From Lentibacillus sp. Marseille-P4043 (GTDB lineage Bacteria; Bacillota; Bacilli; Bacillales; Amphibacillaceae): a DNA stretch of 64,000 nt. The notes under the pieces are model-generated. The model saw only the letters and a program-made list of their open reading frames with translations. It had not been told where the DNA came from and ran no database searches. The DNA lies in NCBI RefSeq assembly GCF_900258515.1, contig NZ_LT984884.1, forward strand, positions 1,025,289-1,089,288, read 5' to 3'. A program made the translations under genes and the position numbers. Below, piece after piece: positions 1 through 64,000 of this stretch; positions within the stretch are counted from its first letter, which is position 1; each line of letters opens with the position of its first letter.

Positions 1-2
1 GA

Positions 3-422
3 TCTGGTGGCAGCACTGGTTCAGACAAAACATTATTAGTTGATCTTGATGGGGCGGCAAAAGCGGTTGAGGCTGCTGAAAAGCAAGGAGTAAAACGATT
101 TGTAATGGTCAGCGCACTCCAAGCTCACAATCGAGAAAACTGGAATGATAAGCTAAGACCTTATTATGTTGCTAAGCATTACGCAGATAATGTGATTGAA
201 GCAAGTAATTTAACCTATACAATTATACGCCCTGGTGGGTTATTGAATGAGCCGGGTACAGGAAATGTATCTGTCGCTGAAAACCTAACGAGAGGATCCA
301 TTCCGCGTGAAGATGTAGCACGGACAGTTATGGCAGCATTAACCGAGGAAAAAACATTTAGACGGTCCTTTGATGTCACAGCAGGAGATCATGAGATTAC
401 CGAAGCACTAAGAAATCTGTAA
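3..422 (+). CDS. NAD(P)-binding SDR-like protein, YhfK type (5' end outside window)
   Basis: The reading frame is open from the window edge, so the N-terminus with the expected dinucleotide-binding glycine motif is missing. What remains (about 139 residues) has the look of atypical short-chain dehydrogenases that bind NAD(P)H without a classical catalytic tetrad: VDLDGAAKAVEAAEKQGVKR followed by FVMVSALQ, then YYVAKHYADNVI and YTIIRPGGLLNEPGTG, and a C-terminal SIPREDVARTVMAALTEE. B. subtilis YhfK/YwnB are family members of about 210 residues. The substrate is unknown. A hairpin terminator follows directly. Confidence 0.8.
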   Translation, partial: SGGSTGSDKTLLVDLDGAAKAVEAAEKQGVKRFVMVSALQAHNRENWNDKLRPYYVAKHYADNVIEASNLTYTIIRPGGLLNEPGTGNVSVAENLTRGSIPREDVARTVMAALTEEKTFRRSFDVTAGDHEITEALRNL

Positions 423-434
423 ACGCAAAAAACA

Positions 435-476
435 AGAGGTTGTTAGGTAGGTCGTCTTCATCCCCTAATAACCTCT
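435..476. terminator. Bidirectional intrinsic terminator
   Basis: A 13-bp stem (435-447 with 464-476, one G-U pair) is flanked by A-rich sequence on the left and TTTCTT on the right. It sits between two convergent genes and can serve both. Confidence 0.8.
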
Positions 477-495
477 TTCTTATGCATGCCTTCAT

Positions 496-1998
496 TTAAC
501 CAGTACTTTTAGGTTTTCTTTCCCTCTTTTTCTTTTCCTTCTTTCCTAACAAAGCTGTTTTTGCTTTTTCTCTAATCTTTTTATTGATTAGTACATATAG
601 CGTATCACCGGATTCGATCACAGAATTTCCTGTTGGCGTGACAAGATTGTTATCCCGGACAATACCAATGATTAAGGTATCATCAGGTAACTCAAGATCG
701 ATCAACGATGTGTTAACAGATGGAGCCTGTACAGTGATTGCCACTTCCATAATTTCCGAATCGGTATTTCCAAGGTTGATTAACTCCATGCTAGGTGGGT
801 CTTGGTTGTTTGTTCCGCCTGTTAGTCCCAGCTTGGAAGCAAGCCAGGATAATGTACTTCCCTGAACCAATGCTGAAATTAAGACAACGAAAAAGACGGC
901 ATTGAAGATTAGTTGACTGTTCTCAACACCTGCAACGATCGGATAGGTAGCCAAGACGATTGGAACGGCACCTTTTAGTCCTGACCATGAGATAAACAGT
1001 TGTTCTTTTACATTGTATTTCATGAATATCATACAAAGAAAGACAGCAATTGGGCGAGCTACAAACATTAAGATGATGGATAATAGAATACCTTGCCAGG
1101 TTACGTCTAATAACTGACCTGGGAATACCAATAATCCTAGTAGAATAAACATAACAATTTGCATCATCCACGAGAAGCCTTCATTAAATCGTGAAATGGT
1201 GAAACGGTACATTAAATCATTATTGCCGACAAATACTGCCATAACATATACTGCCAAGAGCCCGCTTCCACTCAAAAGATCTGTAATGACATATGTAAAA
1301 ATAGCCATCCCCATTGCAAGAACTGGATATAACCCTGCTGCTTCTAGTTTAATATGGTTAATGATTAGAACAATAACTTTTCCAAGAATAAGTCCAAAGA
1401 TCAACCCGAGTACCATTTGCACAAAGAAATTACCAATTGCAGTCCAAATCGAACTATCCGGTATTTGAATCATTTCAATAAAAGCAATTGTGAGGAAAAC
1501 AGCCATTGGGTCGTTTGAACCGGATTCGGCTTCCAATGTAGAGGTTAGCTTCTTTTTAATATTTTTATTACCTAACACAGAAAAGACAGCTGCAGCATCA
1601 GTCGATCCAACAATTGCGCCAAATAGCATCCCTTCCAACAAGGAAAAGTCAAGAATATACATTGCAGCCAGTCCGGTGACCAAGGTGGTAATTAGCACAC
1701 CTAATGTTGCTAAAGTACCGGCAGCACCAATGACAGGGCGGATGTGGTCCCATTTTGTATGCGCACCACCATCGAATAAAATAATAATTAAAGCGAGTAT
1801 CCCAATCAATTGGGCAAATTCCGCGTTTTCAAAGAAGATAAATTGATTGAGAGCCATTCCTAAAAGTAAGAATAAAACAAGTGAAGGTAGTCCTAAACGT
1901 GAAGAGAATTTAGTAGCTAATACACCGATAATTAGCATAGCAGAAAATAAAAAAATCAATGTTTCAACGCTTAAATCCAAGTTATCCAATCCCTCCAT
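496..1998 (-). CDS. CPA1-family K+(Na+)/H+ antiporter, NhaP2/CvrA type
   Basis: A 500-residue membrane protein with about 12 hydrophobic segments in residues 10-390. The CPA1 signature is clear: LPSLVLFLLLGMAL, LFDGGAHTKW, then GAIVGSTDAAAVFSVLGNK and ESGSNDPMAVFLT, which carry the Asp residues used for cation/proton exchange. Residues from about 400 to 480 look like a TrkA-C (RCK_C) domain (VQAPSVNTSLIDLELPDDTL, then GDTLYVLINKK), typical of the NhaP2 branch that exports potassium under ligand control. A lysine/arginine-rich tail ends the protein. It is probably transcribed alone. Ion preference (K+ or Na+) is an inference from the family and fits a salt-tolerant host. Confidence 0.9.
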   Translation of the reverse strand: MEGLDNLDLSVETLIFLFSAMLIIGVLATKFSSRLGLPSLVLFLLLGMALNQFIFFENAEFAQLIGILALIIILFDGGAHTKWDHIRPVIGAAGTLATLGVLITTLVTGLAAMYILDFSLLEGMLFGAIVGSTDAAAVFSVLGNKNIKKKLTSTLEAESGSNDPMAVFLTIAFIEMIQIPDSSIWTAIGNFFVQMVLGLIFGLILGKVIVLIINHIKLEAAGLYPVLAMGMAIFTYVITDLLSGSGLLAVYVMAVFVGNNDLMYRFTISRFNEGFSWMMQIVMFILLGLLVFPGQLLDVTWQGILLSIILMFVARPIAVFLCMIFMKYNVKEQLFISWSGLKGAVPIVLATYPIVAGVENSQLIFNAVFFVVLISALVQGSTLSWLASKLGLTGGTNNQDPPSMELINLGNTDSEIMEVAITVQAPSVNTSLIDLELPDDTLIIGIVRDNNLVTPTGNSVIESGDTLYVLINKKIREKAKTALLGKKEKKKRERKPKSTG

Positions 1999-2268
1999 GA
2001 GCTAAACATACATGATATAAGCTATACTATAATAATAACTAGAATTTTGCAGAAATACAAAGGATCTGTATTTTCAAGCAGAATCAGGGTGATATCTTTC
2101 TCCGACATCTTTTTTCAGTAGTTCCCAAATTTAGTGATGTATCGTCTTATAGTAATTTCGAGAATATTATTAATTTTACTCAGATCACTAATAGAAAGTC
2201 TTTTACAATGCCCTCTTGATTACCAAACCAGTTAAATAGGTGATTGGTAGCCTTTCACCCTAAATTAA

Positions 2269-2475
2269 TTGCAAAAAGAAAATTTAAGTACTACAATCGA
2301 AATAAGCAAAAAGGAATTCGATAAAGGTGTTGAATTAGAGAAAAAAATAAGAAATTCAGATATTACCACCATGGATACACCTATTACCAGTACTTCTTAT
2401 AAAACTATGCAAACAACTATTTACAGACTATCAAGTGGAACATACCGAGTTAGAAATTCGCTTAAATGGAAATAA
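2269..2475 (+). pseudogene. Remnant of a gene of unknown function (possible secreted protein tail)
   Basis: A 68-codon open frame with no convincing ribosome site. The product is hydrophilic and Thr/Lys-rich, ending SSGTYRVRNSLKWK, which reads like the interior of a longer extracellular protein rather than a natural C-terminus. Its end coincides within about 15 bases with the truncated end of the opposing SUKH fragment, suggesting that both genes were cut by one rearrangement. The preceding 2000-2268 stretch holds the promoter side of the antiporter gene and nothing else I recognise. Confidence 0.3.
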
Positions 2476-2659
2476 CTATATATTTTATTGGTAATCCTAA
2501 TTCTCTATATCGCTTTGTGCTTTCTACTACAGAAGCATAGTCTGCTCCTTCTACACCCTCAACTTGAACGCCGCAAATACCACCAGACCCATACTTTTTT
2601 ACGAATTCTTTATACTCCGTGGGAAATTTAATCTCCAATTCTTGTTCAGCTCTTCCCAT
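2462..2659 (-). pseudogene. Truncated SUKH (SMI1/KNR4) immunity gene
   Basis: The 65-codon frame matches the middle of the neighbouring intact SUKH protein closely: KFPTEYKEFVKKYGSGGICG against TFPFQYKNFVSGYGSGGVCG, then ESTKRYRELGLPIKYIVISI against ETTKRYRELGLRDDLIVIED. The N-terminal helix and everything after the IVI strand are missing, so it lacks the last half of the fold. It is probably a decayed duplicate immunity gene, as is common in polymorphic-toxin loci, broken at about position 2465 where an unrelated plus-strand remnant also ends. Confidence 0.75.
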
Positions 2660-2684
2660 TGAAGGGAAGCACCAATGAATTTAT

Positions 2685-3107
2685 TTAGTCCCAATTATCA
2701 ATTGCTTCTTGAAATGTATCAATAAGATAATCATCAAAATTTTCATATCTAAATGACTCCTGTTTTTGCACCTGATCCCAATCCAAAATATTTTCCTTGT
2801 TTCCTGTTTCACTGCACATTACAAATTCACCTAGATCTTCAATTACAATCAAGTCATCTCTTAGACCCAATTCTCTATACCTTTTTGTAGTTTCGATAAC
2901 CGAGGTTCCTTCATTGCCTTCTATACCCAAAATGTAAACGCCACATACCCCCCCGGAACCATAGCCACTAACAAAATTCTTATACTGAAAGGGAAAAGTG
3001 ACACCAAGTTCGGTTTCAACTGATTCAATACGCTTTTGATCTACAGAACCGAAGAAATCTCCTTTTTCTTTATACATATTAATCATTTTTTGTATTATTT
3101 CATCCAT
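2685..3107 (-). CDS. SUKH (SMI1/KNR4) family immunity protein for the LXG toxin
   Basis: A 140-residue cytoplasmic protein with the SUKH signature: VETELGVTFPFQYKNFVSGY, GSGGVCGVYILGIE, and a C-terminal helix FDDYLIDTFQEAIDNWD. SUKH proteins bind and neutralise nuclease domains of polymorphic toxins. It starts at ATG with GAAGGTG upstream, 12 bases after the toxin stop, so the two are almost certainly co-transcribed and translated together. It is the natural candidate for protection against the LHH nuclease encoded next to it. The pairing is inferred from position and family knowledge. Confidence 0.88.
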   Translation of the reverse strand: MDEIIQKMINMYKEKGDFFGSVDQKRIESVETELGVTFPFQYKNFVSGYGSGGVCGVYILGIEGNEGTSVIETTKRYRELGLRDDLIVIEDLGEFVMCSETGNKENILDWDQVQKQESFRYENFDDYLIDTFQEAIDNWD

Positions 3108-3119
3108 AATTTCACCTTC

Positions 3120-4817
3120 TTATAAGTTTTTTGCACGCCATCTCCAGTATTTCCTCATAAAATTAGCATACTGTTTCTTTAGTTCGGGATTATTTCTAAA
3201 ACTATATCCGTTTTTAATTAGTCCGTGAAGGATATTTGTATATTCGTCATGTGTTGTCGCAATAATTTCTACCATATCACCGGCCTCTTTTTGAATTAGG
3301 TGGTGCAATTCTATTTGAGATTCTACACCATCCTTATTTAGAATAAAAGGAGGTCTACCTTTCGCTGCAAGTTCTCTATTAGAAAGTCCCCTAGCACTTG
3401 GATCACCAGGTTTATAATCCCAATCTATGTCATTTTTTTGATAGACCCTCCTTGAGATATCCATGCTTTTACCATTAACCTTAACAGTACCTTCTAACTC
3501 AACTGCTTTATAATTATCACTCAGCCAGTCGGGTTTTATTTCTTTTCCAACTAATTTTGGTGAGTTGCCTCTCCCAATATCCTTTGAGTTAATCTCCGCC
3601 TTCAAAATCAACTGATCCTTCAAAAAGTCCCCATCCACCACATTATAAGGTACCCTAGCTCCACCAGCCAGCTGATACTGCGGTGCATAAGGTAAAAACC
3701 GCGACAAATCTACACTTTTAGCAGCATCACCAGCCGCTGCAACTTTTTTGGCACCTGCTTTGGTTGTTGCCACGCCTGCCTTTGTAACAGTCCCAGCGCC
3801 TTTTGTACCAAAGACGGTTGTGGCAGCGGTACCCAGTGCATACGTGACCCAATGCGCACGGCTTTCAGCATCACCATTGGCCATATCGCGTTCATATGAC
3901 TCTGCTATTGCATTACTAATATATTTGCCAGTGTCGATGGGGTGAAGAACCATATTACCCATTGATTTCGCTGTATTAATCGGATGCATGACGGTGTTTC
4001 CGATGCCAACTAATGTGTCTTTTCCTACATCGTAAACACCAATCGCCGCACCTTTCCCTGTGTTGACTACCCCATTTCCGAATTCAACAATACCTTCTGT
4101 TATCTTGGTCCATAAACTATCCTCTATCTCTTCCTTTGTAACAGGCTCTCCATATACTTCCTTTAAAATGGTAGGAAGGGAAGGTAGTTTTAGTGCGGTC
4201 AATGCATCAAAAGTAGTGATGGAATAATCGGAGGCAAACGTTTGTGACATCTCATTTATGTATTGATCGAGTAGCTCCTGATCCTCCCCGACTTGACTTA
4301 AAGCTTTTGTCTGTTCGTGATCCAGGTCATACAGCTGTTCCACATCATTCTTCACTTTCCTTTTTCCCTTTTGTACCATGGAGTTAAATTCTTCCGTGTC
4401 TAGCTTGGGTAATGAGACGAGATCAGCAACACTGGCCATGATCCCATTTGCTTCATCAACTAATCCTTCCGTTACCTTTCTCGCTTTATCCAATCCATGT
4501 TGAACGTCATTGTCCAGAAATTGCTCTCGTACAAATCCTTCTTCAACCGGCTCATAAGAATATACAGCTTGTTGCAATTTTTCTAATGCTTGTCTGTATT
4601 GGGTTAAGGATTGGTACAAGTAGATCAAAAAGGGTCCATGAATGCCTTCATAAAAGGAACGGATTGCTTCGCCTGTCTTACCTTTTAAATGGCTTTCTAA
4701 ATAGATAATACTTCGAACGCCTTTTTGCATTTCGGTTACTTTACTTTGAACATGTTTGATTTCCTGCAGTGTTGCATTGATCCCTTCATGTAAACTTGCG
4801 GAATCTAAGGTCTTCAT
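3120..4817 (-). CDS. LXG-domain polymorphic toxin with C-terminal LHH (HNH/Endo VII-like) nuclease
   Basis: 565 residues in the standard LXG order. Residues 1-200 are the helical LXG module that directs export by the ESX/T7SSb system. The middle (about 230-375) is Gly/Val/Ala-rich with TYALGTAATTVFGTKGAGTV, like the pre-toxin TG region. The last 100 residues carry GLSNRELAAKGRPPFIL, then ELHHLIQKEAGDMVEI and TTHDEYTNILHG, the conserved LHH motif of HNH/Endonuclease VII-type DNase toxins. It would be secreted into neighbouring cells and degrade DNA. A good ribosome site (AAGGGGGAATGG) precedes the ATG. It lies between its small partner gene and its SUKH immunity gene. The secretion machinery is not in this window. 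Confidence 0.9.
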   Translation of the reverse strand: MKTLDSASLHEGINATLQEIKHVQSKVTEMQKGVRSIIYLESHLKGKTGEAIRSFYEGIHGPFLIYLYQSLTQYRQALEKLQQAVYSYEPVEEGFVREQFLDNDVQHGLDKARKVTEGLVDEANGIMASVADLVSLPKLDTEEFNSMVQKGKRKVKNDVEQLYDLDHEQTKALSQVGEDQELLDQYINEMSQTFASDYSITTFDALTALKLPSLPTILKEVYGEPVTKEEIEDSLWTKITEGIVEFGNGVVNTGKGAAIGVYDVGKDTLVGIGNTVMHPINTAKSMGNMVLHPIDTGKYISNAIAESYERDMANGDAESRAHWVTYALGTAATTVFGTKGAGTVTKAGVATTKAGAKKVAAAGDAAKSVDLSRFLPYAPQYQLAGGARVPYNVVDGDFLKDQLILKAEINSKDIGRGNSPKLVGKEIKPDWLSDNYKAVELEGTVKVNGKSMDISRRVYQKNDIDWDYKPGDPSARGLSNRELAAKGRPPFILNKDGVESQIELHHLIQKEAGDMVEIIATTHDEYTNILHGLIKNGYSFRNNPELKKQYANFMRKYWRWRAKNL

Positions 4818-4837
4818 TCCATTCCCCCTTATTTGGG

Positions 4838-5116
4838 TTATTTAAATGTCATGTAATTAGCCAAAATTGAGTCTGTTTCGATTAAGGACTCAACAGAACT
4901 TTCCGTTGTTCTTAAATGCTGAAGGATTAGCAACTGATAGGACTTGATCAGAGATGCATAACCGCGATTTAATTGATTTAGCTGGTCCAAAAGATTGAGT
5001 TGATTTTCTCCTTCGATCTCATTTGGAAAGGAAGATTCAAAGTTTAGTGTAGCCCCTTCCAGTGTTGAAATAGCTTGTTTGATGGGGTTTTGTCCAATTT
5101 TAATTTCTGTTTCCAT
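4838..5116 (-). CDS. YwqI-like (DUF5344) small helical LXG partner protein
   Basis: A 92-residue, all-helical protein beginning METEIKIGQNPIKQAISTLE, resembling B. subtilis YwqI/DUF5344 proteins encoded directly upstream of LXG toxins. Such WXG100-like partners bind the LXG domain and help its export. It is the first gene of the toxin operon, 20 bases before the toxin. In B. subtilis a second small partner (YwqH, DUF5082) normally comes first. It is not present here: the upstream 220 bases go straight into the divergent ABC operon, so this operon has one partner gene only. Confidence 0.75.
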   Translation of the reverse strand: METEIKIGQNPIKQAISTLEGATLNFESSFPNEIEGENQLNLLDQLNQLNRGYASLIKSYQLLILQHLRTTESSVESLIETDSILANYMTFK

Positions 5117-5347
5117 TTACGTAACCCCTCCTTTACTTCACACGAAGACTATTGTCATTATATAAATAATAATTCCAAATTCAGATAATAACAATGAATC
5201 TATTGGCTTGGTACGAAAGTTGTGTTTATGAATACAAACTTTACTTAATCATAAGTTACCCAAGTTCTTTCAAGATCAAAATAATATTTGCAAAAACAAT
5301 GGTAGATTGATATGTTAATAGAAAATTTCCATTTTTGAGGGGTGATT

Positions 5348-6151
5348 ATGATCGAATCACATGAAGGAAAAGTATTATCATTGCGAAATTTAACAATGCG
5401 TTACACGGGAAAACAAGTGCTAACTGGGATTGACCTTGATGTGTACCGAGGGCAAATCATTGGTTATATTGGCCCGAATGGCGCTGGGAAGAGCACGACA
5501 TTGAAAATCATGCTCGGTTTAGTTGATGGATATGGTGGAGAAGTAGAGATTTTCGGGCAGGATATTGCAAGGAGTGATCATACATATAAACGAAAAATTG
5601 GCTATGTGGCGGAGAACGCAGAGATTTACGATAATCTCACGGCAAGTGAATATCTGACTTTTATCGGAGAATTATACGGGATGGATCGTGATCTTGCTGA
5701 GGAAAAAGCGAGAAAGCTAATGCAGGAATTCGACATGGCAGATGTCTTTCATTCACGTATTTCTTCTTTTTCTAAAGGAATGAGACAAAAGGTACTGATC
5801 ATTTCAAGTTTATTGCATGACCCCGATCTGATTTTTCTTGATGAGCCATTGAGTGGACTCGATGCGAATAGTGTGATGATTATTAAAGATATTCTGGAAC
5901 AGCTTGCAGCAAAAGGCAAAACGATTTTTTACTCTTCGCATATTATGGATGTTGTGGAGAAGATCAGTAACCGGATTGTCTTGCTTATCGATGGAAAAAT
6001 TGCTGCCGATGGTACATTTGAAGAACTACGGGAACAAAGCAAACAGGGATCATTGGAAGGAATCTTTAACCAACTGACTGGATTTGATGAACATCAACAA
6101 ACAGCGGAACAATTTGTTGATATTGTTATGGATGGTGAAAGAAATGAATGA
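5348..6151 (+). CDS. ABC transporter ATP-binding protein
   Basis: A 267-residue ABC ATPase of the exporter class. Walker A is GYIGPNGAGKSTTLK, the signature is SFSKGMRQKV, Walker B is LIFLDEPLSGLD, and the switch His is in FYSSHIMDVVEKIS. The best start is ATG 5348 behind GAGGGG; a GTG two codons earlier is also in frame. Its stop overlaps the start of the permease gene by 8 bases (ATGAATGA), so the products are translationally coupled. The substrate is not predictable. The divergent toxin operon shares the 5117-5341 intergenic region, which presumably holds both promoters. Confidence 0.92.
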   Translation: MIESHEGKVLSLRNLTMRYTGKQVLTGIDLDVYRGQIIGYIGPNGAGKSTTLKIMLGLVDGYGGEVEIFGQDIARSDHTYKRKIGYVAENAEIYDNLTASEYLTFIGELYGMDRDLAEEKARKLMQEFDMADVFHSRISSFSKGMRQKVLIISSLLHDPDLIFLDEPLSGLDANSVMIIKDILEQLAAKGKTIFYSSHIMDVVEKISNRIVLLIDGKIAADGTFEELREQSKQGSLEGIFNQLTGFDEHQQTAEQFVDIVMDGERNE

Positions 6152-7791
6152 CTTCCGCTCACTGAAATTTTTGGACCTCTTTCAATCGGTATTTCGATCA
6201 ATGAATATTGATTATACTGCGATGCGGAAAATTCTTCAATTGAAGCTGACGATGGATCAGCGACGTGTACCAACTATTTTTGCAAATAACACTAATAATA
6301 CATCGAACAAGAAAGAAAGTAATCAGTTTCTCAAGTCGTTAGGTATATACGCTCTGTATGGATTGATTATTATTCCGTTTCTGTTTTTCGGGGAAAACTA
6401 TATGTATCAAACGAGCATCATGTTTGGCATAACGATGTTTATTTTAATGACATCGATGATTTCTGACTTTTCCTCTGTCTTACTTGATGTTCGTGACAAA
6501 ACGATTCTACATACAAAACCGTTGAACACTAGGACGGTCAACGCAGCTAAAATTATCCATATCACAATTTATATGACAATGCTAACAGGCGCGTTTATTG
6601 CTGTGCCTTCGATTGTTATGCTGGGCTTTAAAGGCATTGCTTATTTCTTATTATATAGCGGAAATCATTTTATTGGTTTTATTTATTATGGCACTTACTG
6701 CTTTGGTCTATATTTTTGTACTGCGGTTTTTCAGCGGTGAACGGTTAAAGGATATCATTAATTATGTGCAAATCCTGTTATCAGTTGGTATTGTTGTCGG
6801 ATATCAAATTGTAATACGGGCATTTGATTTTGTGGATTTCAATTTTATCTATGATTTTAGTTGGTGGCATGCGTTTATCCCACCTATTTGGTTCGGTGCT
6901 CCATTCGAGCTGTTTTTGAACCAAAATCATTCATCCGTTATTATCACCTTGTCTTTGCTAACGTTGATTGTACCGGTCATTTCGATCTATATTTACTATC
7001 GGCTCATGCCAACCTTTGAACGAAACCTGCAAAAGTTGATGGAAGATACAGCTAAAACAAAAAAAGCCCGGTGGAGTTTCGGAAATTTTTGGGGGCGATT
7101 GATTTGTTCCAGTAAGGAGGAACGATTATTTTTCCGGTTTTCCCAGGTGATGATGGGACGGGAAAGGGAATTTAAATTAAAGGTATATCCATCGTTAGGG
7201 ATGGCGTTGGTGTTTCCGTTCATTTTTGTCTTTAATTCATTAAATACAGGTACATCATTTGCGGAACTCGCGGATACCAAGGTCTACCTTAATATATATT
7301 TTTGTAACATTATCATTGGCATTGTTGTACATATGCTAAAGTTTTCCGGAAAATACAAGGGTGCGTGGATTTTCCAGGTCACACCGATTCAAAATACGGA
7401 GCGATTTTATAGTGCAACACTTAAAGCATTTCTCGTAAAATTATATTTGCCAATTTATTTGCTTCTGTGTGTGGTGTTCATTGCGATTTTCTCATTCCGG
7501 ATCTTGCCTGATTTAGCAATTGTTTTTGTGACTGCGGTATTAAACACACTGATTGCTTATAAAGTAATTAATAATGAGGATTATCCATTTACACAACCAT
7601 TTGAATCGGCGCAAGAAGGGGGGAATTCGATCAAATATTTCTTATTGATGTTCTTTGTTGCGTTGTTTGCGGGACTACACTTTCTGGCAACTATGATTAA
7701 CTTTGGGATTTATTTATACTTGGCTATCTTGTTATTGGTAACGTTTGTGGCTTGGAAAAAGGTCTTTTCGCCAAAGATTATGCTGATCTAG
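6144..7791 (+). pseudogene. ABC transporter permease, frameshifted
   Basis: The gene starts at ATG 6144 and encodes MNDFRSLKFLDLFQSVFRSM and several membrane helices up to about GFKGIAYFLLY near position 6655. From there the coherent sequence continues in the next frame (AEIILLVLFIMALTALVYIF, FFSGERLKDIINYVQILLSV) to a stop at 7791. Joined, the two parts give about 549 residues, a size usual for these large exporter permeases. A single extra base between about 6640 and 6670 explains the break. As it stands the first frame ends at 6740 after a false tail. It is either a real inactivating mutation or a sequencing error; no slippery heptamer suggests programmed shifting. Confidence 0.82.
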
Positions 7792-7855
7792 ATGGTTGTG
7801 CAACTGGATCACTTTCAGCCTGTTGAAAATAGGATGAGTGAAAAAGTGAATAAAT

Positions 7856-7910
7856 ATGCCCCTTTTCCAAAGAATAAGATGCAAATTCAATGGAAGGGGG
7901 CATGCTTTTT
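7856..7910 (+). terminator. Intrinsic terminator of the ABC operon
   Basis: Arms ATGCCCCTTTTCCA (7856-7869) and TGGAAGGGGGCAT (7891-7903) pair and are followed by GCTTTTTT. The right arm contains the only ribosome-site-like sequence for the small gene that follows. Confidence 0.7.
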
Positions 7911-7911
7911 T

Positions 7912-8061
7912 ATGGTCAACAAGGAAAAAGAATTCAATAATCAATTTAAAGAAAATACAAATCATGGCGAACACCGAAATGGCCGCAAAAGTCAGTTTAA
8001 AAATCATAATAGTCAGGGTGGAGAACCGAACGAATTTATTAGTAATAAAGAGGATGATTAA
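7912..8061 (+). CDS. Small hydrophilic protein of unknown function
   Basis: A 49-residue Asn/Lys/Glu/Gly-rich product (MVNKEKEFNNQFKENTNHGE at the start, GGEPNEFISNKEDD at the end) with no membrane segment. It resembles minor acid-soluble spore proteins in composition only, and I do not recognise the family. Its candidate ribosome site (AAGGGGG) lies in the stem of the preceding terminator, 11 bases from the ATG, so translation would require read-through or an independent transcript. It is bounded by a second terminator at 8066-8116. Confidence 0.4.
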   Translation: MVNKEKEFNNQFKENTNHGEHRNGRKSQFKNHNSQGGEPNEFISNKEDD

Positions 8062-8065
8062 ATTA

Positions 8066-8116
8066 AAAAGAGGTGTGGACACGTTGGAGCACGACTTCCG
8101 GGTTCACGCCTTTTTT
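8066..8116 (+). terminator. Intrinsic terminator
   Basis: A 15-bp stem with G-U pairs (8066-8080 with 8102-8116) whose 3' arm ends in six T residues. Confidence 0.75.
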
Positions 8117-8180
8117 GTATTTACCATATTAGATTGTTTTCACATAATTATAATGGGTTATCTAAATATCAGGATGCTGT

Positions 8181-8309
8181 GAAAGATTGGAATCTGAATT
8201 ATTAGTTGCGGAAAAGCGAATTGATAGGGATTCTGAGTTAATGGAACACGATCAAGTTATAGAAAGGATGCGAAGAAAGGTAAGTGCCACAAAATATGTC
8301 CCGTTATAA
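8181..8309 (+). pseudogene. Remnant resembling the C-terminus of a small antitoxin-like protein
   Basis: The frame reads RLESELLVAEKRIDRDSELM, then EHDQVIERMRRKVSATKYVPL and a stop, without any start codon. Just upstream GLSKYQDAVKDW is readable in another frame, as if the gene had been shifted. Helical, charged tails of this kind occur in type II antitoxins, but that identification is only an impression. No toxin partner is adjacent. Confidence 0.25.
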
Positions 8310-8416
8310 TCTTTTTGTTAAGGAAAATTTTCATTCATTTAATTTCTGAAAATGGAGATGCTATGGGAGACAACAAAGATTCATAGGTAAATCCATAACA
8401 GGAAGGACGATGACGA

Positions 8417-9160
8417 GTGAAAAAAGTATTATTTGCAGTACTGCTAACCGGCTTTTTAATAGGAATTGGATTACATGCTCCAGGCGAAACAGCAGCTTCT
8501 GACCATGTTCATGTGATGAAGGACAAACAGGACCAAAATAAAAAGCATGAATACGGCTTCTATAATAGTGAAGCATTGATTAAAATGCGGGCAGAGGAAT
8601 TAGGAATTGAAACAAAGAATAAGGATATGGAAACGTTAGCCAAAGAGGTTTATGAAGCATCCATAAAAAAGGCCGCAGATGAGATGGGAATTAAAACAGA
8701 AGGTAAGGATACGGAAAAGCTGGCTAAAGAGGTACACCATGAAAAGGTGAAACAAAAGGCGAAAGAATTGGGGATCAAAACAGAAGGAAAAGAACCTGAT
8801 GAACTGGCCAAGGAGGTTTATGAAGCTAGGTTAAAGCAGAAGGCAGAGGAATTAGGGATCTCTACAAAAGGAAAAGATGTAGAATCACTCAAACATAGTA
8901 TTTTTAAGCATTATATTAACAAAGAAGCAGATAAATTAGGCATTGAAACAGAAGGAAAAGACGACTATGCCTTGGCAAAGGAAATTCAGGAGACGAAAAT
9001 TATGCAGGCGGCAGAGAAGTTAGGAATTGGTACAGAGGGTAAAAATCCACAGCAAATTCTGAACGAGATTGTTAATGATCATGCGGAAGAGGCAAAGCGA
9101 CTTAACGTATTTCCGTTTGAAGGGATGAAGGGAAATTTCCATAAAGGCCTTCATCATTAG
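8417..9160 (+). CDS. Secreted protein with six 28-residue helical repeats
   Basis: 247 residues starting at GTG 8417, 10 bases after GGAAGG. An N-terminal signal peptide (KKVLFAVLLTGFLIGIGLHA, likely cut near TAA-SD) is followed by six tandem 28-residue units with the pattern A-E-x-LGI-x-T-x-GKD-x5-LAKEV-x-E, for example AKELGIKTEGKEPDELAKEV. Each unit is probably a helix-turn-helix hairpin. Similar LGIxTEGKD repeats occur in exported Bacillus proteins of unknown role. The repeats differ by many substitutions, so they are old rather than recently amplified. The tail has a His-rich end (FHKGLHH). It is monocistronic, with a shared terminator downstream. Function is not assigned. Confidence 0.8.
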   Translation: MKKVLFAVLLTGFLIGIGLHAPGETAASDHVHVMKDKQDQNKKHEYGFYNSEALIKMRAEELGIETKNKDMETLAKEVYEASIKKAADEMGIKTEGKDTEKLAKEVHHEKVKQKAKELGIKTEGKEPDELAKEVYEARLKQKAEELGISTKGKDVESLKHSIFKHYINKEADKLGIETEGKDDYALAKEIQETKIMQAAEKLGIGTEGKNPQQILNEIVNDHAEEAKRLNVFPFEGMKGNFHKGLHH

Positions 9161-9226
9161 AATTTTGACGACGGATGGTAAAAAAGCCCTGTGAATAAGT
9201 TCTCTCTACGGCAAATATCCATACGA

Positions 9227-9261
9227 AAAGCAGGCATCCTATTTTTTAGAATGCCTGTTTT
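9227..9261. terminator. Bidirectional terminator
   Basis: Stem AAAGCAGGCAT paired with ATGCCTGTTTT around an A/T loop, between two convergent genes. Confidence 0.75.
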
Positions 9262-9271
9262 ATTTCCTGAA

Positions 9272-10333
9272 TTAATGTCTTTTGCTAAGCCATAACACGC
9301 CTGATTTGGCAATGCGAGGAACGAGCCCGGTAAATGGCTGTTGGAACATATTGCCGAACCCATCTGATTTACCAAGTGATCCGAGTGTTCCTTTTAATTT
9401 TATTTCTTTCGGTTTCTTTGGTTCCTTGTCATGTAACACAGCTAGCAGAATATCAGCGATTTGTTCTCCTTGCTGCATGGCTAGTTGACCACTTGGAGAA
9501 TGAACAGAAGATGCACAGTCACCTACTACATAAACATTGGTGCTTTCTGGTACTTGAAAAAAGTCATTGACGATAATCTTATCTTGCTGATCTTTTTCAA
9601 ATGGTAAATTTCTTGCTAAATAATGCGGACGAACCCCAGCCGTCCAGATAGTAACATCATTTACAAAACAAACACCATTATTACAGACTCCATCTTTCTC
9701 AACATACTCGACATTCGCATCATGCAAGACTTCCACATTGTTTTCAATAAACCATGATTCAACATATTCTTGGATCTTTGAATCAAATGCCTTTAGCACT
9801 GTTGCTCCACGATCAAGTAAACGTATATTTAAATCCGGTCTGCTTTCTCTTATTTCAGCAGCCACTTCGATACCACTTAAACCAGCACCAACAATAGCAA
9901 CCTTCCCATATGGTTTCAGATTCCCAACCGACATTCCCGTGTGACGTGCCTTGGCAAATGTTTGGACACTATCGGTATATTTCTCTGCCCCTTCAATACC
10001 ATGATAATTGTCCTCACAGCCAAGCGCAACGACCATATAATCGTAAGGAATCAGGTCACTTTTCCCTTTCAGTGTGATTTGCTGGTTGTCTGTATCGACC
10101 TCGGTAATTTCACCGTAAACATAGCGGACCCTTTCATCATCCGGAAATGCCACCCGTACATCCTTATCTGCAGAAGTTCCGGCAGCTATTGAGTAAAATT
10201 CCGTCTTCAGTGATTGGTATGGATTCCTGTCAATAACCGTGATTTCCACATCCTCTGGGAGATGATGATCCAGTAGTCCTGCAACTACTTTAACACCTCC
10301 ATAGCCACCACCTAATATGACCAATCTCTTCAT
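9272..10333 (-). CDS. yutJ: YutJ-like type II NADH dehydrogenase family protein
   Basis: A 353-residue flavoprotein that closely follows B. subtilis YutJ (355 residues). The FAD-binding motif is at the N-terminus (RLVILGGGYGGVKVVAGLL), the NAD(P)H-binding motif lies in KVAIVGAGLSGIEVAAEI, and the second FAD motif is NVYVVGDCASSV. It belongs to the NDH-2 superfamily that oxidises NADH and reduces quinone or another acceptor, but it lacks the long C-terminal membrane-anchoring helix region of true Ndh, so its acceptor is uncertain. ATG 10333 is preferred to GTG 10339 because it lies at better distance from GGGGTAAG. Confidence 0.9.
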   Translation of the reverse strand: MKRLVILGGGYGGVKVVAGLLDHHLPEDVEITVIDRNPYQSLKTEFYSIAAGTSADKDVRVAFPDDERVRYVYGEITEVDTDNQQITLKGKSDLIPYDYMVVALGCEDNYHGIEGAEKYTDSVQTFAKARHTGMSVGNLKPYGKVAIVGAGLSGIEVAAEIRESRPDLNIRLLDRGATVLKAFDSKIQEYVESWFIENNVEVLHDANVEYVEKDGVCNNGVCFVNDVTIWTAGVRPHYLARNLPFEKDQQDKIIVNDFFQVPESTNVYVVGDCASSVHSPSGQLAMQQGEQIADILLAVLHDKEPKKPKEIKLKGTLGSLGKSDGFGNMFQQPFTGLVPRIAKSGVLWLSKRH

Positions 10334-10415
10334 AAACACTTACCCCATCTCTCTCAATTGTTATATATGTATGAACATCTCCCTAAAGAATATCAAAAGA
10401 TACACAGAATGACTA

Positions 10416-10507
10416 GTGGGACATGGGGACAGGTTAGGTGTCCCGCCCGCAAAGCCATACCACGCGCCAAAATCACCTGGGACACCTAACCTGTCCCCAT
10501 GTCCCAC
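10416..10507. repeat. REP-like palindrome, copy 1
   Basis: Two perfectly complementary 29-bp arms (10416-10444 and 10479-10507) separated by 34 bases. The outer core GGGACATGGGGACAGGT also occurs at 12828 and 40870. It lies in the intergenic region between yutJ and the P450 gene and would fold into a very stable hairpin on either strand. Confidence 0.93.
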
Positions 10508-10569
10508 CTCCCTATGTTATTTAAGCGTCTTTTGGGGAAACATAATATTGACTATAACCAAAGGAGCTG

Positions 10570-11838
10570 ATGAGTGGGATGTCGCGTGCAGGGAAGGTGC
10601 CACATGAAAAAACAATCGACAATACAATGAGAGTATTGGCTGAAGGATATATGTACATACCAAACAGGTGCCGACGTTTCCAATCAAATATTTTTAAAAC
10701 GCGGTTACTTGGTCAAAAAGTAATTTGTATGAGTGGAGAAGAAGCGGCCCGGCAATTTTACGATACCGAAAAATTCCAGCGAAAAGGGTCTGCGCCTAAA
10801 CGGGTACAAGAAACTTTATTTGGTAAAAACGGTGTACAAACGATGGACGGAGCAGCACACAAACATCGGAAACAGCTGTTTATGTCACTTATGACGCCGG
10901 AGCGGTTGAAATGGCTTAGGGAACTTACTGAAAAACATTGGGAGGAAGCCGTAAAAAAATGGACGAAAGCAAAAGAATTAGTGCTGTTCGATGAGGCACG
11001 GGAGATCATGGTTCGTATCTCATGTGAGTGGGCTGGGGTGCCACTAAAGGAAAAGGAAGTAAAACAGCGAGCTAATGATTTAGGAGACATGATCGATGCA
11101 TTTGGTGCAGTTGGACCGAGGCATTGGGCTGGAAGATCAGCACGAAATCGATCGGAAACATGGATTCGCAACATAATTGAAAAGGTTCGAGCAGGAAAAC
11201 TTGATGCACCAGAGGATTCGGCACTGTATGCGATGGCATGGTATCGTGATTTAAATGGAAAACGTTTAGATGCCCAAATGGCTACAGTGGAATTGCTAAA
11301 TATTGTTCGGCCGATAGTTGCTATTGCTAGGTACGTCATGTTTGGTGCGTTGGCGTTACATGAGCATCCTGAGACTCGGGGAAAATTACAGACGGGCGAG
11401 GATGATTATAGTCAACACTTTGTTCAGGAGATCCGTCGTTTTTATCCATTCGGTCCGTTTCTCGGTGCAAGGGTAAAAAGGGACTTCATTTGGCAGGATT
11501 GCCGGTTTACGAAGGGGACATTGGTATTACTTGATGTTTATGGAGCAAGTCACAGTCCGCAGCTTTGGCAAAATCCGAACGAATTCCGACCGGAGCGTTT
11601 TAAGCATTGGAAGGGGAGTCCATTTGATTTTATTCCTCAAGGTGGCGGCGATTATTATAAAGGACATCGGTGCGCCGGCGAGTGGGTAACCATAGAAGTG
11701 ATGAAAACAAGCTTGGAATTTTTAACGCAAAAGATTGATTATAAAGTGCCTAAACAGGATTTGAGTATTAGTAAGGTTAGAATGCCAACACTTCCTAAGA
11801 GTCGATTTGTGATTAGCAATGTGGAGGTGAAAAAATAA
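10570..11838 (+). CDS. CYP152-family cytochrome P450 fatty acid peroxygenase
   Basis: 422 residues, strongly similar over the full length to B. subtilis P450 BS-beta (YbdT). H2O2-driven CYP152 enzymes hydroxylate or decarboxylate fatty acids. The Arg-Pro pair that binds the substrate carboxylate is in ELLNIVRPIVAIARY (R247-P248). The haem Cys is C368 in FIPQGGGDYYKGHRCAGEW. The residue equivalent to OleT His85 is Gln (Q90 in GVQTMDGAAHKHRK), as in BS-beta, which predicts mainly alpha/beta hydroxylation. ATG 10570 has AAAGGAG only 3 bases upstream, so ATG 10579 is an alternative start. A terminator-like hairpin follows at 11853-11877. No redox partner gene is adjacent, as expected for a peroxygenase. 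Confidence 0.95.
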   Translation: MSGMSRAGKVPHEKTIDNTMRVLAEGYMYIPNRCRRFQSNIFKTRLLGQKVICMSGEEAARQFYDTEKFQRKGSAPKRVQETLFGKNGVQTMDGAAHKHRKQLFMSLMTPERLKWLRELTEKHWEEAVKKWTKAKELVLFDEAREIMVRISCEWAGVPLKEKEVKQRANDLGDMIDAFGAVGPRHWAGRSARNRSETWIRNIIEKVRAGKLDAPEDSALYAMAWYRDLNGKRLDAQMATVELLNIVRPIVAIARYVMFGALALHEHPETRGKLQTGEDDYSQHFVQEIRRFYPFGPFLGARVKRDFIWQDCRFTKGTLVLLDVYGASHSPQLWQNPNEFRPERFKHWKGSPFDFIPQGGGDYYKGHRCAGEWVTIEVMKTSLEFLTQKIDYKVPKQDLSISKVRMPTLPKSRFVISNVEVKK

Positions 11839-11852
11839 ATAATCCTGTTAAT

Positions 11853-11877
11853 AGACCTCGCATTTATATGTGGGTCT
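11853..11877 (+). terminator. Terminator of the P450 gene
   Basis: AGACCTCGCAT and ATGTGGGTCT pair around TTAT, followed by TTCTG. The T-tract is short. Confidence 0.5.
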
Positions 11878-12000
11878 TTCTGCTATTGGCAAGCTTGGTA
11901 AAAAGGCTCATCAATTTTGCAAATATAGTTGGTTTCTACGTATAATAAATAGAGGGAATTTACTAAATACTCACTTAATAACGAATTGGAGGTGTTAATA

Positions 12001-12326
12001 ATGACACTTGATGAACTAACAGCAATCCAGCTATTGTGCAAGCAAATTAAAGAAAATCTCAATGTAAGCAAAGTTTTCCTCTTTGGCTCTAAGGCAAGGG
12101 GAGATGACGAAACATATTCAGATATTGATCTACTAGTATTAACCAAAAAGAAAAAACAAATGAGGACAGATGGGAATTATCCAATTTTACTTCAGATATA
12201 AACATTGATTACGGTGTAACTTTGAATTGTCTCTATTTTAACGAAAATGATTGGAAAAATGATTCGAATGTTAATCCAATACTTAAGGCTAACGTGGAGA
12301 AGGATGGGATCGAAATTGTCCTTTAA
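12001..12326 (+). pseudogene. Minimal nucleotidyltransferase (MNT-like antitoxin), frameshifted
   Basis: The frame begins at ATG 12001 behind GGAGGTG and encodes a Pol-beta-type nucleotidyltransferase core: VFLFGSKARGDDETYSDIDL, with the GS and DxD motifs. At an A-rich run near 12157 one base appears to be missing: the current frame stops at 12201, while the next frame continues sensibly (DRWELSNFTSDINIDYGVTL, then NPILKANVEKDGIEIVL) to 12326. The intact protein would be about 108 residues. MNT proteins often pair with HEPN toxins as AMPylating antitoxins. No HEPN gene is visible; the short downstream frame 12304-12405 does not resemble one. Confidence 0.75.
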
Positions 12327-12394
12327 TGAAAAAGCTGTAAATGCAATGTTGAGAAAGTCCAAAATCGTCTTGCCTGACTGCAAAGGGTGTGAAT

Positions 12395-12868
12395 ATGAAT
12401 TTTAAATATGCTCGAACACCAAAATGGAAACGCGCAAGTGCTACTTCCATTATTATTGCGATTATAAATTTGTTGCTGCTTCTGCTCAATGCTTATATGA
12501 ACGGCGGATTAAGTGCACTTGTAATTATTGTTAATGCCTCGCTGGCAGGTGTAGGTGTCATAATGGGTATTTATTATCTTAATATGCCGCACAAAGATTA
12601 TATTCGTACCGATAAACAACTCATTTCCATTCATAGAGGCCCAGTAATACCAAGAAAGGAGATTAAATTCCGTGACATTCAAAGGGTGATCGTGATTCGT
12701 CCAATCATTGAACTACACATGAAGAATCAAAAAGCCCATCAGTTTAACTTAGATTGGCTAACAACAGATGACTTAAATGAAATCAAGAAAATCCTCAAAA
12801 AAAAGACAGCTGAAGTTTCAGATCGGTGGGACATGGGGACAGGTCCCTTGTCCCGGAGAAGAATGTGA
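12395..12868 (+). CDS. Two-TM protein with bPH-like domain; C-terminus rewritten by a REP palindrome
   Basis: 157 residues from ATG 12395 (AAAGGGTG upstream). Two hydrophobic segments (about residues 12-31 and 38-60) are followed by a beta-rich cytoplasmic region (YIRTDKQLISIHRGPVIPRK, then KFRDIQRVIVIRPIIELHMK) like bacterial PH-type domains, and a helix LTTDDLNEIKKILKKK. The last 15 residues (DRWDMGTGPLSRRRM) are encoded by the left arm of REP copy 2, which enters the frame at about 12826. The ancestral protein therefore probably ended differently. The function is unknown. Confidence 0.65.
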   Translation: MNFKYARTPKWKRASATSIIIAIINLLLLLLNAYMNGGLSALVIIVNASLAGVGVIMGIYYLNMPHKDYIRTDKQLISIHRGPVIPRKEIKFRDIQRVIVIRPIIELHMKNQKAHQFNLDWLTTDDLNEIKKILKKKTAEVSDRWDMGTGPLSRRRM

Positions 12869-12926
12869 TAGGGTCAAGGGTTACAGCCGTGAAACAACTG
12901 GGACAACAAACCTGTCCCCATGTCCC
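12828..12926. repeat. REP-like palindrome, copy 2
   Basis: 17-bp arms GGGACATGGGGACAGGT (12828-12844) and the complement at 12910-12926, with further internal pairing. The left arm is inside the 3' end of the preceding gene. The right arm is followed by GTACGG and six T residues, so the element may also act as that gene's terminator. Confidence 0.92.
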
Positions 12927-13008
12927 GTACGGTTTTTTGAATTAGTTGTAAAGTAAACTTGACGTAAAGGAACCTATACATTAAGATGGTATTAGGAAGG
13001 TGAACGGG

Positions 13009-13218
13009 TTGAAAAATAATATGATGGAATATAGAAGGAAATTTGATTATTCACAGGAAAGTTTAGCACAGCAACTAGGGGTATCTAGACAAACAATTAT
13101 TTCCATTGAAAAAGGAAAGTACAATCCTTCACTACCTTTAGCGATGATCATTGCGGAGTTATTTCAAACGAATGTAGAGAGTATTTTCTTTTTAGAAGAT
13201 AAGGATTACAAAAAGTGA
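13009..13218 (+). CDS. Small Xre-family HTH regulator
   Basis: About 69 residues, starting most plausibly at TTG 13009, 7 bases after AGGAAGGTG. The whole protein is one Cro/CI-type helix-turn-helix (YSQESLAQQLGVSRQTIISI, then EKGKYNPSLPLAMIIAELF). These short YozG-like regulators typically sit at the head of operons with small integral-membrane proteins, as here, where two follow at 13 and 19 bases. It probably controls its own operon. The effector is unknown. Confidence 0.88.
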   Translation: MKNNMMEYRRKFDYSQESLAQQLGVSRQTIISIEKGKYNPSLPLAMIIAELFQTNVESIFFLEDKDYKK

Positions 13219-13231
13219 GGGGGCTTTCGTT

Positions 13232-13615
13232 TTGAGTAAGGATTATTCACCAAAAGCTTTTATCGTGGTTGGCTGTCTGTTTCTTTGCATGACTATTTTT
13301 ATGTTCGTTGTAGGATTCATGGCAAATTCAGCACCGCCAGCACAGACATATAACCTGATTGCCTTAACCATCATGTCTTTTTCGATGAGTTACCTTTATC
13401 CGCAATTCAAGCAAAATGATGAACGCATGAAGCTGATCAGATATAAGGGGCTGACTTATTCATTTTTCGCGCTTGTCGTATATTATATTGTGCTATCCGG
13501 TATTATTCAGTTTAATATTGTATCTTTATCCGCGATGGAAGTGCTTAATATTCTGGCAGCACTCATGATTAGTACTGTATTTATTTCCATGGTCATTTTG
13601 GCAAAGCGAAATTGA
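13232..13615 (+). CDS. Four-TM membrane protein of unknown function
   Basis: 127 residues with four predicted membrane helices (about 8-30, 40-58, 68-90 and 100-124) and a charged middle loop QFKQNDERMKLIRYKG, a layout common in DUF2178-like proteins encoded beside small Xre regulators. The start is TTG 13232, 8 bases after GAGGGGG. It is co-transcribed with the regulator upstream and the 58-residue protein downstream. No catalytic motif is visible. Confidence 0.75.
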   Translation: MSKDYSPKAFIVVGCLFLCMTIFMFVVGFMANSAPPAQTYNLIALTIMSFSMSYLYPQFKQNDERMKLIRYKGLTYSFFALVVYYIVLSGIIQFNIVSLSAMEVLNILAALMISTVFISMVILAKRN

Positions 13616-13634
13616 TTTTGCGGAGGTGTTTCTT

Positions 13635-13811
13635 GTGTCGCAATTATTTTTTCCAGTCTGTATAGTTATCGGGATACTATTTTTTTATTTTCTTTTGCGC
13701 AATGATTATGACGAAAATAAAAGCTTAACGAAGAAGGGCTTCGTTAAGCTACTTTTGGGAATGGGGATTATTTTTGTAGCGGTTTTCATTTTTGTTTCTT
13801 TTACAGGGTAG
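13635..13811 (+). CDS. Small two-TM membrane protein
   Basis: 58 residues from GTG 13635, 7 bases after CGGAGGTG. Two hydrophobic helices (SQLFFPVCIVIGILFFYFLL and GFVKLLLGMGIIFVAVFIFV) flank a charged loop NDYDENKSLTKK. It is the third gene of the Xre operon. The 12-unit tandem array begins 3 bases after its stop, so the array probably lies within the operon's transcript. Function is unknown. Confidence 0.65.
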   Translation: MSQLFFPVCIVIGILFFYFLLRNDYDENKSLTKKGFVKLLLGMGIIFVAVFIFVSFTG

Positions 13812-13813
13812 GA

Positions 13814-14065
13814 GTTGCTGGACAAACAAGGAAAGTCGCCGGACGAATGCGGAAAGTCGCCGGACAAATGGGAAAAGTCGCCGGACGAATGCGGAAAGTC
13901 GCCGGACGAACGTGGAAAGTCGCCGGACGAATGCGGAAAGTCGCCGAACGAATGCGGAAAGTCGCCGGACAAATGGGAAAAGTCGCCGGACGAATGCGGA
14001 AAGTCGCCGGACGAATGCGGAAAGTCGCCGAACGAACGTGGAAAGTCGCCGGAGAAACAAGAGAA
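13814..14065. repeat. 21-bp tandem array, 12 units
   Basis: Twelve units of exactly 21 bases, consensus GTCGCCGGACGAATGCG plus GAAA, with variants at the middle positions (ACAAATGGG, AACGAACGT). Because 21 is a multiple of three, several frames stay open and give spurious repetitive peptides such as SPDECGK. Neighbouring units repeat in blocks: the series from 13856 recurs near 13961, indicating multi-unit duplication. Part of the consensus (GCGGAAA, then TCG and CC) resembles the 20-bp arrays at 23.6 and 44.2 kb. Confidence 0.93.
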
Positions 14066-14119
14066 GCCGGCGATCGTGCTTCAATCAGGTCGTCCTCCAC
14101 TATAATTTTCAAAAATATA

Positions 14120-14167
14120 AACCGGGTGGGAAATCGCATTAGGTGAAATGCGATTTTCTGCCCGGTT
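14120..14167. terminator. Long hairpin, probable terminator
   Basis: Arms of about 20 bases (14120-14140 and 14147-14167) with few mismatches, between the array and the convergent amidase gene. No long T-tract follows on either strand, so its role as a terminator is likely but unproven. Confidence 0.6.
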
Positions 14168-14197
14168 GCCGCTGGTAGAGAAAAAATTATTTAAATA

Positions 14198-14998
14198 CTA
14201 TTTTTTCTCTTCTGCAATAAAAGCATCCTTTATTCCTGCGTCAATCACTTTACGCAAACGGGCCTCCGCATTTTTTCTATCCGCAAAGGCTCCTGACTGA
14301 ACCCGATACCATTGCTCGCCAGAAATTTTAATGGAATCTACAAAGGCTTCAATACCTTTACTACTTAGAAAATCTACCCGTTCTTTTGCATTATCTTTTG
14401 CCTTGAAAGAGCCGGCGATCACTCGATAAATCGTTCCGGAGTCATTTTTTTTTCGCTGAAGATTAAATGCCTTCGCAAGTCCATTTACGTGTCCTCGTGC
14501 TACTTGTTTTCGCCATGAGGATTTTTTCATTAAAGCTGCGTCATGGCTATTATCAATAAATCCATTTTCGGTTAATAGGGCTGGCATTGACGATTCGCGT
14601 AGCACATGGAAGTTCGCCTTTTTCTGACCACGATTGTTCAATTCATTTAATTTGTTCACTTCAGCATGTAGGATATCTTGATATTTTGCGGTTTTAGATG
14701 AACTTGATAAACTGCTGTGAATGTAATCTTCATAACCTTGGGCAGAGCCATTAAAGGAATTACAATGAATGGATAAGAAATAGTCGGCACCCCAAGCATT
14801 TGCCTCGTTTGTTCGTTGTGCTAGACTTTTACTTTTATCATCCATACGGCTCATTTTTACGTCAACATTTTGATATTCACTCGTTAAAATAGTACGTATG
14901 TCAAGCGCGATGTCAAGCGTGATATTTTTCTCATTTAATCCATTTCCCTGTGCACCCGGATCTGATCCACCATGTCCAGGGTCTAAATATAGTTTCAT
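14198..14998 (-). CDS. cwlC: N-acetylmuramoyl-L-alanine amidase (CwlC-like) with SPOR repeats
   Basis: 266 residues, no signal peptide. Residues 1-175 are an Amidase_3 zinc domain: LDPGHGGSDPGA (first His), GLNEKNITLDIAL (Glu), FLSIHCNSF (second His) and MPALLTENGFIDN (catalytic Glu). Residues 185-266 hold two SPOR-type repeats (YRVIAGSFKAKDNAKERVDF and YRVQSGAFADRKNAEARLRK) that bind denuded peptidoglycan. B. subtilis CwlC has this architecture and lyses the mother-cell wall in sporulation. ATG 14998 lies 9 bases from GGAGG; a TTG one codon earlier is possible. A sigma-K-like -10 is noted upstream. Confidence 0.88.
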   Translation of the reverse strand: MKLYLDPGHGGSDPGAQGNGLNEKNITLDIALDIRTILTSEYQNVDVKMSRMDDKSKSLAQRTNEANAWGADYFLSIHCNSFNGSAQGYEDYIHSSLSSSSKTAKYQDILHAEVNKLNELNNRGQKKANFHVLRESSMPALLTENGFIDNSHDAALMKKSSWRKQVARGHVNGLAKAFNLQRKKNDSGTIYRVIAGSFKAKDNAKERVDFLSSKGIEAFVDSIKISGEQWYRVQSGAFADRKNAEARLRKVIDAGIKDAFIAEEKK

Positions 14999-15039
14999 CA
15001 AATGTATCCTCCATTCTCTTAAAAATTTATTGCATTAAT

Positions 15040-15048
15040 AGTGTATGG
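15040..15048 (-). promoter_or_regulatory. Possible sigma-K -10 element upstream of the amidase gene
   Basis: On the minus strand CATACACTA fits the CATAnnnTA -10 pattern of sigma-K promoters and lies about 40 bases before the start codon. I find no good -35 AC at 16-17 bases, so the call rests on the -10 and on the CwlC-like product. Confidence 0.35.
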
Positions 15049-15265
15049 TTCGTCATAAAAATCAATTGGACAAACGTCTTTTCACCAATAAAATTCCATC
15101 CCTGCCACCGCCTTTTTCGATATTTAATAGACAAATGGACCGTATCCTATCATTACAATCGAATTGAAATAGGATTTGGTGGCATGAAAACAGTTTGAGC
15201 GGCTTTTATAAATGTGCTAGTATAATAGCTTGTTGATAATCAAATTATTAAAAAAGGGGTCTATC

Positions 15266-17194
15266 ATGTCCAAACAGCAATCCATTCCATTTACGATAGA
15301 TAAAACAGATAACTTTTTTGACCGTCTCGGAGATTATATTGGGGACGTGTTTTATGATATTTTACCGGAACAAGGGTATGAATTACGTGACGAACAAATT
15401 TATATGGCTTTTCAATTAGAACAGGCCTTTAAAAATAAACGTACAATCTTTGCGGAGGCAGGTGTAGGAACGGGGAAGACATTTGTTTATCTGCTATACG
15501 CTATTTGTTATGCGCGGTACAAGGGGAAACCCGCCATTATTTCATGTGCAGATGAGACGTTAATTGAGCAACTTGTGAAAAAGAGCGGTGATATCGAAAA
15601 GCTAGAGGAGGCTTTGGGTCTTGATGTTGATGTCAGATTGGCAAAGGCCAGGGAAAACTATGTCTGCATTAGAAAACTGGACTCGATCGTTAATCAGACA
15701 GATGATGAGGATATTTTGCGGGTACATGATGAGATTCCAGATTTTGTGCTTGATACAAGCGCCACGATGAAAACATTTGAGCGCTATGGTGACCGGAAAG
15801 AGTATCCATGGGTATCAGATGAAACATGGGATAAAATTGCCTGGGACCCGTTGCAGCAATGTTCAACTTGTGAGTGGCGTCATCGCAGTGGACAAACATT
15901 AAACAGGGATTATTACCGGCATGCGACAGACATCATTATTTGTTCACATGATTTTTATATGGAACATGTCTGGACAAAGGAATCACGCAAACGAGAAGGT
16001 CAATTGCCGTTGCTGCCGGATGCAAGCTGTGTTGTTTTTGATGAAGGGCATTTGCTGGAATTTGCTGCACAAAAAGGCTTAACATATCGGTTTAATTTTG
16101 AAGCATTGTCGAGTGTACTGACAGGTTATATGGGGCAAGATGTGCGCGAGGAGTCACTTCGTTTAGTGGAAGATATTTTAACTGTAAATGATGAATGGTT
16201 TAAATTGCTTGTAGATGGAGCGATGGTGGTAGAGGGATCGAACCGCTTGGAAATTAATCTTACAAAGGCAATGCACGAAATGGCGCAGAACTTATATGAA
16301 AAGGTGCAGCAATTACTGGAGCAATTAGTCTTTGATGCAGAGCTCTTTACGATGGATGACTACCACACGAAAATCATCGAGGAGTATTTAGAGTATTTTT
16401 CATATGGTTTGTCTATTTTACTTAAGAACGATGAAGGTATTTATTGGTTGGAGGAGAGCGGAGGGACGACGACCTTCGTGATTATGCCACGTTTAGTAGA
16501 AGATGTTTTGCGAAAAGAGGTATTCTCACAAAATATCCCGTTTGTCTTTTCATCGGCTACATTATCACAGGATGGAGATTTTTCTTATTTAGCGGATAGT
16601 TTGGGGATTGAGGAGTTTGACTTTTTTTCAGTTGCCTCCCCATTTGATTATGAAGGACAAATGAAAATAAATGGCCATATTGAAAGGGAAAAACAAGCCA
16701 AGTGGAAGTCCATCGGTGAGCAATTGACACAAAATGAAGGCAAATCATTGGTGCTGTTTGCATCACTACATGAGATGAACCAGTTTCGACGATGGGCGAA
16801 GAAGCAAGCATGGCCTTTTAAATTGCTTTACGAAGGGGATCGGGAAATTAGTGAGACGGTAAAGGGATTTCAAATAGATGAAACGGCTGTGCTATGTGCG
16901 TACCATCTGTGGGAAGGATTAGATGTACCTGGAGATGCGTTAACACAAGTGATCATTGCCTCACTTCCTTTTCCACCAAAAGATCCTGTCTTTCAAGCAA
17001 AACGGAAACGCTCAACACATCCAGAAATAGAAGTTGATGCACCATACATGTTGCTTCGCTTACGTCAAGGAGTTGGACGTTTAATTCGAACAAGTGAAGA
17101 TGCTGGGAGGATTCATATTTGGATGACAGCATATGAAAAAATGTTGTACCAAAGTAGATTAGCGAACGTTTTACCAGTTGAAATAGAATGGTAA
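15266..17194 (+). CDS. ypvA: DinG/YpvA-type XPD-family ATP-dependent DNA helicase
   Basis: 642 residues from ATG 15266 behind AAAGGGG; an upstream in-frame TTG has no ribosome site. Walker A is AEAGVGTGKTFVYL and the Walker B variant is VVFDEGHLLEF. A cysteine cluster (NYVCIRKL, then QQCSTCEWR and a Cys in IIICSHDF) occupies the place of the XPD iron-sulphur domain. Motif VI is GVGRLIRTSEDAGRI. It closely resembles B. subtilis YpvA (about 640 residues) and the DinG family, which unwinds forked or damaged DNA 5'-3'. It has no exonuclease domain, unlike the longer Bacillus DinG. A strong terminator follows. Confidence 0.9.
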   Translation: MSKQQSIPFTIDKTDNFFDRLGDYIGDVFYDILPEQGYELRDEQIYMAFQLEQAFKNKRTIFAEAGVGTGKTFVYLLYAICYARYKGKPAIISCADETLIEQLVKKSGDIEKLEEALGLDVDVRLAKARENYVCIRKLDSIVNQTDDEDILRVHDEIPDFVLDTSATMKTFERYGDRKEYPWVSDETWDKIAWDPLQQCSTCEWRHRSGQTLNRDYYRHATDIIICSHDFYMEHVWTKESRKREGQLPLLPDASCVVFDEGHLLEFAAQKGLTYRFNFEALSSVLTGYMGQDVREESLRLVEDILTVNDEWFKLLVDGAMVVEGSNRLEINLTKAMHEMAQNLYEKVQQLLEQLVFDAELFTMDDYHTKIIEEYLEYFSYGLSILLKNDEGIYWLEESGGTTTFVIMPRLVEDVLRKEVFSQNIPFVFSSATLSQDGDFSYLADSLGIEEFDFFSVASPFDYEGQMKINGHIEREKQAKWKSIGEQLTQNEGKSLVLFASLHEMNQFRRWAKKQAWPFKLLYEGDREISETVKGFQIDETAVLCAYHLWEGLDVPGDALTQVIIASLPFPPKDPVFQAKRKRSTHPEIEVDAPYMLLRLRQGVGRLIRTSEDAGRIHIWMTAYEKMLYQSRLANVLPVEIEW

Positions 17195-17200
17195 TATTTT

Positions 17201-17236
17201 ATAAGAGGTAACGATGGAGAATTCGTTACCTCTTAT
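17201..17236. terminator. Bidirectional terminator
   Basis: A perfect 14-bp stem (ATAAGAGGTAACGA, 17201-17214, with 17223-17236) between two convergent genes. It overlaps the last codons of the Nudix gene. Confidence 0.85.
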
Positions 17237-17849
17237 CCTCTATTAATGTCAAAAAATGATTCAGTATTTTTGCCGTTAATCCCCAAATAACCTTGCCGTC
17301 ATAGCTGTAAAAAAGTTCATCCATTTGCCGCGTCTGCCAGTTATAATTTTCCCCGCCAATAATCAAATCAAAAGGAAAATTTTCTTCAGGAATAACTTGA
17401 AAATTAACTTTATATTTTTGGGGTCTTGTTTGAAGGAGATAGGACAGTGGTACAGTAAAAACTTCTCCCACTTCAGATTCATTAGGTGTGATTTGTTCAG
17501 GGGTTGTGATCCTCCCCATGAATGGATAAATGATTCTACCAAAATCCGATACCATATAATCGAGTGGAATAATGTCCGTTATATCCGTTTCGTTAATCCC
17601 CAATTCCTCGGTTGTCTCCCGAATGGCACAATGTTGAGGGTTCTTGTCCTCTTTATCAATCTTTCCGCCTGGAAAACATATATCTCCCGGTTGGCTTCGT
17701 AAATTCATGGACCTAACTTCAAATAAAATGTGTGTTTCATCATTCTTTTCAATAAGAGGGAGCAGGACTGCATGTTTACGAAATTGCTCATAGCCAAGAA
17801 TGGATGGTTGTCGATTTTTCAATTTTGACGTGATAGTAACTAGATTCAT
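17226..17849 (-). CDS. Nudix hydrolase, CoA pyrophosphatase (NudL) family
   Basis: 207 residues. The UPF0035/NudL-specific stretch SQPGDICFPGGKIDKED runs directly into the Nudix box (AIRETTEELGI), whose Glu residues bind Mg2+. The family cleaves CoA and CoA derivatives to phosphopantetheine and 3',5'-ADP. The early part (FRKHAVLLPLIEKNDETHIL) is the usual beta-strand entry to the fold. It has its own promoter region to the right and shares the terminator with the helicase. The substrate assignment rests on family resemblance. Confidence 0.85.
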   Translation of the reverse strand: MNLVTITSKLKNRQPSILGYEQFRKHAVLLPLIEKNDETHILFEVRSMNLRSQPGDICFPGGKIDKEDKNPQHCAIRETTEELGINETDITDIIPLDYMVSDFGRIIYPFMGRITTPEQITPNESEVGEVFTVPLSYLLQTRPQKYKVNFQVIPEENFPFDLIIGGENYNWQTRQMDELFYSYDGKVIWGLTAKILNHFLTLIEDKR

Positions 17850-17933
17850 TTTTTTACCTCCAAATTGAAAATTAAGGCCCCTTTAGCATCGGTTGTTGCT
17901 TTTTGCGCCGCAGCCCAAATATCCTATAGCAAC

Positions 17934-18580
17934 AGTCTTTAAGAAAATAGTCTTTGTAAAAGGCTCTTTTCGTAATGATTGTTGTTATTTAATTTCTTAG
18001 TTGATAGAAAATGCGTTGTAGTGAAAATTCTCTCTATCATGACACCTTCCCTCCGTTCTAATGATAGTTGAGTGCTTGAATTCCGCTCTGGCAGAATACT
18101 TCGCTGGTAGTAGTGTTTTGATTATAGAAAGGAGAAAACCATGGAATCAATGTTTCACGGAGTTCCCCAATTCTGATTAGAAAGCTATTATAAGCTGCGG
18201 AAAAATGCGAGACTCCTTGAAAATACAGACCATTTTCTGCGTGCGATGTTACGCTGCCGAAGCATTCCCTGTCCTATGGGAAAAGGAACAGTCTGAAGAC
18301 CCCGCAGGACAAGGAAGACTTCAGCGGTATACATCGCACGCAGAAAAAGTGGTTTCCTTTTTCAAGTAAGTGGTTCTCTTCCGAGGAGGCTGAAGCGTTC
18401 CCCATGGAAAGCGAGTATTTTTCCGCAGCGTCGGATTAGCACCCATCCTATACAGGACGAGAGGAAGTCATATTAAAGTTACGTCGCATTCTATATCCAT
18501 AGTGTAAATAACAACAAGTGCCTTCGATGGGGCGAGTGATCGCAGGCCCAGTCTTTTGGAAAACAGCCTTTGTCAAACAC
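17934..18580. repeat. Repeat-rich gene-free region with inverted end copies
   Basis: No gene is visible between 17850 and 18765. The left part (about 17945-17992) contains AAAGGCTCTTTTC followed by TTGTTGTTATTTA. The right part (about 18503-18573) contains the same sequence inverted (TAAATAACAACAA, then GAAAACAGCCTTTG). They enclose a 236-bp palindromic element (18194-18429). The arrangement looks like one repeat inserted between two opposed copies of another. Confidence 0.65.
18194..18429. repeat. Palindromic dispersed element with 13-bp perfect terminal inverted repeats
   Basis: The ends GCTGCGGAAAAAT (18194-18206) and ATTTTTCCGCAGC (18417-18429) are perfect complements. A second, nested 17-bp perfect inverted repeat (TTTTCTGCGTGCGATGT at 18233 and its complement at 18331-18347) brackets the centre. 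Internal landmarks GACCCCGCAGGAC, GAGGAGGCTGAAGC and GGAAAGCGAG recur in the elements at 34.3 and 23.5 kb. Such elements are widely dispersed in Bacillaceae. There is no coding capacity. Confidence 0.85.
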
Positions 18581-18659
18581 TCAAAATTAGTGATGAATCT
18601 ATTATACAAAAATATGAAAAGATAACCCAATAGAATGATATGAATAGGACTGCTACAAT

Positions 18660-18673
18660 ATGACAAATGTCAT
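18660..18673. promoter_or_regulatory. Palindrome upstream of des, candidate DesR operator
   Basis: ATGACAAATGTCAT is a perfect 6-2-6 dyad about 95 bases before the des start codon, followed by a related half-site (TGACGTTTATGAC). DesR activates des from upstream sites in B. subtilis; that this dyad is the site is inference. Confidence 0.4.
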
Positions 18674-18765
18674 GTCTGCTCCCTGACGTTTATGACTATT
18701 ATCGCTCATGGTTGATCTTTAAAATAAAATGAAGAACAAGTCTCGAAATAATTTGGGGGTAAACG

Positions 18766-19818
18766 ATGAGTAAACAAAAACAAGTTCAATTAAGAAAAAA
18801 TGTCGCACCCTATGAAAAGTCAGATATGAAAATAAGTATTATGCAGATTATCAATACGATATTGCCGTTTTTCTTACTTTGGTACCTAGCATATCAAAGT
18901 TTGTCTGTTTCTGTTTGGCTAACGCTTGCACTTTCTATTGTTGCATCCGGGTTTGTTATCCGAATTTTTATTATCTTCCATGATTGCGCACACCAATCTT
19001 TTTTTAAAAATAAAAAGGCGAATCGGATTCTTGGTACAATTACTGGAATCATTACCCTGTTTGCCTATGAAAAATGGAAACGCAGTCATGCGATCCATCA
19101 TGCAACAAGCAGTAACTTAGATAAACGTGGAACTGGAGATGTCTGGGTCATGACGGTTGATGAATACGTGTCTGCCACGTTTTGGGGTAGACTAGCTTAC
19201 CGTCTATACCGTAATCCAATTATACTATTTGGCCTTGGTCCGCTTTACCTTTTCTTGTTATCTAATCGTTTTAACCGAAAAGGGGCTAGACGGAAGGAAC
19301 GACTGAACACGTATTTGATTAACTTCGCGATTGTTGTTATCTATGCTCTCTTGATTTGGGCAATTGGCTGGCAAGCATTTCTGATAATTCAACTGCCAAT
19401 TCTGTTTATTTCAGGATCGCTCGGCATCTGGTTGTTTTATGTACAACACCAATTTGAGGATTCCTACTTTGAAAATGAGGATGAATGGGATTATGTAAAA
19501 GCCGCGGTCGATGGGAGTTCCTATTACAAGCTTCCGAAAGTAATGCAATGGATGACCGGCAGTATTGGGTTTCATCATGTACACCATTTAAGTCCGAGAG
19601 TACCTAATTATAACTTGGAAAAGGCCCATGAATCTACACCACCACTACAACAAGCAACGACCATAACCTTTGCTTCCAGTTTAAAATCGATACGGTTTCG
19701 GTTGTATGACGAAGCAACAAGGTCATTTGTCAGTTTTAAAGAGGTTAAAGATCTACTGCGAAAAGGAAGACCTAGCGTACAAATGAACACGAGAAGTACA
19801 AGTGTGCAAGAAAAATAA
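18766..19818 (+). CDS. des: Acyl-lipid fatty acid desaturase Des
   Basis: 350 residues, equal in size to B. subtilis Des, an integral-membrane diiron enzyme that introduces a double bond (delta-5 in B. subtilis) into phospholipid acyl chains upon cold. The three His boxes are H72-DCA-H76, H108-AI-HH and H270-HV-HH, and about four to six membrane segments lie between and around them. It is followed by desK and desR, its known thermosensing two-component system, after an intergenic hairpin. The ribosome site is TTTGGGGG, 6 bases before ATG. A candidate DesR operator lies at 18660. Confidence 0.95.
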   Translation: MSKQKQVQLRKNVAPYEKSDMKISIMQIINTILPFFLLWYLAYQSLSVSVWLTLALSIVASGFVIRIFIIFHDCAHQSFFKNKKANRILGTITGIITLFAYEKWKRSHAIHHATSSNLDKRGTGDVWVMTVDEYVSATFWGRLAYRLYRNPIILFGLGPLYLFLLSNRFNRKGARRKERLNTYLINFAIVVIYALLIWAIGWQAFLIIQLPILFISGSLGIWLFYVQHQFEDSYFENEDEWDYVKAAVDGSSYYKLPKVMQWMTGSIGFHHVHHLSPRVPNYNLEKAHESTPPLQQATTITFASSLKSIRFRLYDEATRSFVSFKEVKDLLRKGRPSVQMNTRSTSVQEK

Positions 19819-19834
19819 CTCGAGATGATGTGCG

Positions 19835-19870
19835 AACCCTTCCATTGGTGTATGGGAGGGTTATCTTTTT
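19835..19870 (+). terminator. Hairpin between des and desK
   Basis: AACCCTTCCAT pairs with ATGGGAGGGTT and is followed by ATCTTTTTT. It should end or attenuate des transcripts, allowing high des mRNA without equally high desKR mRNA. Confidence 0.8.
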
Positions 19871-19907
19871 TGCTATACTTAAAGAATAAGAAAGGGGAGG
19901 AAGATCT

Positions 19908-21026
19908 ATGCAGAAATGGTATCATATTATCCCGAAGAATACGGGGCTTAGTATCTATGCGTGGATTATTTTTTGTATTCTGCCTTTCTATTTTATTTTT
20001 AAGTCATCAACAACATGGGGAATCATTTTTGGCATTTTGATGATTGCCCTTTTTTTCACTGCATATCGCCTGTCGTTTCTTTCGGAGGGATGGACTGCCT
20101 ATTTGTCGGTAAGTATTGAAATGGCCATCAGTATGGTTATGACGATCTTTCTAGGCTATGTTTATTTTTCCTTATTTCTGGCATTCTATATCGGTAATAT
20201 TCAACGAAAAGCTGGTTTTATCACGCTCTATGTTGTTCATCTTGTCACAACAATTGCTGCAGTTGGTATTGGTTTTTTTACACAAAACGATACATTTATC
20301 TTGCAACTGCCATTTATCGTAATTAGTGTAATTGGTGTAGTTCTCTTACCAATCACTATCTATAATCGAAACAAGCGTGAAAAATTGGAAAATCAATTAA
20401 AAGATGCGAATAAAAAGCTTTCCCAACTAGTGGTTTTGGAGGAACGTCAGCGAATTGCGCGTGATCTGCATGATACATTGGGGCAAAAACTGTCACTCAT
20501 TGGGTTGAAAAGTGATTTAGCCGGCAAATTAATTAATAAAAACCCTACCTCAGCTAAGAGTGAAATTGACGATGTCCATCAAACGGCAAGGACAGCACTG
20601 AAAGAAGTGCGTGAAATGGTATCGAATATGAAGGGTGCAAACTTGGAAGACGAAATGGTTCGAATCAAGGAGATTTTAAAAGCCGCGCAAATCAAATTTC
20701 ATACGGAAGGTAATCCAGATCTCAGCAAAGCCACGCCATTGGTTGAAAATGTGCTAAGCATGTGTTTGAAAGAGGCGATTACAAATGTTGTCAAACACAG
20801 TCAAGCTACCTATTGTGTTGTTACAATTAAGCAATCACCTAATGAACTGCTAATTATTGTGCAAGATGATGGGGTTGGTATCCCAGAAAAAGTAGATTCG
20901 TTCCATGAAAATGGACTCAAGGGGATGAAAGAGCGTTTGGATTTTGTAAATGGGAGTTTGGATATTGCGTCAGAAAATGGAACGACGTTGACGATACGAG
21001 TGCCAAATGTGATTCAACAAACGTAA
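19908..21026 (+). CDS. desK: Membrane-fluidity sensor histidine kinase DesK
   Basis: 372 residues. The N-terminal 155 residues form five or so membrane helices, followed by a coiled-coil linker (NKREKLENQLKDANKKLSQL) and a HisKA_3 dimerisation domain with RIARDLHDTLGQKLSLIG. The phosphoacceptor is His188, exactly as in B. subtilis DesK. The ATPase domain has SMCLKEAITNVVKHS (N box) and VQDDGVGIPEK (G1). DesK acts as kinase when membranes become ordered and as DesR-P phosphatase when fluid. The ribosome site GGGGAGGAAG precedes ATG 19908. It lies 14 bases before desR. Confidence 0.95.
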   Translation: MQKWYHIIPKNTGLSIYAWIIFCILPFYFIFKSSTTWGIIFGILMIALFFTAYRLSFLSEGWTAYLSVSIEMAISMVMTIFLGYVYFSLFLAFYIGNIQRKAGFITLYVVHLVTTIAAVGIGFFTQNDTFILQLPFIVISVIGVVLLPITIYNRNKREKLENQLKDANKKLSQLVVLEERQRIARDLHDTLGQKLSLIGLKSDLAGKLINKNPTSAKSEIDDVHQTARTALKEVREMVSNMKGANLEDEMVRIKEILKAAQIKFHTEGNPDLSKATPLVENVLSMCLKEAITNVVKHSQATYCVVTIKQSPNELLIIVQDDGVGIPEKVDSFHENGLKGMKERLDFVNGSLDIASENGTTLTIRVPNVIQQT

Positions 21027-21040
21027 ACGGGGGGATTGTC

Positions 21041-21640
21041 GTGATTCGAATTGTTATTGCTGAAGATCAACGAATGCTGTTAGGAGCACTTGGATCATTG
21101 CTTGATTTGGAAGAGGATATGGAGATTATTGGTAAAGCGCGGAATGGGGAAGAAGCATTGACTTTGGTGAAGCGGCACAAGCCAGAAATTTGCATAATGG
21201 ATATTGAAATGCCATTGAAAAGTGGCCTTGAAGCCGCAGAGGAATTGAAAGATGATCCTTGTAAAGTGATTATTTTAACTACCTTTGCCCGATCAGGATA
21301 TTTCGAACGTGCACGCAAGGCCGAGATTAATGGCTATTTATTAAAGGATAGCCCGAGCGAGGAATTAGCAAACTCAATCCGAATTATTATGGACGGAAGA
21401 CGGGTATACGCCCCGGAATTAGTTGATTTGGCATACAATAATGAAAATCCATTGACTGAGCGGGAAGAACAGGTGATTAAACTAATTGCAGATGGTAAAA
21501 CAACAAAAGAAATCGCAAAACAGTTATATCTTACTAATGGTACTGTCCGTAATTATGTTTCCGTTATCCTCGACAAGCTGGAAGTGAGCAATCGAATTGA
21601 AGCTATTTCTCGTTTTAAGGAACAGGGCTGGTTGAAGTAA
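21041..21640 (+). CDS. desR: NarL/FixJ-type response regulator DesR
   Basis: 199 residues from GTG 21041 behind GGGGGGAT. The receiver domain has phosphoacceptor Asp54 (EICIMDIEMPLKSG), the same position as in B. subtilis DesR, plus acidic EDQ at residues 8-10 and the conserved Thr and Lys (LTTFAR, LLKDSP). The C-terminal 65 residues are a LuxR-type helix-turn-helix (LTEREEQVIKLIADGKTTKE, then YLTNGTVRNYVSVILDKLEV). Phosphorylated DesR activates des transcription. Confidence 0.95.
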   Translation: MIRIVIAEDQRMLLGALGSLLDLEEDMEIIGKARNGEEALTLVKRHKPEICIMDIEMPLKSGLEAAEELKDDPCKVIILTTFARSGYFERARKAEINGYLLKDSPSEELANSIRIIMDGRRVYAPELVDLAYNNENPLTEREEQVIKLIADGKTTKEIAKQLYLTNGTVRNYVSVILDKLEVSNRIEAISRFKEQGWLK

Positions 21641-21748
21641 TTGCCTGTTTTCGCATTGTTTGTTGCTCTCTGCCTCGCAATCAAGTAAACATTACAGGAG
21701 TCTGAAAGGGAATATTTAAATTAACGTTACAAAAAGTAATCTACTTAT

Positions 21749-21794
21749 TTGACATAAGTGGACCTTTTGGGTTATATTACTTACATAAAGTAAT
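21749..21794 (+). promoter_or_regulatory. wrbA promoter with overlapping palindromic operator
   Basis: TTGACA (21749-21754) and TATATT (21773-21778) are separated by 18 bases. A 7-5-7 dyad ATTACTT-ACATA-AAGTAAT (21776-21794) covers the -10 and the expected start point, and another AAGTAAT half-site lies just upstream of the -35. This is a classic repressor layout. The regulator is not in the window; a quinone-sensing HxlR/MarR-type repressor would be plausible. Confidence 0.6.
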
Positions 21795-21986
21795 CAAGTT
21801 GCTAAACAATAGTTATTTAATGCATCATGAATAGAAGGAGAGGTTATGTAAATTATAAGAAAGATTGTTTTAGTTTAACTTTACTTTACTTATAAACACA
21901 TCCACAATGAGATGTTTTAGGTGGTAAAAAACATGGGATTTTTAAATAAATTATTTGGGAAAACACCCCAGAAGGAGACAAATAAA

Positions 21987-22595
21987 ATGGCAAACGTAAA
22001 ATTAGCAGTAATTTATTACAGTTCAACAGGTACAAACTATCAAATGGCAAAATGGGCTGAAGAAGCCGCAACGGCAGCCGGAGCAGAAGTAAAAGTATTA
22101 AAAGCACCTGAGCTTGCACCTGAAGCAGCAATTGCATCTAACCCAGCATGGAAAGCGCATTATGATGCAACCAAAGATGTTTCTGAAGCAACCTCAGAGG
22201 ACCTTGAATGGGCTGATGCTATCATCTTCAGTACAGCTACACGTTTCGGTGGCATCGCTTCTCAAATGAAGCAATTCCTTGATATGCAAGGCGGACTATG
22301 GGCACAAGGTAAACTTGTAAACAAAGTAGTAAGTGCAATGTCTTCCGCACAAAATGATCATGGCGGCCAAGAAGCTAGCATTCTTTCGCTATATACTTCA
22401 CTAATGCATTGGGGTGCTATTATCGCGGCACCTGGATATACAGATCCTGTATTATTTACAACAGGAGGAAATCCGTACGGTGCAAGTGCAACAGTTGATG
22501 CAGAAGGTAATATAGCGAATGATGTAAAATCGGCTGTAGAAGTTCAAGCTAAGCGTACAGTAGATATTGCTGGACGTGTGAAAGCAGGAAATTAA
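21987..22595 (+). CDS. wrbA: WrbA-type NAD(P)H:quinone oxidoreductase
   Basis: 202 residues from ATG 21987 (AAGGAGA upstream). This is a flavodoxin-like FMN protein: the phosphate loop is IYYSSTGTNYQMAKW, and IIFSTATRFGGIASQMKQFL and SSAQNDHGGQEASI are WrbA landmarks. WrbA enzymes perform two-electron reduction of quinones and protect against redox cycling. A second in-frame ATG at 21933 has its own AGGTGG and would add MGFLNKLFGKTPQKETNK, an amphipathic basic leader, so two forms may be made. A long leader of about 150 bases separates the promoter from the first ATG. Confidence 0.92.
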   Translation: MANVKLAVIYYSSTGTNYQMAKWAEEAATAAGAEVKVLKAPELAPEAAIASNPAWKAHYDATKDVSEATSEDLEWADAIIFSTATRFGGIASQMKQFLDMQGGLWAQGKLVNKVVSAMSSAQNDHGGQEASILSLYTSLMHWGAIIAAPGYTDPVLFTTGGNPYGASATVDAEGNIANDVKSAVEVQAKRTVDIAGRVKAGN

Positions 22596-22610
22596 TCAGT
22601 TTCATCCAAA

Positions 22611-22648
22611 AGAGCTAATCGGAGTCCGTTCCGATTAGCTCTTTTTTT
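22611..22648 (+). terminator. Intrinsic terminator of wrbA
   Basis: Perfect stem AGAGCTAATCGGA with its complement around GTCCGT, followed by seven T residues. Confidence 0.92.
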
Positions 22649-22734
22649 ATGCATCAAAAGGGTACAACACAAATTTGCCGCTCTTATATGAAATCATTTA
22701 AAATAGAGTAACAATAGAATGAAAGGTGTTTGTC

Positions 22735-23379
22735 ATGGAAAGATTAACGTTAGTTTCCTTGTTAGACGTGATTGGTGAGTTATTTTCGGATGAAATTTCA
22801 ATTGCTGTATCCAATACGAGTGAATATATTTACTATCGGCCAAGTAAACGGGTTGATTTGAAAATTAGACAAGGAGATGCCGTGAAGGAAGGGACAATTG
22901 CCCATAAGGCGTTGATGTCAAAACAAAAGGTATCGGAGTTTATCGATCGGGATATATTTGGGGTCCCATATCATGGAATGGCTGTTCCGTTTGAGCGGAA
23001 TGGGAAATTGGAAGGATGTGTCATGGCAATTTACCCAGCCTTAACAGAAGGGAAATCAGTTGTCACCGTCAAAACAGGGGATGGCTGGAAACCGATCCCT
23101 TTTAGTAATGTGAAATATTTAGAAGTGAAGGATAGAAAAACACATGTCGTTGCCGATGGTTGCTCGGGTACTAATAAAAACTCATTGCAGGAATTTGAAT
23201 ATTTATTGCCGAGGGAATCATTTGTACGCTGTCACAGGTCCTTTCTTGTTAATGTAAATCATATTAAAGAAATTTATCCGGATACACATTCGACATTTGT
23301 ACTGGCAATGGACAATGGTGCAACAATTCCGGTTAGTCAATCATACTCCAGTTATTTTCGAAAATTGTTAGGGTTTTAA
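22735..23379 (+). CDS. LytTR-family transcriptional regulator
   Basis: 214 residues from ATG 22735 (AAAGGTG upstream). Residues 1-100 form a PAS/GAF-like sensor (IGELFSDEISIAVSNTSEYI, then YHGMAVPFERNGKLEGCVMA). Residues 110-214 are a LytTR DNA-binding domain (IPFSNVKYLEVKDRKTHVVA, then ESFVRCHRSFLVNVNHIKEI and the terminal YSSYFRKLLGF). There is no receiver domain, so the N-terminus probably senses a ligand directly. The succinate/acetyl-CoA transferase gene follows in the same direction and is the obvious target, although about 550 bases of repeats lie between them. I could not find a convincing LytTR site. Confidence 0.85.
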   Translation: MERLTLVSLLDVIGELFSDEISIAVSNTSEYIYYRPSKRVDLKIRQGDAVKEGTIAHKALMSKQKVSEFIDRDIFGVPYHGMAVPFERNGKLEGCVMAIYPALTEGKSVVTVKTGDGWKPIPFSNVKYLEVKDRKTHVVADGCSGTNKNSLQEFEYLLPRESFVRCHRSFLVNVNHIKEIYPDTHSTFVLAMDNGATIPVSQSYSSYFRKLLGF

Positions 23380-23419
23380 GGAAGATTGTTGTTTTTACAC
23401 AATAGGTAGAAACTACGTG

Positions 23420-23590
23420 CTAATTACCGCTACGGAAATACACTTCGGTTTCCGAGAGCGTCTGTTGAGCCTCCTCAGGCAAAGACGGCGTTGGTCACAA
23501 AGGTTTCGGTGGGACGAGTAATCGCAGTCCCAAGACATGGCGACCTTAGCCTTTGTTCCTCCTCCGTACTGCGGGACCTCACCTAGGCCT
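23420..23590. repeat. Dispersed palindromic-family element (minus orientation)
   Basis: Read on the minus strand it contains GAGGTCCCGCAG, AAGGTCGCCATGTC, GCCTGAGGAGGCTC and CGGAAACCGAAGTGTATTTCC in the same order as the 34.3-kb element (GAGACCCCGCAG, AAGATCGCCACGTCC, GCCTGAGGAGGCTC, GGAAAGCGAAGTGTGTACGG). It is a diverged copy without clear terminal repeats, and no gene lies inside. Confidence 0.7.
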
Positions 23591-23613
23591 TTTTTTCCGT
23601 TGGAGTCTTGTTC

Positions 23614-23712
23614 GGGACGATGTTTCCGCATTCGGGACGATGTTCTCGCTCTCGGGACGATGTTTCCGCTCGGGACGATGTTCTCGTTTTCGGGTTGATG
23701 TTTCCGCAATTC
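23614..23712. repeat. 20-bp tandem array, about 5 units, minus orientation
   Basis: About five units of 18-20 bases on the pattern GGGACGATGTTTCCGC followed by ATTC or TCTC. The complement (CGGAAACATCGTCCC) is identical over 15 bases to units of the large array at 44.2-45.1 kb, so the same repeat family occurs here on the opposite strand. It directly abuts the dispersed element at 23420-23590. The remaining 23713-23930 contains only the leader of the CoA transferase gene. Confidence 0.88.
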
Positions 23713-23930
23713 CGGTCGATATTTCTTCTTCCTGATTCAACCATTCACTTTCTATCAACTGCGAAATTTTAAGCAACAACCAATGTGAAAATTCCTTTAA
23801 TAAATATGCTGTTTTAGACTGGGATTTTAATGTTCTAATCAGAAATTTCCTATCTCCAACTAGAATTCCCACTGTTTTTTTCTTGTACGTTAAAATAATT
23901 CTAATAATATTTTTAAAAGAGGGATTAAAG

Positions 23931-25445
23931 ATGGAAGATAAATTGAAACGTATTAAAAACCCTGGTCTCAAGGATCGTGTTGTTTCAGCGGAGGAAGCTG
24001 CTTCATGGATTCAAGACGGCATGACATTGGGGTTAAGTGGATTTACACGTGCCGGTGATGTGAAAGCGGTACCAACTGCATTGATTAAACGTGCTGAAAA
24101 TGAGGCATTTAAAGTAAACGTTTTCACAGGTGCTTCATTAGGTTCGGATATAGATAAGTTGTTTGCTGAAGCGGGGATTATTAATAAACGCCTTCCGTTT
24201 CAAGCAGATGCTACGATGCGCAAGAAAATTAACCAAGGTGGACATTTATTTGTTGATCATCATCTTTCACATACAGCAGAATTAGTAAGGTCAAGTGTTT
24301 TAGAGCCAATTGATTATGCAATTTTGGAAGCGGTTACTATTGAAGAAGATGGGATGATTATTCCGACGACATCCATTGGTAATTCATCGATATTTGGAGA
24401 GCATGCGAAAAACATTGTTGTGGAGATTAATATGGCGCAATCCCCATTATTAGAAGGATTGCATGATATTTATAGTCTGGAAAAACAAGGGCAGCGTCAA
24501 CCGATTCCATTAACAAAACCGGATGATCGGATTGGTACTAAGGGAATCAAGGTCGACCCAGAAAGAATAAAGGGAATCGTGTTTACGAATCAACTGGATT
24601 CACCATCAACTATTGTTGAACCTGACCATGAAACGGAAATAATGGCACAACATTTACTAACATTTTTACGAAAAGAAGTGAAGGCTGGGAGACTTACGGA
24701 AACCCTTGCTCCGATTCAATCTGGAATTGGCTCCGTTGCAAATGCCGTGCTTCATGGTATGATTGACTCTGAATTCAATAACTTGGAAGTTTACTCTGAA
24801 GTATTACAAGACGCGGTATTTGATTTAATTGATGCCGGAAAAGTAAACTTTGCTTCATGTTGTTCTATCACATTGTCAGAAGCGAAGATGGCACAGGTTT
24901 TTGGATCGTTTGAAGATTATCGCGATAAGTTAATTATGCGACCACAAGAAATTTCCAATCATCCAGAAATCATTCGCCGACTCGGATTGATTTCGATTAA
25001 TACAGCGTTAGAATTTGATATTTATGGGAATGTAAACTCTACACATGTTTCAGGAACCAAAATGATGAATGGAATAGGTGGATCTGGAGACTTTGCGCGA
25101 AATGCACGTTTGGCTATTTTCGTAACAAAATCAATTGCGAAGGACGGAGATATTTCAAGTATCGTTCCATTTGCCCCGCATGTTGATCATACCGAGCATG
25201 ATGTTGATGTTGTTGTAACCGAACAAGGATATGCAGATTTGCGCGGACTTGCTCCTAGAGAACGTGTTCCATTAATTATTGAAAACTGTGCACACCCTAT
25301 GTACCGTGAGCAATTATGGGATTATTACAATGAGGCGCTTGAACGAGGTGGACAAACTCCTCACGTGTTGGAGAAAGCCTTATCTTGGCACACAAATTTT
25401 GCCGAAACAGGTACGATGCGTCAGCGTGTTTTGGAAATGGTTTAA
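23931..25445 (+). CDS. Acetyl-CoA hydrolase/succinate:acetate CoA-transferase family
   Basis: 504 residues from ATG 23931 (AGAGGGA upstream). It has the two-domain CoA-transferase fold of the Cat1/AarC/ScpC group: WIQDGMTLGLSGFTRAGDVK at the N-terminus, NNLEVYSEVLQDAVFDLID with the Glu expected to form the CoA thioester, then GNVNSTHVSGTKMMNGIGGS and VVVTEQGYADLRGLAPRERV. Such enzymes move CoA between acetyl-CoA and succinate or other carboxylates in acetate metabolism. It is transcribed alone, downstream of a LytTR regulator. The exact acceptor cannot be decided from sequence. Confidence 0.93.
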   Translation: MEDKLKRIKNPGLKDRVVSAEEAASWIQDGMTLGLSGFTRAGDVKAVPTALIKRAENEAFKVNVFTGASLGSDIDKLFAEAGIINKRLPFQADATMRKKINQGGHLFVDHHLSHTAELVRSSVLEPIDYAILEAVTIEEDGMIIPTTSIGNSSIFGEHAKNIVVEINMAQSPLLEGLHDIYSLEKQGQRQPIPLTKPDDRIGTKGIKVDPERIKGIVFTNQLDSPSTIVEPDHETEIMAQHLLTFLRKEVKAGRLTETLAPIQSGIGSVANAVLHGMIDSEFNNLEVYSEVLQDAVFDLIDAGKVNFASCCSITLSEAKMAQVFGSFEDYRDKLIMRPQEISNHPEIIRRLGLISINTALEFDIYGNVNSTHVSGTKMMNGIGGSGDFARNARLAIFVTKSIAKDGDISSIVPFAPHVDHTEHDVDVVVTEQGYADLRGLAPRERVPLIIENCAHPMYREQLWDYYNEALERGGQTPHVLEKALSWHTNFAETGTMRQRVLEMV

Positions 25446-25452
25446 TAAAGCA

Positions 25453-25485
25453 ATGGGGCCTGTCTCTTAGTGAAACGGGCCCCAT
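25453..25485. terminator. Terminator of the CoA-transferase gene
   Basis: ATGGGGCC (25453) pairs with GGCCCCAT (25478), with additional pairing inside (TGTCTC with GAAACG). It is shared with the convergent gene. Confidence 0.8.
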
Positions 25486-25489
25486 ATCA

Positions 25490-25924
25490 TTATTTATCTT
25501 CCTTTTTATTTGTGTCTGGATCAATTTCCTCAGAGAATTCAGTTTGTATTTGGTTCATCGTTCGTAAATCATGTCGTTCAAATGAAAAGTTCTCATCAAT
25601 ATAGGCGTGAATGAACGGTTCACAAATTGTGATGAAAAAGGCTCCTAATAAGGAAAGTGTAATCATTGGTAGGCTGCCCTCAATGAATAGACTTCCTAAA
25701 GCCCATAGTGAAAGGAATGTTAATGGAAAGTCTGCAATAGTAGCAGCAACATTGCCGAATTTACGCAGGATAAACATATCTCCGATTAGATAAGAAATCC
25801 CCGTAACAAGTAAGCTGATCCAAAACATATTAACTAACGTGGCATTGTAAAAGATCCCGAATATGGAGAAAACAGTAATGGCAATGACAATAAACTTTAT
25901 ACCTAATGCCTTTAAGTGGTCCAT
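25490..25924 (-). CDS. YndM-family (DUF2512) membrane protein
   Basis: 144 residues with four membrane helices (about 8-28, 32-52, 60-80 and 85-108) and a polar tail (FSFERHDLRTMNQIQTEFSE) that ends in Lys/Asp. It matches the B. subtilis YndM/DUF2512 family in length, helix spacing and the LIGDMFILRKFGNVAATIAD segment. The function is unknown. It has its own promoter region at 25925-26000 and converges on the CoA-transferase gene. Confidence 0.85.
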   Translation of the reverse strand: MDHLKALGIKFIVIAITVFSIFGIFYNATLVNMFWISLLVTGISYLIGDMFILRKFGNVAATIADFPLTFLSLWALGSLFIEGSLPMITLSLLGAFFITICEPFIHAYIDENFSFERHDLRTMNQIQTEFSEEIDPDTNKKEDK

Positions 25925-26061
25925 TGTATATCACATCCTTTAATTCATTCGTTTATCCTTATTATTATTTTCAAATACAAGTAAATTATCATGACTTTTA
26001 GCGATGAAAGTATGTTCTAGGGAGAAAATCATCTTGACGAGTAAGAATATAATAAATAAAA

Positions 26062-26078
26062 TGAATGATAATCAGTCA
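26062..26078. promoter_or_regulatory. TetR operator O1, upstream of the repressor gene
   Basis: TGAATGA-TAA-TCAGTCA, a 7-3-7 dyad with one mismatch, located 21 bases before the repressor start. It matches the perfect dyad O2 at 26718. Confidence 0.8.
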
Positions 26079-26099
26079 TTATTTGAGGTGGAGGTAAAA

Positions 26100-26678
26100 A
26101 TGGAAGATAAAAAAGAGCGTATTGTTCAATCAGCAATTAAGGTTTTCTGTGAAAAAGGGATAGAGAAAACGAAAATATCGGATATTGTGAAGGGCGCGGG
26201 AATTGCCCAAGGTACATTTTATTTATATTTTCCCTCTAAATTTGCTGTCATGCCTTCTATTGCTGAAGTAATGGTTGAAAAAGAGCTTGTAGCATTAAAG
26301 GAAACAATTGATGATACAGCATCTTTTTCCAAACAACTTGAAAAGGTAGTTGATGTTGTATTCGATCTAACCAAGGATTATCGTGAAGTTTTTGCCTTGA
26401 TTTATTCCGGTCTTGCTGCAACGGAATACCTGAAAGAGTGGGAAACAATTTATGCTCCGTACTATTCATGGATGAGCGAATTTTTAACCAAGGCAAAAGA
26501 AGAAGGGACCATTCGTGATACACTTCATGTTGAAAGAACAGCGGAAGTCTTAATTGGATTAATTGAATCTGTAGCAGAGCAATCTTATTTATATGCAGAG
26601 ATAGATGAAAAATTAGTTGAGTTAAAAAAGAAGGAAGTAATAAATTTCACGGAGTATGCACTGGGCTTAAAGAGCTAG
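26100..26678 (+). CDS. TetR-family repressor of the adjacent SMR pair
   Basis: 192 residues from ATG 26100 (GGAGGTAAAA upstream; the open frame extends further but without a ribosome site). The N-terminal helix-turn-helix is RIVQSAIKVFCEKGIEKTKI followed by VKGAGIAQGTFYLYFPSKFA. The C-terminal half is the helical ligand domain. The order TetR-SMR-SMR matches B. subtilis yvdT-yvdS-yvdR. Two copies of one dyad, before its own gene and before the SMR genes, indicate autoregulation plus control of export. The inducer is unknown, probably a small cationic compound. Confidence 0.9.
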   Translation: MEDKKERIVQSAIKVFCEKGIEKTKISDIVKGAGIAQGTFYLYFPSKFAVMPSIAEVMVEKELVALKETIDDTASFSKQLEKVVDVVFDLTKDYREVFALIYSGLAATEYLKEWETIYAPYYSWMSEFLTKAKEEGTIRDTLHVERTAEVLIGLIESVAEQSYLYAEIDEKLVELKKKEVINFTEYALGLKS

Positions 26679-26717
26679 TGCTGTGTGAAGTTGCTAGAGG
26701 GACAATACCGATAATAA

Positions 26718-26734
26718 TGACTGAACGTCAGTCA
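26718..26734. promoter_or_regulatory. TetR operator O2, upstream of the SMR genes
   Basis: TGACTGA-ACG-TCAGTCA is a perfect 7-3-7 dyad ending next to the ribosome site (AGGGGGAA) of the first SMR gene. Bound repressor could block transcription from a promoter at or before this site. Confidence 0.85.
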
Positions 26735-26747
26735 GGGGGAATAAAGA

Positions 26748-27086
26748 ATGAATAAATCATGGATATATGTTGCGTTAACCAGCTTGTTTGAATTGTTGTG
26801 GGTGTTCCTGTTGAATACTGCCTCTGTATGGTGGCATTGGGCAGTCATTGTTTTTATGGTTCCATTGGATTTGCATTTTCTCGCAAAAGCATGTGAAAAT
26901 CTGCCAACAGGAACGGTGTACGCTATTTTCGCAGCGGCGGGGACGATTGGTACAGCATTAATGGATGTGTTTTTGTTTGGCGGACATTTAAACATAGGGA
27001 AGATTCTTTTTATGGCCGTCTTAGTTGTTGGGGTAATTGGATTAAAGCTTTCTGATAATGATCAAACTGAAGGAGTTTTACAGTGA
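26748..27086 (+). CDS. Small multidrug resistance (SMR) subunit 1, YkkC/YvdS-like
   Basis: 112 residues with four membrane helices. The essential proton/substrate Glu is in TSLFELLWVF (E14), and LPTGTVYAIFAAAGTIGTAL is the conserved helix 3 segment. The C-terminus VVGVIGLKLSDNDQTEG is longer than in subunit 2, a usual difference in paired SMR systems such as YkkCD or EbrAB, which assemble as antiparallel heterodimers. It is preceded by TetR operator O2 and its stop overlaps the start of subunit 2 (TGATG). Confidence 0.92.
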   Translation: MNKSWIYVALTSLFELLWVFLLNTASVWWHWAVIVFMVPLDLHFLAKACENLPTGTVYAIFAAAGTIGTALMDVFLFGGHLNIGKILFMAVLVVGVIGLKLSDNDQTEGVLQ

Positions 27087-27400
27087 TGGGTTGGATATTT
27101 ATTGGTTTGGCGGCAATTTGTGAAGTGATTGGTGTATTAGGTTTGCGGCTATTCAGTCAAACTAGGACACTAAAAAATGGAACAATTTATCTTGGAGGGC
27201 TTGGTGGATCTTTTGTATTGTTGTACTTTTCATTTACGTATTTACAAGTAAGTATCGCTTATGCAGTCTTTATCGGGATTGGAACAGCTGGTGCGGTATT
27301 GTTGAATATGATTTTTTTCGGTGAGTCAAAAAGTATTTATCGAATTATGAGCCTAGTAGCGATTATCATTGGGGTAGTTGGATTGAAAGCATTATCTTAG
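27086..27400 (+). CDS. SMR subunit 2, YkkD/YvdR-like
   Basis: 104 residues from ATG 27086, overlapping the preceding stop by one base; an in-frame GTG one codon earlier is also possible. Four membrane helices; the active Glu is in LAAICEVIGVLGLRL (E13). Helix 3 is VSIAYAVFIGIGTAGAVLLN and the end is GVVGLKALS. It needs subunit 1 for function in the known paired systems. No guanidine (ykkC) riboswitch precedes the pair: regulation is through the TetR repressor instead. Confidence 0.92.
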   Translation: MGWIFIGLAAICEVIGVLGLRLFSQTRTLKNGTIYLGGLGGSFVLLYFSFTYLQVSIAYAVFIGIGTAGAVLLNMIFFGESKSIYRIMSLVAIIIGVVGLKALS

Positions 27401-27431
27401 GGTCAGACTCCTTTATAGGTGGCCTGACCCT
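27399..27431. terminator. Short terminator hairpin
   Basis: AGGGTCAG pairs perfectly with CTGACCCT around 17 bases, between the convergent SMR and LLM genes. Its style resembles small dispersed palindromes. Confidence 0.7.
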
Positions 27432-27438
27432 TGTGATA

Positions 27439-28443
27439 CTAATCCATTAACTCCGCAATAATCTCATACGAACGTAATCGGTCTTCATGGTTAAAAATTT
27501 GCGAGTTAATGATAAATTCATCTGCTTGTGTTTCATTTAAAAAGGCTTCTAACCCTTGTTTGACCGTTTCAGGCCCTCCGACAATGGTTGAACGTGAGTC
27601 AAGGGATTTTTCGACAGCTGCCTTCTCCATTTCCGTCCACACATCATCGATATTTTTAATTGGCGGTTGTAATTTCATTGGCTGACCTCTTCGTATGCTT
27701 AAAAATTGTTGTTGTTGCGATGTGGCAATATAATGAGCCTGTTCATCGGTGTCAGCTGCAATCACATTAACCCCAAGCATCGCATACGGTTTTTCCATTG
27801 TAGCCGATGGTTGGAAATTGCTGCGATACAAATTTAGTGCTGGAATCGTGTAATCCGGCGAAAAGTGACTAGCGAAAGAAAAAGGCATTCCCTTTTGCGC
27901 GGAAAGCTGTGCACTGAAGCCACTTGATCCAAGTAGCCAGATCGGGATATCAAGTCCTTCACCAGGAACCGCATGAACGCATTCAGTGCCGGCAAAATAC
28001 CCTTGAAGTTCGTCTACTTGTAATGGAAAATCCTCTGGCCCCATATTCAGTGTCCGGCGTAATGCATAGGCTGTAGCCTGATCACTACCTGGTGCACGGC
28101 CAAGACCTAGGTCAATTCGTCCAGGAAACAATGTCTCAAGCGTACCAAACTGTTCAGCTATAACAAGTGTTGCATGATTTGGCAGCATGATACCACCTGA
28201 ACCAACGCGCATATGATTTGTCGCACCAGCAATTTGACCGATAATTACGGATGTCGCTGAACTAGCGATACCAGGCATATTATGGTGCTCTGCTAACCAG
28301 TAACGGTTAAATCCCCACTCCTCAACGTGTTGTGCTAAATCAACACTATTTTGCAATGACTGTCCCGGATCGCTTCCTTCATTAACCGGAGAAAGATCTA
28401 GAACAGATAAGGGAATATTGTTAAATGTTTTGTTTAACGTCAT
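27439..28443 (-). CDS. ywcH: LLM-class flavin-dependent oxidoreductase, YwcH-like
   Basis: 334 residues with the bacterial-luciferase-like TIM barrel: [20 protein letters not shown], then [20 protein letters not shown] and [20 protein letters not shown]. These landmarks define the MsnO8/YwcH subgroup of monooxygenase-like proteins that use reduced FMN. B. subtilis YwcH is of equal length. The native substrate is unknown for the subgroup. It is monocistronic with ribosome site AAGGAGTGATC. Confidence 0.9.
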
Positions 28444-28638
28444 TATTGATCACTCCTTCTTTAGTAAGAAATGATACGTCCTTTGTGAAAAGTCGTCCAA
28501 TGTTCCGCCTAATGATCCAGTAGAATGATTATTTATTGATTAATCTGACACTTCTGTCGTTTATTGGTGTATTATCACCTGTAATCTAGTATAATTTTAC
28601 TAGATAAACTGGATTTCGTGTTATCCTTGGAGGTGATG

Positions 28639-30075
28639 ATGATCAGTGATTTTGTGCTTAAGCATAGCTTGAAAAAATCTGCGGAGCAAAAAAGTAAACA
28701 GCTGGAAAAGAACAGAGCGCATTTTAATAAAAGTCTGCACGAGCGAAGGGCTAACTTTTCTAAATCAACCCCTATCACAACTAACGAGTCCACTCAAAGA
28801 GAAAAAAGGCTGCGAAAACGAGTGCAAAAAGAATTAAATGGTAAAGAAAAAAAGCTGGAACAAAATAAGCAAGTGATTCGTGAGCAGCGACAGAGGCTTA
28901 AAGAAAATGAAGAAACAATTGCTAAACTACAACAAGAACGGTGGGAAACAAAGCAACAACTTTCTCAGATTCAGGGTCTTGAGGATGAATTGAATCAAAA
29001 AGACGTGACAATCAAGGAAGAAAAAGCTAAGCGAATCTTGGCAGAGCAAACAATTCAACAGTTGCAATTGGAATATGAACACACGAAGAGAAAAACGGGT
29101 GCGAATAAACTAGCACAGCTTTCGAACCAGGTAAAACAGCTAAAACAATCAAACCAATCTCTTCGTCGTCAAGTGGAGAACCATGATTTACTATCACGAC
29201 AAAAATATGGAGACCTTGAACAAGAAGTAAGGAAGCTGCATAAAGAATTACAGATCTATCGGCAACGTGAAAATCGCATTCAAAAAAATCCAATGTACCT
29301 TATGCGGTATATGCAGCAATATATCACCAGTGATTACCTTCCTGATTTACTGGAACTAGTAGAAGATTTCATTACAATGGAAAATTTGCATCATTTTTAT
29401 CGTGGACAACATAATTTGTTTTACCTGCTGATGCGACGTGTTAATTTACTCCACTATCATTCAAAAAATAATAAAAAGCGATATCGTCTACGTCATTCGA
29501 AAAACACGAATGAAATGATGCGACTTGGTTATCTAAGTTGTGAAAACAATCGATGGTTATTTGTAGATGTTACCAAAAATGGTCAAACGAATACTTATCC
29601 AGTAACAAGAAATGTAAGTAATGAAGAACTCGTCATTGATAGACCAGTAAAGGCATTTCTTCATCAGGAGGGCGTAACGGTTACCAAATGCTTTCAATTG
29701 GAATCGGCCTTTTCGAATAAACAGCCGATAAAAAAGAAACCGGTAAAATCAACTGCTCAAGAACGAGAATATTTATGGCTGGGTAATTTCACTGTTTTGG
29801 TGATTGGATCTCGTTTTATGAATGAATACAAATATCGTTTACAAAAACACGGTTGCTTGGTGGAATTACACAATCCCTACGAACAAAGTTTTGAGGTGCT
29901 GAAAGGGAAAATTAAACGAGCGGAAATTATCCTCGTATGCGAGCGGCATATTCCCCATAGTATCTGGGATTATGTAGATAAAAATCAACCATTTGTTAGT
30001 GTGTTACAGCAAGATAGCAAAGATCTGATTTCCACCTTTACCTATATAACATTGCAAAGATGTGAATTGATTTAA
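28639..30075 (+). CDS. Long coiled-coil protein with C-terminal DUF2325-like domain
   Basis: 478 residues from ATG 28639, behind GGAGGTG. Residues 1-220 are almost uninterrupted charged coiled coil (NGKEKKLEQNKQVIREQRQR, then KQLKQSNQSLRRQVENHDLL). A middle region (about 225-370) is globular, with YMQQYITSDYLPDLLELVED and many aromatic and His residues. The last 90 residues (LGNFTVLVIGSRFMNEYKYR, CLVELHNPYEQSFEVLKGKI, AEIILVCERHIPHSIWDYVD) resemble DUF2325, a Rossmann-like domain. The role is unknown; a filament- or membrane-associated structural protein is possible. It is monocistronic. Confidence 0.7.
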   Translation: MISDFVLKHSLKKSAEQKSKQLEKNRAHFNKSLHERRANFSKSTPITTNESTQREKRLRKRVQKELNGKEKKLEQNKQVIREQRQRLKENEETIAKLQQERWETKQQLSQIQGLEDELNQKDVTIKEEKAKRILAEQTIQQLQLEYEHTKRKTGANKLAQLSNQVKQLKQSNQSLRRQVENHDLLSRQKYGDLEQEVRKLHKELQIYRQRENRIQKNPMYLMRYMQQYITSDYLPDLLELVEDFITMENLHHFYRGQHNLFYLLMRRVNLLHYHSKNNKKRYRLRHSKNTNEMMRLGYLSCENNRWLFVDVTKNGQTNTYPVTRNVSNEELVIDRPVKAFLHQEGVTVTKCFQLESAFSNKQPIKKKPVKSTAQEREYLWLGNFTVLVIGSRFMNEYKYRLQKHGCLVELHNPYEQSFEVLKGKIKRAEIILVCERHIPHSIWDYVDKNQPFVSVLQQDSKDLISTFTYITLQRCELI

Positions 30076-30166
30076 GCCTAAGAAAAATAAACCATTTGCA
30101 ACAGCACCACACATAAAGTAGTATAGTAAGGTAGATAGAAGGCAAGTATTGAAATGAGGGTACACA

Positions 30167-31234
30167 ATGAGCAAAACATCCATTTATGGACTTACATTTG
30201 ATCAGCTAACAGATTGGCTGGTGGAACATGGACAACGAAAATTCCGCGCTCAACAAGTGTGGAATTGGTTATATAAGAAGCGTGTCACACACTTCTCTGA
30301 AATGAAAAACGTTAACAAAGATTGTATCGCATTATTAGAGGAACATTTCGTTTTGCATACACTAGAACCAGAAATTAAACAGGAATCCAAAGATGGTACG
30401 ATCAAATTTTTGTTTAAATTACAGGATGGTAACTTAATTGAAACGGTATTAATGCGATTTAATTATGGGCTATCTGTTTGTGTCACGACCCAAGTAGGCT
30501 GCAATATCGGCTGTACGTTTTGTGCAAGTGGTTTACTTCGGAAAAACCGCGACTTAACGAGCGGTGAGATTGTCGAACAAATTATGAATGTGCAAAAACA
30601 CCTTGATGAACAGGGTGAAGAGGAACGTGTTAGCCATATTGTTGTCATGGGTATCGGTGAACCGTTTGATAACTTTACCAATTTAATTGATTTTATCCGT
30701 GTCGTAAACGATGATAAGGGTCTTTGCATTGGTGCAAGACATATTACTGTTTCAACGAGTGGCCTTGCACACAAAATTTATGAATTTGCTGATACTGGGC
30801 TACAAGTTAATTTAGCAATTTCCCTACATGCTCCAAATAATGAATTAAGAACGCAGATTATGAAAATAAACAAAGCATTTCCAATTGAAAAGCTCATGAA
30901 ATCAGTCGATTATTACTTAGAAAAAGTGAATCGGCGAATCACGTATGAGTATATTATGTTGCGAGATGTTAACGATCATAAAGAGGAAGCAGAACAACTT
31001 GCCAAATTGCTACATGATAAGCGTCATTTAACATATGTGAATTTAATTCCATATAATTCTGTTGATGAGCATAACCAATACCAACGTAGTGAACCAGAAG
31101 CAATTCAAGCATTTTTTGAAACGCTGAAGAAACGTGGTATAAATTGTGGTGTTCGTTGGGAAAATGGTGCTGATATTGATGCAGCTTGTGGACAGTTAAG
31201 AAGTAAACAAATTAAGAAGAAGAATGCTGTATAA
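30167..31234 (+). CDS. rlmN: 23S rRNA (adenine2503-C2)-methyltransferase RlmN, Listeria-type
   Basis: 355 residues. The radical-SAM cluster is CNIGCTFC, the catalytic C-terminal Cys is in [13 protein letters not shown], and [10 protein letters not shown] and [10 protein letters not shown] are RlmN landmarks. RlmN methylates A2503 of 23S rRNA and A37 of some tRNAs. [20 protein letters not shown] and [15 protein letters not shown] resemble the Listeria enzyme more than the usual Bacillus RlmN of the ylo cluster, so the genome may have two. [17 protein letters not shown] departs from the common [16 protein letters not shown] just before the active site. It lacks Cfr-specific features. Confidence 0.92.
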
Positions 31235-31251
31235 TGCATCCAATCAGGGGA

Positions 31252-31280
31252 ACGTGTCTACTCGGTAGATGCGTTTTTTT
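31252..31280 (+). terminator. Terminator of rlmN
   Basis: ACGTGTCTAC and GTAGATGCGT pair (with G-U pairs) around TCG and run into seven T residues. Confidence 0.85.
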
Positions 31281-31399
31281 GTTCAACAAAGTCATTTCGT
31301 TTGCCTCATAAATAATTTTTTCCCATACCAGAATAATAAAAGCAACAATAAAACAAACTAAAAAGGAGTATAAGTAGTACATATATTGGAGCTGAAAGA

Positions 31400-32410
31400 A
31401 TGGAACAAAACGATATTATTAGACTTACTTCTGCAGAGCTTTCCCAGCTTTGGACGTCTTATATGAATGATAGTATGGCGATTTGTGTGATTAAATATTT
31501 TCTGGTTCACGCTGAGGATCAAGATGTTGTATCCATTTTAAATGAAGCATTACGTTTATCTGAAACACATGTAAAGGAAATTGCAGCTATTTTTGAATCT
31601 GTACAACAACCAATTCCCCTGGGCTTTACAGAAAAAGATGTAGATCTAAATGCCCCACGTCTATTCTCTGATACATTTTGTTTTATTTATTTGCAAAACA
31701 TGGCGCGATTAGGGACAACGGCTTACGGTTTTGCTTTACCATTAATGTCACGTGAAGATACTATAGCTTATTATGAAAAATGTTTGGCCTCATCTAGTGA
31801 GCTTGTGACAAAACTGACAAGCGCCATGTTAAAGAAAGGTATCTATTCGAGGACACCTTATATCCCGACATCGGAACAAGTAAAATTTATTGAGAAACAA
31901 GGTTACATGCATGGTTACTTTGGAAAAAGACGACCATTAACGGGTTTTGAAACCACGTCTATCTTCGTCTGTTTGTTGACAAATATTTTTGGAAAGGTTT
32001 TGTTAACAGGTTATGCACAAGTGGCCAAAACGAAAAAGGTAAGAGAATACATGGCAAGAGGGGTTAAAATTGCCACAAAACATACAGAGGTTTTTGAAAG
32101 TATTCTTAAAGAAGATAATCTTTCTTCGCCACCAACATGGGATTCAGAAGTAACCACGTCAACGGTATCCCCATTTTCTGATAAATTGATGATGTTTCAT
32201 ACGAGGGCGTTTAGTGAGGCCAGTATAGCCAATTACGGTGCGGCAACTTCAACCTCCATGAGACATGACTTAATTCCACAGTTCTTTCGTCTTGCAACAG
32301 AAATGGGGAAATTTGGTGATGATGGGGTAGAAATTATGATCGACCATAAATGGCTTGAGGAGCAGCCAATGGCGGCAGATCGAGAAAAGATTTTTCGGGA
32401 AGGCAAATAG
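31400..32410 (+). CDS. DUF3231 family protein (duplicated helical domain)
   Basis: 336 residues composed of two similar halves, each a four-helix bundle of about 160 residues. First half: LTSAELSQLWTSYMNDSMAI, ALRLSETHVKEIAAIFESVQ and LGFTEKDVDLNAPRLFSDTF. Second half: LTGFETTSIFVCLLTNIFGK, ATKHTEVFESILKEDNLSSP, and DKLMMFHTRAFSEASIANYG. This is DUF3231, widespread and often multicopy in Bacillaceae, of unknown function. The repeated His/Glu-containing helices recall ferritin-like bundles, but a metal site is not established. It is monocistronic with GGAG ribosome site. Confidence 0.88.
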   Translation: MEQNDIIRLTSAELSQLWTSYMNDSMAICVIKYFLVHAEDQDVVSILNEALRLSETHVKEIAAIFESVQQPIPLGFTEKDVDLNAPRLFSDTFCFIYLQNMARLGTTAYGFALPLMSREDTIAYYEKCLASSSELVTKLTSAMLKKGIYSRTPYIPTSEQVKFIEKQGYMHGYFGKRRPLTGFETTSIFVCLLTNIFGKVLLTGYAQVAKTKKVREYMARGVKIATKHTEVFESILKEDNLSSPPTWDSEVTTSTVSPFSDKLMMFHTRAFSEASIANYGAATSTSMRHDLIPQFFRLATEMGKFGDDGVEIMIDHKWLEEQPMAADREKIFREGK

Positions 32411-32563
32411 CTAATGTGGATAATGCAATGAAGGTGAATAATCATACAAAGCAAGGATTTCCACATGGGGATAACTTGCTTTTTTGTTTTAAGTTGTATA
32501 TTTGTTGTGATTATCCTATATTATGATAAAGAGAACTGTTCGAAAGTGGAAGAGGTGTATTTC

Positions 32564-33112
32564 GTGAATAGACGTTTATTTTTAACGCAATTGCGGATTC
32601 AATTAAGGGGAATTCCTTCTGAAGAGATTGATAGCATTCTGAAGGATTATGAGGGATATTTTGACGAGGCAGAAGCAAATGGTATATCAGAAGAAGAAGC
32701 ATCGCAAAATTTAGGGAATCCACATGAGCTTGCCAAAGAATTAAAGGCAAATCATCAAGGACAGCCCTATCAGCAGGTTTCAGGTTCACCAAATTCACTT
32801 CACAATGTTATCGTAACGATTGCTTTAGTCTTCTTTAATTTAATCATTGTACTAGGTCCGCTAATTGGGATTATTGGCTTATTTTTTGGCTTGGCGGTGA
32901 TGACAGCGGCATTTATTATTTCACCACTGCTGACAATCGTTAGCATGGTGGCCGGAAATGGTTACTTATTTGAATTCTTTCTTGCTCTTATTCTAGCAGG
33001 TGTTGGTTTATTCATTTTCCCTAGTTTACTAAAGTTATATAAAGCAAGCTATCATTACTTTAGTAAGTATGTGCAATGGAATTTACGCATGATGAGAGGA
33101 GAATCATCATGA
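32564..33112 (+). CDS. HAAS/DUF1700 membrane protein
   Basis: 182 residues from GTG 32564, behind GAAGAGGTG. The N-terminal 60 residues are the HAAS signalling domain (FLTQLRIQLRGIPSEEIDSI, DYEGYFDEAEANGISEEEAS, NLGNPHELAKELKANH). Three or four membrane helices follow (residues 85-165). HAAS proteins normally cooperate with a PadR regulator and a DUF4097 protein in envelope-stress sensing. The DUF4097 gene overlaps its stop by 4 bases (ATGA). No PadR gene is present upstream, which is unusual. Confidence 0.88.
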   Translation: MNRRLFLTQLRIQLRGIPSEEIDSILKDYEGYFDEAEANGISEEEASQNLGNPHELAKELKANHQGQPYQQVSGSPNSLHNVIVTIALVFFNLIIVLGPLIGIIGLFFGLAVMTAAFIISPLLTIVSMVAGNGYLFEFFLALILAGVGLFIFPSLLKLYKASYHYFSKYVQWNLRMMRGESS

Positions 33113-33915
33113 ATAAAAAACTATATATTGTAGCTTTTTTCCTTGTAATTATTGGTGTGATCGGTGCAGCATTTTCGGCAAAGGATTTCTTTTCAAAGGA
33201 GCCCATAGATGGGGATGTGCACATTGCTTCCGCTGAGATTGAGCATATTATGGTTGATAGTCAGGTGGCAAATGTCCGTATAATTCAGTCGGCCTCAGAT
33301 GATATTGAAGTGGAATGGGAGGGAACTTTGCTTAAATCGGCCTTGGATAGTGGTAATGTTTCCGTGGAAGAAGAGGGGACAACATTATGGGTAGGTACTG
33401 AAGAAGACAGCCTTTTTGATTTTGTTTCATTTGGGTTTAATTTTAATCCTTTAGAAATAACCATTCATTTACCGGAAAAGCAATTCACTTCTATTGTAGT
33501 TGACAATGATGTAGGTAATACGTATGTTTCCTCTGTGGATACAGAAAGGCTTCATGTGGAGTCTGACGTTTCAGATGTGGAAACTGCAAGTGTTAATGCG
33601 GATTTGCTCGAAGTGGAATCTGATGTGGGTTCGATTTACTTGAAAGATAGTAATGGTAAGCTTTTTGCCAAAAGCAATGTAGGAGATATTACGATTGACA
33701 TCGATGAGATCAAGCATGATATGGAGATTATCTCGGATGTTGGTGACATAGTAATCACAACCTCGACTATACCAAGTAATGTATCATTTAATGGGAATTC
33801 TTCGGTTGGATCTGTCACTATGTTTGGGAAGGATGGTAGTTTTATTAATAAACAGGCAGAATACATGGTTCAGATAAGGAATGATGTAGGGGATATTGAT
33901 ATAATGGCGCGTTAA
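33109..33915 (+). CDS. DUF4097 beta-helix protein
   Basis: 268 residues from ATG 33109. There is one N-terminal membrane helix (LYIVAFFLVIIGVIGAAFSA), then an extracytoplasmic repetitive beta structure with recurring DVG or DVS turns (VVDNDVGNTYVSSVDTERLH, LLEVESDVGSIYLKDSNGKL, KSNVGDITIDIDEI, ISDVGDIVITTSTI). This is the DUF4097/DUF4098 fold, a beta-helix thought to act with HAAS membrane proteins at the cell surface. It is translationally coupled to the preceding gene. Confidence 0.9.
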   Translation: MNKKLYIVAFFLVIIGVIGAAFSAKDFFSKEPIDGDVHIASAEIEHIMVDSQVANVRIIQSASDDIEVEWEGTLLKSALDSGNVSVEEEGTTLWVGTEEDSLFDFVSFGFNFNPLEITIHLPEKQFTSIVVDNDVGNTYVSSVDTERLHVESDVSDVETASVNADLLEVESDVGSIYLKDSNGKLFAKSNVGDITIDIDEIKHDMEIISDVGDIVITTSTIPSNVSFNGNSSVGSVTMFGKDGSFINKQAEYMVQIRNDVGDIDIMAR

Positions 33916-33923
33916 TCACTAGG

Positions 33924-33960
33924 AAGAGGGATGCTAATTGTTAATCGGTATCCCTCTTTT
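33924..33960 (+). terminator. Terminator of the HAAS-DUF4097 operon
   Basis: AAGAGGGAT pairs with ATCCCTCTT, followed by TT. Confidence 0.85.
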
Positions 33961-34083
33961 AGAGCAGATATGGTGGTTCGAATCTCCGTCTCTAGCATGA
34001 ATCAAAATCATGCGCTTTGCCGTTTAGATATAACCTCCCTCAACTTATACTAAAGTTAGGAATCTATAGAGGGGGGGATTTAG

Positions 34084-34140
34084 ATGATGGGTATTGAGGA
34101 TGTTATGCAAATAGTTGATGATCGTTGCAGACGAAAATAA
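34084..34140 (+). CDS. Possible 18-residue peptide in a short transcript
   Basis: The frame MMGIEDVMQIVDDRCRRK has a strong ribosome site (GAGGGGGGGAT) and is followed 15 bases later by a good terminator, so it could be a tiny transcription unit or a small RNA. The peptide is not hydrophobic and does not resemble known toxins. It may equally be the decayed start of a lost gene. Confidence 0.25.
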   Translation: MMGIEDVMQIVDDRCRRK

Positions 34141-34155
34141 TAATATAAACGTGAA

Positions 34156-34188
34156 GCACCTTTTCATCATCGAAAGGGTGCATTTTTT
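34156..34188 (+). terminator. Intrinsic terminator
   Basis: GCACCTTTT and GAAAGGGTGC pair around CATCATC and are followed by ATTTTTTT. Confidence 0.85.
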
Positions 34189-34258
34189 TGCTTAAAATTA
34201 ATGCTGTTTTCCAAAAGATTATTATTTTGAAGAAATAAATGATAAAAACCCCTTTCTA

Positions 34259-34435
34259 GCAGCCCGTACACACGTAGACTCTGGGGGAAGAGAGGCATCG
34301 GTGAGACCCCGCAGTGCGGAAAGGGAGTAAAGGCCAAGATCGCCACGTCCTGTGGCAACGCCTTCATGACCAACGTCGTGTTGGCCTGAGGAGGCTCTCC
34401 AGCCGCCCCCGGAAAGCGAAGTGTGTACGGGCTGC
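34259..34435. repeat. Palindromic dispersed element with 15-bp perfect terminal inverted repeats
   Basis: GCAGCCCGTACACAC (34259-34273) and its exact complement (34421-34435) bound a 177-bp element. Inside are GAGACCCCGCAG, a module running from CGCCACGTCCTGTGGCAACG to GTGTTGGCC, GAGGAGGCTC and GGAAAGCGAAG. The module reappears almost unchanged inside the Rpn-type gene at 63.2 kb. There is no coding capacity. Confidence 0.9.
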
Positions 34436-34547
34436 GGGGCAGAAAGTAACATACAACGCGAAGACAGCTAAAATTAATGCTAATGAAGGTGACTTCATGA
34501 AAAAAATGTGGGATCAATACTGCATTTTGTTCTGAATTGACTAACAT

Positions 34548-34680
34548 TTTACATGTATACATATTTGTTTACATGTTTACAAAAAGAATGCTTAATATTT
34601 ACAATGGCGTGTGCATGTAAACAAAATAGTGTACATGTTGATTTAGCAACGAATGCGTAGTTGTACACATGTATACAATA
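34548..34680. promoter_or_regulatory. parC-like centromere/operator repeat cluster
   Basis: About five copies of a motif close to TTTACATGTTTACA lie within 130 bases: TTTACATGTATACA (34548), GTTTACATGTTTACA (34567), TGCATGTAAACA (34612), GTGTACATGTTG (34629) and GTACACATGTATACA (34663). They occur in both orientations just upstream of the parM-like gene, the usual place of the ParR-binding centromere of type II partition systems, where it also serves as operator. Confidence 0.7.
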
Positions 34681-34772
34681 AAGAATACATTCGAAAGTCT
34701 TATTGATTAATTTAGGAAAATCTATTAATCTAGTAATGTAAGTCATTTTTATATTGGAGGGAAATTACAATT

Positions 34773-35948
34773 ATGACGAAATCTAGAATAGCAGCAGTTG
34801 ATGTTGGAAATGATGCCGTTAAAGCAAATTTCGGTAAATTAGAAAATGAACTATACATTCCAAACGTCGTTGCACAGGATATGGAAGACCGCCCTGTTAT
34901 CGGAATTGAAGAGTTGGATAAAAAAAATCCAGTTGATAATTTACATATTCGCCTACATTCACCAGCGCTGGAGGAGAACAATGTCGTTTATCGTGTAGGA
35001 AATCTTGCAACGAAAACAGATAATTCGACAGAACTAGATCCAGGCAGCAGTAAATCAGAAGAAGATCAAACATTGGTTATGTTATTTGCTTCGATTGCGC
35101 TTGATGCTGTCAGCAGTGGTGCGTTCAAAGAAACGAAGGACAATGTAGTGGATGCAACGTATACATTAGGTACCGGCTTGCCATTGCGTGAGGTTAAGGA
35201 AGGAAAAGATGTAGGGTATCGTTCACAATTGTTAGGATCGGTTCACCAGGTGGAATTTCTAGTGACACCACGTTATCAAGGGAAAAAGGTAAATATTAAA
35301 TTTGATGAAGTGAAGGTTTATCCAGAAGGTTTTGCAGCATATGTTAATCTTGTTATGGATAATGATTTAAAGGTTACCAACAAAGAACTGATTGATAAAC
35401 AAATTTTGATACAGGATATCGGTGGACTTTCAACGGATATTGCAGTCATTCGCAATCGAAATGTTGATGATGATAAAGCACAAGGGTTTAACTTAGGTGT
35501 AGCAGAGTCATTGGAATCAATCCGTGAAGAAATTCGCAAAAAACATGGTGTCGAATTGGATAGTCGCCGTGATGTTGTTGATATTATCACAAGGAAAAAT
35601 GATCGACATCATATTATGGTAAAGGGTAGTCGGACAAGCGTACACGATATTACCGACCACATCCTGTTAGAATTAGCGAAAAAGGAATATCGCTTCTTAA
35701 GGAATGTTTGGGCGAAAAACTCGCAATCTGAGATTTGCTATTTTGTTGGTGGCGGATCAGCCGTGTTGAAGGACTACTTAAAAGCGTTAAACAATAAACT
35801 AGATGGCTTTAACATTGACTTTTTCGAGGATGAAAATGAGAGCATTTGGATGATGGCAAATGCATACTATAAGTTGATCACTCAATTTATGGGTAATTTG
35901 AATAAAGAAACAAAGGAAGAGAAAAAAGTAGCAGCGGAAGAAAAATAG
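34773..35948 (+). CDS. parM: ParM/StbA-family actin-like segregation ATPase
   Basis: 391 residues from ATG 34773 (GGAGGGAAA upstream). The actin-fold landmarks are present: phosphate-1 loop IAAVDVGNDAVKANFG, phosphate-2 loop ILIQDIGGLSTDIAVI, and adenosine motif CYFVGGGSAVLKDYLKAL. Between them are TYTLGTGLPLREVKEGKDVG and VYPEGFAAYVNLVMD. ParM-type proteins form ATP-dependent filaments that push apart DNA bound by a ParR adaptor. The downstream gene 6 bases away is ParR-like and the upstream repeats look like parC. Nothing else around it is plasmid-like, so this appears to be a chromosomal cassette. Confidence 0.9.
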   Translation: MTKSRIAAVDVGNDAVKANFGKLENELYIPNVVAQDMEDRPVIGIEELDKKNPVDNLHIRLHSPALEENNVVYRVGNLATKTDNSTELDPGSSKSEEDQTLVMLFASIALDAVSSGAFKETKDNVVDATYTLGTGLPLREVKEGKDVGYRSQLLGSVHQVEFLVTPRYQGKKVNIKFDEVKVYPEGFAAYVNLVMDNDLKVTNKELIDKQILIQDIGGLSTDIAVIRNRNVDDDKAQGFNLGVAESLESIREEIRKKHGVELDSRRDVVDIITRKNDRHHIMVKGSRTSVHDITDHILLELAKKEYRFLRNVWAKNSQSEICYFVGGGSAVLKDYLKALNNKLDGFNIDFFEDENESIWMMANAYYKLITQFMGNLNKETKEEKKVAAEEK

Positions 35949-35954
35949 GGTGAT

Positions 35955-36539
35955 ATGATGGGTGATTCGAAAAAGAGCATAGAGCGGGGACAATCGATTA
36001 CTTTTCGTGTTCCTTCTGATACACCTGATTATCTATTAAAACAATTACAGAAATTAAAGGAAACCGAGCGGCGGAATTTTTCAAGTAAAATTGCTCAGTT
36101 TGTTTTAAAAGGGGTCAATGAAACATTTGCGAGAGAACGTGAGTCCATCACAATCCCTTTGCCAAAACAGCTGACTAAGGAACAAAAGAGCTGGCTGAAG
36201 CATGAACATTCCGAAGCACTTATTGGTAGTATTTTATATCAACTGTTAAATGATCCAATGCGTGCAACATCATTGTTGGCAGCGTTGAATAGTAACAGTT
36301 CCAACATTGATGAAGCACTTTATTTACAAGAGGAAGCAGCTGCAACGATACCTGAGGAACCTCCGATGGAAAACGTAGAGGAGTTACAAACGGATAAAGC
36401 TGCGGATGACTTTGATATTGGTGATTTAACAATGGACAGTCTGCAAAATACGTTTGATGAACAATCTGAAGAAGAAGCCCAGGATGACGCCGAAGATGAC
36501 GATCCATTAGGCGACTTTTTCTCGAAAATGAATAAGTAG
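35955..36539 (+). CDS. ParR-like DNA-binding adaptor
   Basis: 194 residues. The N-terminal part GQSITFRVPSDTPDYLLKQL then KETERRNFSSKIAQFVLKGV has the strand-helix-helix look of ribbon-helix-helix proteins. A second, similar unit follows (ESITIPLPKQLTKEQKSWLK, ALIGSILYQLLND). The C-terminal third is a disordered acidic region (EEPPMENVEELQTDKAADDF) that ends in DDDPLGDFFSKMNK, resembling the acidic tail peptides by which ParR adaptors contact ParM. Position after the parM-like gene supports the call. The fold assignment is inference from pattern. The start may be ATG 35955 or 35958. Confidence 0.65.
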   Translation: MMGDSKKSIERGQSITFRVPSDTPDYLLKQLQKLKETERRNFSSKIAQFVLKGVNETFARERESITIPLPKQLTKEQKSWLKHEHSEALIGSILYQLLNDPMRATSLLAALNSNSSNIDEALYLQEEAAATIPEEPPMENVEELQTDKAADDFDIGDLTMDSLQNTFDEQSEEEAQDDAEDDDPLGDFFSKMNK

Positions 36540-36599
36540 ACAATCTTAACAGTGTACTGATAAAGAAAGAGGAGTACCGTTTCCGTGGAGAAAACGAAT

Positions 36600-36637
36600 A
36601 AGGAGACCAAATCATTTGCGATTTGGTCTCCTTTACT
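36600..36637 (+). terminator. Terminator of the parMR operon
   Basis: Perfect 14-bp stem AAGGAGACCAAATC with its complement around ATTTGC, ending in TTTACTT. Confidence 0.92.
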
Positions 36638-36871
36638 TGTTGAATCAATATTTATCGGCTTTAAAAGTACGAAAATGGGCTTTTGTTAAATAAAGATGCA
36701 CCATTTCGCTTTACGGAATAAGAACCTAGTATAGAACGAAGCTAATACTGAGATACAAAGTAAAAGTTAATCATAAGTAGTATTTGCTTAATATTATTTA
36801 AATGACAAATGGTAGATGTATTAGATTATCGAATGTACTATAATAAACATAAAGCAGAAAGGGTGAGAAAG

Positions 36872-37435
36872 TTGAGTTTGCCAGAAAAAAGAAACTTCAC
36901 AGTGGATGAATTTTATGAGCAAAGAGAGAATTCCGACCAAGTAATGGAGTATATAGACGGTATGATTTTTATGTCACCTTCTCCATCGACAAAGCATCAA
37001 AGAATTTCTGGACGGCTACATGCACAGCTTTTTCAATTGCTAGATGGTTCGGAATGTGAAGTATTTCATGCACCTTTTGATGTTGAACTTAGTCACGAGA
37101 AAATGGATAGCACAACAATTGTGATACCCGATTTATTAGTGATTTGTGACAAAGAAGGAATAAATGAAGAAAAATATGTTGGAGTTCCTGCGATAATTAT
37201 TGAAATTGTAAGCCCTTCAAATCAATCTCATGACTTGGTATTTAAACTTAATCTGTATATGCAATATGGAGTAAAAGAGTATTGGATTGTAAACCCTTTA
37301 CTAGATACAATCCAAGTATATACGCTTGATGAAAATAAACAGTACCGACTACATGATATTGCAAAGGATAAAGGACGCATTCATTCAACAATACTAACAA
37401 AGTTTATCGTAGAAGTTGAAAAAGTCTTCGCCTGA
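36872..37435 (+). CDS. Uma2-family (DUF820) PD-(D/E)XK nuclease-like protein, copy 1
   Basis: 187 residues from TTG 36872, 6 bases after AAAGGGTGAG; an ATG at 36809 lacks a ribosome site. Landmarks are YEYIDGMIFMSPSPSTKHQR-like text (MEYIDGMIFMSPSPSTKHQR), TIVIPDLLVICDKEG with the active Asp, VPAIIIEIVSPSNQSHD with the Glu, and YMQYGVKEYWIVNPLLDTIQ. This is the Uma2/DUF820 nuclease fold, common in cyanobacteria and many Firmicutes, role unknown. A homologue lies at 58911. They differ strongly, so they are not a recent duplication. Confidence 0.9.
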   Translation: MSLPEKRNFTVDEFYEQRENSDQVMEYIDGMIFMSPSPSTKHQRISGRLHAQLFQLLDGSECEVFHAPFDVELSHEKMDSTTIVIPDLLVICDKEGINEEKYVGVPAIIIEIVSPSNQSHDLVFKLNLYMQYGVKEYWIVNPLLDTIQVYTLDENKQYRLHDIAKDKGRIHSTILTKFIVEVEKVFA

Positions 37436-37503
37436 TATATGGTTTGGCTCATCGAGAAATAGCATATAAACAACGATAACCTTTCACCCTTCTTCAACTA
37501 TTG

Positions 37504-37536
37504 AACGCTTGGATATTAAAAACCAAGCGTTTTCGA
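37504..37536 (+). terminator. Terminator of Uma2 copy 1
   Basis: AACGCTTGG (37504) pairs with CCAAGCGTT (37523), followed by TTCG and ATTTGC. Confidence 0.75.
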
Positions 37537-37643
37537 TTTGCACTATAATTTTCGCTGCTAAGCATACTGTGTTTGTAAGTTATTTCACCTACTTTTTTAC
37601 ATTTTCTCCACATATCCGTTTATAGGCTTCTTTTTTCGTTCAT

Positions 37644-39062
37644 TCACATAAAAAAGAACCCCACAGCCAGATATAACAAGCAGGCAATACCCGCGCCGAC
37701 TGCTGCAATCTTTAATTTATAACGGGCATAATCAACAAGCGGCAATTCCAAAATAGACGCAGTTGTAATTGTTGTATCTCCTAATGGGGAAGTGAAGGCT
37801 CCAAATGCTCCACTCGCAAATACAGACCCAACCGTTAAAGGAATGGATGCACCTGTTGCGGTAGCTAATGTGAATCCAAGCGGCATGAACAATCCCCATG
37901 TTCCCCAAGATGAGCCAATGAAATATGCAACCACAGCCCCAATTAGAAACAGGATTGCTGGAACTGTGAATGATGGTAAAAATGAGCCCAGTGTTGAACT
38001 AATAAAATAGGAAAATCCGAGATCCTCCGCAACTAACGATAGTGACCATACGAGAATAAGCAGGATGATTGCTTGCATGAGCTGGTTTCCACCTGCAATA
38101 AAGTGATAAAGTACTTCGTCTAGTGATAATTTTCGCAGCATGTAAAAAACGAATGTCAAAATAAGTGTGATGAATACCGCTAATAGCATGACAAATGTAG
38201 CGTCAGCCGTTGAAAAGGCTTTAAATATAGTTGTAGCCCCTTTAGCGATTCCATCTTCCCATAATAGAAAGAGTGATAAGCCAAGCAATAGAAATAATGG
38301 AACAATTAAATTCCATGGCTGAGCTTTGACAAGGGATAATTCTTTTTTTATGCCAATTTCATGGTAATCAATTTCTTCCTCTTCAGGATTCTCCTCTTTC
38401 GCCGCTGTTTTTTTCTTAGACGGTGACCAGAAAATACTTATTAAACCGATAACGAGCATGACAATAGCAAAAAAATTGAATGGAATACTTTGCAAAAATA
38501 TATGATAGGGGGATAAATCCAGATCATGTTTTTGAATACCGCCAGCAACTAATGAAATCATGAACCCGACAAAAGCAGTAGCAACTGGTAAAAGTACAAT
38601 AACCGATTCCGTTGAGACATCAAGAGCAAAGCCAATTTTAGACTTCGATAGCTTCATTTTTTCCAAAATAGATTTAATCACAGGTCCAATCATCATGGTA
38701 CGAAACATTGGCATCATAAACGTGAACGGCAATGTCAGCCAAATTAATCCCATTAGACCGCGCTGGGAATGAATTTTTCCACCGATCCATTCAGAAAATC
38801 CTTTGATCCCCCCGGATATTTTCATCATTCCTACAAGTCCGCCAAATAAATAGAGAAAGCCAATGATTTTAATATTGGAGTCATCGGTTAATGTCGTAAC
38901 AATATAGGAAACAGTTTGCTGTGATCCACCTAATAAGTCAGATTCAACAAAGAATGCTCCAACAAGAAGTCCCAAAACAAGGCCGGGCAAAATCTTTTTT
39001 AACCAAATAGACAGCGCAATGACAATGAGAAAAGGTAATAATGATAACCATGCATGTTCCAA
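37644..39062 (-). CDS. NhaC-family Na+/H+ antiporter-like transporter
   Basis: 472 residues from TTG 39062, 9 bases after AGGAGG; the frame extends 15 codons further without a ribosome site. About 11-12 hydrophobic segments, with IGSSWGTWGLFMPLGF and GAFTSPLGDTTITTASILEL, which are hallmark NhaC motifs, and a long charged cytoplasmic loop (SPSKKKTAAKEENPEEEEID) in the middle. NhaC proteins exchange Na+ (sometimes with malate/lactate or amino acids) for protons. It lies downstream of the BCCT transporter gene in the same direction, with 110 bases between, so it could be part of the osmoadaptive group. Confidence 0.85.
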   Translation of the reverse strand: MEHAWLSLLPFLIVIALSIWLKKILPGLVLGLLVGAFFVESDLLGGSQQTVSYIVTTLTDDSNIKIIGFLYLFGGLVGMMKISGGIKGFSEWIGGKIHSQRGLMGLIWLTLPFTFMMPMFRTMMIGPVIKSILEKMKLSKSKIGFALDVSTESVIVLLPVATAFVGFMISLVAGGIQKHDLDLSPYHIFLQSIPFNFFAIVMLVIGLISIFWSPSKKKTAAKEENPEEEEIDYHEIGIKKELSLVKAQPWNLIVPLFLLLGLSLFLLWEDGIAKGATTIFKAFSTADATFVMLLAVFITLILTFVFYMLRKLSLDEVLYHFIAGGNQLMQAIILLILVWSLSLVAEDLGFSYFISSTLGSFLPSFTVPAILFLIGAVVAYFIGSSWGTWGLFMPLGFTLATATGASIPLTVGSVFASGAFGAFTSPLGDTTITTASILELPLVDYARYKLKIAAVGAGIACLLYLAVGFFFM

Positions 39063-39172
39063 AAGAGACTCCCTCCTTCTAAAAAATATCTTGCCCGATT
39101 TTGCCAAGCCTCATGCGGATTCTAAAAGTGAAAAGACATACAAGCTTACCTACTTTGCATGCCTTTCGTGAT

Positions 39173-40816
39173 TTAGTCCTTTTTATCAGGATGCTTATCT
39201 TGCAATGCTTCTAATGCTGAACGCTCTTTGTTGCGACGTCGGATCCGTTCTAAGATTTCTCGACGATTAATATGGATTGTAGGTGGCTCATAGTCTTGAG
39301 AAGCTTTGATATCACTATTGGACGCTTTCATAAATGACCAGGCAAGTAGCAACATAATAAAGATTACAGGGAATCCAGCAACAATACTTGCGGTTTGCAA
39401 CGTCTCTAAGTCGCCAACGAACATTAATACGAATGGCAATAGACACAAAGTAAATGCCCAAAACAAGCGATTCCAGCGTAATGGCTCTGATTGAACTTCC
39501 TTTTGCACGACTGCGGCCAGAATATAGGATGATGAATCAAATGTTGTCGCTAAGAAAATAATCGCAAGCACTGTAAATACAGCGACCATCATCGTAGCCA
39601 GTGGTAGTTGGTGGAGAATTTCTATAATCGCGGCTGGTGCACCATTCTCATTCATAAAACCTATGACATCAAAGTCACCGGTTAATTGCAGATAAAGCCC
39701 AAAGTTACCCATAATACCAAAGAATAGGATGCAGCCTAACGTGCCGTAAATCATTGTCCCGAGCACCATTTCCCTGATGGTTCGTCCACGTGAAATACGT
39801 GCAACAAATAGGCCGACAAATGGTGCATAAACGACCCACCATGCCCAATAGAAGATGGTCCAAGATTCCGGGAATTTAGTCTCCGTAAATCCTGCTAGGT
39901 TACCAAAAGGTTCTAACCATGTCGCCATATGAAAAAAGTTATCCACGATGGTACCAATACTTGTGAACGTTGTTTCGCTAATAAACAATGTTGGTCCGAA
40001 GAGGAAAATAAAAGCTAGTACAAAGATAGCAAGCCATAGATTGACATCACTCAAAATTTTAATTCCTCGATTCAATCCGGAATAAGCGCTTATGGCAAAT
40101 ATCAATGTACAAAGCAGCATAATTCCTCCGTTTAACCCGATTGTTAGCGGTATTCCAGTTAAATCGTGGACACCTTCAGCAATCATTGGAGTACCTAGCG
40201 CAAGCGTTGTACCCGCTCCGCCCATTAGTCCGAACATGAAGAGTACATCAATGATCACCCCGAGTGGTCCGTCAACTAGACGACCTAACACAGGTCTGAC
40301 AGCTTCACTAATTTTAAGCACTGGCTTTTTTCGAACGTAATAGAAATAAGCAATTGGCAGTGCTGGTAATGTATATATTGCCCAGGCAATCGGTCCCCAG
40401 TGAAACATTCCATAGGATGACGCCCATGCCACAGCTTCATTTGATTCTGGCGTAATACCAAACGGTGGCCCTTGATAGTAATAGGCCCATTCAATCATAC
40501 CCCAATAAAGAATACTCGAGCCGATTCCAGCAGCAAATAACATCGCAGCCCAGGAAAAGGTGCCAAATTCTTTTTTCTCATCTTCATTTCCAAGTTTTAC
40601 GTGTCCATTTTTACTAAAAGCAACAAATAATAAAAACGCAAAAGCCGCTAGCCCAACTAACAAATATAGAACACCAAAGTTTCCTGTCATAAAATCATTC
40701 GCAATATTGACGACTTCCTTTCCTTTTTCAGGAAATACCATTAGAGGTACGGAAACACCAAGAATAAGAATCAATGCTCCTATAAAAGTAGGCCAATCAA
40801 TTAGCTTAGGTTTCAT
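39173..40816 (-). CDS. BCCT-family transporter, probable L-carnitine/betaine uptake
   Basis: 547 residues, 12 membrane helices. BCCT hallmarks are AAGIGSSILYWGMIEWAYYY near helix 3 and FYWAWWVVYAPFVGLFVARI with the aromatic-rich segment around helix 8. The TTFDSSSYILA segment corresponds to the Na2 region of BetP and the equivalent part of CaiT. The cytoplasmic tail is Arg/Lys-rich (REILERIRRRNKERSALEAL), as in osmoregulated members. It is divergent from the carnitine-degradation operon and shares its control region, which makes L-carnitine the most probable substrate. Na+ coupling versus exchange cannot be decided here. Confidence 0.9.
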   Translation of the reverse strand: MKPKLIDWPTFIGALILILGVSVPLMVFPEKGKEVVNIANDFMTGNFGVLYLLVGLAAFAFLLFVAFSKNGHVKLGNEDEKKEFGTFSWAAMLFAAGIGSSILYWGMIEWAYYYQGPPFGITPESNEAVAWASSYGMFHWGPIAWAIYTLPALPIAYFYYVRKKPVLKISEAVRPVLGRLVDGPLGVIIDVLFMFGLMGGAGTTLALGTPMIAEGVHDLTGIPLTIGLNGGIMLLCTLIFAISAYSGLNRGIKILSDVNLWLAIFVLAFIFLFGPTLFISETTFTSIGTIVDNFFHMATWLEPFGNLAGFTETKFPESWTIFYWAWWVVYAPFVGLFVARISRGRTIREMVLGTMIYGTLGCILFFGIMGNFGLYLQLTGDFDVIGFMNENGAPAAIIEILHQLPLATMMVAVFTVLAIIFLATTFDSSSYILAAVVQKEVQSEPLRWNRLFWAFTLCLLPFVLMFVGDLETLQTASIVAGFPVIFIMLLLAWSFMKASNSDIKASQDYEPPTIHINRREILERIRRRNKERSALEALQDKHPDKKD

Positions 40817-40869
40817 CTATGCTCAGTCCTTTCTTGCATAGCTTTTCTTGAAGTCGCCAAGTTATACGT

Positions 40870-40958
40870 GGGACATGGGGACAGGTTAGTTGTACCAGTT
40901 GAATTCTCAGGCTTCATAAGGGATGGCGCGTGGGACAAGGGACCTGTCCCCATGTCCC
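40870..40958. repeat. REP-like palindrome, copy 3
   Basis: Arms GGGACATGGGGACAGGT (40870-40886) and the complement (40942-40958), plus GGGACAAGGGACC inside. It lies in the control region between the BCCT gene and the carnitine operon and would isolate the two transcripts. Confidence 0.92.
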
Positions 40959-40960
40959 GT

Positions 40961-40996
40961 ATAAACTTTATAAAATATTTTATTTATAAAGTTTAT
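40961..40996. promoter_or_regulatory. 36-bp AT-rich dyad, candidate operator for the GbsR-like regulator
   Basis: ATAAACTTTATAAA (40961-40974) and its exact complement TTTATAAAGTTTAT (40983-40996) are separated by 8 bases, about 115 bases upstream of the regulator gene. Perfect 14-bp arms in a regulatory gap are unlikely by chance. GbsR/OpcR-type repressors bind AT-rich sites near the promoters they control, so this is the best candidate site. Confidence 0.65.
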
Positions 40997-41111
40997 ATTG
41001 GTATTGCTTTGATTTTCTAGTAAAAACGCAAAAATGCTAGGTGAAATGCTGTTTTGGTTACAATTATTTCTGTGTTACATTTTTAACAGGATAGAAAAAG
41101 GGAGATAGTTT

Positions 41112-41669
41112 ATGGCTGATGAGAAGAGTAAAATCACCGATATGAAAACACAATTTATCGATAAGATCGCGGACAATATGAATTCATTTGGCGTTTCTAC
41201 GAGTGTTGGACGGGTTTTGGGAATTATTTATATGGAACGCGCTCCGATGACATTGGATGAATTGTCAGCCGAAACGGGTATGAGTAAAACACGTATGAGT
41301 CAAGTTGTTCGCGAAATGATTGATTTGAATATCGCTGAGCGGGTTTTTCGTAAAGGCGTCCGTAAAGATTTGTACCAAGTTGAGCAGGATTACTATCAAA
41401 CATTCATATCCTTGTTTACGTCTACATGGCAAAAGGCAATCAACAAAAGCAAACATTTTGAGAAAAATTTAAAAGTAAAACTCGAGACGTTGCAAAATGA
41501 ACGTGATCTATCTAAGGAAGATGAACAAACAGTTAATGAGATTTTAAAAGAGATCCGCGAATGGATGGATTATTACGACTGGATCCGCCGCTTAACGGAG
41601 TTTTTCGAGAGTGGAGAGATTTTTAATTATGTACCAAAACATATAAGTGAAAAAGACTGGGGGAACTAA
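41112..41669 (+). CDS. GbsR/OpcR-family MarR-type regulator of the carnitine cluster
   Basis: 185 residues. The winged helix is GRVLGIIYMERAPMTLDELS and ETGMSKTRMSQVVREMID. The end FFESGEIFNYVPKHISEKDW resembles the GbsR C-terminus with aromatic residues implicated in binding of choline or betaine. GbsR-type proteins repress choline-to-betaine and betaine-import genes, responding to these solutes. It is the first gene of the operon, 3 bases before the BKACE gene. A carnitine or betaine effector is inferred from context. Confidence 0.88.
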   Translation: MADEKSKITDMKTQFIDKIADNMNSFGVSTSVGRVLGIIYMERAPMTLDELSAETGMSKTRMSQVVREMIDLNIAERVFRKGVRKDLYQVEQDYYQTFISLFTSTWQKAINKSKHFEKNLKVKLETLQNERDLSKEDEQTVNEILKEIREWMDYYDWIRRLTEFFESGEIFNYVPKHISEKDWGN

Positions 41670-41672
41670 TCA

Positions 41673-42566
41673 ATGAGTAATAAAGTCATTCTATCTTGTG
41701 CTGTAACCGGAGCAGGAGATACAACAGCAAAAAGTCCACATATACCTGTAACACCAAAGGAAATTGCCGATTCAGCAATTAAGGCGGCAAAGGCAGGAGC
41801 AACGATTGCCCACTTGCATGTGCGTGATCCAAAGACAGGTAAATTGAGCCATGATGTCAATTTATTTAAAGAAGCGGTGGAGCGTATTCGCGAGGCTGAT
41901 ACAGATGTGATTATTAATATTACTGCTGGTGGTGGCGGTGATTGGATACCAAGTGATGCTGATCCGACAACAGGTGGAGAGGGCACTGATATGCAAACAC
42001 CTGAAGAGCGCCACGAACCTGTTGGGATGCTACTTCCGGAAATTTGTACATTGGATTGTGGTAGTGTTAACTTTGGCAATCAGGTGTACGTTAGCCCGAC
42101 AGATTGGTTGCGCAGACAGGCAAAATTAATTCAAGATGCCGGCGTAAAACCAGAACTTGAATGCTTTGACACCGGACATATACGTTTTGCTAACCAATTA
42201 GTGAAGGAAGGCTTAATTGATGGTGATCCACTATTCCAATTTTGCCTAGGTATTCCATGGGGTGCTGACGCTGATGCAGAAACGCTTGCATATATGAGAA
42301 GCCGAATTCCAGAAAATGCAAATTGGGCTGCGTTTGGCATTGGTCGGATGCAAATGCCAATGGTTGCTCAGTCCGTATTACAAGGCGGAAATGCCAGAGT
42401 CGGCTTAGAAGATAATATTTACTTGAAAAAAGGAACATTGGCAACGAACGAACAACTTGTTGATAAAGCAGTTGGCATTGTGCAAAGTTTAGGCACAGAT
42501 GTAATGTCACCAGCAGAAGCACGTGCATTTTTAAATTTACGGAACCCAAATGGAGAGGCGGAATAA
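41673..42566 (+). CDS. BKACE-family 3-dehydrocarnitine cleavage enzyme
   Basis: 297 residues of the beta-keto acid cleavage (BKACE, formerly DUF849) family. Motifs are [20 protein letters not shown], then [20 protein letters not shown] with two zinc-binding His residues, [13 protein letters not shown], and [11 protein letters not shown] with the catalytic Arg-Glu region. The expected reaction is 3-dehydrocarnitine plus acetyl-CoA to betainyl-CoA plus acetoacetate. Its place between a GbsR-type regulator and carnitine dehydrogenase makes this member's substrate much clearer than usual. It ends one base before the next ATG (TAA-C-ATG). Confidence 0.92.
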
Positions 42567-42567
42567 C

Positions 42568-43542
42568 ATGACAGGGCAAGATTCATCACAGATTAAAAAC
42601 ATCACAGTCGTAGGTACAGGAGTAATTGGAAATGGCTGGATCACACGTTTTTTAGCAAATGGTTATCAGGTTACAGCATCAGATCCAGATCCATCAGCTG
42701 AAGAACGCACACGTCAAGCAGTGAAGGAAGCATGGCCAGCAATGGAGAAAGTTGGACTTGCTGAAGGGGCCTCACAGGATAATTTGTTTTTTGAAAAAGA
42801 TTTACAGACAGCATTGAGTAGTGCAGATTTTGTACAGGAGAATGTGCCAGAGCGAGAACCATTGAAGCGAAGTGTGATTGCGGAAATTGATCAATATGCA
42901 CCAAAAGAAACCGTTATTGCATCGAGTACTTCCGGTATTTTACCTAGTACGCTGCAGGCTGACTGTACGGAGCATCCGGAGCGTGTGATCGTAGCACATC
43001 CATTTAATCCAGTTTACTTAATGCCACTTGTTGAATTGGTTGGTGGTAAGGATACGGATGATAAGTTCGTCCAAAAGGCAGAGGCATTTTACAGTGGTGT
43101 GAACATGAAGCCGTTGATCGTTCGTCAGGAAATAGAAGGACATGTCGCTGATCGTTTGATGGAAGCAATCTGGCGTGAAGCACTTCATATCGTGAATGAT
43201 GGTGTAGCAACGACAGAAGAAGTAGATGCATCTATTGTATATGGACCAGGATTGCGCTGGGCTTTAATGGGACCATTCTTAACCTTGCACATGGGTGGCG
43301 GTAAAGCCGGAATGAGGCATTTGTTAGAACAATTTGGCCCTGCATTAAAACTCCCTTGGACAAAGCTAGAGGCACCGGAATTAACCGACGAATTGGCGGA
43401 GAAGGTTATTACCGGTTGTGAAGCGCAAACAGCTGGCACAAACATGGATGAGCTAGAACAGCGCCGCGACCAATTCTTAATTGAACTACAAGAATTGTTG
43501 GAAAAATACTGGCCAGCAGCTAATTTGAATGGAAAACTTTAA
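42568..43542 (+). CDS. lcdH: L-carnitine 3-dehydrogenase
   Basis: 324 residues from ATG 42568 (GGAGAGGCGG upstream). The NAD motif is ITVVGTGVIGNGWITRFLAN. The 3-hydroxyacyl-CoA-dehydrogenase-like core has VQENVPEREPLKRSVIAEID, IASSTSGILPS and IVAHPFNPVYLMPLVELVGG with the catalytic His. VYGPGLRWALMGPFLTLHMG is typical of carnitine dehydrogenases. It oxidises L-carnitine to 3-dehydrocarnitine with NAD+. In some bacteria it is fused to the thioesterase; here the two are separate genes 64 bases apart, with a hairpin between them. Confidence 0.93.
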   Translation: MTGQDSSQIKNITVVGTGVIGNGWITRFLANGYQVTASDPDPSAEERTRQAVKEAWPAMEKVGLAEGASQDNLFFEKDLQTALSSADFVQENVPEREPLKRSVIAEIDQYAPKETVIASSTSGILPSTLQADCTEHPERVIVAHPFNPVYLMPLVELVGGKDTDDKFVQKAEAFYSGVNMKPLIVRQEIEGHVADRLMEAIWREALHIVNDGVATTEEVDASIVYGPGLRWALMGPFLTLHMGGGKAGMRHLLEQFGPALKLPWTKLEAPELTDELAEKVITGCEAQTAGTNMDELEQRRDQFLIELQELLEKYWPAANLNGKL

Positions 43543-43552
43543 GTAGGTGTTT

Positions 43553-43581
43553 CAAGGGGGCGGGGACTCACTCCCCCCTTG
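43553..43581 (+). terminator. Intercistronic hairpin (possible attenuator)
   Basis: CAAGGGGG (43553-43560) pairs with CCCCCTTG (43574-43581), with further G-C pairs inside, but no T-tract follows. It may protect the upstream message or modulate expression of the thioesterase gene. Confidence 0.55.
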
Positions 43582-43606
43582 GACATTGTCTATAGAGAAG
43601 GATGTG

Positions 43607-44089
43607 ATGTTTTTGACGACCGGAAAAGTAATTATAAAAGACCATGTCCACAAAGAGTGGATTGACTATAACGGCCACATGAACGATGCTGAGTATGTTC
43701 GTGCCTTCAGCTTGGGAGTCGACAGCTTCATGAGATTAATCGGCATTGACGAGGCTTTTCGTGAAGAGCAAAACTATACCATGTTCACAATGGAAAATCA
43801 TGTGTGCTACTTGGCAGAAATGAAGCTGGACGAGCCATTTGAAATTTGTGTACAACTGCTTGACTATGATGCTAAGCGCACACACGTATTTTTTGAATTA
43901 TATGGTGAAGATGGTAAACGCGCTGCAACCAGTGAACAAATGTTAATGGGAATCGACCAAAATACCGGAAGACCAGCACCATTTACCGATGACGTTTTTG
44001 CTAAGGTGAAGGAGCTTGCTGAAAATTATACACCTGAAGTGAAACCGGAAGAAGCTGGACGTGTAATTGGAATAAGGCGGAAGAAATAG
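43607..44089 (+). CDS. Hotdog-fold thioesterase, probable betainyl-CoA thioesterase
   Basis: 160 residues from ATG 43607 (AGAAGG upstream). The 4HBT-type motif is HVHKEWIDYNGHMNDAEYVR, with the Asp/Asn-Gly-His-Met core of acyl-CoA thioesterases. The rest (YLAEMKLDEPFEICVQLLDY, RAATSEQMLMGIDQNTGRPA) completes one hotdog domain. In carnitine operons this family hydrolyses betainyl-CoA to glycine betaine and CoA, finishing the pathway. The frame continues 20 codons upstream through the hairpin, without a ribosome site. A terminator follows the gene. Confidence 0.88.
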   Translation: MFLTTGKVIIKDHVHKEWIDYNGHMNDAEYVRAFSLGVDSFMRLIGIDEAFREEQNYTMFTMENHVCYLAEMKLDEPFEICVQLLDYDAKRTHVFFELYGEDGKRAATSEQMLMGIDQNTGRPAPFTDDVFAKVKELAENYTPEVKPEEAGRVIGIRRKK

Positions 44090-44094
44090 TTAAG

Positions 44095-44126
44095 AAGAGA
44101 CGCTACTTTAGGTGGCGTCTCTTTTG
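44095..44126 (+). terminator. Terminator of the carnitine operon
   Basis: AAGAGACGC pairs with GCGTCTCTT around TACTTTAGGTG, followed by TTGGG. Confidence 0.88.
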
Positions 44127-44174
44127 GGTTGGACTGGGAGCGTTGCCTCGTGGTTAGCGCTAGATTTGGCCCCG

Positions 44175-45070
44175 GGAGCGAGAACATCGGCCCGAGAACG
44201 AGAACATCAGCCCGAAAACGAGAACATCAGCCCGAAAACGAGAACATCAGCCCGAGCGCGAGAACATCAGCCCGAGAACGGAAACATCAGCCCGAGAGCA
44301 GAAACATCGTCCCGAGAGCGGAAACATCGTCCCGAGAGCGGAAACATCGTCCCGAGCGCAGAAACATCGGCGCGAGAGCGGAAACATCGTCCCGAGCAGA
44401 GAAACATCAACCCGAGAGCAGAAACATCGGCGGGAGAGCAGGAAACATCAGCCCGAGAGCAGAAACATCGGCGCGAGAGCAGAAACATCGGCCGGAGGAC
44501 GGAAACATCGTCCCGAGAGCAGAAACATCGTCCGGAGAGCGAGAACATCGTCCCGAGCAGAGAAACATCGTCCCGAGAGCAGAAACATCGGCGCGAGAGC
44601 GAAAACATCGGCCCGAATGCGAGAACATCGGCCCGAGAGCGAGAACATCAGCCCGAGAGCAAGAACATCGTCCCGAGAGCGAAAACATCAGCCCGAGAGC
44701 AAAAACATCAGCCCGAGAGCAGAATCATCAGCCCGATAGCAGAAACATCGGCGCGAAAGCAGAAACATCGTCCCGAGAGCAGAAACATCGTCCGGAGAGC
44801 GAGAACATCGTCCCGAGCAGAGAAACATCGTCCCGAGAGCGGAAACATCGACCACGAGAGCGGAAACATCGTCCCGAAAGCAGAAACATCGGCCGGAGAG
44901 CAGAAACATCGTCCCGAGCGCAGAAACATCAGCCCGAGAGCAGAAACATCGGCGCGAGAGCAGAAACATCGGCCGGAGAACGGAAACATCGTCCCGAGAG
45001 CAGAAACATCGTCCGGAGAGCGAGAACATCGTCCCGAGCAAGAAAACATCGATCGGTGAGCGAAAACATC
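44175..45070. repeat. Large 20-bp tandem array, about 45 units
   Basis: Nearly 900 bases built of 20-base units, consensus GAAACATCGTCCCGAGAGCG with three main variants after ACATC (GTCCCGAG, AGCCCGAG, GGCGCGAG or GGCCGGAG). Since 20 is not divisible by three, translated frames cycle through three peptides (for example ETSSREQKHRPESENIVPRA); the long open frames here are by-products and I do not call them genes. A multi-unit block around GTCCGGAGAGCGAG recurs near 44531, 44791 and 45012, showing higher-order duplication. It fills the space between the carnitine operon terminator and a convergent gene. Confidence 0.95.
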
Positions 45071-45130
45071 AGCCCGAGCACGACACACGCATCAACCCAA
45101 GGACGTGGAAACCGCCCTCACTCTCATCTT

Positions 45131-46396
45131 CTACATCTCATCCAACAAAATAACCTCACCATTTATAGCATTTATGCCGTACGCACAATCAATTTTGCCG
45201 CACAGAATATAGTTCATCTCATCTTCATCAAAGACATAAACAGGCATTACTTCAACATGGTTGCGAAGTTTTTGATAAGCGTCATCTTCTGTAATGCTTG
45301 CTGTTTCGGCGGCTTGGAACTGTTTGAACATATCGAATATCACATTATTGTCAATGTAATTTAGTACTTTATATTGATCGTTACTGATGATAAGCCGTAG
45401 TTTTCGCTGAAGCACACGGTTATCCGCTATTGTCGGTTTTAATTCTGCAATAATATAACCATTTTCACGAAGCAACCCTTTTAATGCCCATTTTCCACTG
45501 TCGTCTGGATACACGCTTCGCATAAAGCGTAATGCTTCATCTTTACATTTTTCCTGTTCTGACGCTGTGATAGGAAATGTGTCAGGATGTGGTTGGTTTG
45601 CTAAAGCTTGTTCCTCGGATGTTTCAACAGATAAGTCAATTTCCACGCGATGGAATGGCTCATCGATTGGCTTGTCCCATTCTAAAACTACTTCATTATC
45701 AGTGGAAAAACCTTGATGCAAGATTGGCTCAAATGGTAGCGTTCTTGTGCCATCATTTGAAACAAAAAGTTCTTCCAATCCATAAACAGACAACCATTTT
45801 TCCTCTGCTTCTAATGGCACTTCAATTAATTTACATTGTTCACTGGCAATCTTATTAACTTTTTCAGGTGTAAGTGAAAAAGGCTCCCATTTCACTTGAT
45901 CCTCCTCGGGAAATACTCCGTCAATAGAAAATGATGTAAGTTGGCTTTCGTCATTAAATTCAATTTCAATCGAGCCAGATGGATAAACAGGGATATTATC
46001 TACCACGGCCTGGAAGCTATACGCACCATCTTCGTCTGATAAAAGCTGGAATTGGCGACCGTATTGCAAGTCGGTCAATTCTTCAATCCACTCGATTACA
46101 TTTTCTTCATCCATCATTGAAAACCCGCCATCAACGGCAAATGATTTTTCATGAACAAATACAATTCGTTTAATTGCCTTTGTATGGATATCCATATCAA
46201 TCACAGCGGTCCCGGGAGGATTATAATCTTCAGCAACTTGTTCACTATCGTTCGGAATCCATTCCATTGATAGTAGATAAGTTGTTTTATGAAGGTTGTT
46301 TGTTTCATAGAAAATATGATGTCTTTTTAAGTGGTAATTTTCTAAGCCAAACTTCTCACTTGTATAAGCTGATAATTCCTTGATTCGCTCGTTCAT
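45131..46396 (-). CDS. YcdB/YcdC-like (DUF4901/PepSY-type) protein
   Basis: 421 residues, without signal peptide or membrane helix, acidic. It has two or more repeats of a PepSY/DUF4901-like alpha-beta unit: FSLTPEKVNKIASEQCKLIE, ITASEQEKCKDEALRFMRSV, and a helix SITEDDAYQKLRNHVEVMPV followed by YVFDEDEMNYILCGKIDCAY and AINGEVILLDEM. B. subtilis YcdB and YcdC are related. The function is unknown; PepSY domains are often thought to inhibit proteases. It has its own promoter region on the right and converges on the large tandem array. Confidence 0.7.
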   Translation of the reverse strand: MNERIKELSAYTSEKFGLENYHLKRHHIFYETNNLHKTTYLLSMEWIPNDSEQVAEDYNPPGTAVIDMDIHTKAIKRIVFVHEKSFAVDGGFSMMDEENVIEWIEELTDLQYGRQFQLLSDEDGAYSFQAVVDNIPVYPSGSIEIEFNDESQLTSFSIDGVFPEEDQVKWEPFSLTPEKVNKIASEQCKLIEVPLEAEEKWLSVYGLEELFVSNDGTRTLPFEPILHQGFSTDNEVVLEWDKPIDEPFHRVEIDLSVETSEEQALANQPHPDTFPITASEQEKCKDEALRFMRSVYPDDSGKWALKGLLRENGYIIAELKPTIADNRVLQRKLRLIISNDQYKVLNYIDNNVIFDMFKQFQAAETASITEDDAYQKLRNHVEVMPVYVFDEDEMNYILCGKIDCAYGINAINGEVILLDEM

Positions 46397-46456
46397 AGAT
46401 AAAACCTCACTTCTAAATGATTTACACCCAGTATAACAAAAATTTTTAAAAAACCC

Positions 46457-46487
46457 TTTACTTTTCCGTAACGTGAACGTTTATAGT
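46457..46487 (+). promoter_or_regulatory. MerR-type promoter with 19-bp spacer
   Basis: TTTACT (-35, 46457-46462) and TATAGT (-10, 46482-46487) are 19 bases apart, the overlong spacing that MerR activators correct by twisting DNA. The spacer contains CCGTAACGTGAACGTT with dyad character. It lies 22 bases before the start of a MerR-family gene, so autoregulation is likely. Confidence 0.65.
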
Positions 46488-46509
46488 GTAGGAGAAGGGG
46501 GATGGTGAT

Positions 46510-47541
46510 ATGCATATTAAAGAGGTTGCAAAACAACTGAACACGACACCGAGGTCCATCCGGTTTTATGAGGAAAAGGGTCTGATTTCACCTGTAAAAG
46601 CTTCAGAAAACGAGTACCGTTTGTTCACGGAAAAGGATGTAATGCGGCTTAGCACGATTTTGGCATTAAGAGAAATTGGTGTGCCGGTTAACGCTATTCG
46701 TGAAATCTTAGAAAACCAAGATATGAGTATGCGACAATATCTAGATGTCCAACGTTCAGCCTTGTTTGAAAAGTGGATAGAAATGAAAGACATGATTGAG
46801 ACAATTGATCGAATGCTGGATACAGACAAAGAAAATATTACAGAGAATATTTACGCACTGTCACAGCACTTAAAGGCAATGAAAAATATTCGAAAAGGCT
46901 GGAAAGATAAATGGAATTTTGACAAGCAAGCAGCGGATTATGACCAAAACATTAAAATGCATGGGTACCGCTTTAATGTTCATCAGGATTATGAAAATGC
47001 ATTGGCAAAAGCAACTGAAACTATTCAACTAGAACGTGGGGATAGCTGTTTAGATATTGGAATTGGAACAGGAAATTTGGGCTCGCGCTTTCTGAAAGAG
47101 GATGTACATGTAATTGGGGTTGATCAATCAGAGGAAATGCTGAAAAGGTGCGGTGAAAAGCATCCAGATATTGAGTTGCGAAAAGGGCATTTTTTGGCAC
47201 TCCCACTATTAGATAATCAGGTAGAGGGAGCAATCTCCAGTTATGCGCTGCATCACATTCGTGATGAGGAAAAGCTGCTTGCACTAGCGGAAATGAATCG
47301 TGTGGTGAAAGCTAACGGGCAGGTATGCATTGTTGATTTGATGTTTTTAAACGACCAACATCGTGAACGGGTATTGAATGCATTTCATGAGGCGGGAAAT
47401 AGTGAGGCTGTAGATGCTATAAATGATGAATTTTACGCAGACAGATCAGCACTTGTAGATTGGTTCGAAATGCACAATTATCATGTGGAAACCTATTCAT
47501 TCAATAATATTTTGAGTATGGTGTATGCGGTAAAAAGATAG
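46510..47541 (+). CDS. MerR-family regulator fused to a SAM-dependent methyltransferase
   Basis: 343 residues. Residues 1-70 are a MerR winged helix (IKEVAKQLNTTPRSIRFYEE, then KGLISPVKASENEYRLFTEK), followed by the dimerisation helix (LDVQRSALFEKWIEMKDMIE). Residues 135-343 are a class I methyltransferase: motif I LDIGIGTGNLGSRF, VIGVDQSEEMLKR, and AISSYALHHIRDEEK, with YrrT-like features. The MerR effector domain is therefore an enzyme or SAM-binding sensor, an uncommon arrangement. Its promoter has the diagnostic 19-bp spacer. A GNAT gene follows 14 bases later and is probably co-transcribed. Confidence 0.9.
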   Translation: MHIKEVAKQLNTTPRSIRFYEEKGLISPVKASENEYRLFTEKDVMRLSTILALREIGVPVNAIREILENQDMSMRQYLDVQRSALFEKWIEMKDMIETIDRMLDTDKENITENIYALSQHLKAMKNIRKGWKDKWNFDKQAADYDQNIKMHGYRFNVHQDYENALAKATETIQLERGDSCLDIGIGTGNLGSRFLKEDVHVIGVDQSEEMLKRCGEKHPDIELRKGHFLALPLLDNQVEGAISSYALHHIRDEEKLLALAEMNRVVKANGQVCIVDLMFLNDQHRERVLNAFHEAGNSEAVDAINDEFYADRSALVDWFEMHNYHVETYSFNNILSMVYAVKR

Positions 47542-47555
47542 GAGGGGAGTAAAAT

Positions 47556-48044
47556 TTGGGGTCCAATCATGAAGAAATTGCTTTAGATTTTCATAATCAA
47601 AAATATGCAGCCGATTTAGTGCATTATAGCTTGCTAAAGGATCAACTAAACTATACGGCTCACCCGCTGGATGCAATCGAGAAATGCAGTTGCGATGTGG
47701 AACGATATCCTATTGTTATACAATATCATCGCATTCCCGTAGGCTTTTTCGTATTGCATGACAGGGGTGGTTTTCCAAAATATAGTAATAATGAAAATGC
47801 TATATTGCTAAGGGCCTATTCTGTTGATAGTCGTTATCAAGGAAAGGGTATTGCAAAAGAGTCGTTAAAACTACTACCATTCTTTATAAAAAATTATTTC
47901 CCGGGAAAAGATGAAATTGTGCTTGCAGTGAATCACAATAATACACATGCACAAATGGTATATAAGAAATGCGGGTTCAGAGATAATGGTGGTCGAGTAA
48001 TGGGGAGGAAAGGTGAACAATTTGTTTTTGGAAAGATGATATAG
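47556..48044 (+). CDS. GNAT-family N-acetyltransferase
   Basis: 162 residues, starting at TTG 47556 (GGAGGGGAG upstream). The acetyl-CoA motif is RAYSVDSRYQGKGIAKESLK (Q/RxxGxG/A), followed by LAVNHNNTHAQMVYKKCGFR, the typical C-terminal strand-helix of GNAT enzymes. The protein is close to the size of spermidine or small-molecule acetyltransferases, but no substrate can be named. Coupling to the MerR-methyltransferase gene suggests both respond to the same inducer, for instance a xenobiotic or antibiotic. Confidence 0.88.
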   Translation: MGSNHEEIALDFHNQKYAADLVHYSLLKDQLNYTAHPLDAIEKCSCDVERYPIVIQYHRIPVGFFVLHDRGGFPKYSNNENAILLRAYSVDSRYQGKGIAKESLKLLPFFIKNYFPGKDEIVLAVNHNNTHAQMVYKKCGFRDNGGRVMGRKGEQFVFGKMI

Positions 48045-48094
48045 GGTTATTAATTAAAAATGTTTTAATAAATGGATGATAAAATTTCCAGACT

Positions 48095-48103
48095 TGTTAT
48101 AAT
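48095..48103 (+). promoter_or_regulatory. Extended -10 promoter of the small-peptide transcript
   Basis: TGTTATAAT contains a perfect TATAAT with the TG of an extended -10; the -35 is weak. Transcription would start near 48110, at the first base of GAGGATATGAT, which is exactly complementary to 48359-48369 downstream. A second -10-like TATGAT follows at 48115. Confidence 0.6.
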
Positions 48104-48157
48104 AGGTTTGAGGATATGATTTACTCATCTCTTTTTTTGAAAGGAGGTGAATAAGAG

Positions 48158-48319
48158 ATGGAAGAAGCATCCCAGATTTTACTTCTTGTTGTGGCGATTT
48201 GTAATGTTGTTGTTGCTGTATTGCAAGTATTTACAACAATTATAGAAAGCCATAATAGAAGGAAAAAGCCCTCTTTGTCTCCACAAACAAAGAAGGCCGA
48301 AAAATCTGACCGGGATTAA
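48158..48319 (+). CDS. Small membrane peptide, candidate type I toxin
   Basis: 53 residues from ATG 48158 with a very strong ribosome site (AAAGGAGGTGA, 8 bases away). One hydrophobic helix (QILLLVVAICNVVVAVLQVF) is followed by a basic stretch SHNRRKKPS and a charged tail. The layout (single helix, positive C-terminal side, strong site) fits membrane toxins of type I systems such as TxpA or BsrG, without recognisable sequence identity. On the opposite strand a promoter (48359-48387) and a terminator inside the 3' part of this gene define an antisense RNA. The toxin assignment is inference from this architecture. Confidence 0.6.
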   Translation: MEEASQILLLVVAICNVVVAVLQVFTTIIESHNRRKKPSLSPQTKKAEKSDRD

Positions 48320-48352
48320 GGGGGACTACCCCTTCTTCCCTTCCATTATCTT
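48262..48352 (-). ncRNA. Candidate antisense RNA (type I antitoxin) to the small membrane peptide
   Basis: The minus strand has a promoter TTGCAA-N17-TATGAT (48387-48359) and, about 55 bases downstream of the predicted start near 48352, a perfect intrinsic terminator: GCCTTCTTTGT (48297-48287) pairs with ACAAAGAGGGC (48278-48268) with one G-U pair, followed by TTTTTCC. The roughly 90-base RNA would cover the last 19 codons and the 3' untranslated region of the peptide mRNA, as RatA and SR4 do for their toxins in B. subtilis. The sequence supports promoter and terminator directly; transcription is inferred. Confidence 0.6.
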
Positions 48353-48358
48353 ATGTAT

Positions 48359-48387
48359 ATCATATCCTCTTTATTCCAAAATTGCAA
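48359..48387 (-). promoter_or_regulatory. Promoter of the antisense RNA
   Basis: On the minus strand TTGCAA (48387-48382), 17 bases, then TATGAT (48364-48359). The -10 lies within the sequence complementary to the 5' end of the sense transcript. Confidence 0.65.
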
Positions 48388-48403
48388 GTAAGGAGTGAAA
48401 ACA

Positions 48404-48490
48404 ATGCTATATTTTGCATTAGTTGCTTCATTAATTGCATTGGTGATGACCGTTGTCAATTTAACGGTTACTCTAAAAAAGAAAAGGTAA
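48404..48490 (+). CDS. 28-residue membrane peptide
   Basis: ATG 48404 follows TAAGGAGTG at 6-8 bases. The product MLYFALVASLIALVMTVVNL then TVTLKKKR is one hydrophobic helix with a basic end, a form common among small membrane-active or regulatory peptides. It lies just beyond the antisense promoter, whose -35 falls in its leader. A hairpin (TGAATACA with TGTGTTCA at 48495-48514) follows. It may belong to the same system as the 53-residue peptide. It shows no similarity to a family I know. Confidence 0.5.
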   Translation: MLYFALVASLIALVMTVVNLTVTLKKKR

Positions 48491-48732
48491 TAAGGTGAAT
48501 ACACACTTGTGTTCATCATCAGTTTCGCATCGCTATATGTTATTTTTGAATGGTAATTACGGCTTCTTTTACTTCTGATTTCCCTTTGACAATACGGCGA
48601 GGTAACGTTTGTACGATTCTGTTTTTCATATAGTGGCTTTTACTTATCAACAACATTGGCATAATTATTGTCGTAAAAATTACCTAGATAAAATACACAT
48701 AAGGGGGCGACCATATTACTTATTCATACATC

Positions 48733-49620
48733 ATGATGATTTTTGTTGTTATTTTTTATGCGGGGAACATTCTGATCGGCAAGGCTATTAATGAATTACC
48801 ACCGTTCACGATTGCGTTCTTCAGGTTATTGGTTGCATTTGTAGTGTTGTTACCAATTGGATTTCGTAGTGCTTGGAAAAACCGTGCTAAATTTTTGGAG
48901 TATAAAAAGCCGTTTTTGATGATGACCTTAACAGGAATAACGTTTTTCAATACATTTATTTATGGGGCGTTACAATTTACTACCTCATCAAGCGTTTCTG
49001 TGCTGGAATCAGTTGTACCAGCAATGACTGTCGTGTTAAGTGCAGTTATATTGAAAGAAAGATTACGAACCATTCAATGGGGTGGAGTAGTATTATCGCT
49101 GATCGGTGCCGTATGGGTCGTCATGGATGGAAAAATCCTGCAACTAACAGCAATTGACTGGAATGTTGGAGATATCATTATGATTGGTGCCATTGTATCC
49201 TGGGCAATCTATTCGATTCTGGTAAAGCAGTATATGCATCTATTTCCGTCATATGGCGCAATTCTTGTTATGACCGGTATTTCAGTCATTGTATTATGTC
49301 CAATTGTGTTGATCGAGTGGGCCATACTCGGGTTACCCTCCTTTGACTCATCAAATTTTATTATCGGGCTTTTGTACCTAGGTATTTTCCCATCGTTTAT
49401 TGCCCTAGTTTTTTATAATCGAGCAGTGGATGTGCTGGGCGCCTCCCAAGCATCCATCTTTCTAAACTTCCTTCCTGTAGCCACAATGATTGGCGCATAC
49501 ATATGGTTAGATGAAGTGATTGCCGTTACACAAATAATTGGGGCATTGGCGGTCATTTGTGGTGTGATCATAACGACACAGGCAGGAGTAAAACAACGAG
49601 TGTTAAAAGGGATTGGTTAG
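48733..49620 (+). CDS. EamA-family (DMT) transporter
   Basis: At least 295 residues, ten membrane helices in two EamA halves (AGNILIGKAINELPPFTIAF and ESVVPAMTVVLSAVILKERL in the first; VSWAIYSILVKQYMHLFPSY and FLPVATMIGAYIWLDEVIAV in the second). These are metabolite or drug exporters of unknown substrate. The first in-frame ATG (48733) lies 24 bases from the only good ribosome site (AAGGGGGCG, 48701-48709). Well placed behind that site is ATT at 48715, which would add ITYSYI. Either ATT is used as a rare start or an ATG there has been lost. Confidence 0.88.
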   Translation: MMIFVVIFYAGNILIGKAINELPPFTIAFFRLLVAFVVLLPIGFRSAWKNRAKFLEYKKPFLMMTLTGITFFNTFIYGALQFTTSSSVSVLESVVPAMTVVLSAVILKERLRTIQWGGVVLSLIGAVWVVMDGKILQLTAIDWNVGDIIMIGAIVSWAIYSILVKQYMHLFPSYGAILVMTGISVIVLCPIVLIEWAILGLPSFDSSNFIIGLLYLGIFPSFIALVFYNRAVDVLGASQASIFLNFLPVATMIGAYIWLDEVIAVTQIIGALAVICGVIITTQAGVKQRVLKGIG

Positions 49621-49775
49621 GATGGTTGCAATGACAAGTTTTCCCCTTTGTTCCGTAATTCTCCAAGTGCCACAATATCATTCTCTTAAAGGATTATCAG
49701 TCGCCAGTTCAACACATTTTGCTGAAAATATGCTACTGGAAACATTATAAAAAGGTTAATTATCCCAAAGTTAAA

Positions 49776-49810
49776 GGAAGCGGGTACCACATGGAGCCCC
49801 CGCTTCTTCC
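49776..49810. terminator. Hairpin between DMT gene and ABC operon
   Basis: GGAAGCGGG and CCCGCTTC pair (with TTCC following). It probably terminates the leftward ABC operon. The preceding 49621-49775 stretch shows no gene. Confidence 0.65.
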
Positions 49811-49815
49811 TAACT

Positions 49816-51054
49816 CTAAGCCCGAATCCATTTCCAAATCTCTTTCGGTGTTGCATTTTTCCCATACAATAAAATACCAGTCTTAAATATTTTTCCGGCC
49901 AGTTTCATAAATAACCAGACACTTACAATTAAGATAGCTAACGAAATTATTACTTCCATCCACGGCCATTCCTCTAGTAATGATAAACGGAGCAGCAATA
50001 CCCCAGGAGACGTGAATGGGATGTAGGAACCGATTTGTGCGATTAAACCACTTGGGTCACTTAAGATTGGACCGATAAAGATAAGTGGTAAAAATGGTAG
50101 CATGAGCACAATGCCTTGGAAATTCCCTGATGTAGAAATATCCTCGATTGTCGCACCAATTCCAACAAATAGGGAAGCGAACAAAAGATAACCTAAAATG
50201 GCGATGCCGACTAATAGAATCAGCTCAGGGACCAGTAAATAGTCCATGATCGGGATATCGGTTTTCCAAATGACAACAGGCAAAGCAAACGCAACAAAGA
50301 CAACAACTTGTGTGATCCCTAACACGAAATAACCTAAGATTTTTCCTTGCATCAATTGCTCGGGTGTTAATGATGACAAGATGATTTCAGCAATTTTATC
50401 TTTCTTTTCCTGTGAGGCACTTTGGAAAATCATCATGCCAGTAATAATAATGGATAGCAAAATAATGCCAGCGAATGCACCTGGAACAATACGCTCCATC
50501 ACGGGCCCGTCTTCTGCAGTGGATGAATGGTCATCTTCAGATGGAATCTCGTCCACGGATGTTGTTTCAAAGACAACACTACGCGATATAACTTCCATTT
50601 CTTCGGCAGATAATCCAAGTTGTTGAATTTGCAACTGCTGAAGTGGCTCCTCCAGAAAGCGGACTTGGTTCATGAAATCTCCATCCATCTCTTCACTTGT
50701 ATAAACGGTGATCTTCCCATTAGCAAGCGCCGATTCTGTTAATGGGATATAGGCCGTGTTCTCCTCTGACTGAAGTTTTTCATTCATACCTGCCTGTTCT
50801 AAGTCTGTCTCTTGAAGATCCCAATTTAATAGATCGCTACTTTTAACCATTTCTTTTATAGTTGCAAAAATCCCCAGTTCATCGTTTACAAATACTTGTG
50901 TAGCCGCGGATTCTTCATCTGAATCATCAAAAAAGCTTGGCACCATAGAGAAGAAAAGGAAGATGATTGGTGTTAAGAATAGGGAAATGACAAATGACTT
51001 ATTTTTCATATTGCGCTTAATTTCCCATTTAGCAACCTTCAGTGTATTATGCAT
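49816..51054 (-). CDS. ABC-2 type permease, NatB/YhaP-like
   Basis: 412 residues from ATG 51054 (GAGGAAGGTG upstream), inside the last codons of the ATPase gene (8-base overlap). The first helix (IKRNMKNKSFVISLFLTPII) is followed by a large extracytoplasmic domain of about 150 residues and then five membrane helices, with SQEKKDKIAEIILSSLTPEQ before helix 3, the mark of the NatB/YhaP exporters. With the ATPase encoded upstream it probably exports Na+ or a peptide-like compound. It is the last gene of the five-gene operon. Confidence 0.9.
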   Translation of the reverse strand: MHNTLKVAKWEIKRNMKNKSFVISLFLTPIIFLFFSMVPSFFDDSDEESAATQVFVNDELGIFATIKEMVKSSDLLNWDLQETDLEQAGMNEKLQSEENTAYIPLTESALANGKITVYTSEEMDGDFMNQVRFLEEPLQQLQIQQLGLSAEEMEVISRSVVFETTSVDEIPSEDDHSSTAEDGPVMERIVPGAFAGIILLSIIITGMMIFQSASQEKKDKIAEIILSSLTPEQLMQGKILGYFVLGITQVVVFVAFALPVVIWKTDIPIMDYLLVPELILLVGIAILGYLLFASLFVGIGATIEDISTSGNFQGIVLMLPFLPLIFIGPILSDPSGLIAQIGSYIPFTSPGVLLLRLSLLEEWPWMEVIISLAILIVSVWLFMKLAGKIFKTGILLYGKNATPKEIWKWIRA

Positions 51055-51973
51055 GAACTGCACCTTCTTCCTGTAATAGGTTTTTATCTGTTGCGATATC
51101 GATGAAAATTTCATGTAACGAAATCCGGTCAATGGAAAGTTCCAGGATATCTAGGCTTTCAGGGAGGTGACTAAGCCAGCTTGCAACATGAACTTCCTTG
51201 TCTAAATATAGAATTGCTAGCTCATCATCTTGTTCGACCCGTTGTACATTTGGGAGATTCCCAAGAACAGTACGGTCATTTTTTCCACGAATTGTACATT
51301 TAAAATTCGCATACTCGGCTTTTACGTCGTTCATATTTCCGTAGATAATTTTTTGTCCATGGTGGATCATAAATAAGCGGTCACACATTTCTTCTACCAA
51401 ATTCATTTGATGGGAGGATAATAGAATCGCGGTGCCATTTTCCGCAAGATTCCGAATTTCATTTTTAAACAATTCCTGGCTTACCGGGTCTAGGCCTGAA
51501 AATGGTTCATCTAAAATGAGCAGCTCCGGTTCGTGAATGATCGATGCAATAAATTGTATTTTTTGTCCCATCCCTTTTGATAGTTCTTCAACGGAAACGT
51601 TCTCCTTGCCTTCCAGGTCAAACTTTTTCAAATAAGCAAGTACCCGTTCCTTGGCCTTCTTGATCGGATAATCTTTTAGTTCGGCTAAATATAGTAAAAT
51701 ATCCATGACTTTTACGTTTTTGTATAGGCCCCTTTCTTCAGGTAAGTAGCCAATTTTATGTCGTGGAATGTCCTGGTGCTGCTGAAATGAAATGGTTCCC
51801 GCATCTGGATACATAATTCCCATGATATTACGTATGGTTGTTGATTTTCCCGCACCATTTGGGCCCAGGATGGCCATGATCTCTCCCTTTTTGACGTCGA
51901 AGGAGATGTTCTTAATGATTTGTTTATCCTTGAAGGACTTTCCTAAATCTTTTACTGTTAACATGGTTTCCAT
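51047..51973 (-). CDS. ABC transporter ATP-binding protein, NatA/YhaQ-like
   Basis: 308 residues. Walker A is AILGPNGAGKSTTIR, the signature is ELSKGMGQKIQFIASI, Walker B is LLILDEPFSGLD and the switch His is LLSSHQMNLVEEMC. The C-terminal 80 residues form a DUF4162-type domain (YANFKCTIRGKNDRTVLGNL). It is paired with the permease gene that overlaps its 3' end. It lies 6 bases downstream of the second ATPase gene in the operon. Confidence 0.92.
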   Translation of the reverse strand: METMLTVKDLGKSFKDKQIIKNISFDVKKGEIMAILGPNGAGKSTTIRNIMGIMYPDAGTISFQQHQDIPRHKIGYLPEERGLYKNVKVMDILLYLAELKDYPIKKAKERVLAYLKKFDLEGKENVSVEELSKGMGQKIQFIASIIHEPELLILDEPFSGLDPVSQELFKNEIRNLAENGTAILLSSHQMNLVEEMCDRLFMIHHGQKIIYGNMNDVKAEYANFKCTIRGKNDRTVLGNLPNVQRVEQDDELAILYLDKEVHVASWLSHLPESLDILELSIDRISLHEIFIDIATDKNLLQEEGAVHA

Positions 51974-51979
51974 CGTAAT

Positions 51980-52843
51980 TTAACCTTCCTTTCCATCCTG
52001 TAATAGATATGTGATAATCTCCTCTAAATGAAGCGCGGTTCGACCTGACCACGTCATGTTATTCTCGTTGAAGAATTGCTCGGTTTTGTCGGGTTGGTTC
52101 GAAATAAGCTGCTGTTTCTCCCGGGAGATTTCACCGGGGATCCAGCTTTCGGGAAGTGAATGCTGCAGCCAATACCGCTTATAACTCTCCGTTAATTCTT
52201 CTTTTTCATAGGTGCCAATCACTTTTCCATTGCGCAAAATGCAAAGGTAGTCCGCAAGTTTCATAATATCTTCAGCTTGGTGACTGGCAAAAATGATGGC
52301 ATGTTCTCCTTGGTCCATCCACTCAACAAGTATATCCATTAGTCGCTTTTTAGATGGAATATCCATAAACGATGTTGGTTCATCCAATAATAATAATGGC
52401 GCATTTCTTGGAATGGTCAGTGCGAGATTAAGCTTTTGCTGTACCCCTTGCGATAGTTTTCGATAACGTTTCGTCAATGGAATCGAAAAAGCATTAACTA
52501 TTTCTTTGAATAACGCCTCATCCCAATCTGGATATAAGGGAGCGATTAGGGATTTTAGTTCTTTTCCGGTATAAGCGTCATGGCCAATTTGTGTTTGAGC
52601 TTGATACGCAATCTTCTTCTTCCATGATTCATCCTGCCCATAGACAAATTTGTCGAAAACCTTAATGTTTCCCATGTCGGGATTTGCCAAATTCATGATT
52701 AGCTTCAGCAAGGTGCTTTTCCCCGATCCATTATTGCCAACTAATGCGGTAATCGTTCCGGGTTCTATCGATAAATCTATGGGGCCAAGATAGAAATGAT
52801 CCACTTTTTTCTGTAATTGTGAAATATCTAACCAGTTGTTCAT
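51980..52843 (-). CDS. ABC transporter ATP-binding protein, YtrB-like
   Basis: 287 residues. Walker A is ALVGNNGSGKSTLLK, Walker B is LLLLDEPTSFMD (Phe-Met instead of the common Gly-Leu), and the switch His is IFASHQAEDIMKLA. The signature segment KLSQGVQQKLNLAL replaces LSGGQ in the YtrB manner. The C-terminal 80 residues are extra. Directly downstream (3 bases) of the GntR regulator gene, as in ytrAB of B. subtilis. Its membrane partner is probably the 242-residue protein at the head of the operon. Confidence 0.88.
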   Translation of the reverse strand: MNNWLDISQLQKKVDHFYLGPIDLSIEPGTITALVGNNGSGKSTLLKLIMNLANPDMGNIKVFDKFVYGQDESWKKKIAYQAQTQIGHDAYTGKELKSLIAPLYPDWDEALFKEIVNAFSIPLTKRYRKLSQGVQQKLNLALTIPRNAPLLLLDEPTSFMDIPSKKRLMDILVEWMDQGEHAIIFASHQAEDIMKLADYLCILRNGKVIGTYEKEELTESYKRYWLQHSLPESWIPGEISREKQQLISNQPDKTEQFFNENNMTWSGRTALHLEEIITYLLQDGKEG

Positions 52844-52846
52844 GGA

Positions 52847-53245
52847 CTATTCTCCTTTCTGATTTCGTTGGGTGTGTATGATTTCTTCAAAAATCTCTTC
52901 AATTTGTTCGAGTGTGTAATCATATTGAAGTGCTGTATCAATGGCATTTTCGATTGTTTGATAAACAGAAGATATTTTGACTTGCTGTTTTTTGGCATCC
53001 TCGACTTCGGCAACGAAAGTACCTTTACCTTGTGACGTACGAATGAATCCCTTATGTTCCAAGTCCTGGTAAGCACGTCTTGTTGTAATGATACTGATTT
53101 CCAGGTCTTTGGAAAGCGCGCGAATGGAAGGCAGTGGTGTACCTGCAGCTAAATGACCGCCGGCGATTAATGCTTGCAGTTGGTTTTCAATTTGATGATA
53201 TATCGGCTCTCGGGAGTCTTTTGACAGATGTATCGGTAATTCCAC
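52847..53245 (-). CDS. ytrA: GntR-family regulator, YtrA subgroup
   Basis: 132 residues. The N-terminal winged helix is REPIYHQIENQLQALIAGGH and PLPSIRALSKDLEISIITTR, then HKGFIRTSQGKGTFVAEVED. The short C-terminal tail of about 55 residues, without a large effector domain, defines the YtrA subgroup that controls adjacent ABC genes. A 28-bp dyad at 54014-54041 before the operon is the likely operator. In B. subtilis YtrA represses an operon induced by cell-wall antibiotics. Confidence 0.9.
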   Translation of the reverse strand: MELPIHLSKDSREPIYHQIENQLQALIAGGHLAAGTPLPSIRALSKDLEISIITTRRAYQDLEHKGFIRTSQGKGTFVAEVEDAKKQQVKISSVYQTIENAIDTALQYDYTLEQIEEIFEEIIHTQRNQKGE

Positions 53246-53260
53246 AGTACACGCCTCCTT

Positions 53261-53989
53261 CTATAGATAGTCTAGTTTATCGATCGTTTTTCTTGTATAA
53301 TGTTGCCAATAAGTAAAGCCAATAAACGCCAAGATAACAGATAGGAAGCTCGATAAAAGCGGCCATGTTTGAGCAAAAATGATGGTCCAATAAACGATGG
53401 CATGCCCAGTAGCGACTTGTATAATAGCGAAGACAAACATTGCTCCAATTGCAAATATAAATCCCAAAATAAATGACAAGACTGTATTCGTATTCTTTGT
53501 ACCTGCGTCAGCTGCGGGGAAAATATAACCTGCATAAAAACTAAATGAAAGCCAAATGATGGAAAATGCAATATAAGAACCAATCGATAATGCATCTTGA
53601 AGATTTGGTGATAAAGGATATAAACCAATTAATAATAGAAATTGAAATGGAAATGAATAGAAAAAATGAACAATAAATCTGCTCTTCATAATTACATCTT
53701 TCGTAATGGGTAGTTGATTTAACATAATTAATGACGGAGAAGCTGTTACATCTTCATTCAGTTTGGTAAGTTGGAAGTTTTTTGGTTTCAGCCAGATCAT
53801 GATAAGTCCTGAAAAGGTTAGGATGAAGGCTAAGTCGAGTCCGGCAAAGTTTTGTTCAATATACGTGCGTAATTCAACTGTTAAAAATACGAGTACCAAG
53901 ACAAAGAATAAAGCCAAGAATAAAAATCCTTGTTTCGATGCTTTTAATTCAAAAGTTGCCAATTGAAAAGCTTGCTTCCATTCCTGCAT
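53261..53989 (-). CDS. Six-TM membrane protein, probable ABC permease subunit
   Basis: 242 residues with about six hydrophobic segments (residues 23-43, 50-68, 105-125, 133-155, 165-190 and 205-228). It starts MQEWKQAFQLATFELKASKQ with AAGGAGGGG upstream. No ABC-2 motif is obvious, but the gene heads the operon with the GntR regulator and two ATPases, so it is probably the membrane partner of the YtrB-like ATPase. Position before the regulator differs from B. subtilis, where ytrA comes first. Confidence 0.75.
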   Translation of the reverse strand: MQEWKQAFQLATFELKASKQGFLFLALFFVLVLVFLTVELRTYIEQNFAGLDLAFILTFSGLIMIWLKPKNFQLTKLNEDVTASPSLIMLNQLPITKDVIMKSRFIVHFFYSFPFQFLLLIGLYPLSPNLQDALSIGSYIAFSIIWLSFSFYAGYIFPAADAGTKNTNTVLSFILGFIFAIGAMFVFAIIQVATGHAIVYWTIIFAQTWPLLSSFLSVILAFIGFTYWQHYTRKTIDKLDYL

Positions 53990-54013
53990 ATAAAACCCCT
54001 CCTTTTAGGTGTT

Positions 54014-54041
54014 AAACTGTGTATGTGTATATATACAGTTT
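54014..54041. promoter_or_regulatory. Candidate YtrA operator in the operon promoter region
   Basis: AAACTGT (54014) and ACAGTTT (54035) form a dyad with a 14-base centre. Nested in it is TGTATATATACA (54026-54037), a perfect 12-bp palindrome. It lies 25-52 bases upstream of the first start codon, overlapping the expected promoter. Confidence 0.65.
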
Positions 54042-54097
54042 ATGTAATGTTGTGTGTAATGTCAATATCTTTTTGAAAGGTTGTTGCTAGCGACAAA

Positions 54098-54127
54098 AAA
54101 GGCAGTAGGAAATTTCCTACTGCCTTT
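54098..54127 (-). terminator. Terminator of the 54.3-kb gene
   Basis: A perfect 30-bp palindrome (AAAGGCAGTAGGAAA and complement) with TTTTTT following on the minus strand. The stretch 54128-54264 holds nothing else recognised. Confidence 0.85.
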
Positions 54128-54264
54128 AAGGGGATATTATGAGAGTTGGCATTACTAGTTTGGTAGTTTTCTATAAAAATTACTCATTTATTCTGCAAAA
54201 ATTTTTTTGTAGACTTAAACTGAAATGAAGGTAAACTAGTTCACCGAAAAGAGAGTAAAATCCT

Positions 54265-54813
54265 TTAATCCGTAGTTACTCTGTAATTAGAAACTATACC
54301 CTCTTCATTTAGTTTTATCATTAATTGTTCACTATCTATTCTGATTAGTCCTCGCTCTCTACCAAGATAATAGATTAGTTTACTTTTATTATTATTATCT
54401 GGACTTCCTAATAATTTGTATACTTCTGCTTTGGTTAGTCCTTGTAACTTGTGATTACTTAATAGATTATCGGTCATGTATACACGTTGGTTAGACTTAT
54501 TCACCCACTTTTCCGTGGTAAAGTTTGAATTATACTCATTAAATCCCAACAATACTAGACAAATTAAAGGAGGAATAATACTAATAATAAGAATACGTTT
54601 ATGTTTCACTTTCCTAAAGCTGCTATTATTCCTTCTTAATAAGAGCGAGGTCCAAATTACCAATAGTATAAACGGCACTGTTATTGCAGGAATGCTTATT
54701 ATGCTAAAAGATGAATGTAAAAGACTAATAATGAATAAAAAAGCTATGTATAGTAAGACATAGATACATACATATATATTTAGAAACAGTTCCGTTGTCT
54801 GTTTAGATTTCAT
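54265..54813 (-). CDS. Membrane protein with C-terminal BamE/SmpA-like domain
   Basis: 182 residues. Three membrane helices (residues 10-32, 36-58 and 73-90) are followed by an outside domain of about 85 residues: LQGLTKAEVYKLLGSPDNNN, KLIYYLGRERGLIRIDSEQL and KLNEEGIVSNYRV. The GLTKAEVYKLLGSPD segment followed by a beta-meander is the small BamE/SmpA-like fold that is also common in Firmicutes. It has no neighbours in an operon and ends at a perfect palindromic terminator. Base composition is AT-rich. Function is unknown. Confidence 0.65.
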   Translation of the reverse strand: MKSKQTTELFLNIYVCIYVLLYIAFLFIISLLHSSFSIISIPAITVPFILLVIWTSLLLRRNNSSFRKVKHKRILIISIIPPLICLVLLGFNEYNSNFTTEKWVNKSNQRVYMTDNLLSNHKLQGLTKAEVYKLLGSPDNNNKSKLIYYLGRERGLIRIDSEQLMIKLNEEGIVSNYRVTTD

Positions 54814-54869
54814 TTTTAAATCTCCCTTAAAATAAAGATTTTAAATATACTATGTTATGGCTATATGGC

Positions 54870-55032
54870 AATAGAGAAAATATCAGAATCGTATCTGGTG
54901 TTTTATTAGCATCTAACATTTTTGCAACTTCGCAAGTCTCTGCATCACCAACTTCAAAAGACTTTATACCTTACACCATTTGACTATGAAAACGTCATGA
55001 ATACCTACTATTTAGCATCCCAGATAAAGTAA
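54870..55032 (+). pseudogene. Remnant of a secreted-protein gene
   Basis: Codons from 54873 read RIVSGVLLASNIFATSQVSA and SPTSKDFIPYTI before a stop at 54983, which looks like the end of a signal peptide and a mature N-terminus. In the next frame YENVMNTYYLASQIK follows to a stop at 55032. There is no plausible start codon, and the rest (to 55106) is without coherent frame. Confidence 0.35.
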
Positions 55033-55106
55033 AAAACATCAAGGTTTAGGCCAAAGAAGCAGAGAATAAAGAATACTTAACAGATGAAAAATCAATCCAA
55101 TAAAAA

Positions 55107-55136
55107 AGAAGTGCAAACGCGGTGTTTTGCACTTCT
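55107..55136 (-). terminator. Terminator of the 55.1-kb gene
   Basis: AGAAGTGCAAA and TTTGCACTTCT are perfect complements around CGCGGTGT; on the minus strand TTTTTT follows. Confidence 0.88.
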
Positions 55137-55350
55137 AAAATCCTATCCAATCCATGATATTATCAAATAAATGTTTCACAGTTCTTGAAAATCCTCTTAA
55201 CAACCAATATAAAATTCGTAAAGGGAAAAAGATTAACTCAGGTACCCATAATAAGATATCAACCAACAAATCTAAAAGTTCATACCAAAAGTTAGACTTA
55301 CCCCGACGTGTTCGTTTTCTCTCCTTACGCCTTTCTCGCCAGCGTTTCAT
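55135..55350 (-). CDS. Small basic amphipathic/membrane protein
   Basis: 71 residues from ATG 55350 (CGGGAGTG upstream). The N-terminus is very basic (MKRWRERRKERKRTRRGKSN), followed by a hydrophobic, Trp-rich segment (WYELLDLLVDILLWVPELIF then FPLRILYWLLRGFSRT) likely to lie in or on the membrane. No family is recognised. It has its own terminator, which overlaps the stop codon. It is not obviously linked to gdhA upstream. Confidence 0.6.
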   Translation of the reverse strand: MKRWRERRKERKRTRRGKSNFWYELLDLLVDILLWVPELIFFPLRILYWLLRGFSRTVKHLFDNIMDWIGF

Positions 55351-55412
55351 TTGATTCACTCCCGATGTTGGTAATCAATCATTTACCTTGCCGAAGATAA
55401 ATAATCACAAAC

Positions 55413-56795
55413 TTACACGACACCTTCGCGGATCATGGCATCGCCAACTTTAAGAAAACCAGCGATATTTGCACCGACATCTAAATTTCCGGGATACCCA
55501 TACTCTTCAGCTGCACTTATGCTATTTCGATAAATGTTTAACATGATCTCATGTAATTTTGCATCAACTTTTTCAAATGACCAGGAAAGCTTCATACTGT
55601 TCTGTGCCATTTCTAATGCTGACACGGCTACCCCACCAGCATTGGCGGCTTTAGCTGGGCCAAAAAGAATATGGCTCTCATTAAACAAATCGATAGCTTC
55701 CTGATTGGATGGCATGTTTGACCCTTCAGCAACAACTTTTACGCCATTTTTAATTAATACACGCGCAATGTCTGCATCAATTTCATTTTGTGTTGCACAC
55801 GGCAAGGCTATATCACATGGGATTGTCCATATGTCATCGCCATTTTCATGGAATGAAGCATGTGGATGTTCAGCAAGGTACGCTGAAATGACCCCATCTT
55901 CTTCAAGTTTAAGCCGCTTGATTGTTTCTAAATTGACACCTTTTTCATCATGAATATAACCTGTTGAATCACTGCATGCAACAACCTTTGCGCCTAATTC
56001 CATGGCCTTTTCCATCGCATAAATGGCTACATTACCTGCGCCAGAAACGATGACTTTGCTATTGTTGAAACTCAAACCGTGATCTTGCATCATATCATCA
56101 ACAAAGTATATTAAACCGTAGCCGGTTGCTTCTGGCCTGACTAAACTTCCGCCGAAACGAACATCTTTACCTGTAAGTACTCCAGGTTCATAACTGCCAC
56201 GCATTCGTTTGTACTGACCGAACATATAACCAATTTCTCTAGCACCGACACCAATATCGCCTGCAGGTATGTCAACATTTGGACCAATATAATTGGATAG
56301 CTCCGTCATATAACTTTGACAGAAACGCATGATTTCGTTGTTGGACTTGCCTTTTGGATTAAAGTCAGCACCACCTTTACCACCACCGATTGGCTGTCCG
56401 GTTAAGGCGTTTTTGAAAATCTGTTCAAAACCAAGAAATTTTATAATGCTTGCATTGACAGTAGGGTGGAAACGTGTGCCACCTTTGTAAGGACCGATAC
56501 TTGAATTGAATTGAACACGAAATCCTCTATTTACTTGAACGTTCCCACTATCGTCAAGCCATGGTACACGAAAAGTAAGGAGTCTCTCCGGTTCGGAAAT
56601 TCGTTCTAATATCCCATTTTTCATATATTTTGGATGTTTCGCGAAGACTGGAACTAGTGCCGTGAAAATATGTTTTGTGGCCTGGTGAAATTCAACTTCG
56701 CCAGGATTTCTTTCCTCTACCGTTTTAAATACAGTATTTACATAATCCAATGCTTGTTGTAAGGAGTCATCTTTAACTCGTTGAATCGTTGTCAT
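55413..56795 (-). CDS. gdhA: NADP-type glutamate dehydrogenase
   Basis: 460 residues from ATG 56795 (AAAGGGGA upstream). This is the hexameric small-subunit type: substrate region GFRVQFNSSIGPYKGGTRFH, QPIGGGKGGADFNPKGKSNN with the catalytic Lys, and PAGDIGVGAREIGYMFGQY. The Rossmann motif is KVIVSGAGNVAIYAMEKAME; the Gly-Ala-Gly-Asn-Val form followed by ACSDSTGYI fits enzymes that prefer NADPH and assimilate ammonium into glutamate. This is useful in a halotolerant cell that accumulates glutamate. It is monocistronic; the upstream 56796-57100 region should contain its promoter. Confidence 0.95.
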   Translation of the reverse strand: MTTIQRVKDDSLQQALDYVNTVFKTVEERNPGEVEFHQATKHIFTALVPVFAKHPKYMKNGILERISEPERLLTFRVPWLDDSGNVQVNRGFRVQFNSSIGPYKGGTRFHPTVNASIIKFLGFEQIFKNALTGQPIGGGKGGADFNPKGKSNNEIMRFCQSYMTELSNYIGPNVDIPAGDIGVGAREIGYMFGQYKRMRGSYEPGVLTGKDVRFGGSLVRPEATGYGLIYFVDDMMQDHGLSFNNSKVIVSGAGNVAIYAMEKAMELGAKVVACSDSTGYIHDEKGVNLETIKRLKLEEDGVISAYLAEHPHASFHENGDDIWTIPCDIALPCATQNEIDADIARVLIKNGVKVVAEGSNMPSNQEAIDLFNESHILFGPAKAANAGGVAVSALEMAQNSMKLSWSFEKVDAKLHEIMLNIYRNSISAAEEYGYPGNLDVGANIAGFLKVGDAMIREGVV

Positions 56796-57142
56796 ATATT
56801 TTCCCCTTTCATTTTTAGAAATAGTAAAACAGTGTTTCCGATCATTTATGTATGAAAGGAACACACGCTCATAGCTGAACATTTAAATCGGTCGGTTAAT
56901 GGTAGTAATTGTAAAGGCCAGGTGGTTAAAACTAGGGATTCACTTGAAAGGTAATAAACAGAAATGATGATATTTTTTTGTTATAGCAATATATTTTACA
57001 GTATTTTTCACACAATTGCAATAGGAATAGATGAAATAGTTAAATAATTTTGTTAATAGACATGCTATCTAAATAGATAAAGTTCGCTAAAAATGCTACG
57101 ATAACAGTAAGGAATTTGTCTGAAAATGGAGGTTTGATAAAG

Positions 57143-58570
57143 GTGAAAAATATGACGGCATTTACACTAGCTGAACAAATTAGGAAAAAAGCAATCTCTC
57201 CGGTCGAAGTGATCGATTATTACTTAAATCGAATCGATACATATAATACTGACATTAATGCGGTTGTTACCTTAAACCATGAAGCAAGGGAGGAGGCAGT
57301 CAGAAAGGAAGAAGCGATCCAACAAGGTAAGAAATTGGGTGCACTGCATGGTGTTCCTGTAGCGATAAAGGATTTAACGCCAACAAAGGGAATTAAAACA
57401 ACATTTGGTACAAAGCTTTTCGCGGACAACATACCAGATCGGGATGCGACAATTGTTCAACGCCTAAAGGACGCCGGGGCGATCATTCTTGGCAAAACAA
57501 ACACACCTGACTTTGGACATAAAGGAACTACCGATAACACATTGTTTGGCGCGACAAAAAACCCGTGGAATTTGGCAAAAACAGCAGGCGGATCAAGTGG
57601 TGGATCAGCTGCAGCAGTTGCGTCTGATCTGACACCAATCGCTGAGGGCAGTGATGGTGGTGGGTCAATCCGAATTCCAGCGAGCTTTTGTGGGGTATAT
57701 GGATTTAAACCATCCTATGGCAGAATTCCGATGGACAATAATTTAAGTAATGTATTTGGTTCCAATAATCCATTTGTTAATCATGGACCATTAAGCCGTT
57801 CGGTCAAGGATGCAGCATTGTTTGTTGATGTCACCCAAGGACCGTCAACAACAGATCCTTTCTCATTGCCAACATTTGATGAAAAACTTATTGATCAAAT
57901 GAATGGCCCATTAGATGGGGTGAAAATTGCTTACACGAAAGACTTTGGTATGTATACGGTTGATCCAGAAGTATTGGAGGTCATGGAAGAACAGATTGCC
58001 AAGTGGCGTGCGCTCGGCTGCCAAGTAGAGGAAGTATCGATGGATTTTGGCATGACGTTACATGAATTTCTCGGCTTTTTCAAAAATATGTGGTACGCTG
58101 CCGCTGCTGCTGGTGGACAGGAAATACTCGAGAAAACGCCTGACTTGGTAACACCTTCCTATCAAACAATGATTGAACGCGGATATGCGGTAACAACGAG
58201 TGCGTATATTCAATACCAATCAAAGCGGACAACCGTGTGGAATGTGTTACAACGTTATTTTAAAGATTACGACTTGATTATGTCACCAACATTATCGATT
58301 CCAGCTTTCGATTATCAATTATTAGGGCCGGAAACGATACAAGGCAAAAAAATTGAAGCAGATTCAGACTGGATGATGACCCATATATACAATATGACCG
58401 GTTTACCAGCGGCATCGATACCTGCAGGGTCGACCAAAGATGGTTTACCAGTCGGCATGCAAATTGCTGGAAATCGATTTGCGGATGGCCTTGTGTTAAG
58501 AGCAAGTCGAGGATATGAAGAGATTGTCGGTGGATTCCCTGCAGCGGATTTGAGTAAGATAAAGGCATAA
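57143..58570 (+). CDS. Amidase signature family enzyme
   Basis: 475 residues if started at GTG 57143 (TGGAGGT upstream); ATG 57152 with AAAGGTG is an alternative. The Ser-cisSer-Lys triad is visible: Lys in [13 protein letters not shown], the cis-Ser in [20 protein letters not shown], and the nucleophile in [20 protein letters not shown]. The family includes GatA and many general amidases, but the missing GatB/GatC neighbours argue for a stand-alone hydrolase of small amides. EGSDGGGS replaces the common GTDGGGS. Substrate unknown. Confidence 0.9.
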
Positions 58571-58910
58571 AGCGAAATGAATAAGTGGGGGAGTTTCCAC
58601 TCGCTGCTTTGGCAAAATTGAATTATTAGCAGTGTAAAAAGGACGTCTTTTGGTGTCTCCCTCCCTCATATTGAGACTTTTTTACCAATCATTGCCGGAA
58701 TATTGATTGGATTTATTAGTGACTGGATTATAAATACAAATCTCAAAAATAAGAATACTATATTCTAATTTCTTGGGTGCTTCAGCTAATGGGTGGCTTT
58801 TCCGCAACGAAGAAATCACCTTTGAAGTATTATGTTTGAATAGCTAACCAGCCTTTTTTGTTAAAACATAACTTATCGGGAATTTATTGAAATGGGGAGG
58901 ATAAGATACA
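58571..58910. other. Gene-poor stretch with a short membrane-protein relic
   Basis: Codons around 58672-58768 read ETFLPIIAGILIGFISDWII then NTNLKNKNTIF and a stop, a hydrophobic tail without a start codon. Nothing else is recognised before the Uma2 gene. Confidence 0.3.
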
Positions 58911-59486
58911 ATGAGTATTCAAAGAAATGAAGATAAGCATTTTACGTTTCAAGATTTCTTATTGTGGGATGAAGGTAGCCGATATGAGATTTTTGACGGT
59001 GTTCCTGTTTTACTTGCTACACCAACAACGAAACATCAAGGGGTTATCTCTTTTTTAACTATAGATTTTGGAATGTACTTCAAGGGTGAAGAATGTAGAA
59101 TCTTTCCTTCCCCATTCACGGTTCGATTTTCTGAAGAAGATGATTACGAAAATGCAGACAACGTATTTGAACCAGACATTTCCATTGTTTGTAATGAGAA
59201 TCAGCTTGATCAGTATGGATGCAAAGGTGCTCCTAGCCTAGTTGTGGAAGTATTATCACCTTCCACGAGTAGGAATGACAGAATTAAAAAATATAACGCA
59301 TATCAAAAATTTGGTGTTTCTGAGTATTGGATTGTCGATCCCTTGAATGAGACCGTGGAGATATATATCTTAGATGAAGGAACTTACAAGCGTTGGAATG
59401 CGTATGGTCGAGAAGATATGATTAGATCGAAGCAATTTGAAAGGATAACAATTGTGGGGGAAGAAATGTTTTCATATGGTGAATAA
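58911..59486 (+). CDS. Uma2-family (DUF820) PD-(D/E)XK nuclease-like protein, copy 2
   Basis: 191 residues, ATG 58911 with GGGGAGGAT upstream. Landmarks are RYEIFDGVPVLLATPTTKHQ, ADNVFEPDISIVCNENQLDQ with the active Asp, APSLVVEVLSPSTSRNDRIK with the Glu and a Lys-containing helix, and YQKFGVSEYWIVDPLNETVE. It shares the fold but only scattered identity with the copy at 36872. The role of these single-gene nucleases is unknown. It is monocistronic, with a weak AGGC-GCCT hairpin and T-tract after the stop. Confidence 0.9.
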   Translation: MSIQRNEDKHFTFQDFLLWDEGSRYEIFDGVPVLLATPTTKHQGVISFLTIDFGMYFKGEECRIFPSPFTVRFSEEDDYENADNVFEPDISIVCNENQLDQYGCKGAPSLVVEVLSPSTSRNDRIKKYNAYQKFGVSEYWIVDPLNETVEIYILDEGTYKRWNAYGREDMIRSKQFERITIVGEEMFSYGE

Positions 59487-60056
59487 ACATTAAACAGTAG
59501 GCCTGCCTTTTTTCTTATTTGTAGGTTTGAAAGAGATTTTAACCTTGTAATCGAAAATTGAAGATTAATAATAGCACTGGTATTCCAGAATTGGTCACTT
59601 ATCCTGAACAGGAAAAGGCATCTTATCTGTATTTTTTGATAAGGATCGTACTTTATTATATATTCCAAAACAATTCACCTCCATCAATTAAGTCACAGTT
59701 ATGCTACACATATGGTAGACAACGGAGCCCCTTGTAGAAATTCAAAGCCTTCTTGGTCAACAAAAAGCGAAACAGCAAGGATCTATGCCCATCTTAACTC
59801 AATGCATTAACTTCACCGTATTTGTCTGACGGAATAATATCATCATTAGAAAATTCCTTTAAAAACTTTGCTAACCGGGCGTTAACGTTTTTCTTAATCT
59901 ATGTAACAATTTCTAAACTAATTCAGAATGTCTTTCTCTTTATCTCTATCTGTATGTTTGTTAAAATAGAAAGTTGGATATATCCTTTTTACTGAAAATG
60001 ATAGTTATTTGATCGGATTACCATAGATTAGGAGATAAATAGGAGGATTCACTTAT
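59487..60056. other. 570-base gene-free stretch with decayed coding traces
   Basis: No intact gene. On the minus strand, about 59804-59902 reads IKKNVNARLAKFLKEFSNDD then IIPSDKYGEVNALS and a stop, apparently the end of a lost gene. On the plus strand about 59570-59690 is open but has no start. The last 100 bases are AT-rich and should include the promoter of the arylsulfotransferase gene, whose ribosome site AGGAGG lies just before 60057. Confidence 0.35.
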
Positions 60057-61733
60057 ATGAAAAGAAACAGTTTTCTTTATATGTTCATAGTTGCTGTTAT
60101 CCTTGTTGTATCATTAGCTGCTTGTACAGAAGAATCGACTGATGATCAATCGGATGAGGCAAAGGCAAAGGAGGAACAAACTAACTCAAGTCAAGACACC
60201 GATGTGAAACAGATTTCTTCCTATGATGAAAGCCGGATCGATAATCAAGCAGAAATAGAAAAAGATCTATTGGAAGAATATCAAGAGGGATCCTACTCAT
60301 TCGAAGATCCTTTTATAACGAAAGATCCATATGGTGTTGCTCCTCTTACAGCGTTAGTCATGTTTGAAACAGACGAGCCAACGCAAATAACCTTAACTGT
60401 TCAAGGAAAGGACAGCAATAGCGATGTCAAAAAGTCATTTGATGCGTACGAAACAGAACATCAAATTCCTGTTTTAGGTTTGTATCCAAATTATGAAAAC
60501 ACTGTAACAATAGAAGCAACAAACAAAGATGGAGAAACGATAACCACGGAATTATCTATTAAAACCGATTCATTGCCAGATGACTTTTTAACAACGGATC
60601 TAGTGGAAGCAGATACGGAAAAAATGGAAAATGGATTAACATTTATCATTCCTAGTTCGCGCTATGCTTATGCTGTTGATGATAATGCTGAAGTTCGCTG
60701 GTATTCAACTTTATGGAATTCACATGTTTTTAATCGATTAGAAAACGGGAATTTATTATATATCACAAAAGAAGAAGGCCAGGATAAATATAATGACTTA
60801 TTGGAAATGGATATGTTAGGAAAAGTATCTAATTCGTACATTATTCAATTAGGTGATTATGAAAAAACCAACCTGCTTCACCATGACGCAATTGAACTGC
60901 CAAATGGTAACCTGCTTACAACGACACATGATGTTGATTCTGATTACATTGAAGATGAAATGGTAGAAATTGACCGGAAAACTGGAGAAACAGTAAGTGA
61001 TTTCAGTTTTAGAGACATTTTGCCAGAGACGTTTTATCAGGACTATGAAGGACCGGCGGCAGACGAAGGGGATTGGCTCCATCAAAATGCTGTCTGGTAT
61101 GATGAAACAGATAATACGATTCTAATGTCAAGTCGAAGTCAAGACTTAGTTATGAAACTCTCTTATCCAGAAGGTGAAATTAAATGGATATTAGCGGCAC
61201 CGGAGTTTTGGCCAGATGATTATGAGCAATATTTATTGGATCCCAAAAGTGATGAAATGAAATTCCCTGGTGGACAACATGCTGTTATGACATTGCCTGA
61301 TCAGGATGACAATGATGATACGACAGATATACTTCTTTTCGACAACAATATAGTTATCACAAGAGGAAATGATGACCTTAGCGAAGACTATAGTCGAGCC
61401 GTTCAATATAGAATAAACGAAAAGGATAAAACAGTTGAAGAAGTCTGGTCTTATGGTGAAGATCGCGGTAAGGAACTATTTTCAAGTATTGTTGGGGACG
61501 CGGATTATCTCCCTGAAACAGGAAACCGACTCATAACATCTGGCTATATTGAAGTGGAAGACGGAATGAATAGTAGAGTTGTCGAGGTTAGCGATCAAGA
61601 CCCTGCTGAAGTGATTTATGAAATTGTCATATCAGGTTTTGAATCAGGCAGCCACCGTCAAGCATATCGGGCCGAGCGCATGCCTTTATATCCAAAACAA
61701 GAATGGAATTTGCAATTAGGGGAAGAAGACTAA
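60057..61733 (+). CDS. Aryl-sulfate sulfotransferase (ASST)-family lipoprotein
   Basis: 558 residues. A lipoprotein signal with lipobox LAAC (Cys22) is followed by an acidic linker, an N-terminal beta domain (residues 85-170), and a beta-propeller. Putative catalytic residues are in NLLHHDAIELPNGNLL (His), WLHQNAVWYDETDNTI (His), ILMSSRSQDLVMKL (Arg) and FPGGQHAVMTLP (His), matching the order His/His/Arg/His in E. coli AssT. The family transfers sulfate between phenolic compounds without PAPS. As a surface lipoprotein it would act outside the cell. The TauE-type exporter gene downstream is suggestive of sulfur-anion handling. A strong terminator separates the two. Confidence 0.88.
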   Translation: MKRNSFLYMFIVAVILVVSLAACTEESTDDQSDEAKAKEEQTNSSQDTDVKQISSYDESRIDNQAEIEKDLLEEYQEGSYSFEDPFITKDPYGVAPLTALVMFETDEPTQITLTVQGKDSNSDVKKSFDAYETEHQIPVLGLYPNYENTVTIEATNKDGETITTELSIKTDSLPDDFLTTDLVEADTEKMENGLTFIIPSSRYAYAVDDNAEVRWYSTLWNSHVFNRLENGNLLYITKEEGQDKYNDLLEMDMLGKVSNSYIIQLGDYEKTNLLHHDAIELPNGNLLTTTHDVDSDYIEDEMVEIDRKTGETVSDFSFRDILPETFYQDYEGPAADEGDWLHQNAVWYDETDNTILMSSRSQDLVMKLSYPEGEIKWILAAPEFWPDDYEQYLLDPKSDEMKFPGGQHAVMTLPDQDDNDDTTDILLFDNNIVITRGNDDLSEDYSRAVQYRINEKDKTVEEVWSYGEDRGKELFSSIVGDADYLPETGNRLITSGYIEVEDGMNSRVVEVSDQDPAEVIYEIVISGFESGSHRQAYRAERMPLYPKQEWNLQLGEED

Positions 61734-61760
61734 TAGTATCCGGAAATAGAAAGGTATGAT

Positions 61761-61801
61761 GGCTGATCATGAGATATATTCCTTGATCAGTCTTTTTTTT
61801 A
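61761..61801 (+). terminator. Terminator of the ASST gene
   Basis: GGCTGATCA pairs with TGATCAGTC and is followed by eight T residues. Confidence 0.92.
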
Positions 61802-61848
61802 GGTTAAATGTTAAAATAGATTAACGTTGAAAAATAGTAGGTGTTTAT

Positions 61849-62565
61849 TTGGGAACGATCATTTTATTTGTCGCTATTATTCTATTCGCTGCGATTCTCC
61901 AGACAAGTACAGGATTCGGCTTTTCGATTATGGCAACGCCGTTTTTGCTGTTACTTTTTGAACCACGAGAGGCAATTCAAATTAACCTGATTTTATCGCT
62001 CGTCATTTCTTGTGCGCTAATTTGGAAAATAAGAAAAGATATTGATATGGGGATTTTAAAGAGGTTCATCCTAGGTGGCATTGTTGGTCTGCCTATAGGG
62101 ATTACGATCTTTTTAACGATGGATATAACATGGCTGAAATTAGGAGTCAGTATTATTATCCTTTTGCTGACCGTTTTATTAATCCTTCATTTTCGTATTG
62201 GGCAAACAAGTCGAAGGGATTTCTCGATTGGTGCGCTTTCCGGTGCGTTTACAACAAGCATTGGTATGCCAGGACCGCCAATTCTATTGTATTTTTCTGG
62301 AACAGAGACAACGAAGGAAAAATTGCGAGGGACTACGTTGGCGTTTTACTTGTTTATTTACTCGGTTAGTTTGCTTACACAAGTTATGTTTGCAGGTACG
62401 ACGAAAGCTATATGGCAATCAAGCCTTATCGCATTACCACTCGTAATCATTGGTCTGTTTTTGGGCCAGCTTTTATTTAAACGTATTAATCAACAAGTGT
62501 TTCAAACCATTACATATGTATTGTTGCTGTTTACTGGTATTTATTTGTTGATCCAACAGCTTTAA
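61849..62565 (+). CDS. TauE/SafE-family membrane transporter
   Basis: 238 residues from TTG 61849 (AGGTG upstream). Seven or eight membrane helices, with ILQTSTGFGFSIMATPFLLL in the first half and IGALSGAFTTSIGMPGPPIL in the second, the paired motif typical of TauE/SafE (DUF81). The family exports sulfite, sulfoacetate or related anions. It follows the arylsulfotransferase gene, but a terminator lies between, so it has its own promoter. Substrate not established. Confidence 0.9.
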   Translation: MGTIILFVAIILFAAILQTSTGFGFSIMATPFLLLLFEPREAIQINLILSLVISCALIWKIRKDIDMGILKRFILGGIVGLPIGITIFLTMDITWLKLGVSIIILLLTVLLILHFRIGQTSRRDFSIGALSGAFTTSIGMPGPPILLYFSGTETTKEKLRGTTLAFYLFIYSVSLLTQVMFAGTTKAIWQSSLIALPLVIIGLFLGQLLFKRINQQVFQTITYVLLLFTGIYLLIQQL

Positions 62566-62582
62566 CAGCACTCCGAAAGAAG

Positions 62583-62634
62583 TCTCCCACCTCAAGAAAT
62601 GCGAAGAACGACAGTCCAAAGAGTAGGTGGGAGA
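62583..62634. terminator. Hairpin after the TauE-like gene
   Basis: TCTCCCACCT (62583) and AGGTGGGAGA (62625) are perfect 10-bp arms around 32 bases. There is no T-tract. Confidence 0.6.
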
Positions 62635-62676
62635 TGAATTCAGTTGACGTTAGCCAAATGCCCTGTATTCAAATTG

Positions 62677-62955
62677 CTAATTGTTATAATGGCTGATTCC
62701 TATTAGATTTTTGATCGCTTTCCGTGCTTTTCTTGCAATCGCTTCATGCAATGGACGTTTCTTTATTCGGAACTGCTTGATTTGGAAAACGGTTTGAACA
62801 TATTTTTTGATAACGGAAATACCACTAATGGCCACTGCATCATTCGTATGAGTCTTTTCCAACCCCAAATTTTTTCGCCAAGGTATTTGGCAAACAACCT
62901 TCTTTGTACTGGTTGTTGACCCTAAGTTATTTTTGCATACCACGCTGAATGTCAA
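62677..62955 (-). pseudogene. Remnant resembling the C-terminus of an IscB-type (RRXRR/HNH) nuclease
   Basis: After a meaningless start overlapping the preceding gene, the frame reads LGLEKTHTNDAVAISG, then QIKQFRIKKRPLHEAIARKA. IscB-family nucleases of IS200/IS605 elements have LGLxKTHxNDAxxI just after the HNH domain, and a basic KKRSLHEATARKGRK-like tail. The N-terminal RuvC parts, the HNH motif and any guide RNA region are absent, so this is a fragment of about 80 residues left by a mobile element. The identification is from remembered family patterns. Confidence 0.5.
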
Positions 62956-63989
62956 TAACTATATTCTTGGTTAACCCGGTAGCATTCGCAACAAATTCAA
63001 TTTCCAGGCCCTTTTCTAAAAGTCGAAGTGCAATGGTTTCCTTTGTTTTATGCTCAGCTTCCTTTGCCTTTTGCTCAGCCTTTTGTTCGGCGTGTTGTAC
63101 TCGCAATTCAGCTTCACGTTGGGCTGCTTCCTCATCCATAATTTGTTTCAATCGGGATTCATAAACAAGCCTTTGTTCCTGTTCCATGCTCAGCCCTTCC
63201 CAGTTATGAAAGGCTTCCCTTAGTGACTCATCATTCAAAGCCATCACCTCGGGCCCACACGATGTGGGTCATGCAGACGTTGCCACAGGACGTGGCGTTC
63301 TTAGTCTGCCTTCCTTTACTTTTATCATCATAGATTTTACCGTTTCTAGAATCGACCATGCCAAGCAGCAAAAGCCATCTTGCCAGCGCATCATTCCATG
63401 GATCAAGTTTATCATCTTTCCAATCCTTTATTAACTTGCTCATCTCAATAAAATGAAATTCCATCACATTCGTCAGTTTGAACTGGTCTTCATCTTCATA
63501 TAAATGATAGGAAGTATGGAAACGTTCTGTTTGACTAAAAAGATCAAAGTTAAGAATATTGATTGAAATTACCGGTCGCAATTCTGTATAACCCATTCCC
63601 TTTTTCTGTGAGCTTAAATATGCCTTGGACCAGTAATAGATGGAACGTTTAATCATATCATATTTATTTGTAAATTGGATTTCTACATTGATCTTTTCAT
63701 CGGCATTTGTAACAACTAGCAGATCCAGTCTTGACTGTTTATCATCAACATATTCCCCGCTGAATTCCGTATTCATAAATGAGATATCCTTGATTTGATT
63801 CCTACCTGTTTTCTGTAAAATTGCATTCAAAAATACAACAGTAATATCCTTATTCTTTTCATTTCCAAATAGTTGTTTGAAGGCGTAATCAACTTTTAAA
63901 TCCATTAGTTGTTCTAGTGGAATGCGTTTAAGTAATTTTGATCTATTAATTTCCTGTTTTCGCTTGGTGTATTCATTTCGATCTTCCAT
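62927..63989 (-). pseudogene. Rpn/PD-(D/E)XK transposase-family gene, split by a repeat insertion
   Basis: The first part (63989 to about 63303) encodes LLKRIPLEQLMDLKVDYAFK, FSGEYVDDKQSRLDLLVVTN with NVEIQFTNKYDMIKRSIYYW, the nuclease core of the Rpn family (recombination-promoting nuclease/PDDEXK transposase). It then enters repeat-derived codons (NATSCGNVCMTHIVWARGDG) and stops at 63231. The family's C-terminal part resumes in another frame as MALNDESLREAFHNWEGLSM, EQRLVYESRLKQIMDEEAAQ and a coiled-coil tail ending at 62927. Thus the gene is interrupted by about 60 bases related to the 34.3-kb element. The second part has GAGGTG before ATG 63244 and might be translated separately. Confidence 0.82.
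63240..63302. repeat. Core module of the dispersed element inserted in the Rpn gene
   Basis: On the minus strand CGCCACGTCCTGTGGCAACG, then CTGCATGACCCACATCGTGT and GGGCCCGAGG align base by base, with few changes, to 34347-34393 in the 177-bp palindromic element. The module contains two short hairpins (GCCACG-CGTGGC type and CCCACAC-GTGTGGG type). Confidence 0.82.
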
Positions 63990-64000
63990 TACTTGAGTAA

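Follow-up and report, generated by a model that had tools for sequence, protein, structure and literature searches.

Positions 48,095 to 48,490 of the window (the whole 64,000-nucleotide stretch that was analysed) probably hold, at a rough probability of 0.75, a chromosomal type I toxin-antitoxin module with two small membrane peptides, P1 and P2, a toxin mRNA predicted to be closed over its start codon, and predicted control by an antisense RNA. The best reading of its wider setting is a widespread two-peptide type I toxin-antitoxin family that works like yonT-yoyJ/SR6 of Bacillus subtilis and locks its toxin mRNA much as hok and aapA do. The parts of the module are as follows.

48098..48103, plus strand: TATAAT of the predicted sense promoter, an extended -10 (TGTTATAAT) with TG at 48095-48096; 10/12 of the consensus
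48110..48120, plus strand: predicted 5' end of the sense RNA, GAGGATATGAT; left half of the outer long-range helix in both the MFE and the centroid structure
48125..48150, plus strand: 5'UTR hairpin, 48125-48135 with 48140-48150, enclosing the ribosome-binding site (RBS) (MFE and centroid)
48140-48149, plus strand: RBS of P1, AAAGGAGGTG
48151..48164, plus strand: start-codon region of P1, ATAAGAGATGGAAG; left half of the inner long-range helix
48158..48319, plus strand: P1 open reading frame (ORF), a predicted single-transmembrane toxin of 53 aa with a basic tail
48262..48298, minus strand: intrinsic terminator of the antisense RNA within the last P1 codons, hairpin 48298-48267 plus T tail
48262..48352, minus strand: predicted antisense RNA of about 91 nt, overlapping the last 58 bases of P1
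48340..48354, plus strand: 3' box, CTTCCATTATCTTAT; complement of the P1 start region and template for the antisense 5' end
48359..48369, plus strand: ATCATATCCTC; right half of the outer helix and, on the opposite strand, the antisense -10 region
48387 to 48359, minus strand: antisense promoter TTGCAA-17-TATGAT
48404..48490, plus strand: P2 ORF, single-transmembrane, 28 aa, with its own RBS AAGGAGTG (48390-48395)

An earlier note on this DNA had proposed a candidate type I toxin-antitoxin locus of a possibly undescribed family. The P1 gene with its strong RBS and extended -10 promoter, the minus-strand antisense promoter, the exact 11-bp complementarity of 48110-48120 to 48359-48369, and P2 with its upstream RBS are all present where the note placed them, and the antisense RNA of about 90 bases that it drew from 48352 is matched by our covariance model R2 (see below) as a 91-nt RNA. 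The antisense terminator that the note called perfect is there with its T tail, but it is imperfect: its computed stem has 14 bp, 5 of them G-C, and G-U pairs are allowed and do occur. The note listed the parts of the layout but overlooked that P2 recurs as one of them and that the last codons of P1 are the terminator; likewise, its pairing between the mRNA ends is exact and recurring but is half of a larger feature, since the helix between start codon and 3' box was missed. The type I assignment itself finds good support in the conservation of promoter, terminator, 5'-3' pairing, P1, and P2, but the claim of full novelty is unsupported. The layout of toxin, 3'-overlapping antisense, and second toxin already exists in yonT-yoyJ/SR6 of B. 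subtilis, although neither the protein model nor the Rfam model of that system covers the window. Outside that system, no description of the family appears among the matches listed for the open-licence literature.

How widely is the module spread? A search with the single P1 sequence yields one 61% relative in the same genus and weak matches in eight further genomes of the family; in the protein database it returns the window's own peptide only, and a scan of genome contigs returns none. By eye, the same layout recurs among the weak matches, of which L002 is a second copy from the genome of the window itself. A profile built on nine P1 peptides has matches in 30 of the 159 genomes from this taxonomic family (E <= 1e-4, hand count), 7 of which supplied the nine peptides, and a larger P1 profile has matches in 21 of 397 genomes of the order (E <= 1e-3) and 11 of 398 genomes of the class (E <= 1e-4), eight of these outside the order. 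The start set of 61 distinct P1 matches (E <= 2e-4) was reduced to 54 usable loci, from 40 genomes of the order (mapped by hand), by dropping L025, L043, L047, L053, L082, and L088 for broken or unclear frames and L048 for having no start. L038, L075, L076, and L078 were left out of the promoter-score and ensemble tests (n = 50), and these four together with L003 out of the start-base and outer-helix covariation and pN/pS tests (n = 49). The start used for L035 is an inner GTG picked by the script, and alignment A3 holds 37 of 49 distinct P1 peptides. L007, L008, L009, and L013 were rejected as members; their matched frames contain stop codons, and the sequence-only model R1 is blank there. 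In the protein database, relatives with a named source belong to Lentibacillus, Virgibacillus, Gracilibacillus, Halobacillus, Saliterribacillus, Lederbergia, Tuberibacillus, Geobacillus, and Bacillus sp. J14TS2; those that have a protein name are called hypothetical proteins apart from one putative membrane protein and one phage protein. The P1 of the same-genus relative is identical to a peptide of Lentibacillus sp. L22 (P0002) except for the first residue, which makes a Lentibacillus-like genome the probable source of the window.

P1 of the window has a 19-residue segment with a hydropathy of 2.92, followed by a net charge of +4. Its relatives are 34 to 59 aa long in 52 of the 54 loci, with two frames that run on, and the tail after the hydrophobic segment is positive in 49 of 52 (the run-on frames excluded). 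A single membrane helix followed by a basic tail is the form of known type I toxins, and by this analogy P1 would be toxic. The pN/pS ratio is 0.38 for P1 (72 pairs of relatives) and 0.40 for P2 (30 pairs), indicating from sequence comparison that both ORFs are under purifying selection. P2 is present in 32 of the 54 loci and absent by its profile from the other 22, a count that is partly circular because the profile was built from 25 ORFs of the same loci (one spurious match, in L080, was removed); the gap after the P1 stop is 70 to 120 bases in 29 of the 32. Two peptides at this frequency would make the two-peptide arrangement old and selected. The tail motifs by which the P1 subgroups are told apart, KKKDHRSAKR and KEKNPSPTQPEKDS, have codons that are, on the opposite strand, the antisense terminator; one piece of DNA is apparently maintained both for the peptide that it encodes and for the RNA terminator on its other strand. 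PADLOC gave no match for the four peptides tried, a phage collection none to one P1 relative, and a plasmid collection none to the P1 of the window. Some P1 copies are apparently damaged: the nearest relative, L003, has ATA as its start codon, and the frame of L025 ends after seven codons; in L082 and L088 no P1 start with a ribosome site was found. R2 still matches the antisense in these four loci, and intact copies exist elsewhere. Short metagenome peptides with a TAIVNL-like core, mostly without the long basic tail (P0017-P0023), possibly form a further branch.

A generic promoter scan of the window stretch finds 4 promoters against 4.0 expected, which is chance level, and the case for the antisense promoter therefore rests on its conservation. 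The best antisense promoter score averages 10.65 over 50 loci against 5.08 after shuffling, a mean reached by 0 of 50 shuffled sets, and it is individually significant at the 5% level in 35 of the 50. The hairpin at 48298-48267 is the sole terminator-like site on either strand of 47900-48800, where shuffles average 0.4, and across the family a minus-strand terminator lies inside the 3' part of P1 in 43 of 54 loci against 10.4 expected. According to the earlier note, an antisense promoter and terminator that were unconserved beside a conserved P1 would count against the module; both turn out to be conserved far above shuffles. Opposing promoter and terminator together predict antisense RNAs of about 70 to 100 nt across the family.

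The antisense RNA also appears to be conserved as a structure. The fold predicted for the window has a z of -3.6, and aligning 16 antisense RNAs of a single subgroup gives two hairpins in which 13 of 22 pairs, assigned by hand from these same 16 sequences, are changed on both sides; the covariation score is reached by 0 of 500 shuffles. R2 is the covariance model of these 16 RNAs, with no yonT sequence among them. The search with R2 covered 34 of the 38 member loci outside the training set and found the antisense in the right place and on the right strand in 33 (E <= 0.1), the one miss being L078, and in 30 at E <= 0.01, both by hand count. In the 64-kb window R2 has a single match at E up to 10, at 48262-48352 on the minus strand (22.1 bits, E 7e-4). 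Additional matches elsewhere at E <= 1 occur in L003, L024, L028, L029, L043, and L082. RNAalifold found no pairs in a 31-row alignment, probably because the helices were misaligned, and R1 is therefore a sequence-only model. Seven low-score Rfam matches in the window stretch were rejected, all being far below gathering. Among the class-level loci outside the order, R2 places an antisense just past P1 in L123, L124, L127, and L128 (E below 0.001), where P1 has just 25 to 32 aa; the match in L130 is weak (E 0.009), and none was found with R2 in L125, L126, and L129. P2-like ORFs follow P1, by eye, in L124, L125, L126, L127, and L128.

The sense RNA from 48110 to 48375 has a predicted fold of -106.6 kcal/mol (z -10.7), and 0 of 200 shuffles are as stable; the folding programs take no account of ribosomes or co-transcriptional folding. 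In this fold, which is unchanged when P2 is added, 48110-48120 pairs with 48359-48369, the RBS lies in its hairpin, and 48151-48164 pairs with 48340-48354. Watson-Crick runs between the 5'UTR and the 3' region extend to at most 11 bp, a length reached by 1 of 1,000 shuffles. Across the family, the start region pairs with its own 3' region at -18.5 kcal/mol and with those of other loci at -16.3, a preference reached by 0 of 5,000 permutations with kinship ignored; for the 5'UTR upstream of the RBS, the own 3' region is not clearly favoured in the 54 loci (260 of 5,000 permutations, kinship again ignored). A start-codon duplex of at least 10 contiguous bp occurs in 26 of 54 loci against 4.0 expected, and in the predicted ensembles the start region is 62% paired with the 3' region, compared with 31% after shuffling, and higher than shuffled in 46 of 50 loci.

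Where the start base is A, its best partner is T in 30 of 33 loci, and where it is G, the partner is C in 13 of 16. Start codon and box thus change together in these sequences, ATG with T and GTG with C. Since this table picks the best partner, the position of the partner was tested separately: in 34 of 49 loci its distance from the antisense -10 is 14 to 18 nt, against an expectation of about 3 loci. The window is among the 15 exceptions, with its best ungapped partner elsewhere, because its helix has a bulge. The lock is absent from L005, L011, and L049. In eight previously unused loci, the energy test of the start helix is not significant (50 of 200 shuffled sets), and a contiguous-run test, done after the energy test and with one start corrected (L103), gives 0 of 200 both for the start and for the 5'UTR. 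No more than 18 of the 54 loci have the 5' motif of the outer helix, and three of its positions show paired changes; in 16 of these 18 the best partner of the motif starts precisely at the antisense -10, and cognate partners beat permuted ones (0 of 10,000, kinship ignored) in a test that favours the cognate because partners were chosen per locus. Terminal repeats of a transposon were considered as the source of the 5'/3' repeat and rejected because P2, which lies outside the repeat, recurs with the unit.

We propose that in the nascent P1 mRNA the RBS would first be hidden in the local hairpin, and that full closure over the start codon would follow once the 3' box is transcribed. The antisense RNA, whose promoter lies between P1 and P2, would pair with the 3' part of the mRNA and lead to its destruction, the duplex presumably being cut by RNase III as published for yonT/SR6 in the account of PMC5848175. 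P1 would be translated only from mRNA whose 3' box has been lost or freed while antisense is scarce, a removal or unpairing modelled on the published aapA and hok mRNAs. P2 would be cotranscribed and may be the partner of P1 or a second, weaker toxin like YoyJ; its RBS at 48390 is outside the predicted antisense RNA, which could therefore act on P2 only via decay of the shared transcript. Antisense RNA and start codon would compete for one 3' box, so that, without rapid cutting of the duplex, the bound antisense would itself undo the lock. With its covariation, the start-codon lock leads one to expect an inactive full-length toxin mRNA, a strategy assigned to Gram-negative systems in section 2.4 of a 2019 review (PMC6562991), and it offers single base changes with clear expected outcomes.

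Several known systems share parts of this scheme. Like txpA/RatA, bsrG/SR4, and bsrE/SR5, as treated in the review (PMC6562991), the module is predicted to have a small membrane toxin, an antisense RNA over the 3' end of the mRNA, and an RBS in a short helix; their antisense RNAs are longer, 163 to 222 nt, and each has one toxin. Section 2.4 of that review names short local helices for txpA, bsrG, and bsrE, and the word "long-range" is absent from the review as a whole. With hok/Sok and aapA/IsoA, as described in PMC6733600 and PMC11228461, the predicted mRNA has in common a full-length form closed by a 5'-3' interaction over the initiation region and a local hairpin that covers the RBS first. 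In our loci this interaction is seen in fold prediction and in covariation only. Both are Gram-negative systems, likened here by layout. The inactive aapA3 mRNA is opened by 3' truncation in those same accounts, whereas processing of the P1 mRNA is our inference, and, unlike in hok and aapA, the 3' partner here sits at the 5' end of the antisense RNA.

The closest known system is yonT-yoyJ/SR6 of the SPbeta prophage (NCBIfam NF047537, Rfam RF02892), as set out in PMC5848175. According to that 2018 study, it is unlike the other type I systems studied in having one RNA for two toxins, and its complete yoyJ is found in B. subtilis only among the five species compared; in the 2019 review, both yonT and yoyJ are described as widespread in Bacillus and in some cases truncated (PMC6562991). 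P2 is present in 32 of 54 loci, in contrast to this restriction of complete yoyJ in the 2018 comparison. In the phages phi3T and SPR, yonT is followed by annotated ORFs, of 71 and 83 aa, with close similarity to YoyJ (L138 1029-1244 and L139 996-1247), and such a frame is therefore not confined to SPbeta.

Is the module, then, a divergent true homologue of yonT-yoyJ/SR6, one family rather than a look-alike? We give this a little short of an even chance; our reading is that the module works like yonT-yoyJ/SR6, with homology possible but unproven. The two agree in the order of their parts: a strong RBS and a basic peptide with a membrane segment as in yonT, a (here predicted) antisense RNA of about 100 nt that runs like SR6 from an opposing promoter just past the gene into the 3' coding end of the toxin, and a second small membrane-protein gene downstream. 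A sense terminator was found neither here, in the scan of 47900-48800, nor for yonT in the account of PMC5848175. The SPbeta locus (L122) shows toxin, hairpin past the stop, opposing promoter region, and second membrane-protein gene in the same order, and its opposing promoter region, CCATATTATAAC, resembles the box of the P1 family. Over all 134.8 kb of SPbeta, the top R2 match is SR6, with strand and place both correct (18.9 bits, E 0.012), and its sole match in the yonT loci of phi3T and SPR is in the same place as SR6; the runner-up in SPbeta, however, is close (E 0.07), and the sequence-only R1 does not find SR6 at E <= 10. The Rfam SR6_antitoxin model, which scores the SPbeta locus itself at 128 bits, reaches gathering neither in the window nor in any of 27 related loci. 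For the peptides, the NCBIfam YonT model weakly matches 3 of 37 P1 relatives (best E 7.5e-4), but the best of them reaches 19.6 bits where the cut-off is 45, the P1 of the window has no match, and a profile comparison of P1 with YonT gives a probability of 20%. In the predicted fold of the yonT mRNA, the GUG start pairs with a 3' segment, and the duplex has 8 Watson-Crick pairs, reached by 0.9% of shuffles; with G-U pairs allowed, 18.6% reach an equal duplex, and we reject the lock as established in yonT. Secondary structures of yonT/SR6 had not been probed as of the 2019 review, which also gives YoyJ 83 aa and two membrane segments (PMC6562991), in contrast to the 28 aa and one helix of P2. 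SR6 overlaps the 5' end of yoyJ, whereas the antisense RNA predicted for the window starts near 48352, short of the P2 RBS. A bolder version of the family, which we hold tentatively and think somewhat improbable, is an undescribed, Bacilli-wide two-peptide family in which one box is both the 5' end of the antitoxin and the lid of the mRNA, giving a Gram-positive lock in the style of hok and aapA, with P2 as a conserved partner and yonT-yoyJ/SR6 as an outlier with a similar GUG lock.

Two further explanations depart from the toxin-antitoxin reading or from the RNA lock. P1 and P2 could be non-toxic membrane peptides with a regulatory antisense RNA, such as a stress-response or holin-like pair. 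Weak matches of that kind are scattered through the family, to holin PHROGs, to Pfam Hol_Tox in 2 of 26 P2 peptides (best E 0.0084; none for P1 or P2 of the window), and to a YxzE-like putative bacteriocin model in 5 of 37 P1 peptides (best E 0.012). Against this reading stand an overlapping antisense RNA with its terminator inside the ORF, an RBS and start codon that are predicted to be doubly sequestered, a patchy occurrence, more than one copy in a genome, and damage to some P1 copies, all usual for type I toxin loci, and we consider such a pair unlikely. The matching 5' and 3' sequences could alternatively be a DNA element, an operator or inverted repeat common to two promoters, rather than an RNA helix: the same sequence forms the sense 5' end and the antisense -10 region, and one binding protein could keep both alike. 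This we think very unlikely, given that a separate second helix involves the start codon and tracks its change from ATG to GTG, keeps its distance from the antisense -10 in most loci, and persists in loci without the outer repeat. A chromosomal type I module with an RNA lock remains the preferred reading.

Some copies and neighbourhoods are observations in their own right. L136, in the window's own genome (C1:8543-8630), has a readable box, hairpin, and opposing promoter-like sequence, no P1 frame with an RBS was seen there, and it is probably a decayed copy. L073 (G059:C29:75991-76702) holds two modules of different subgroups, about 500 bases apart and in opposite orientation, in a genome with four P1 matches altogether. 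L043 has a second strong R2 match at 684-761 (E 2e-7), about 900 bases from the first, perhaps a module without a P1 match. In L023 the module (1821-2187) adjoins a tmRNA gene, and tmRNA genes are a common integration site of mobile elements. Elsewhere in the window, the only Rfam gathering matches are Bacillaceae-1 RNAs (RF01690) at 34318-34384 (plus strand) and 63254-63320 (minus strand), an RNA for which we know of no function. At 44171-45078 a 20-base unit, CCCGAGAGCGAGAACATCGG, is repeated in tandem about 45 times, with several frames open on each strand, and this array looks like a minisatellite rather than a gene.
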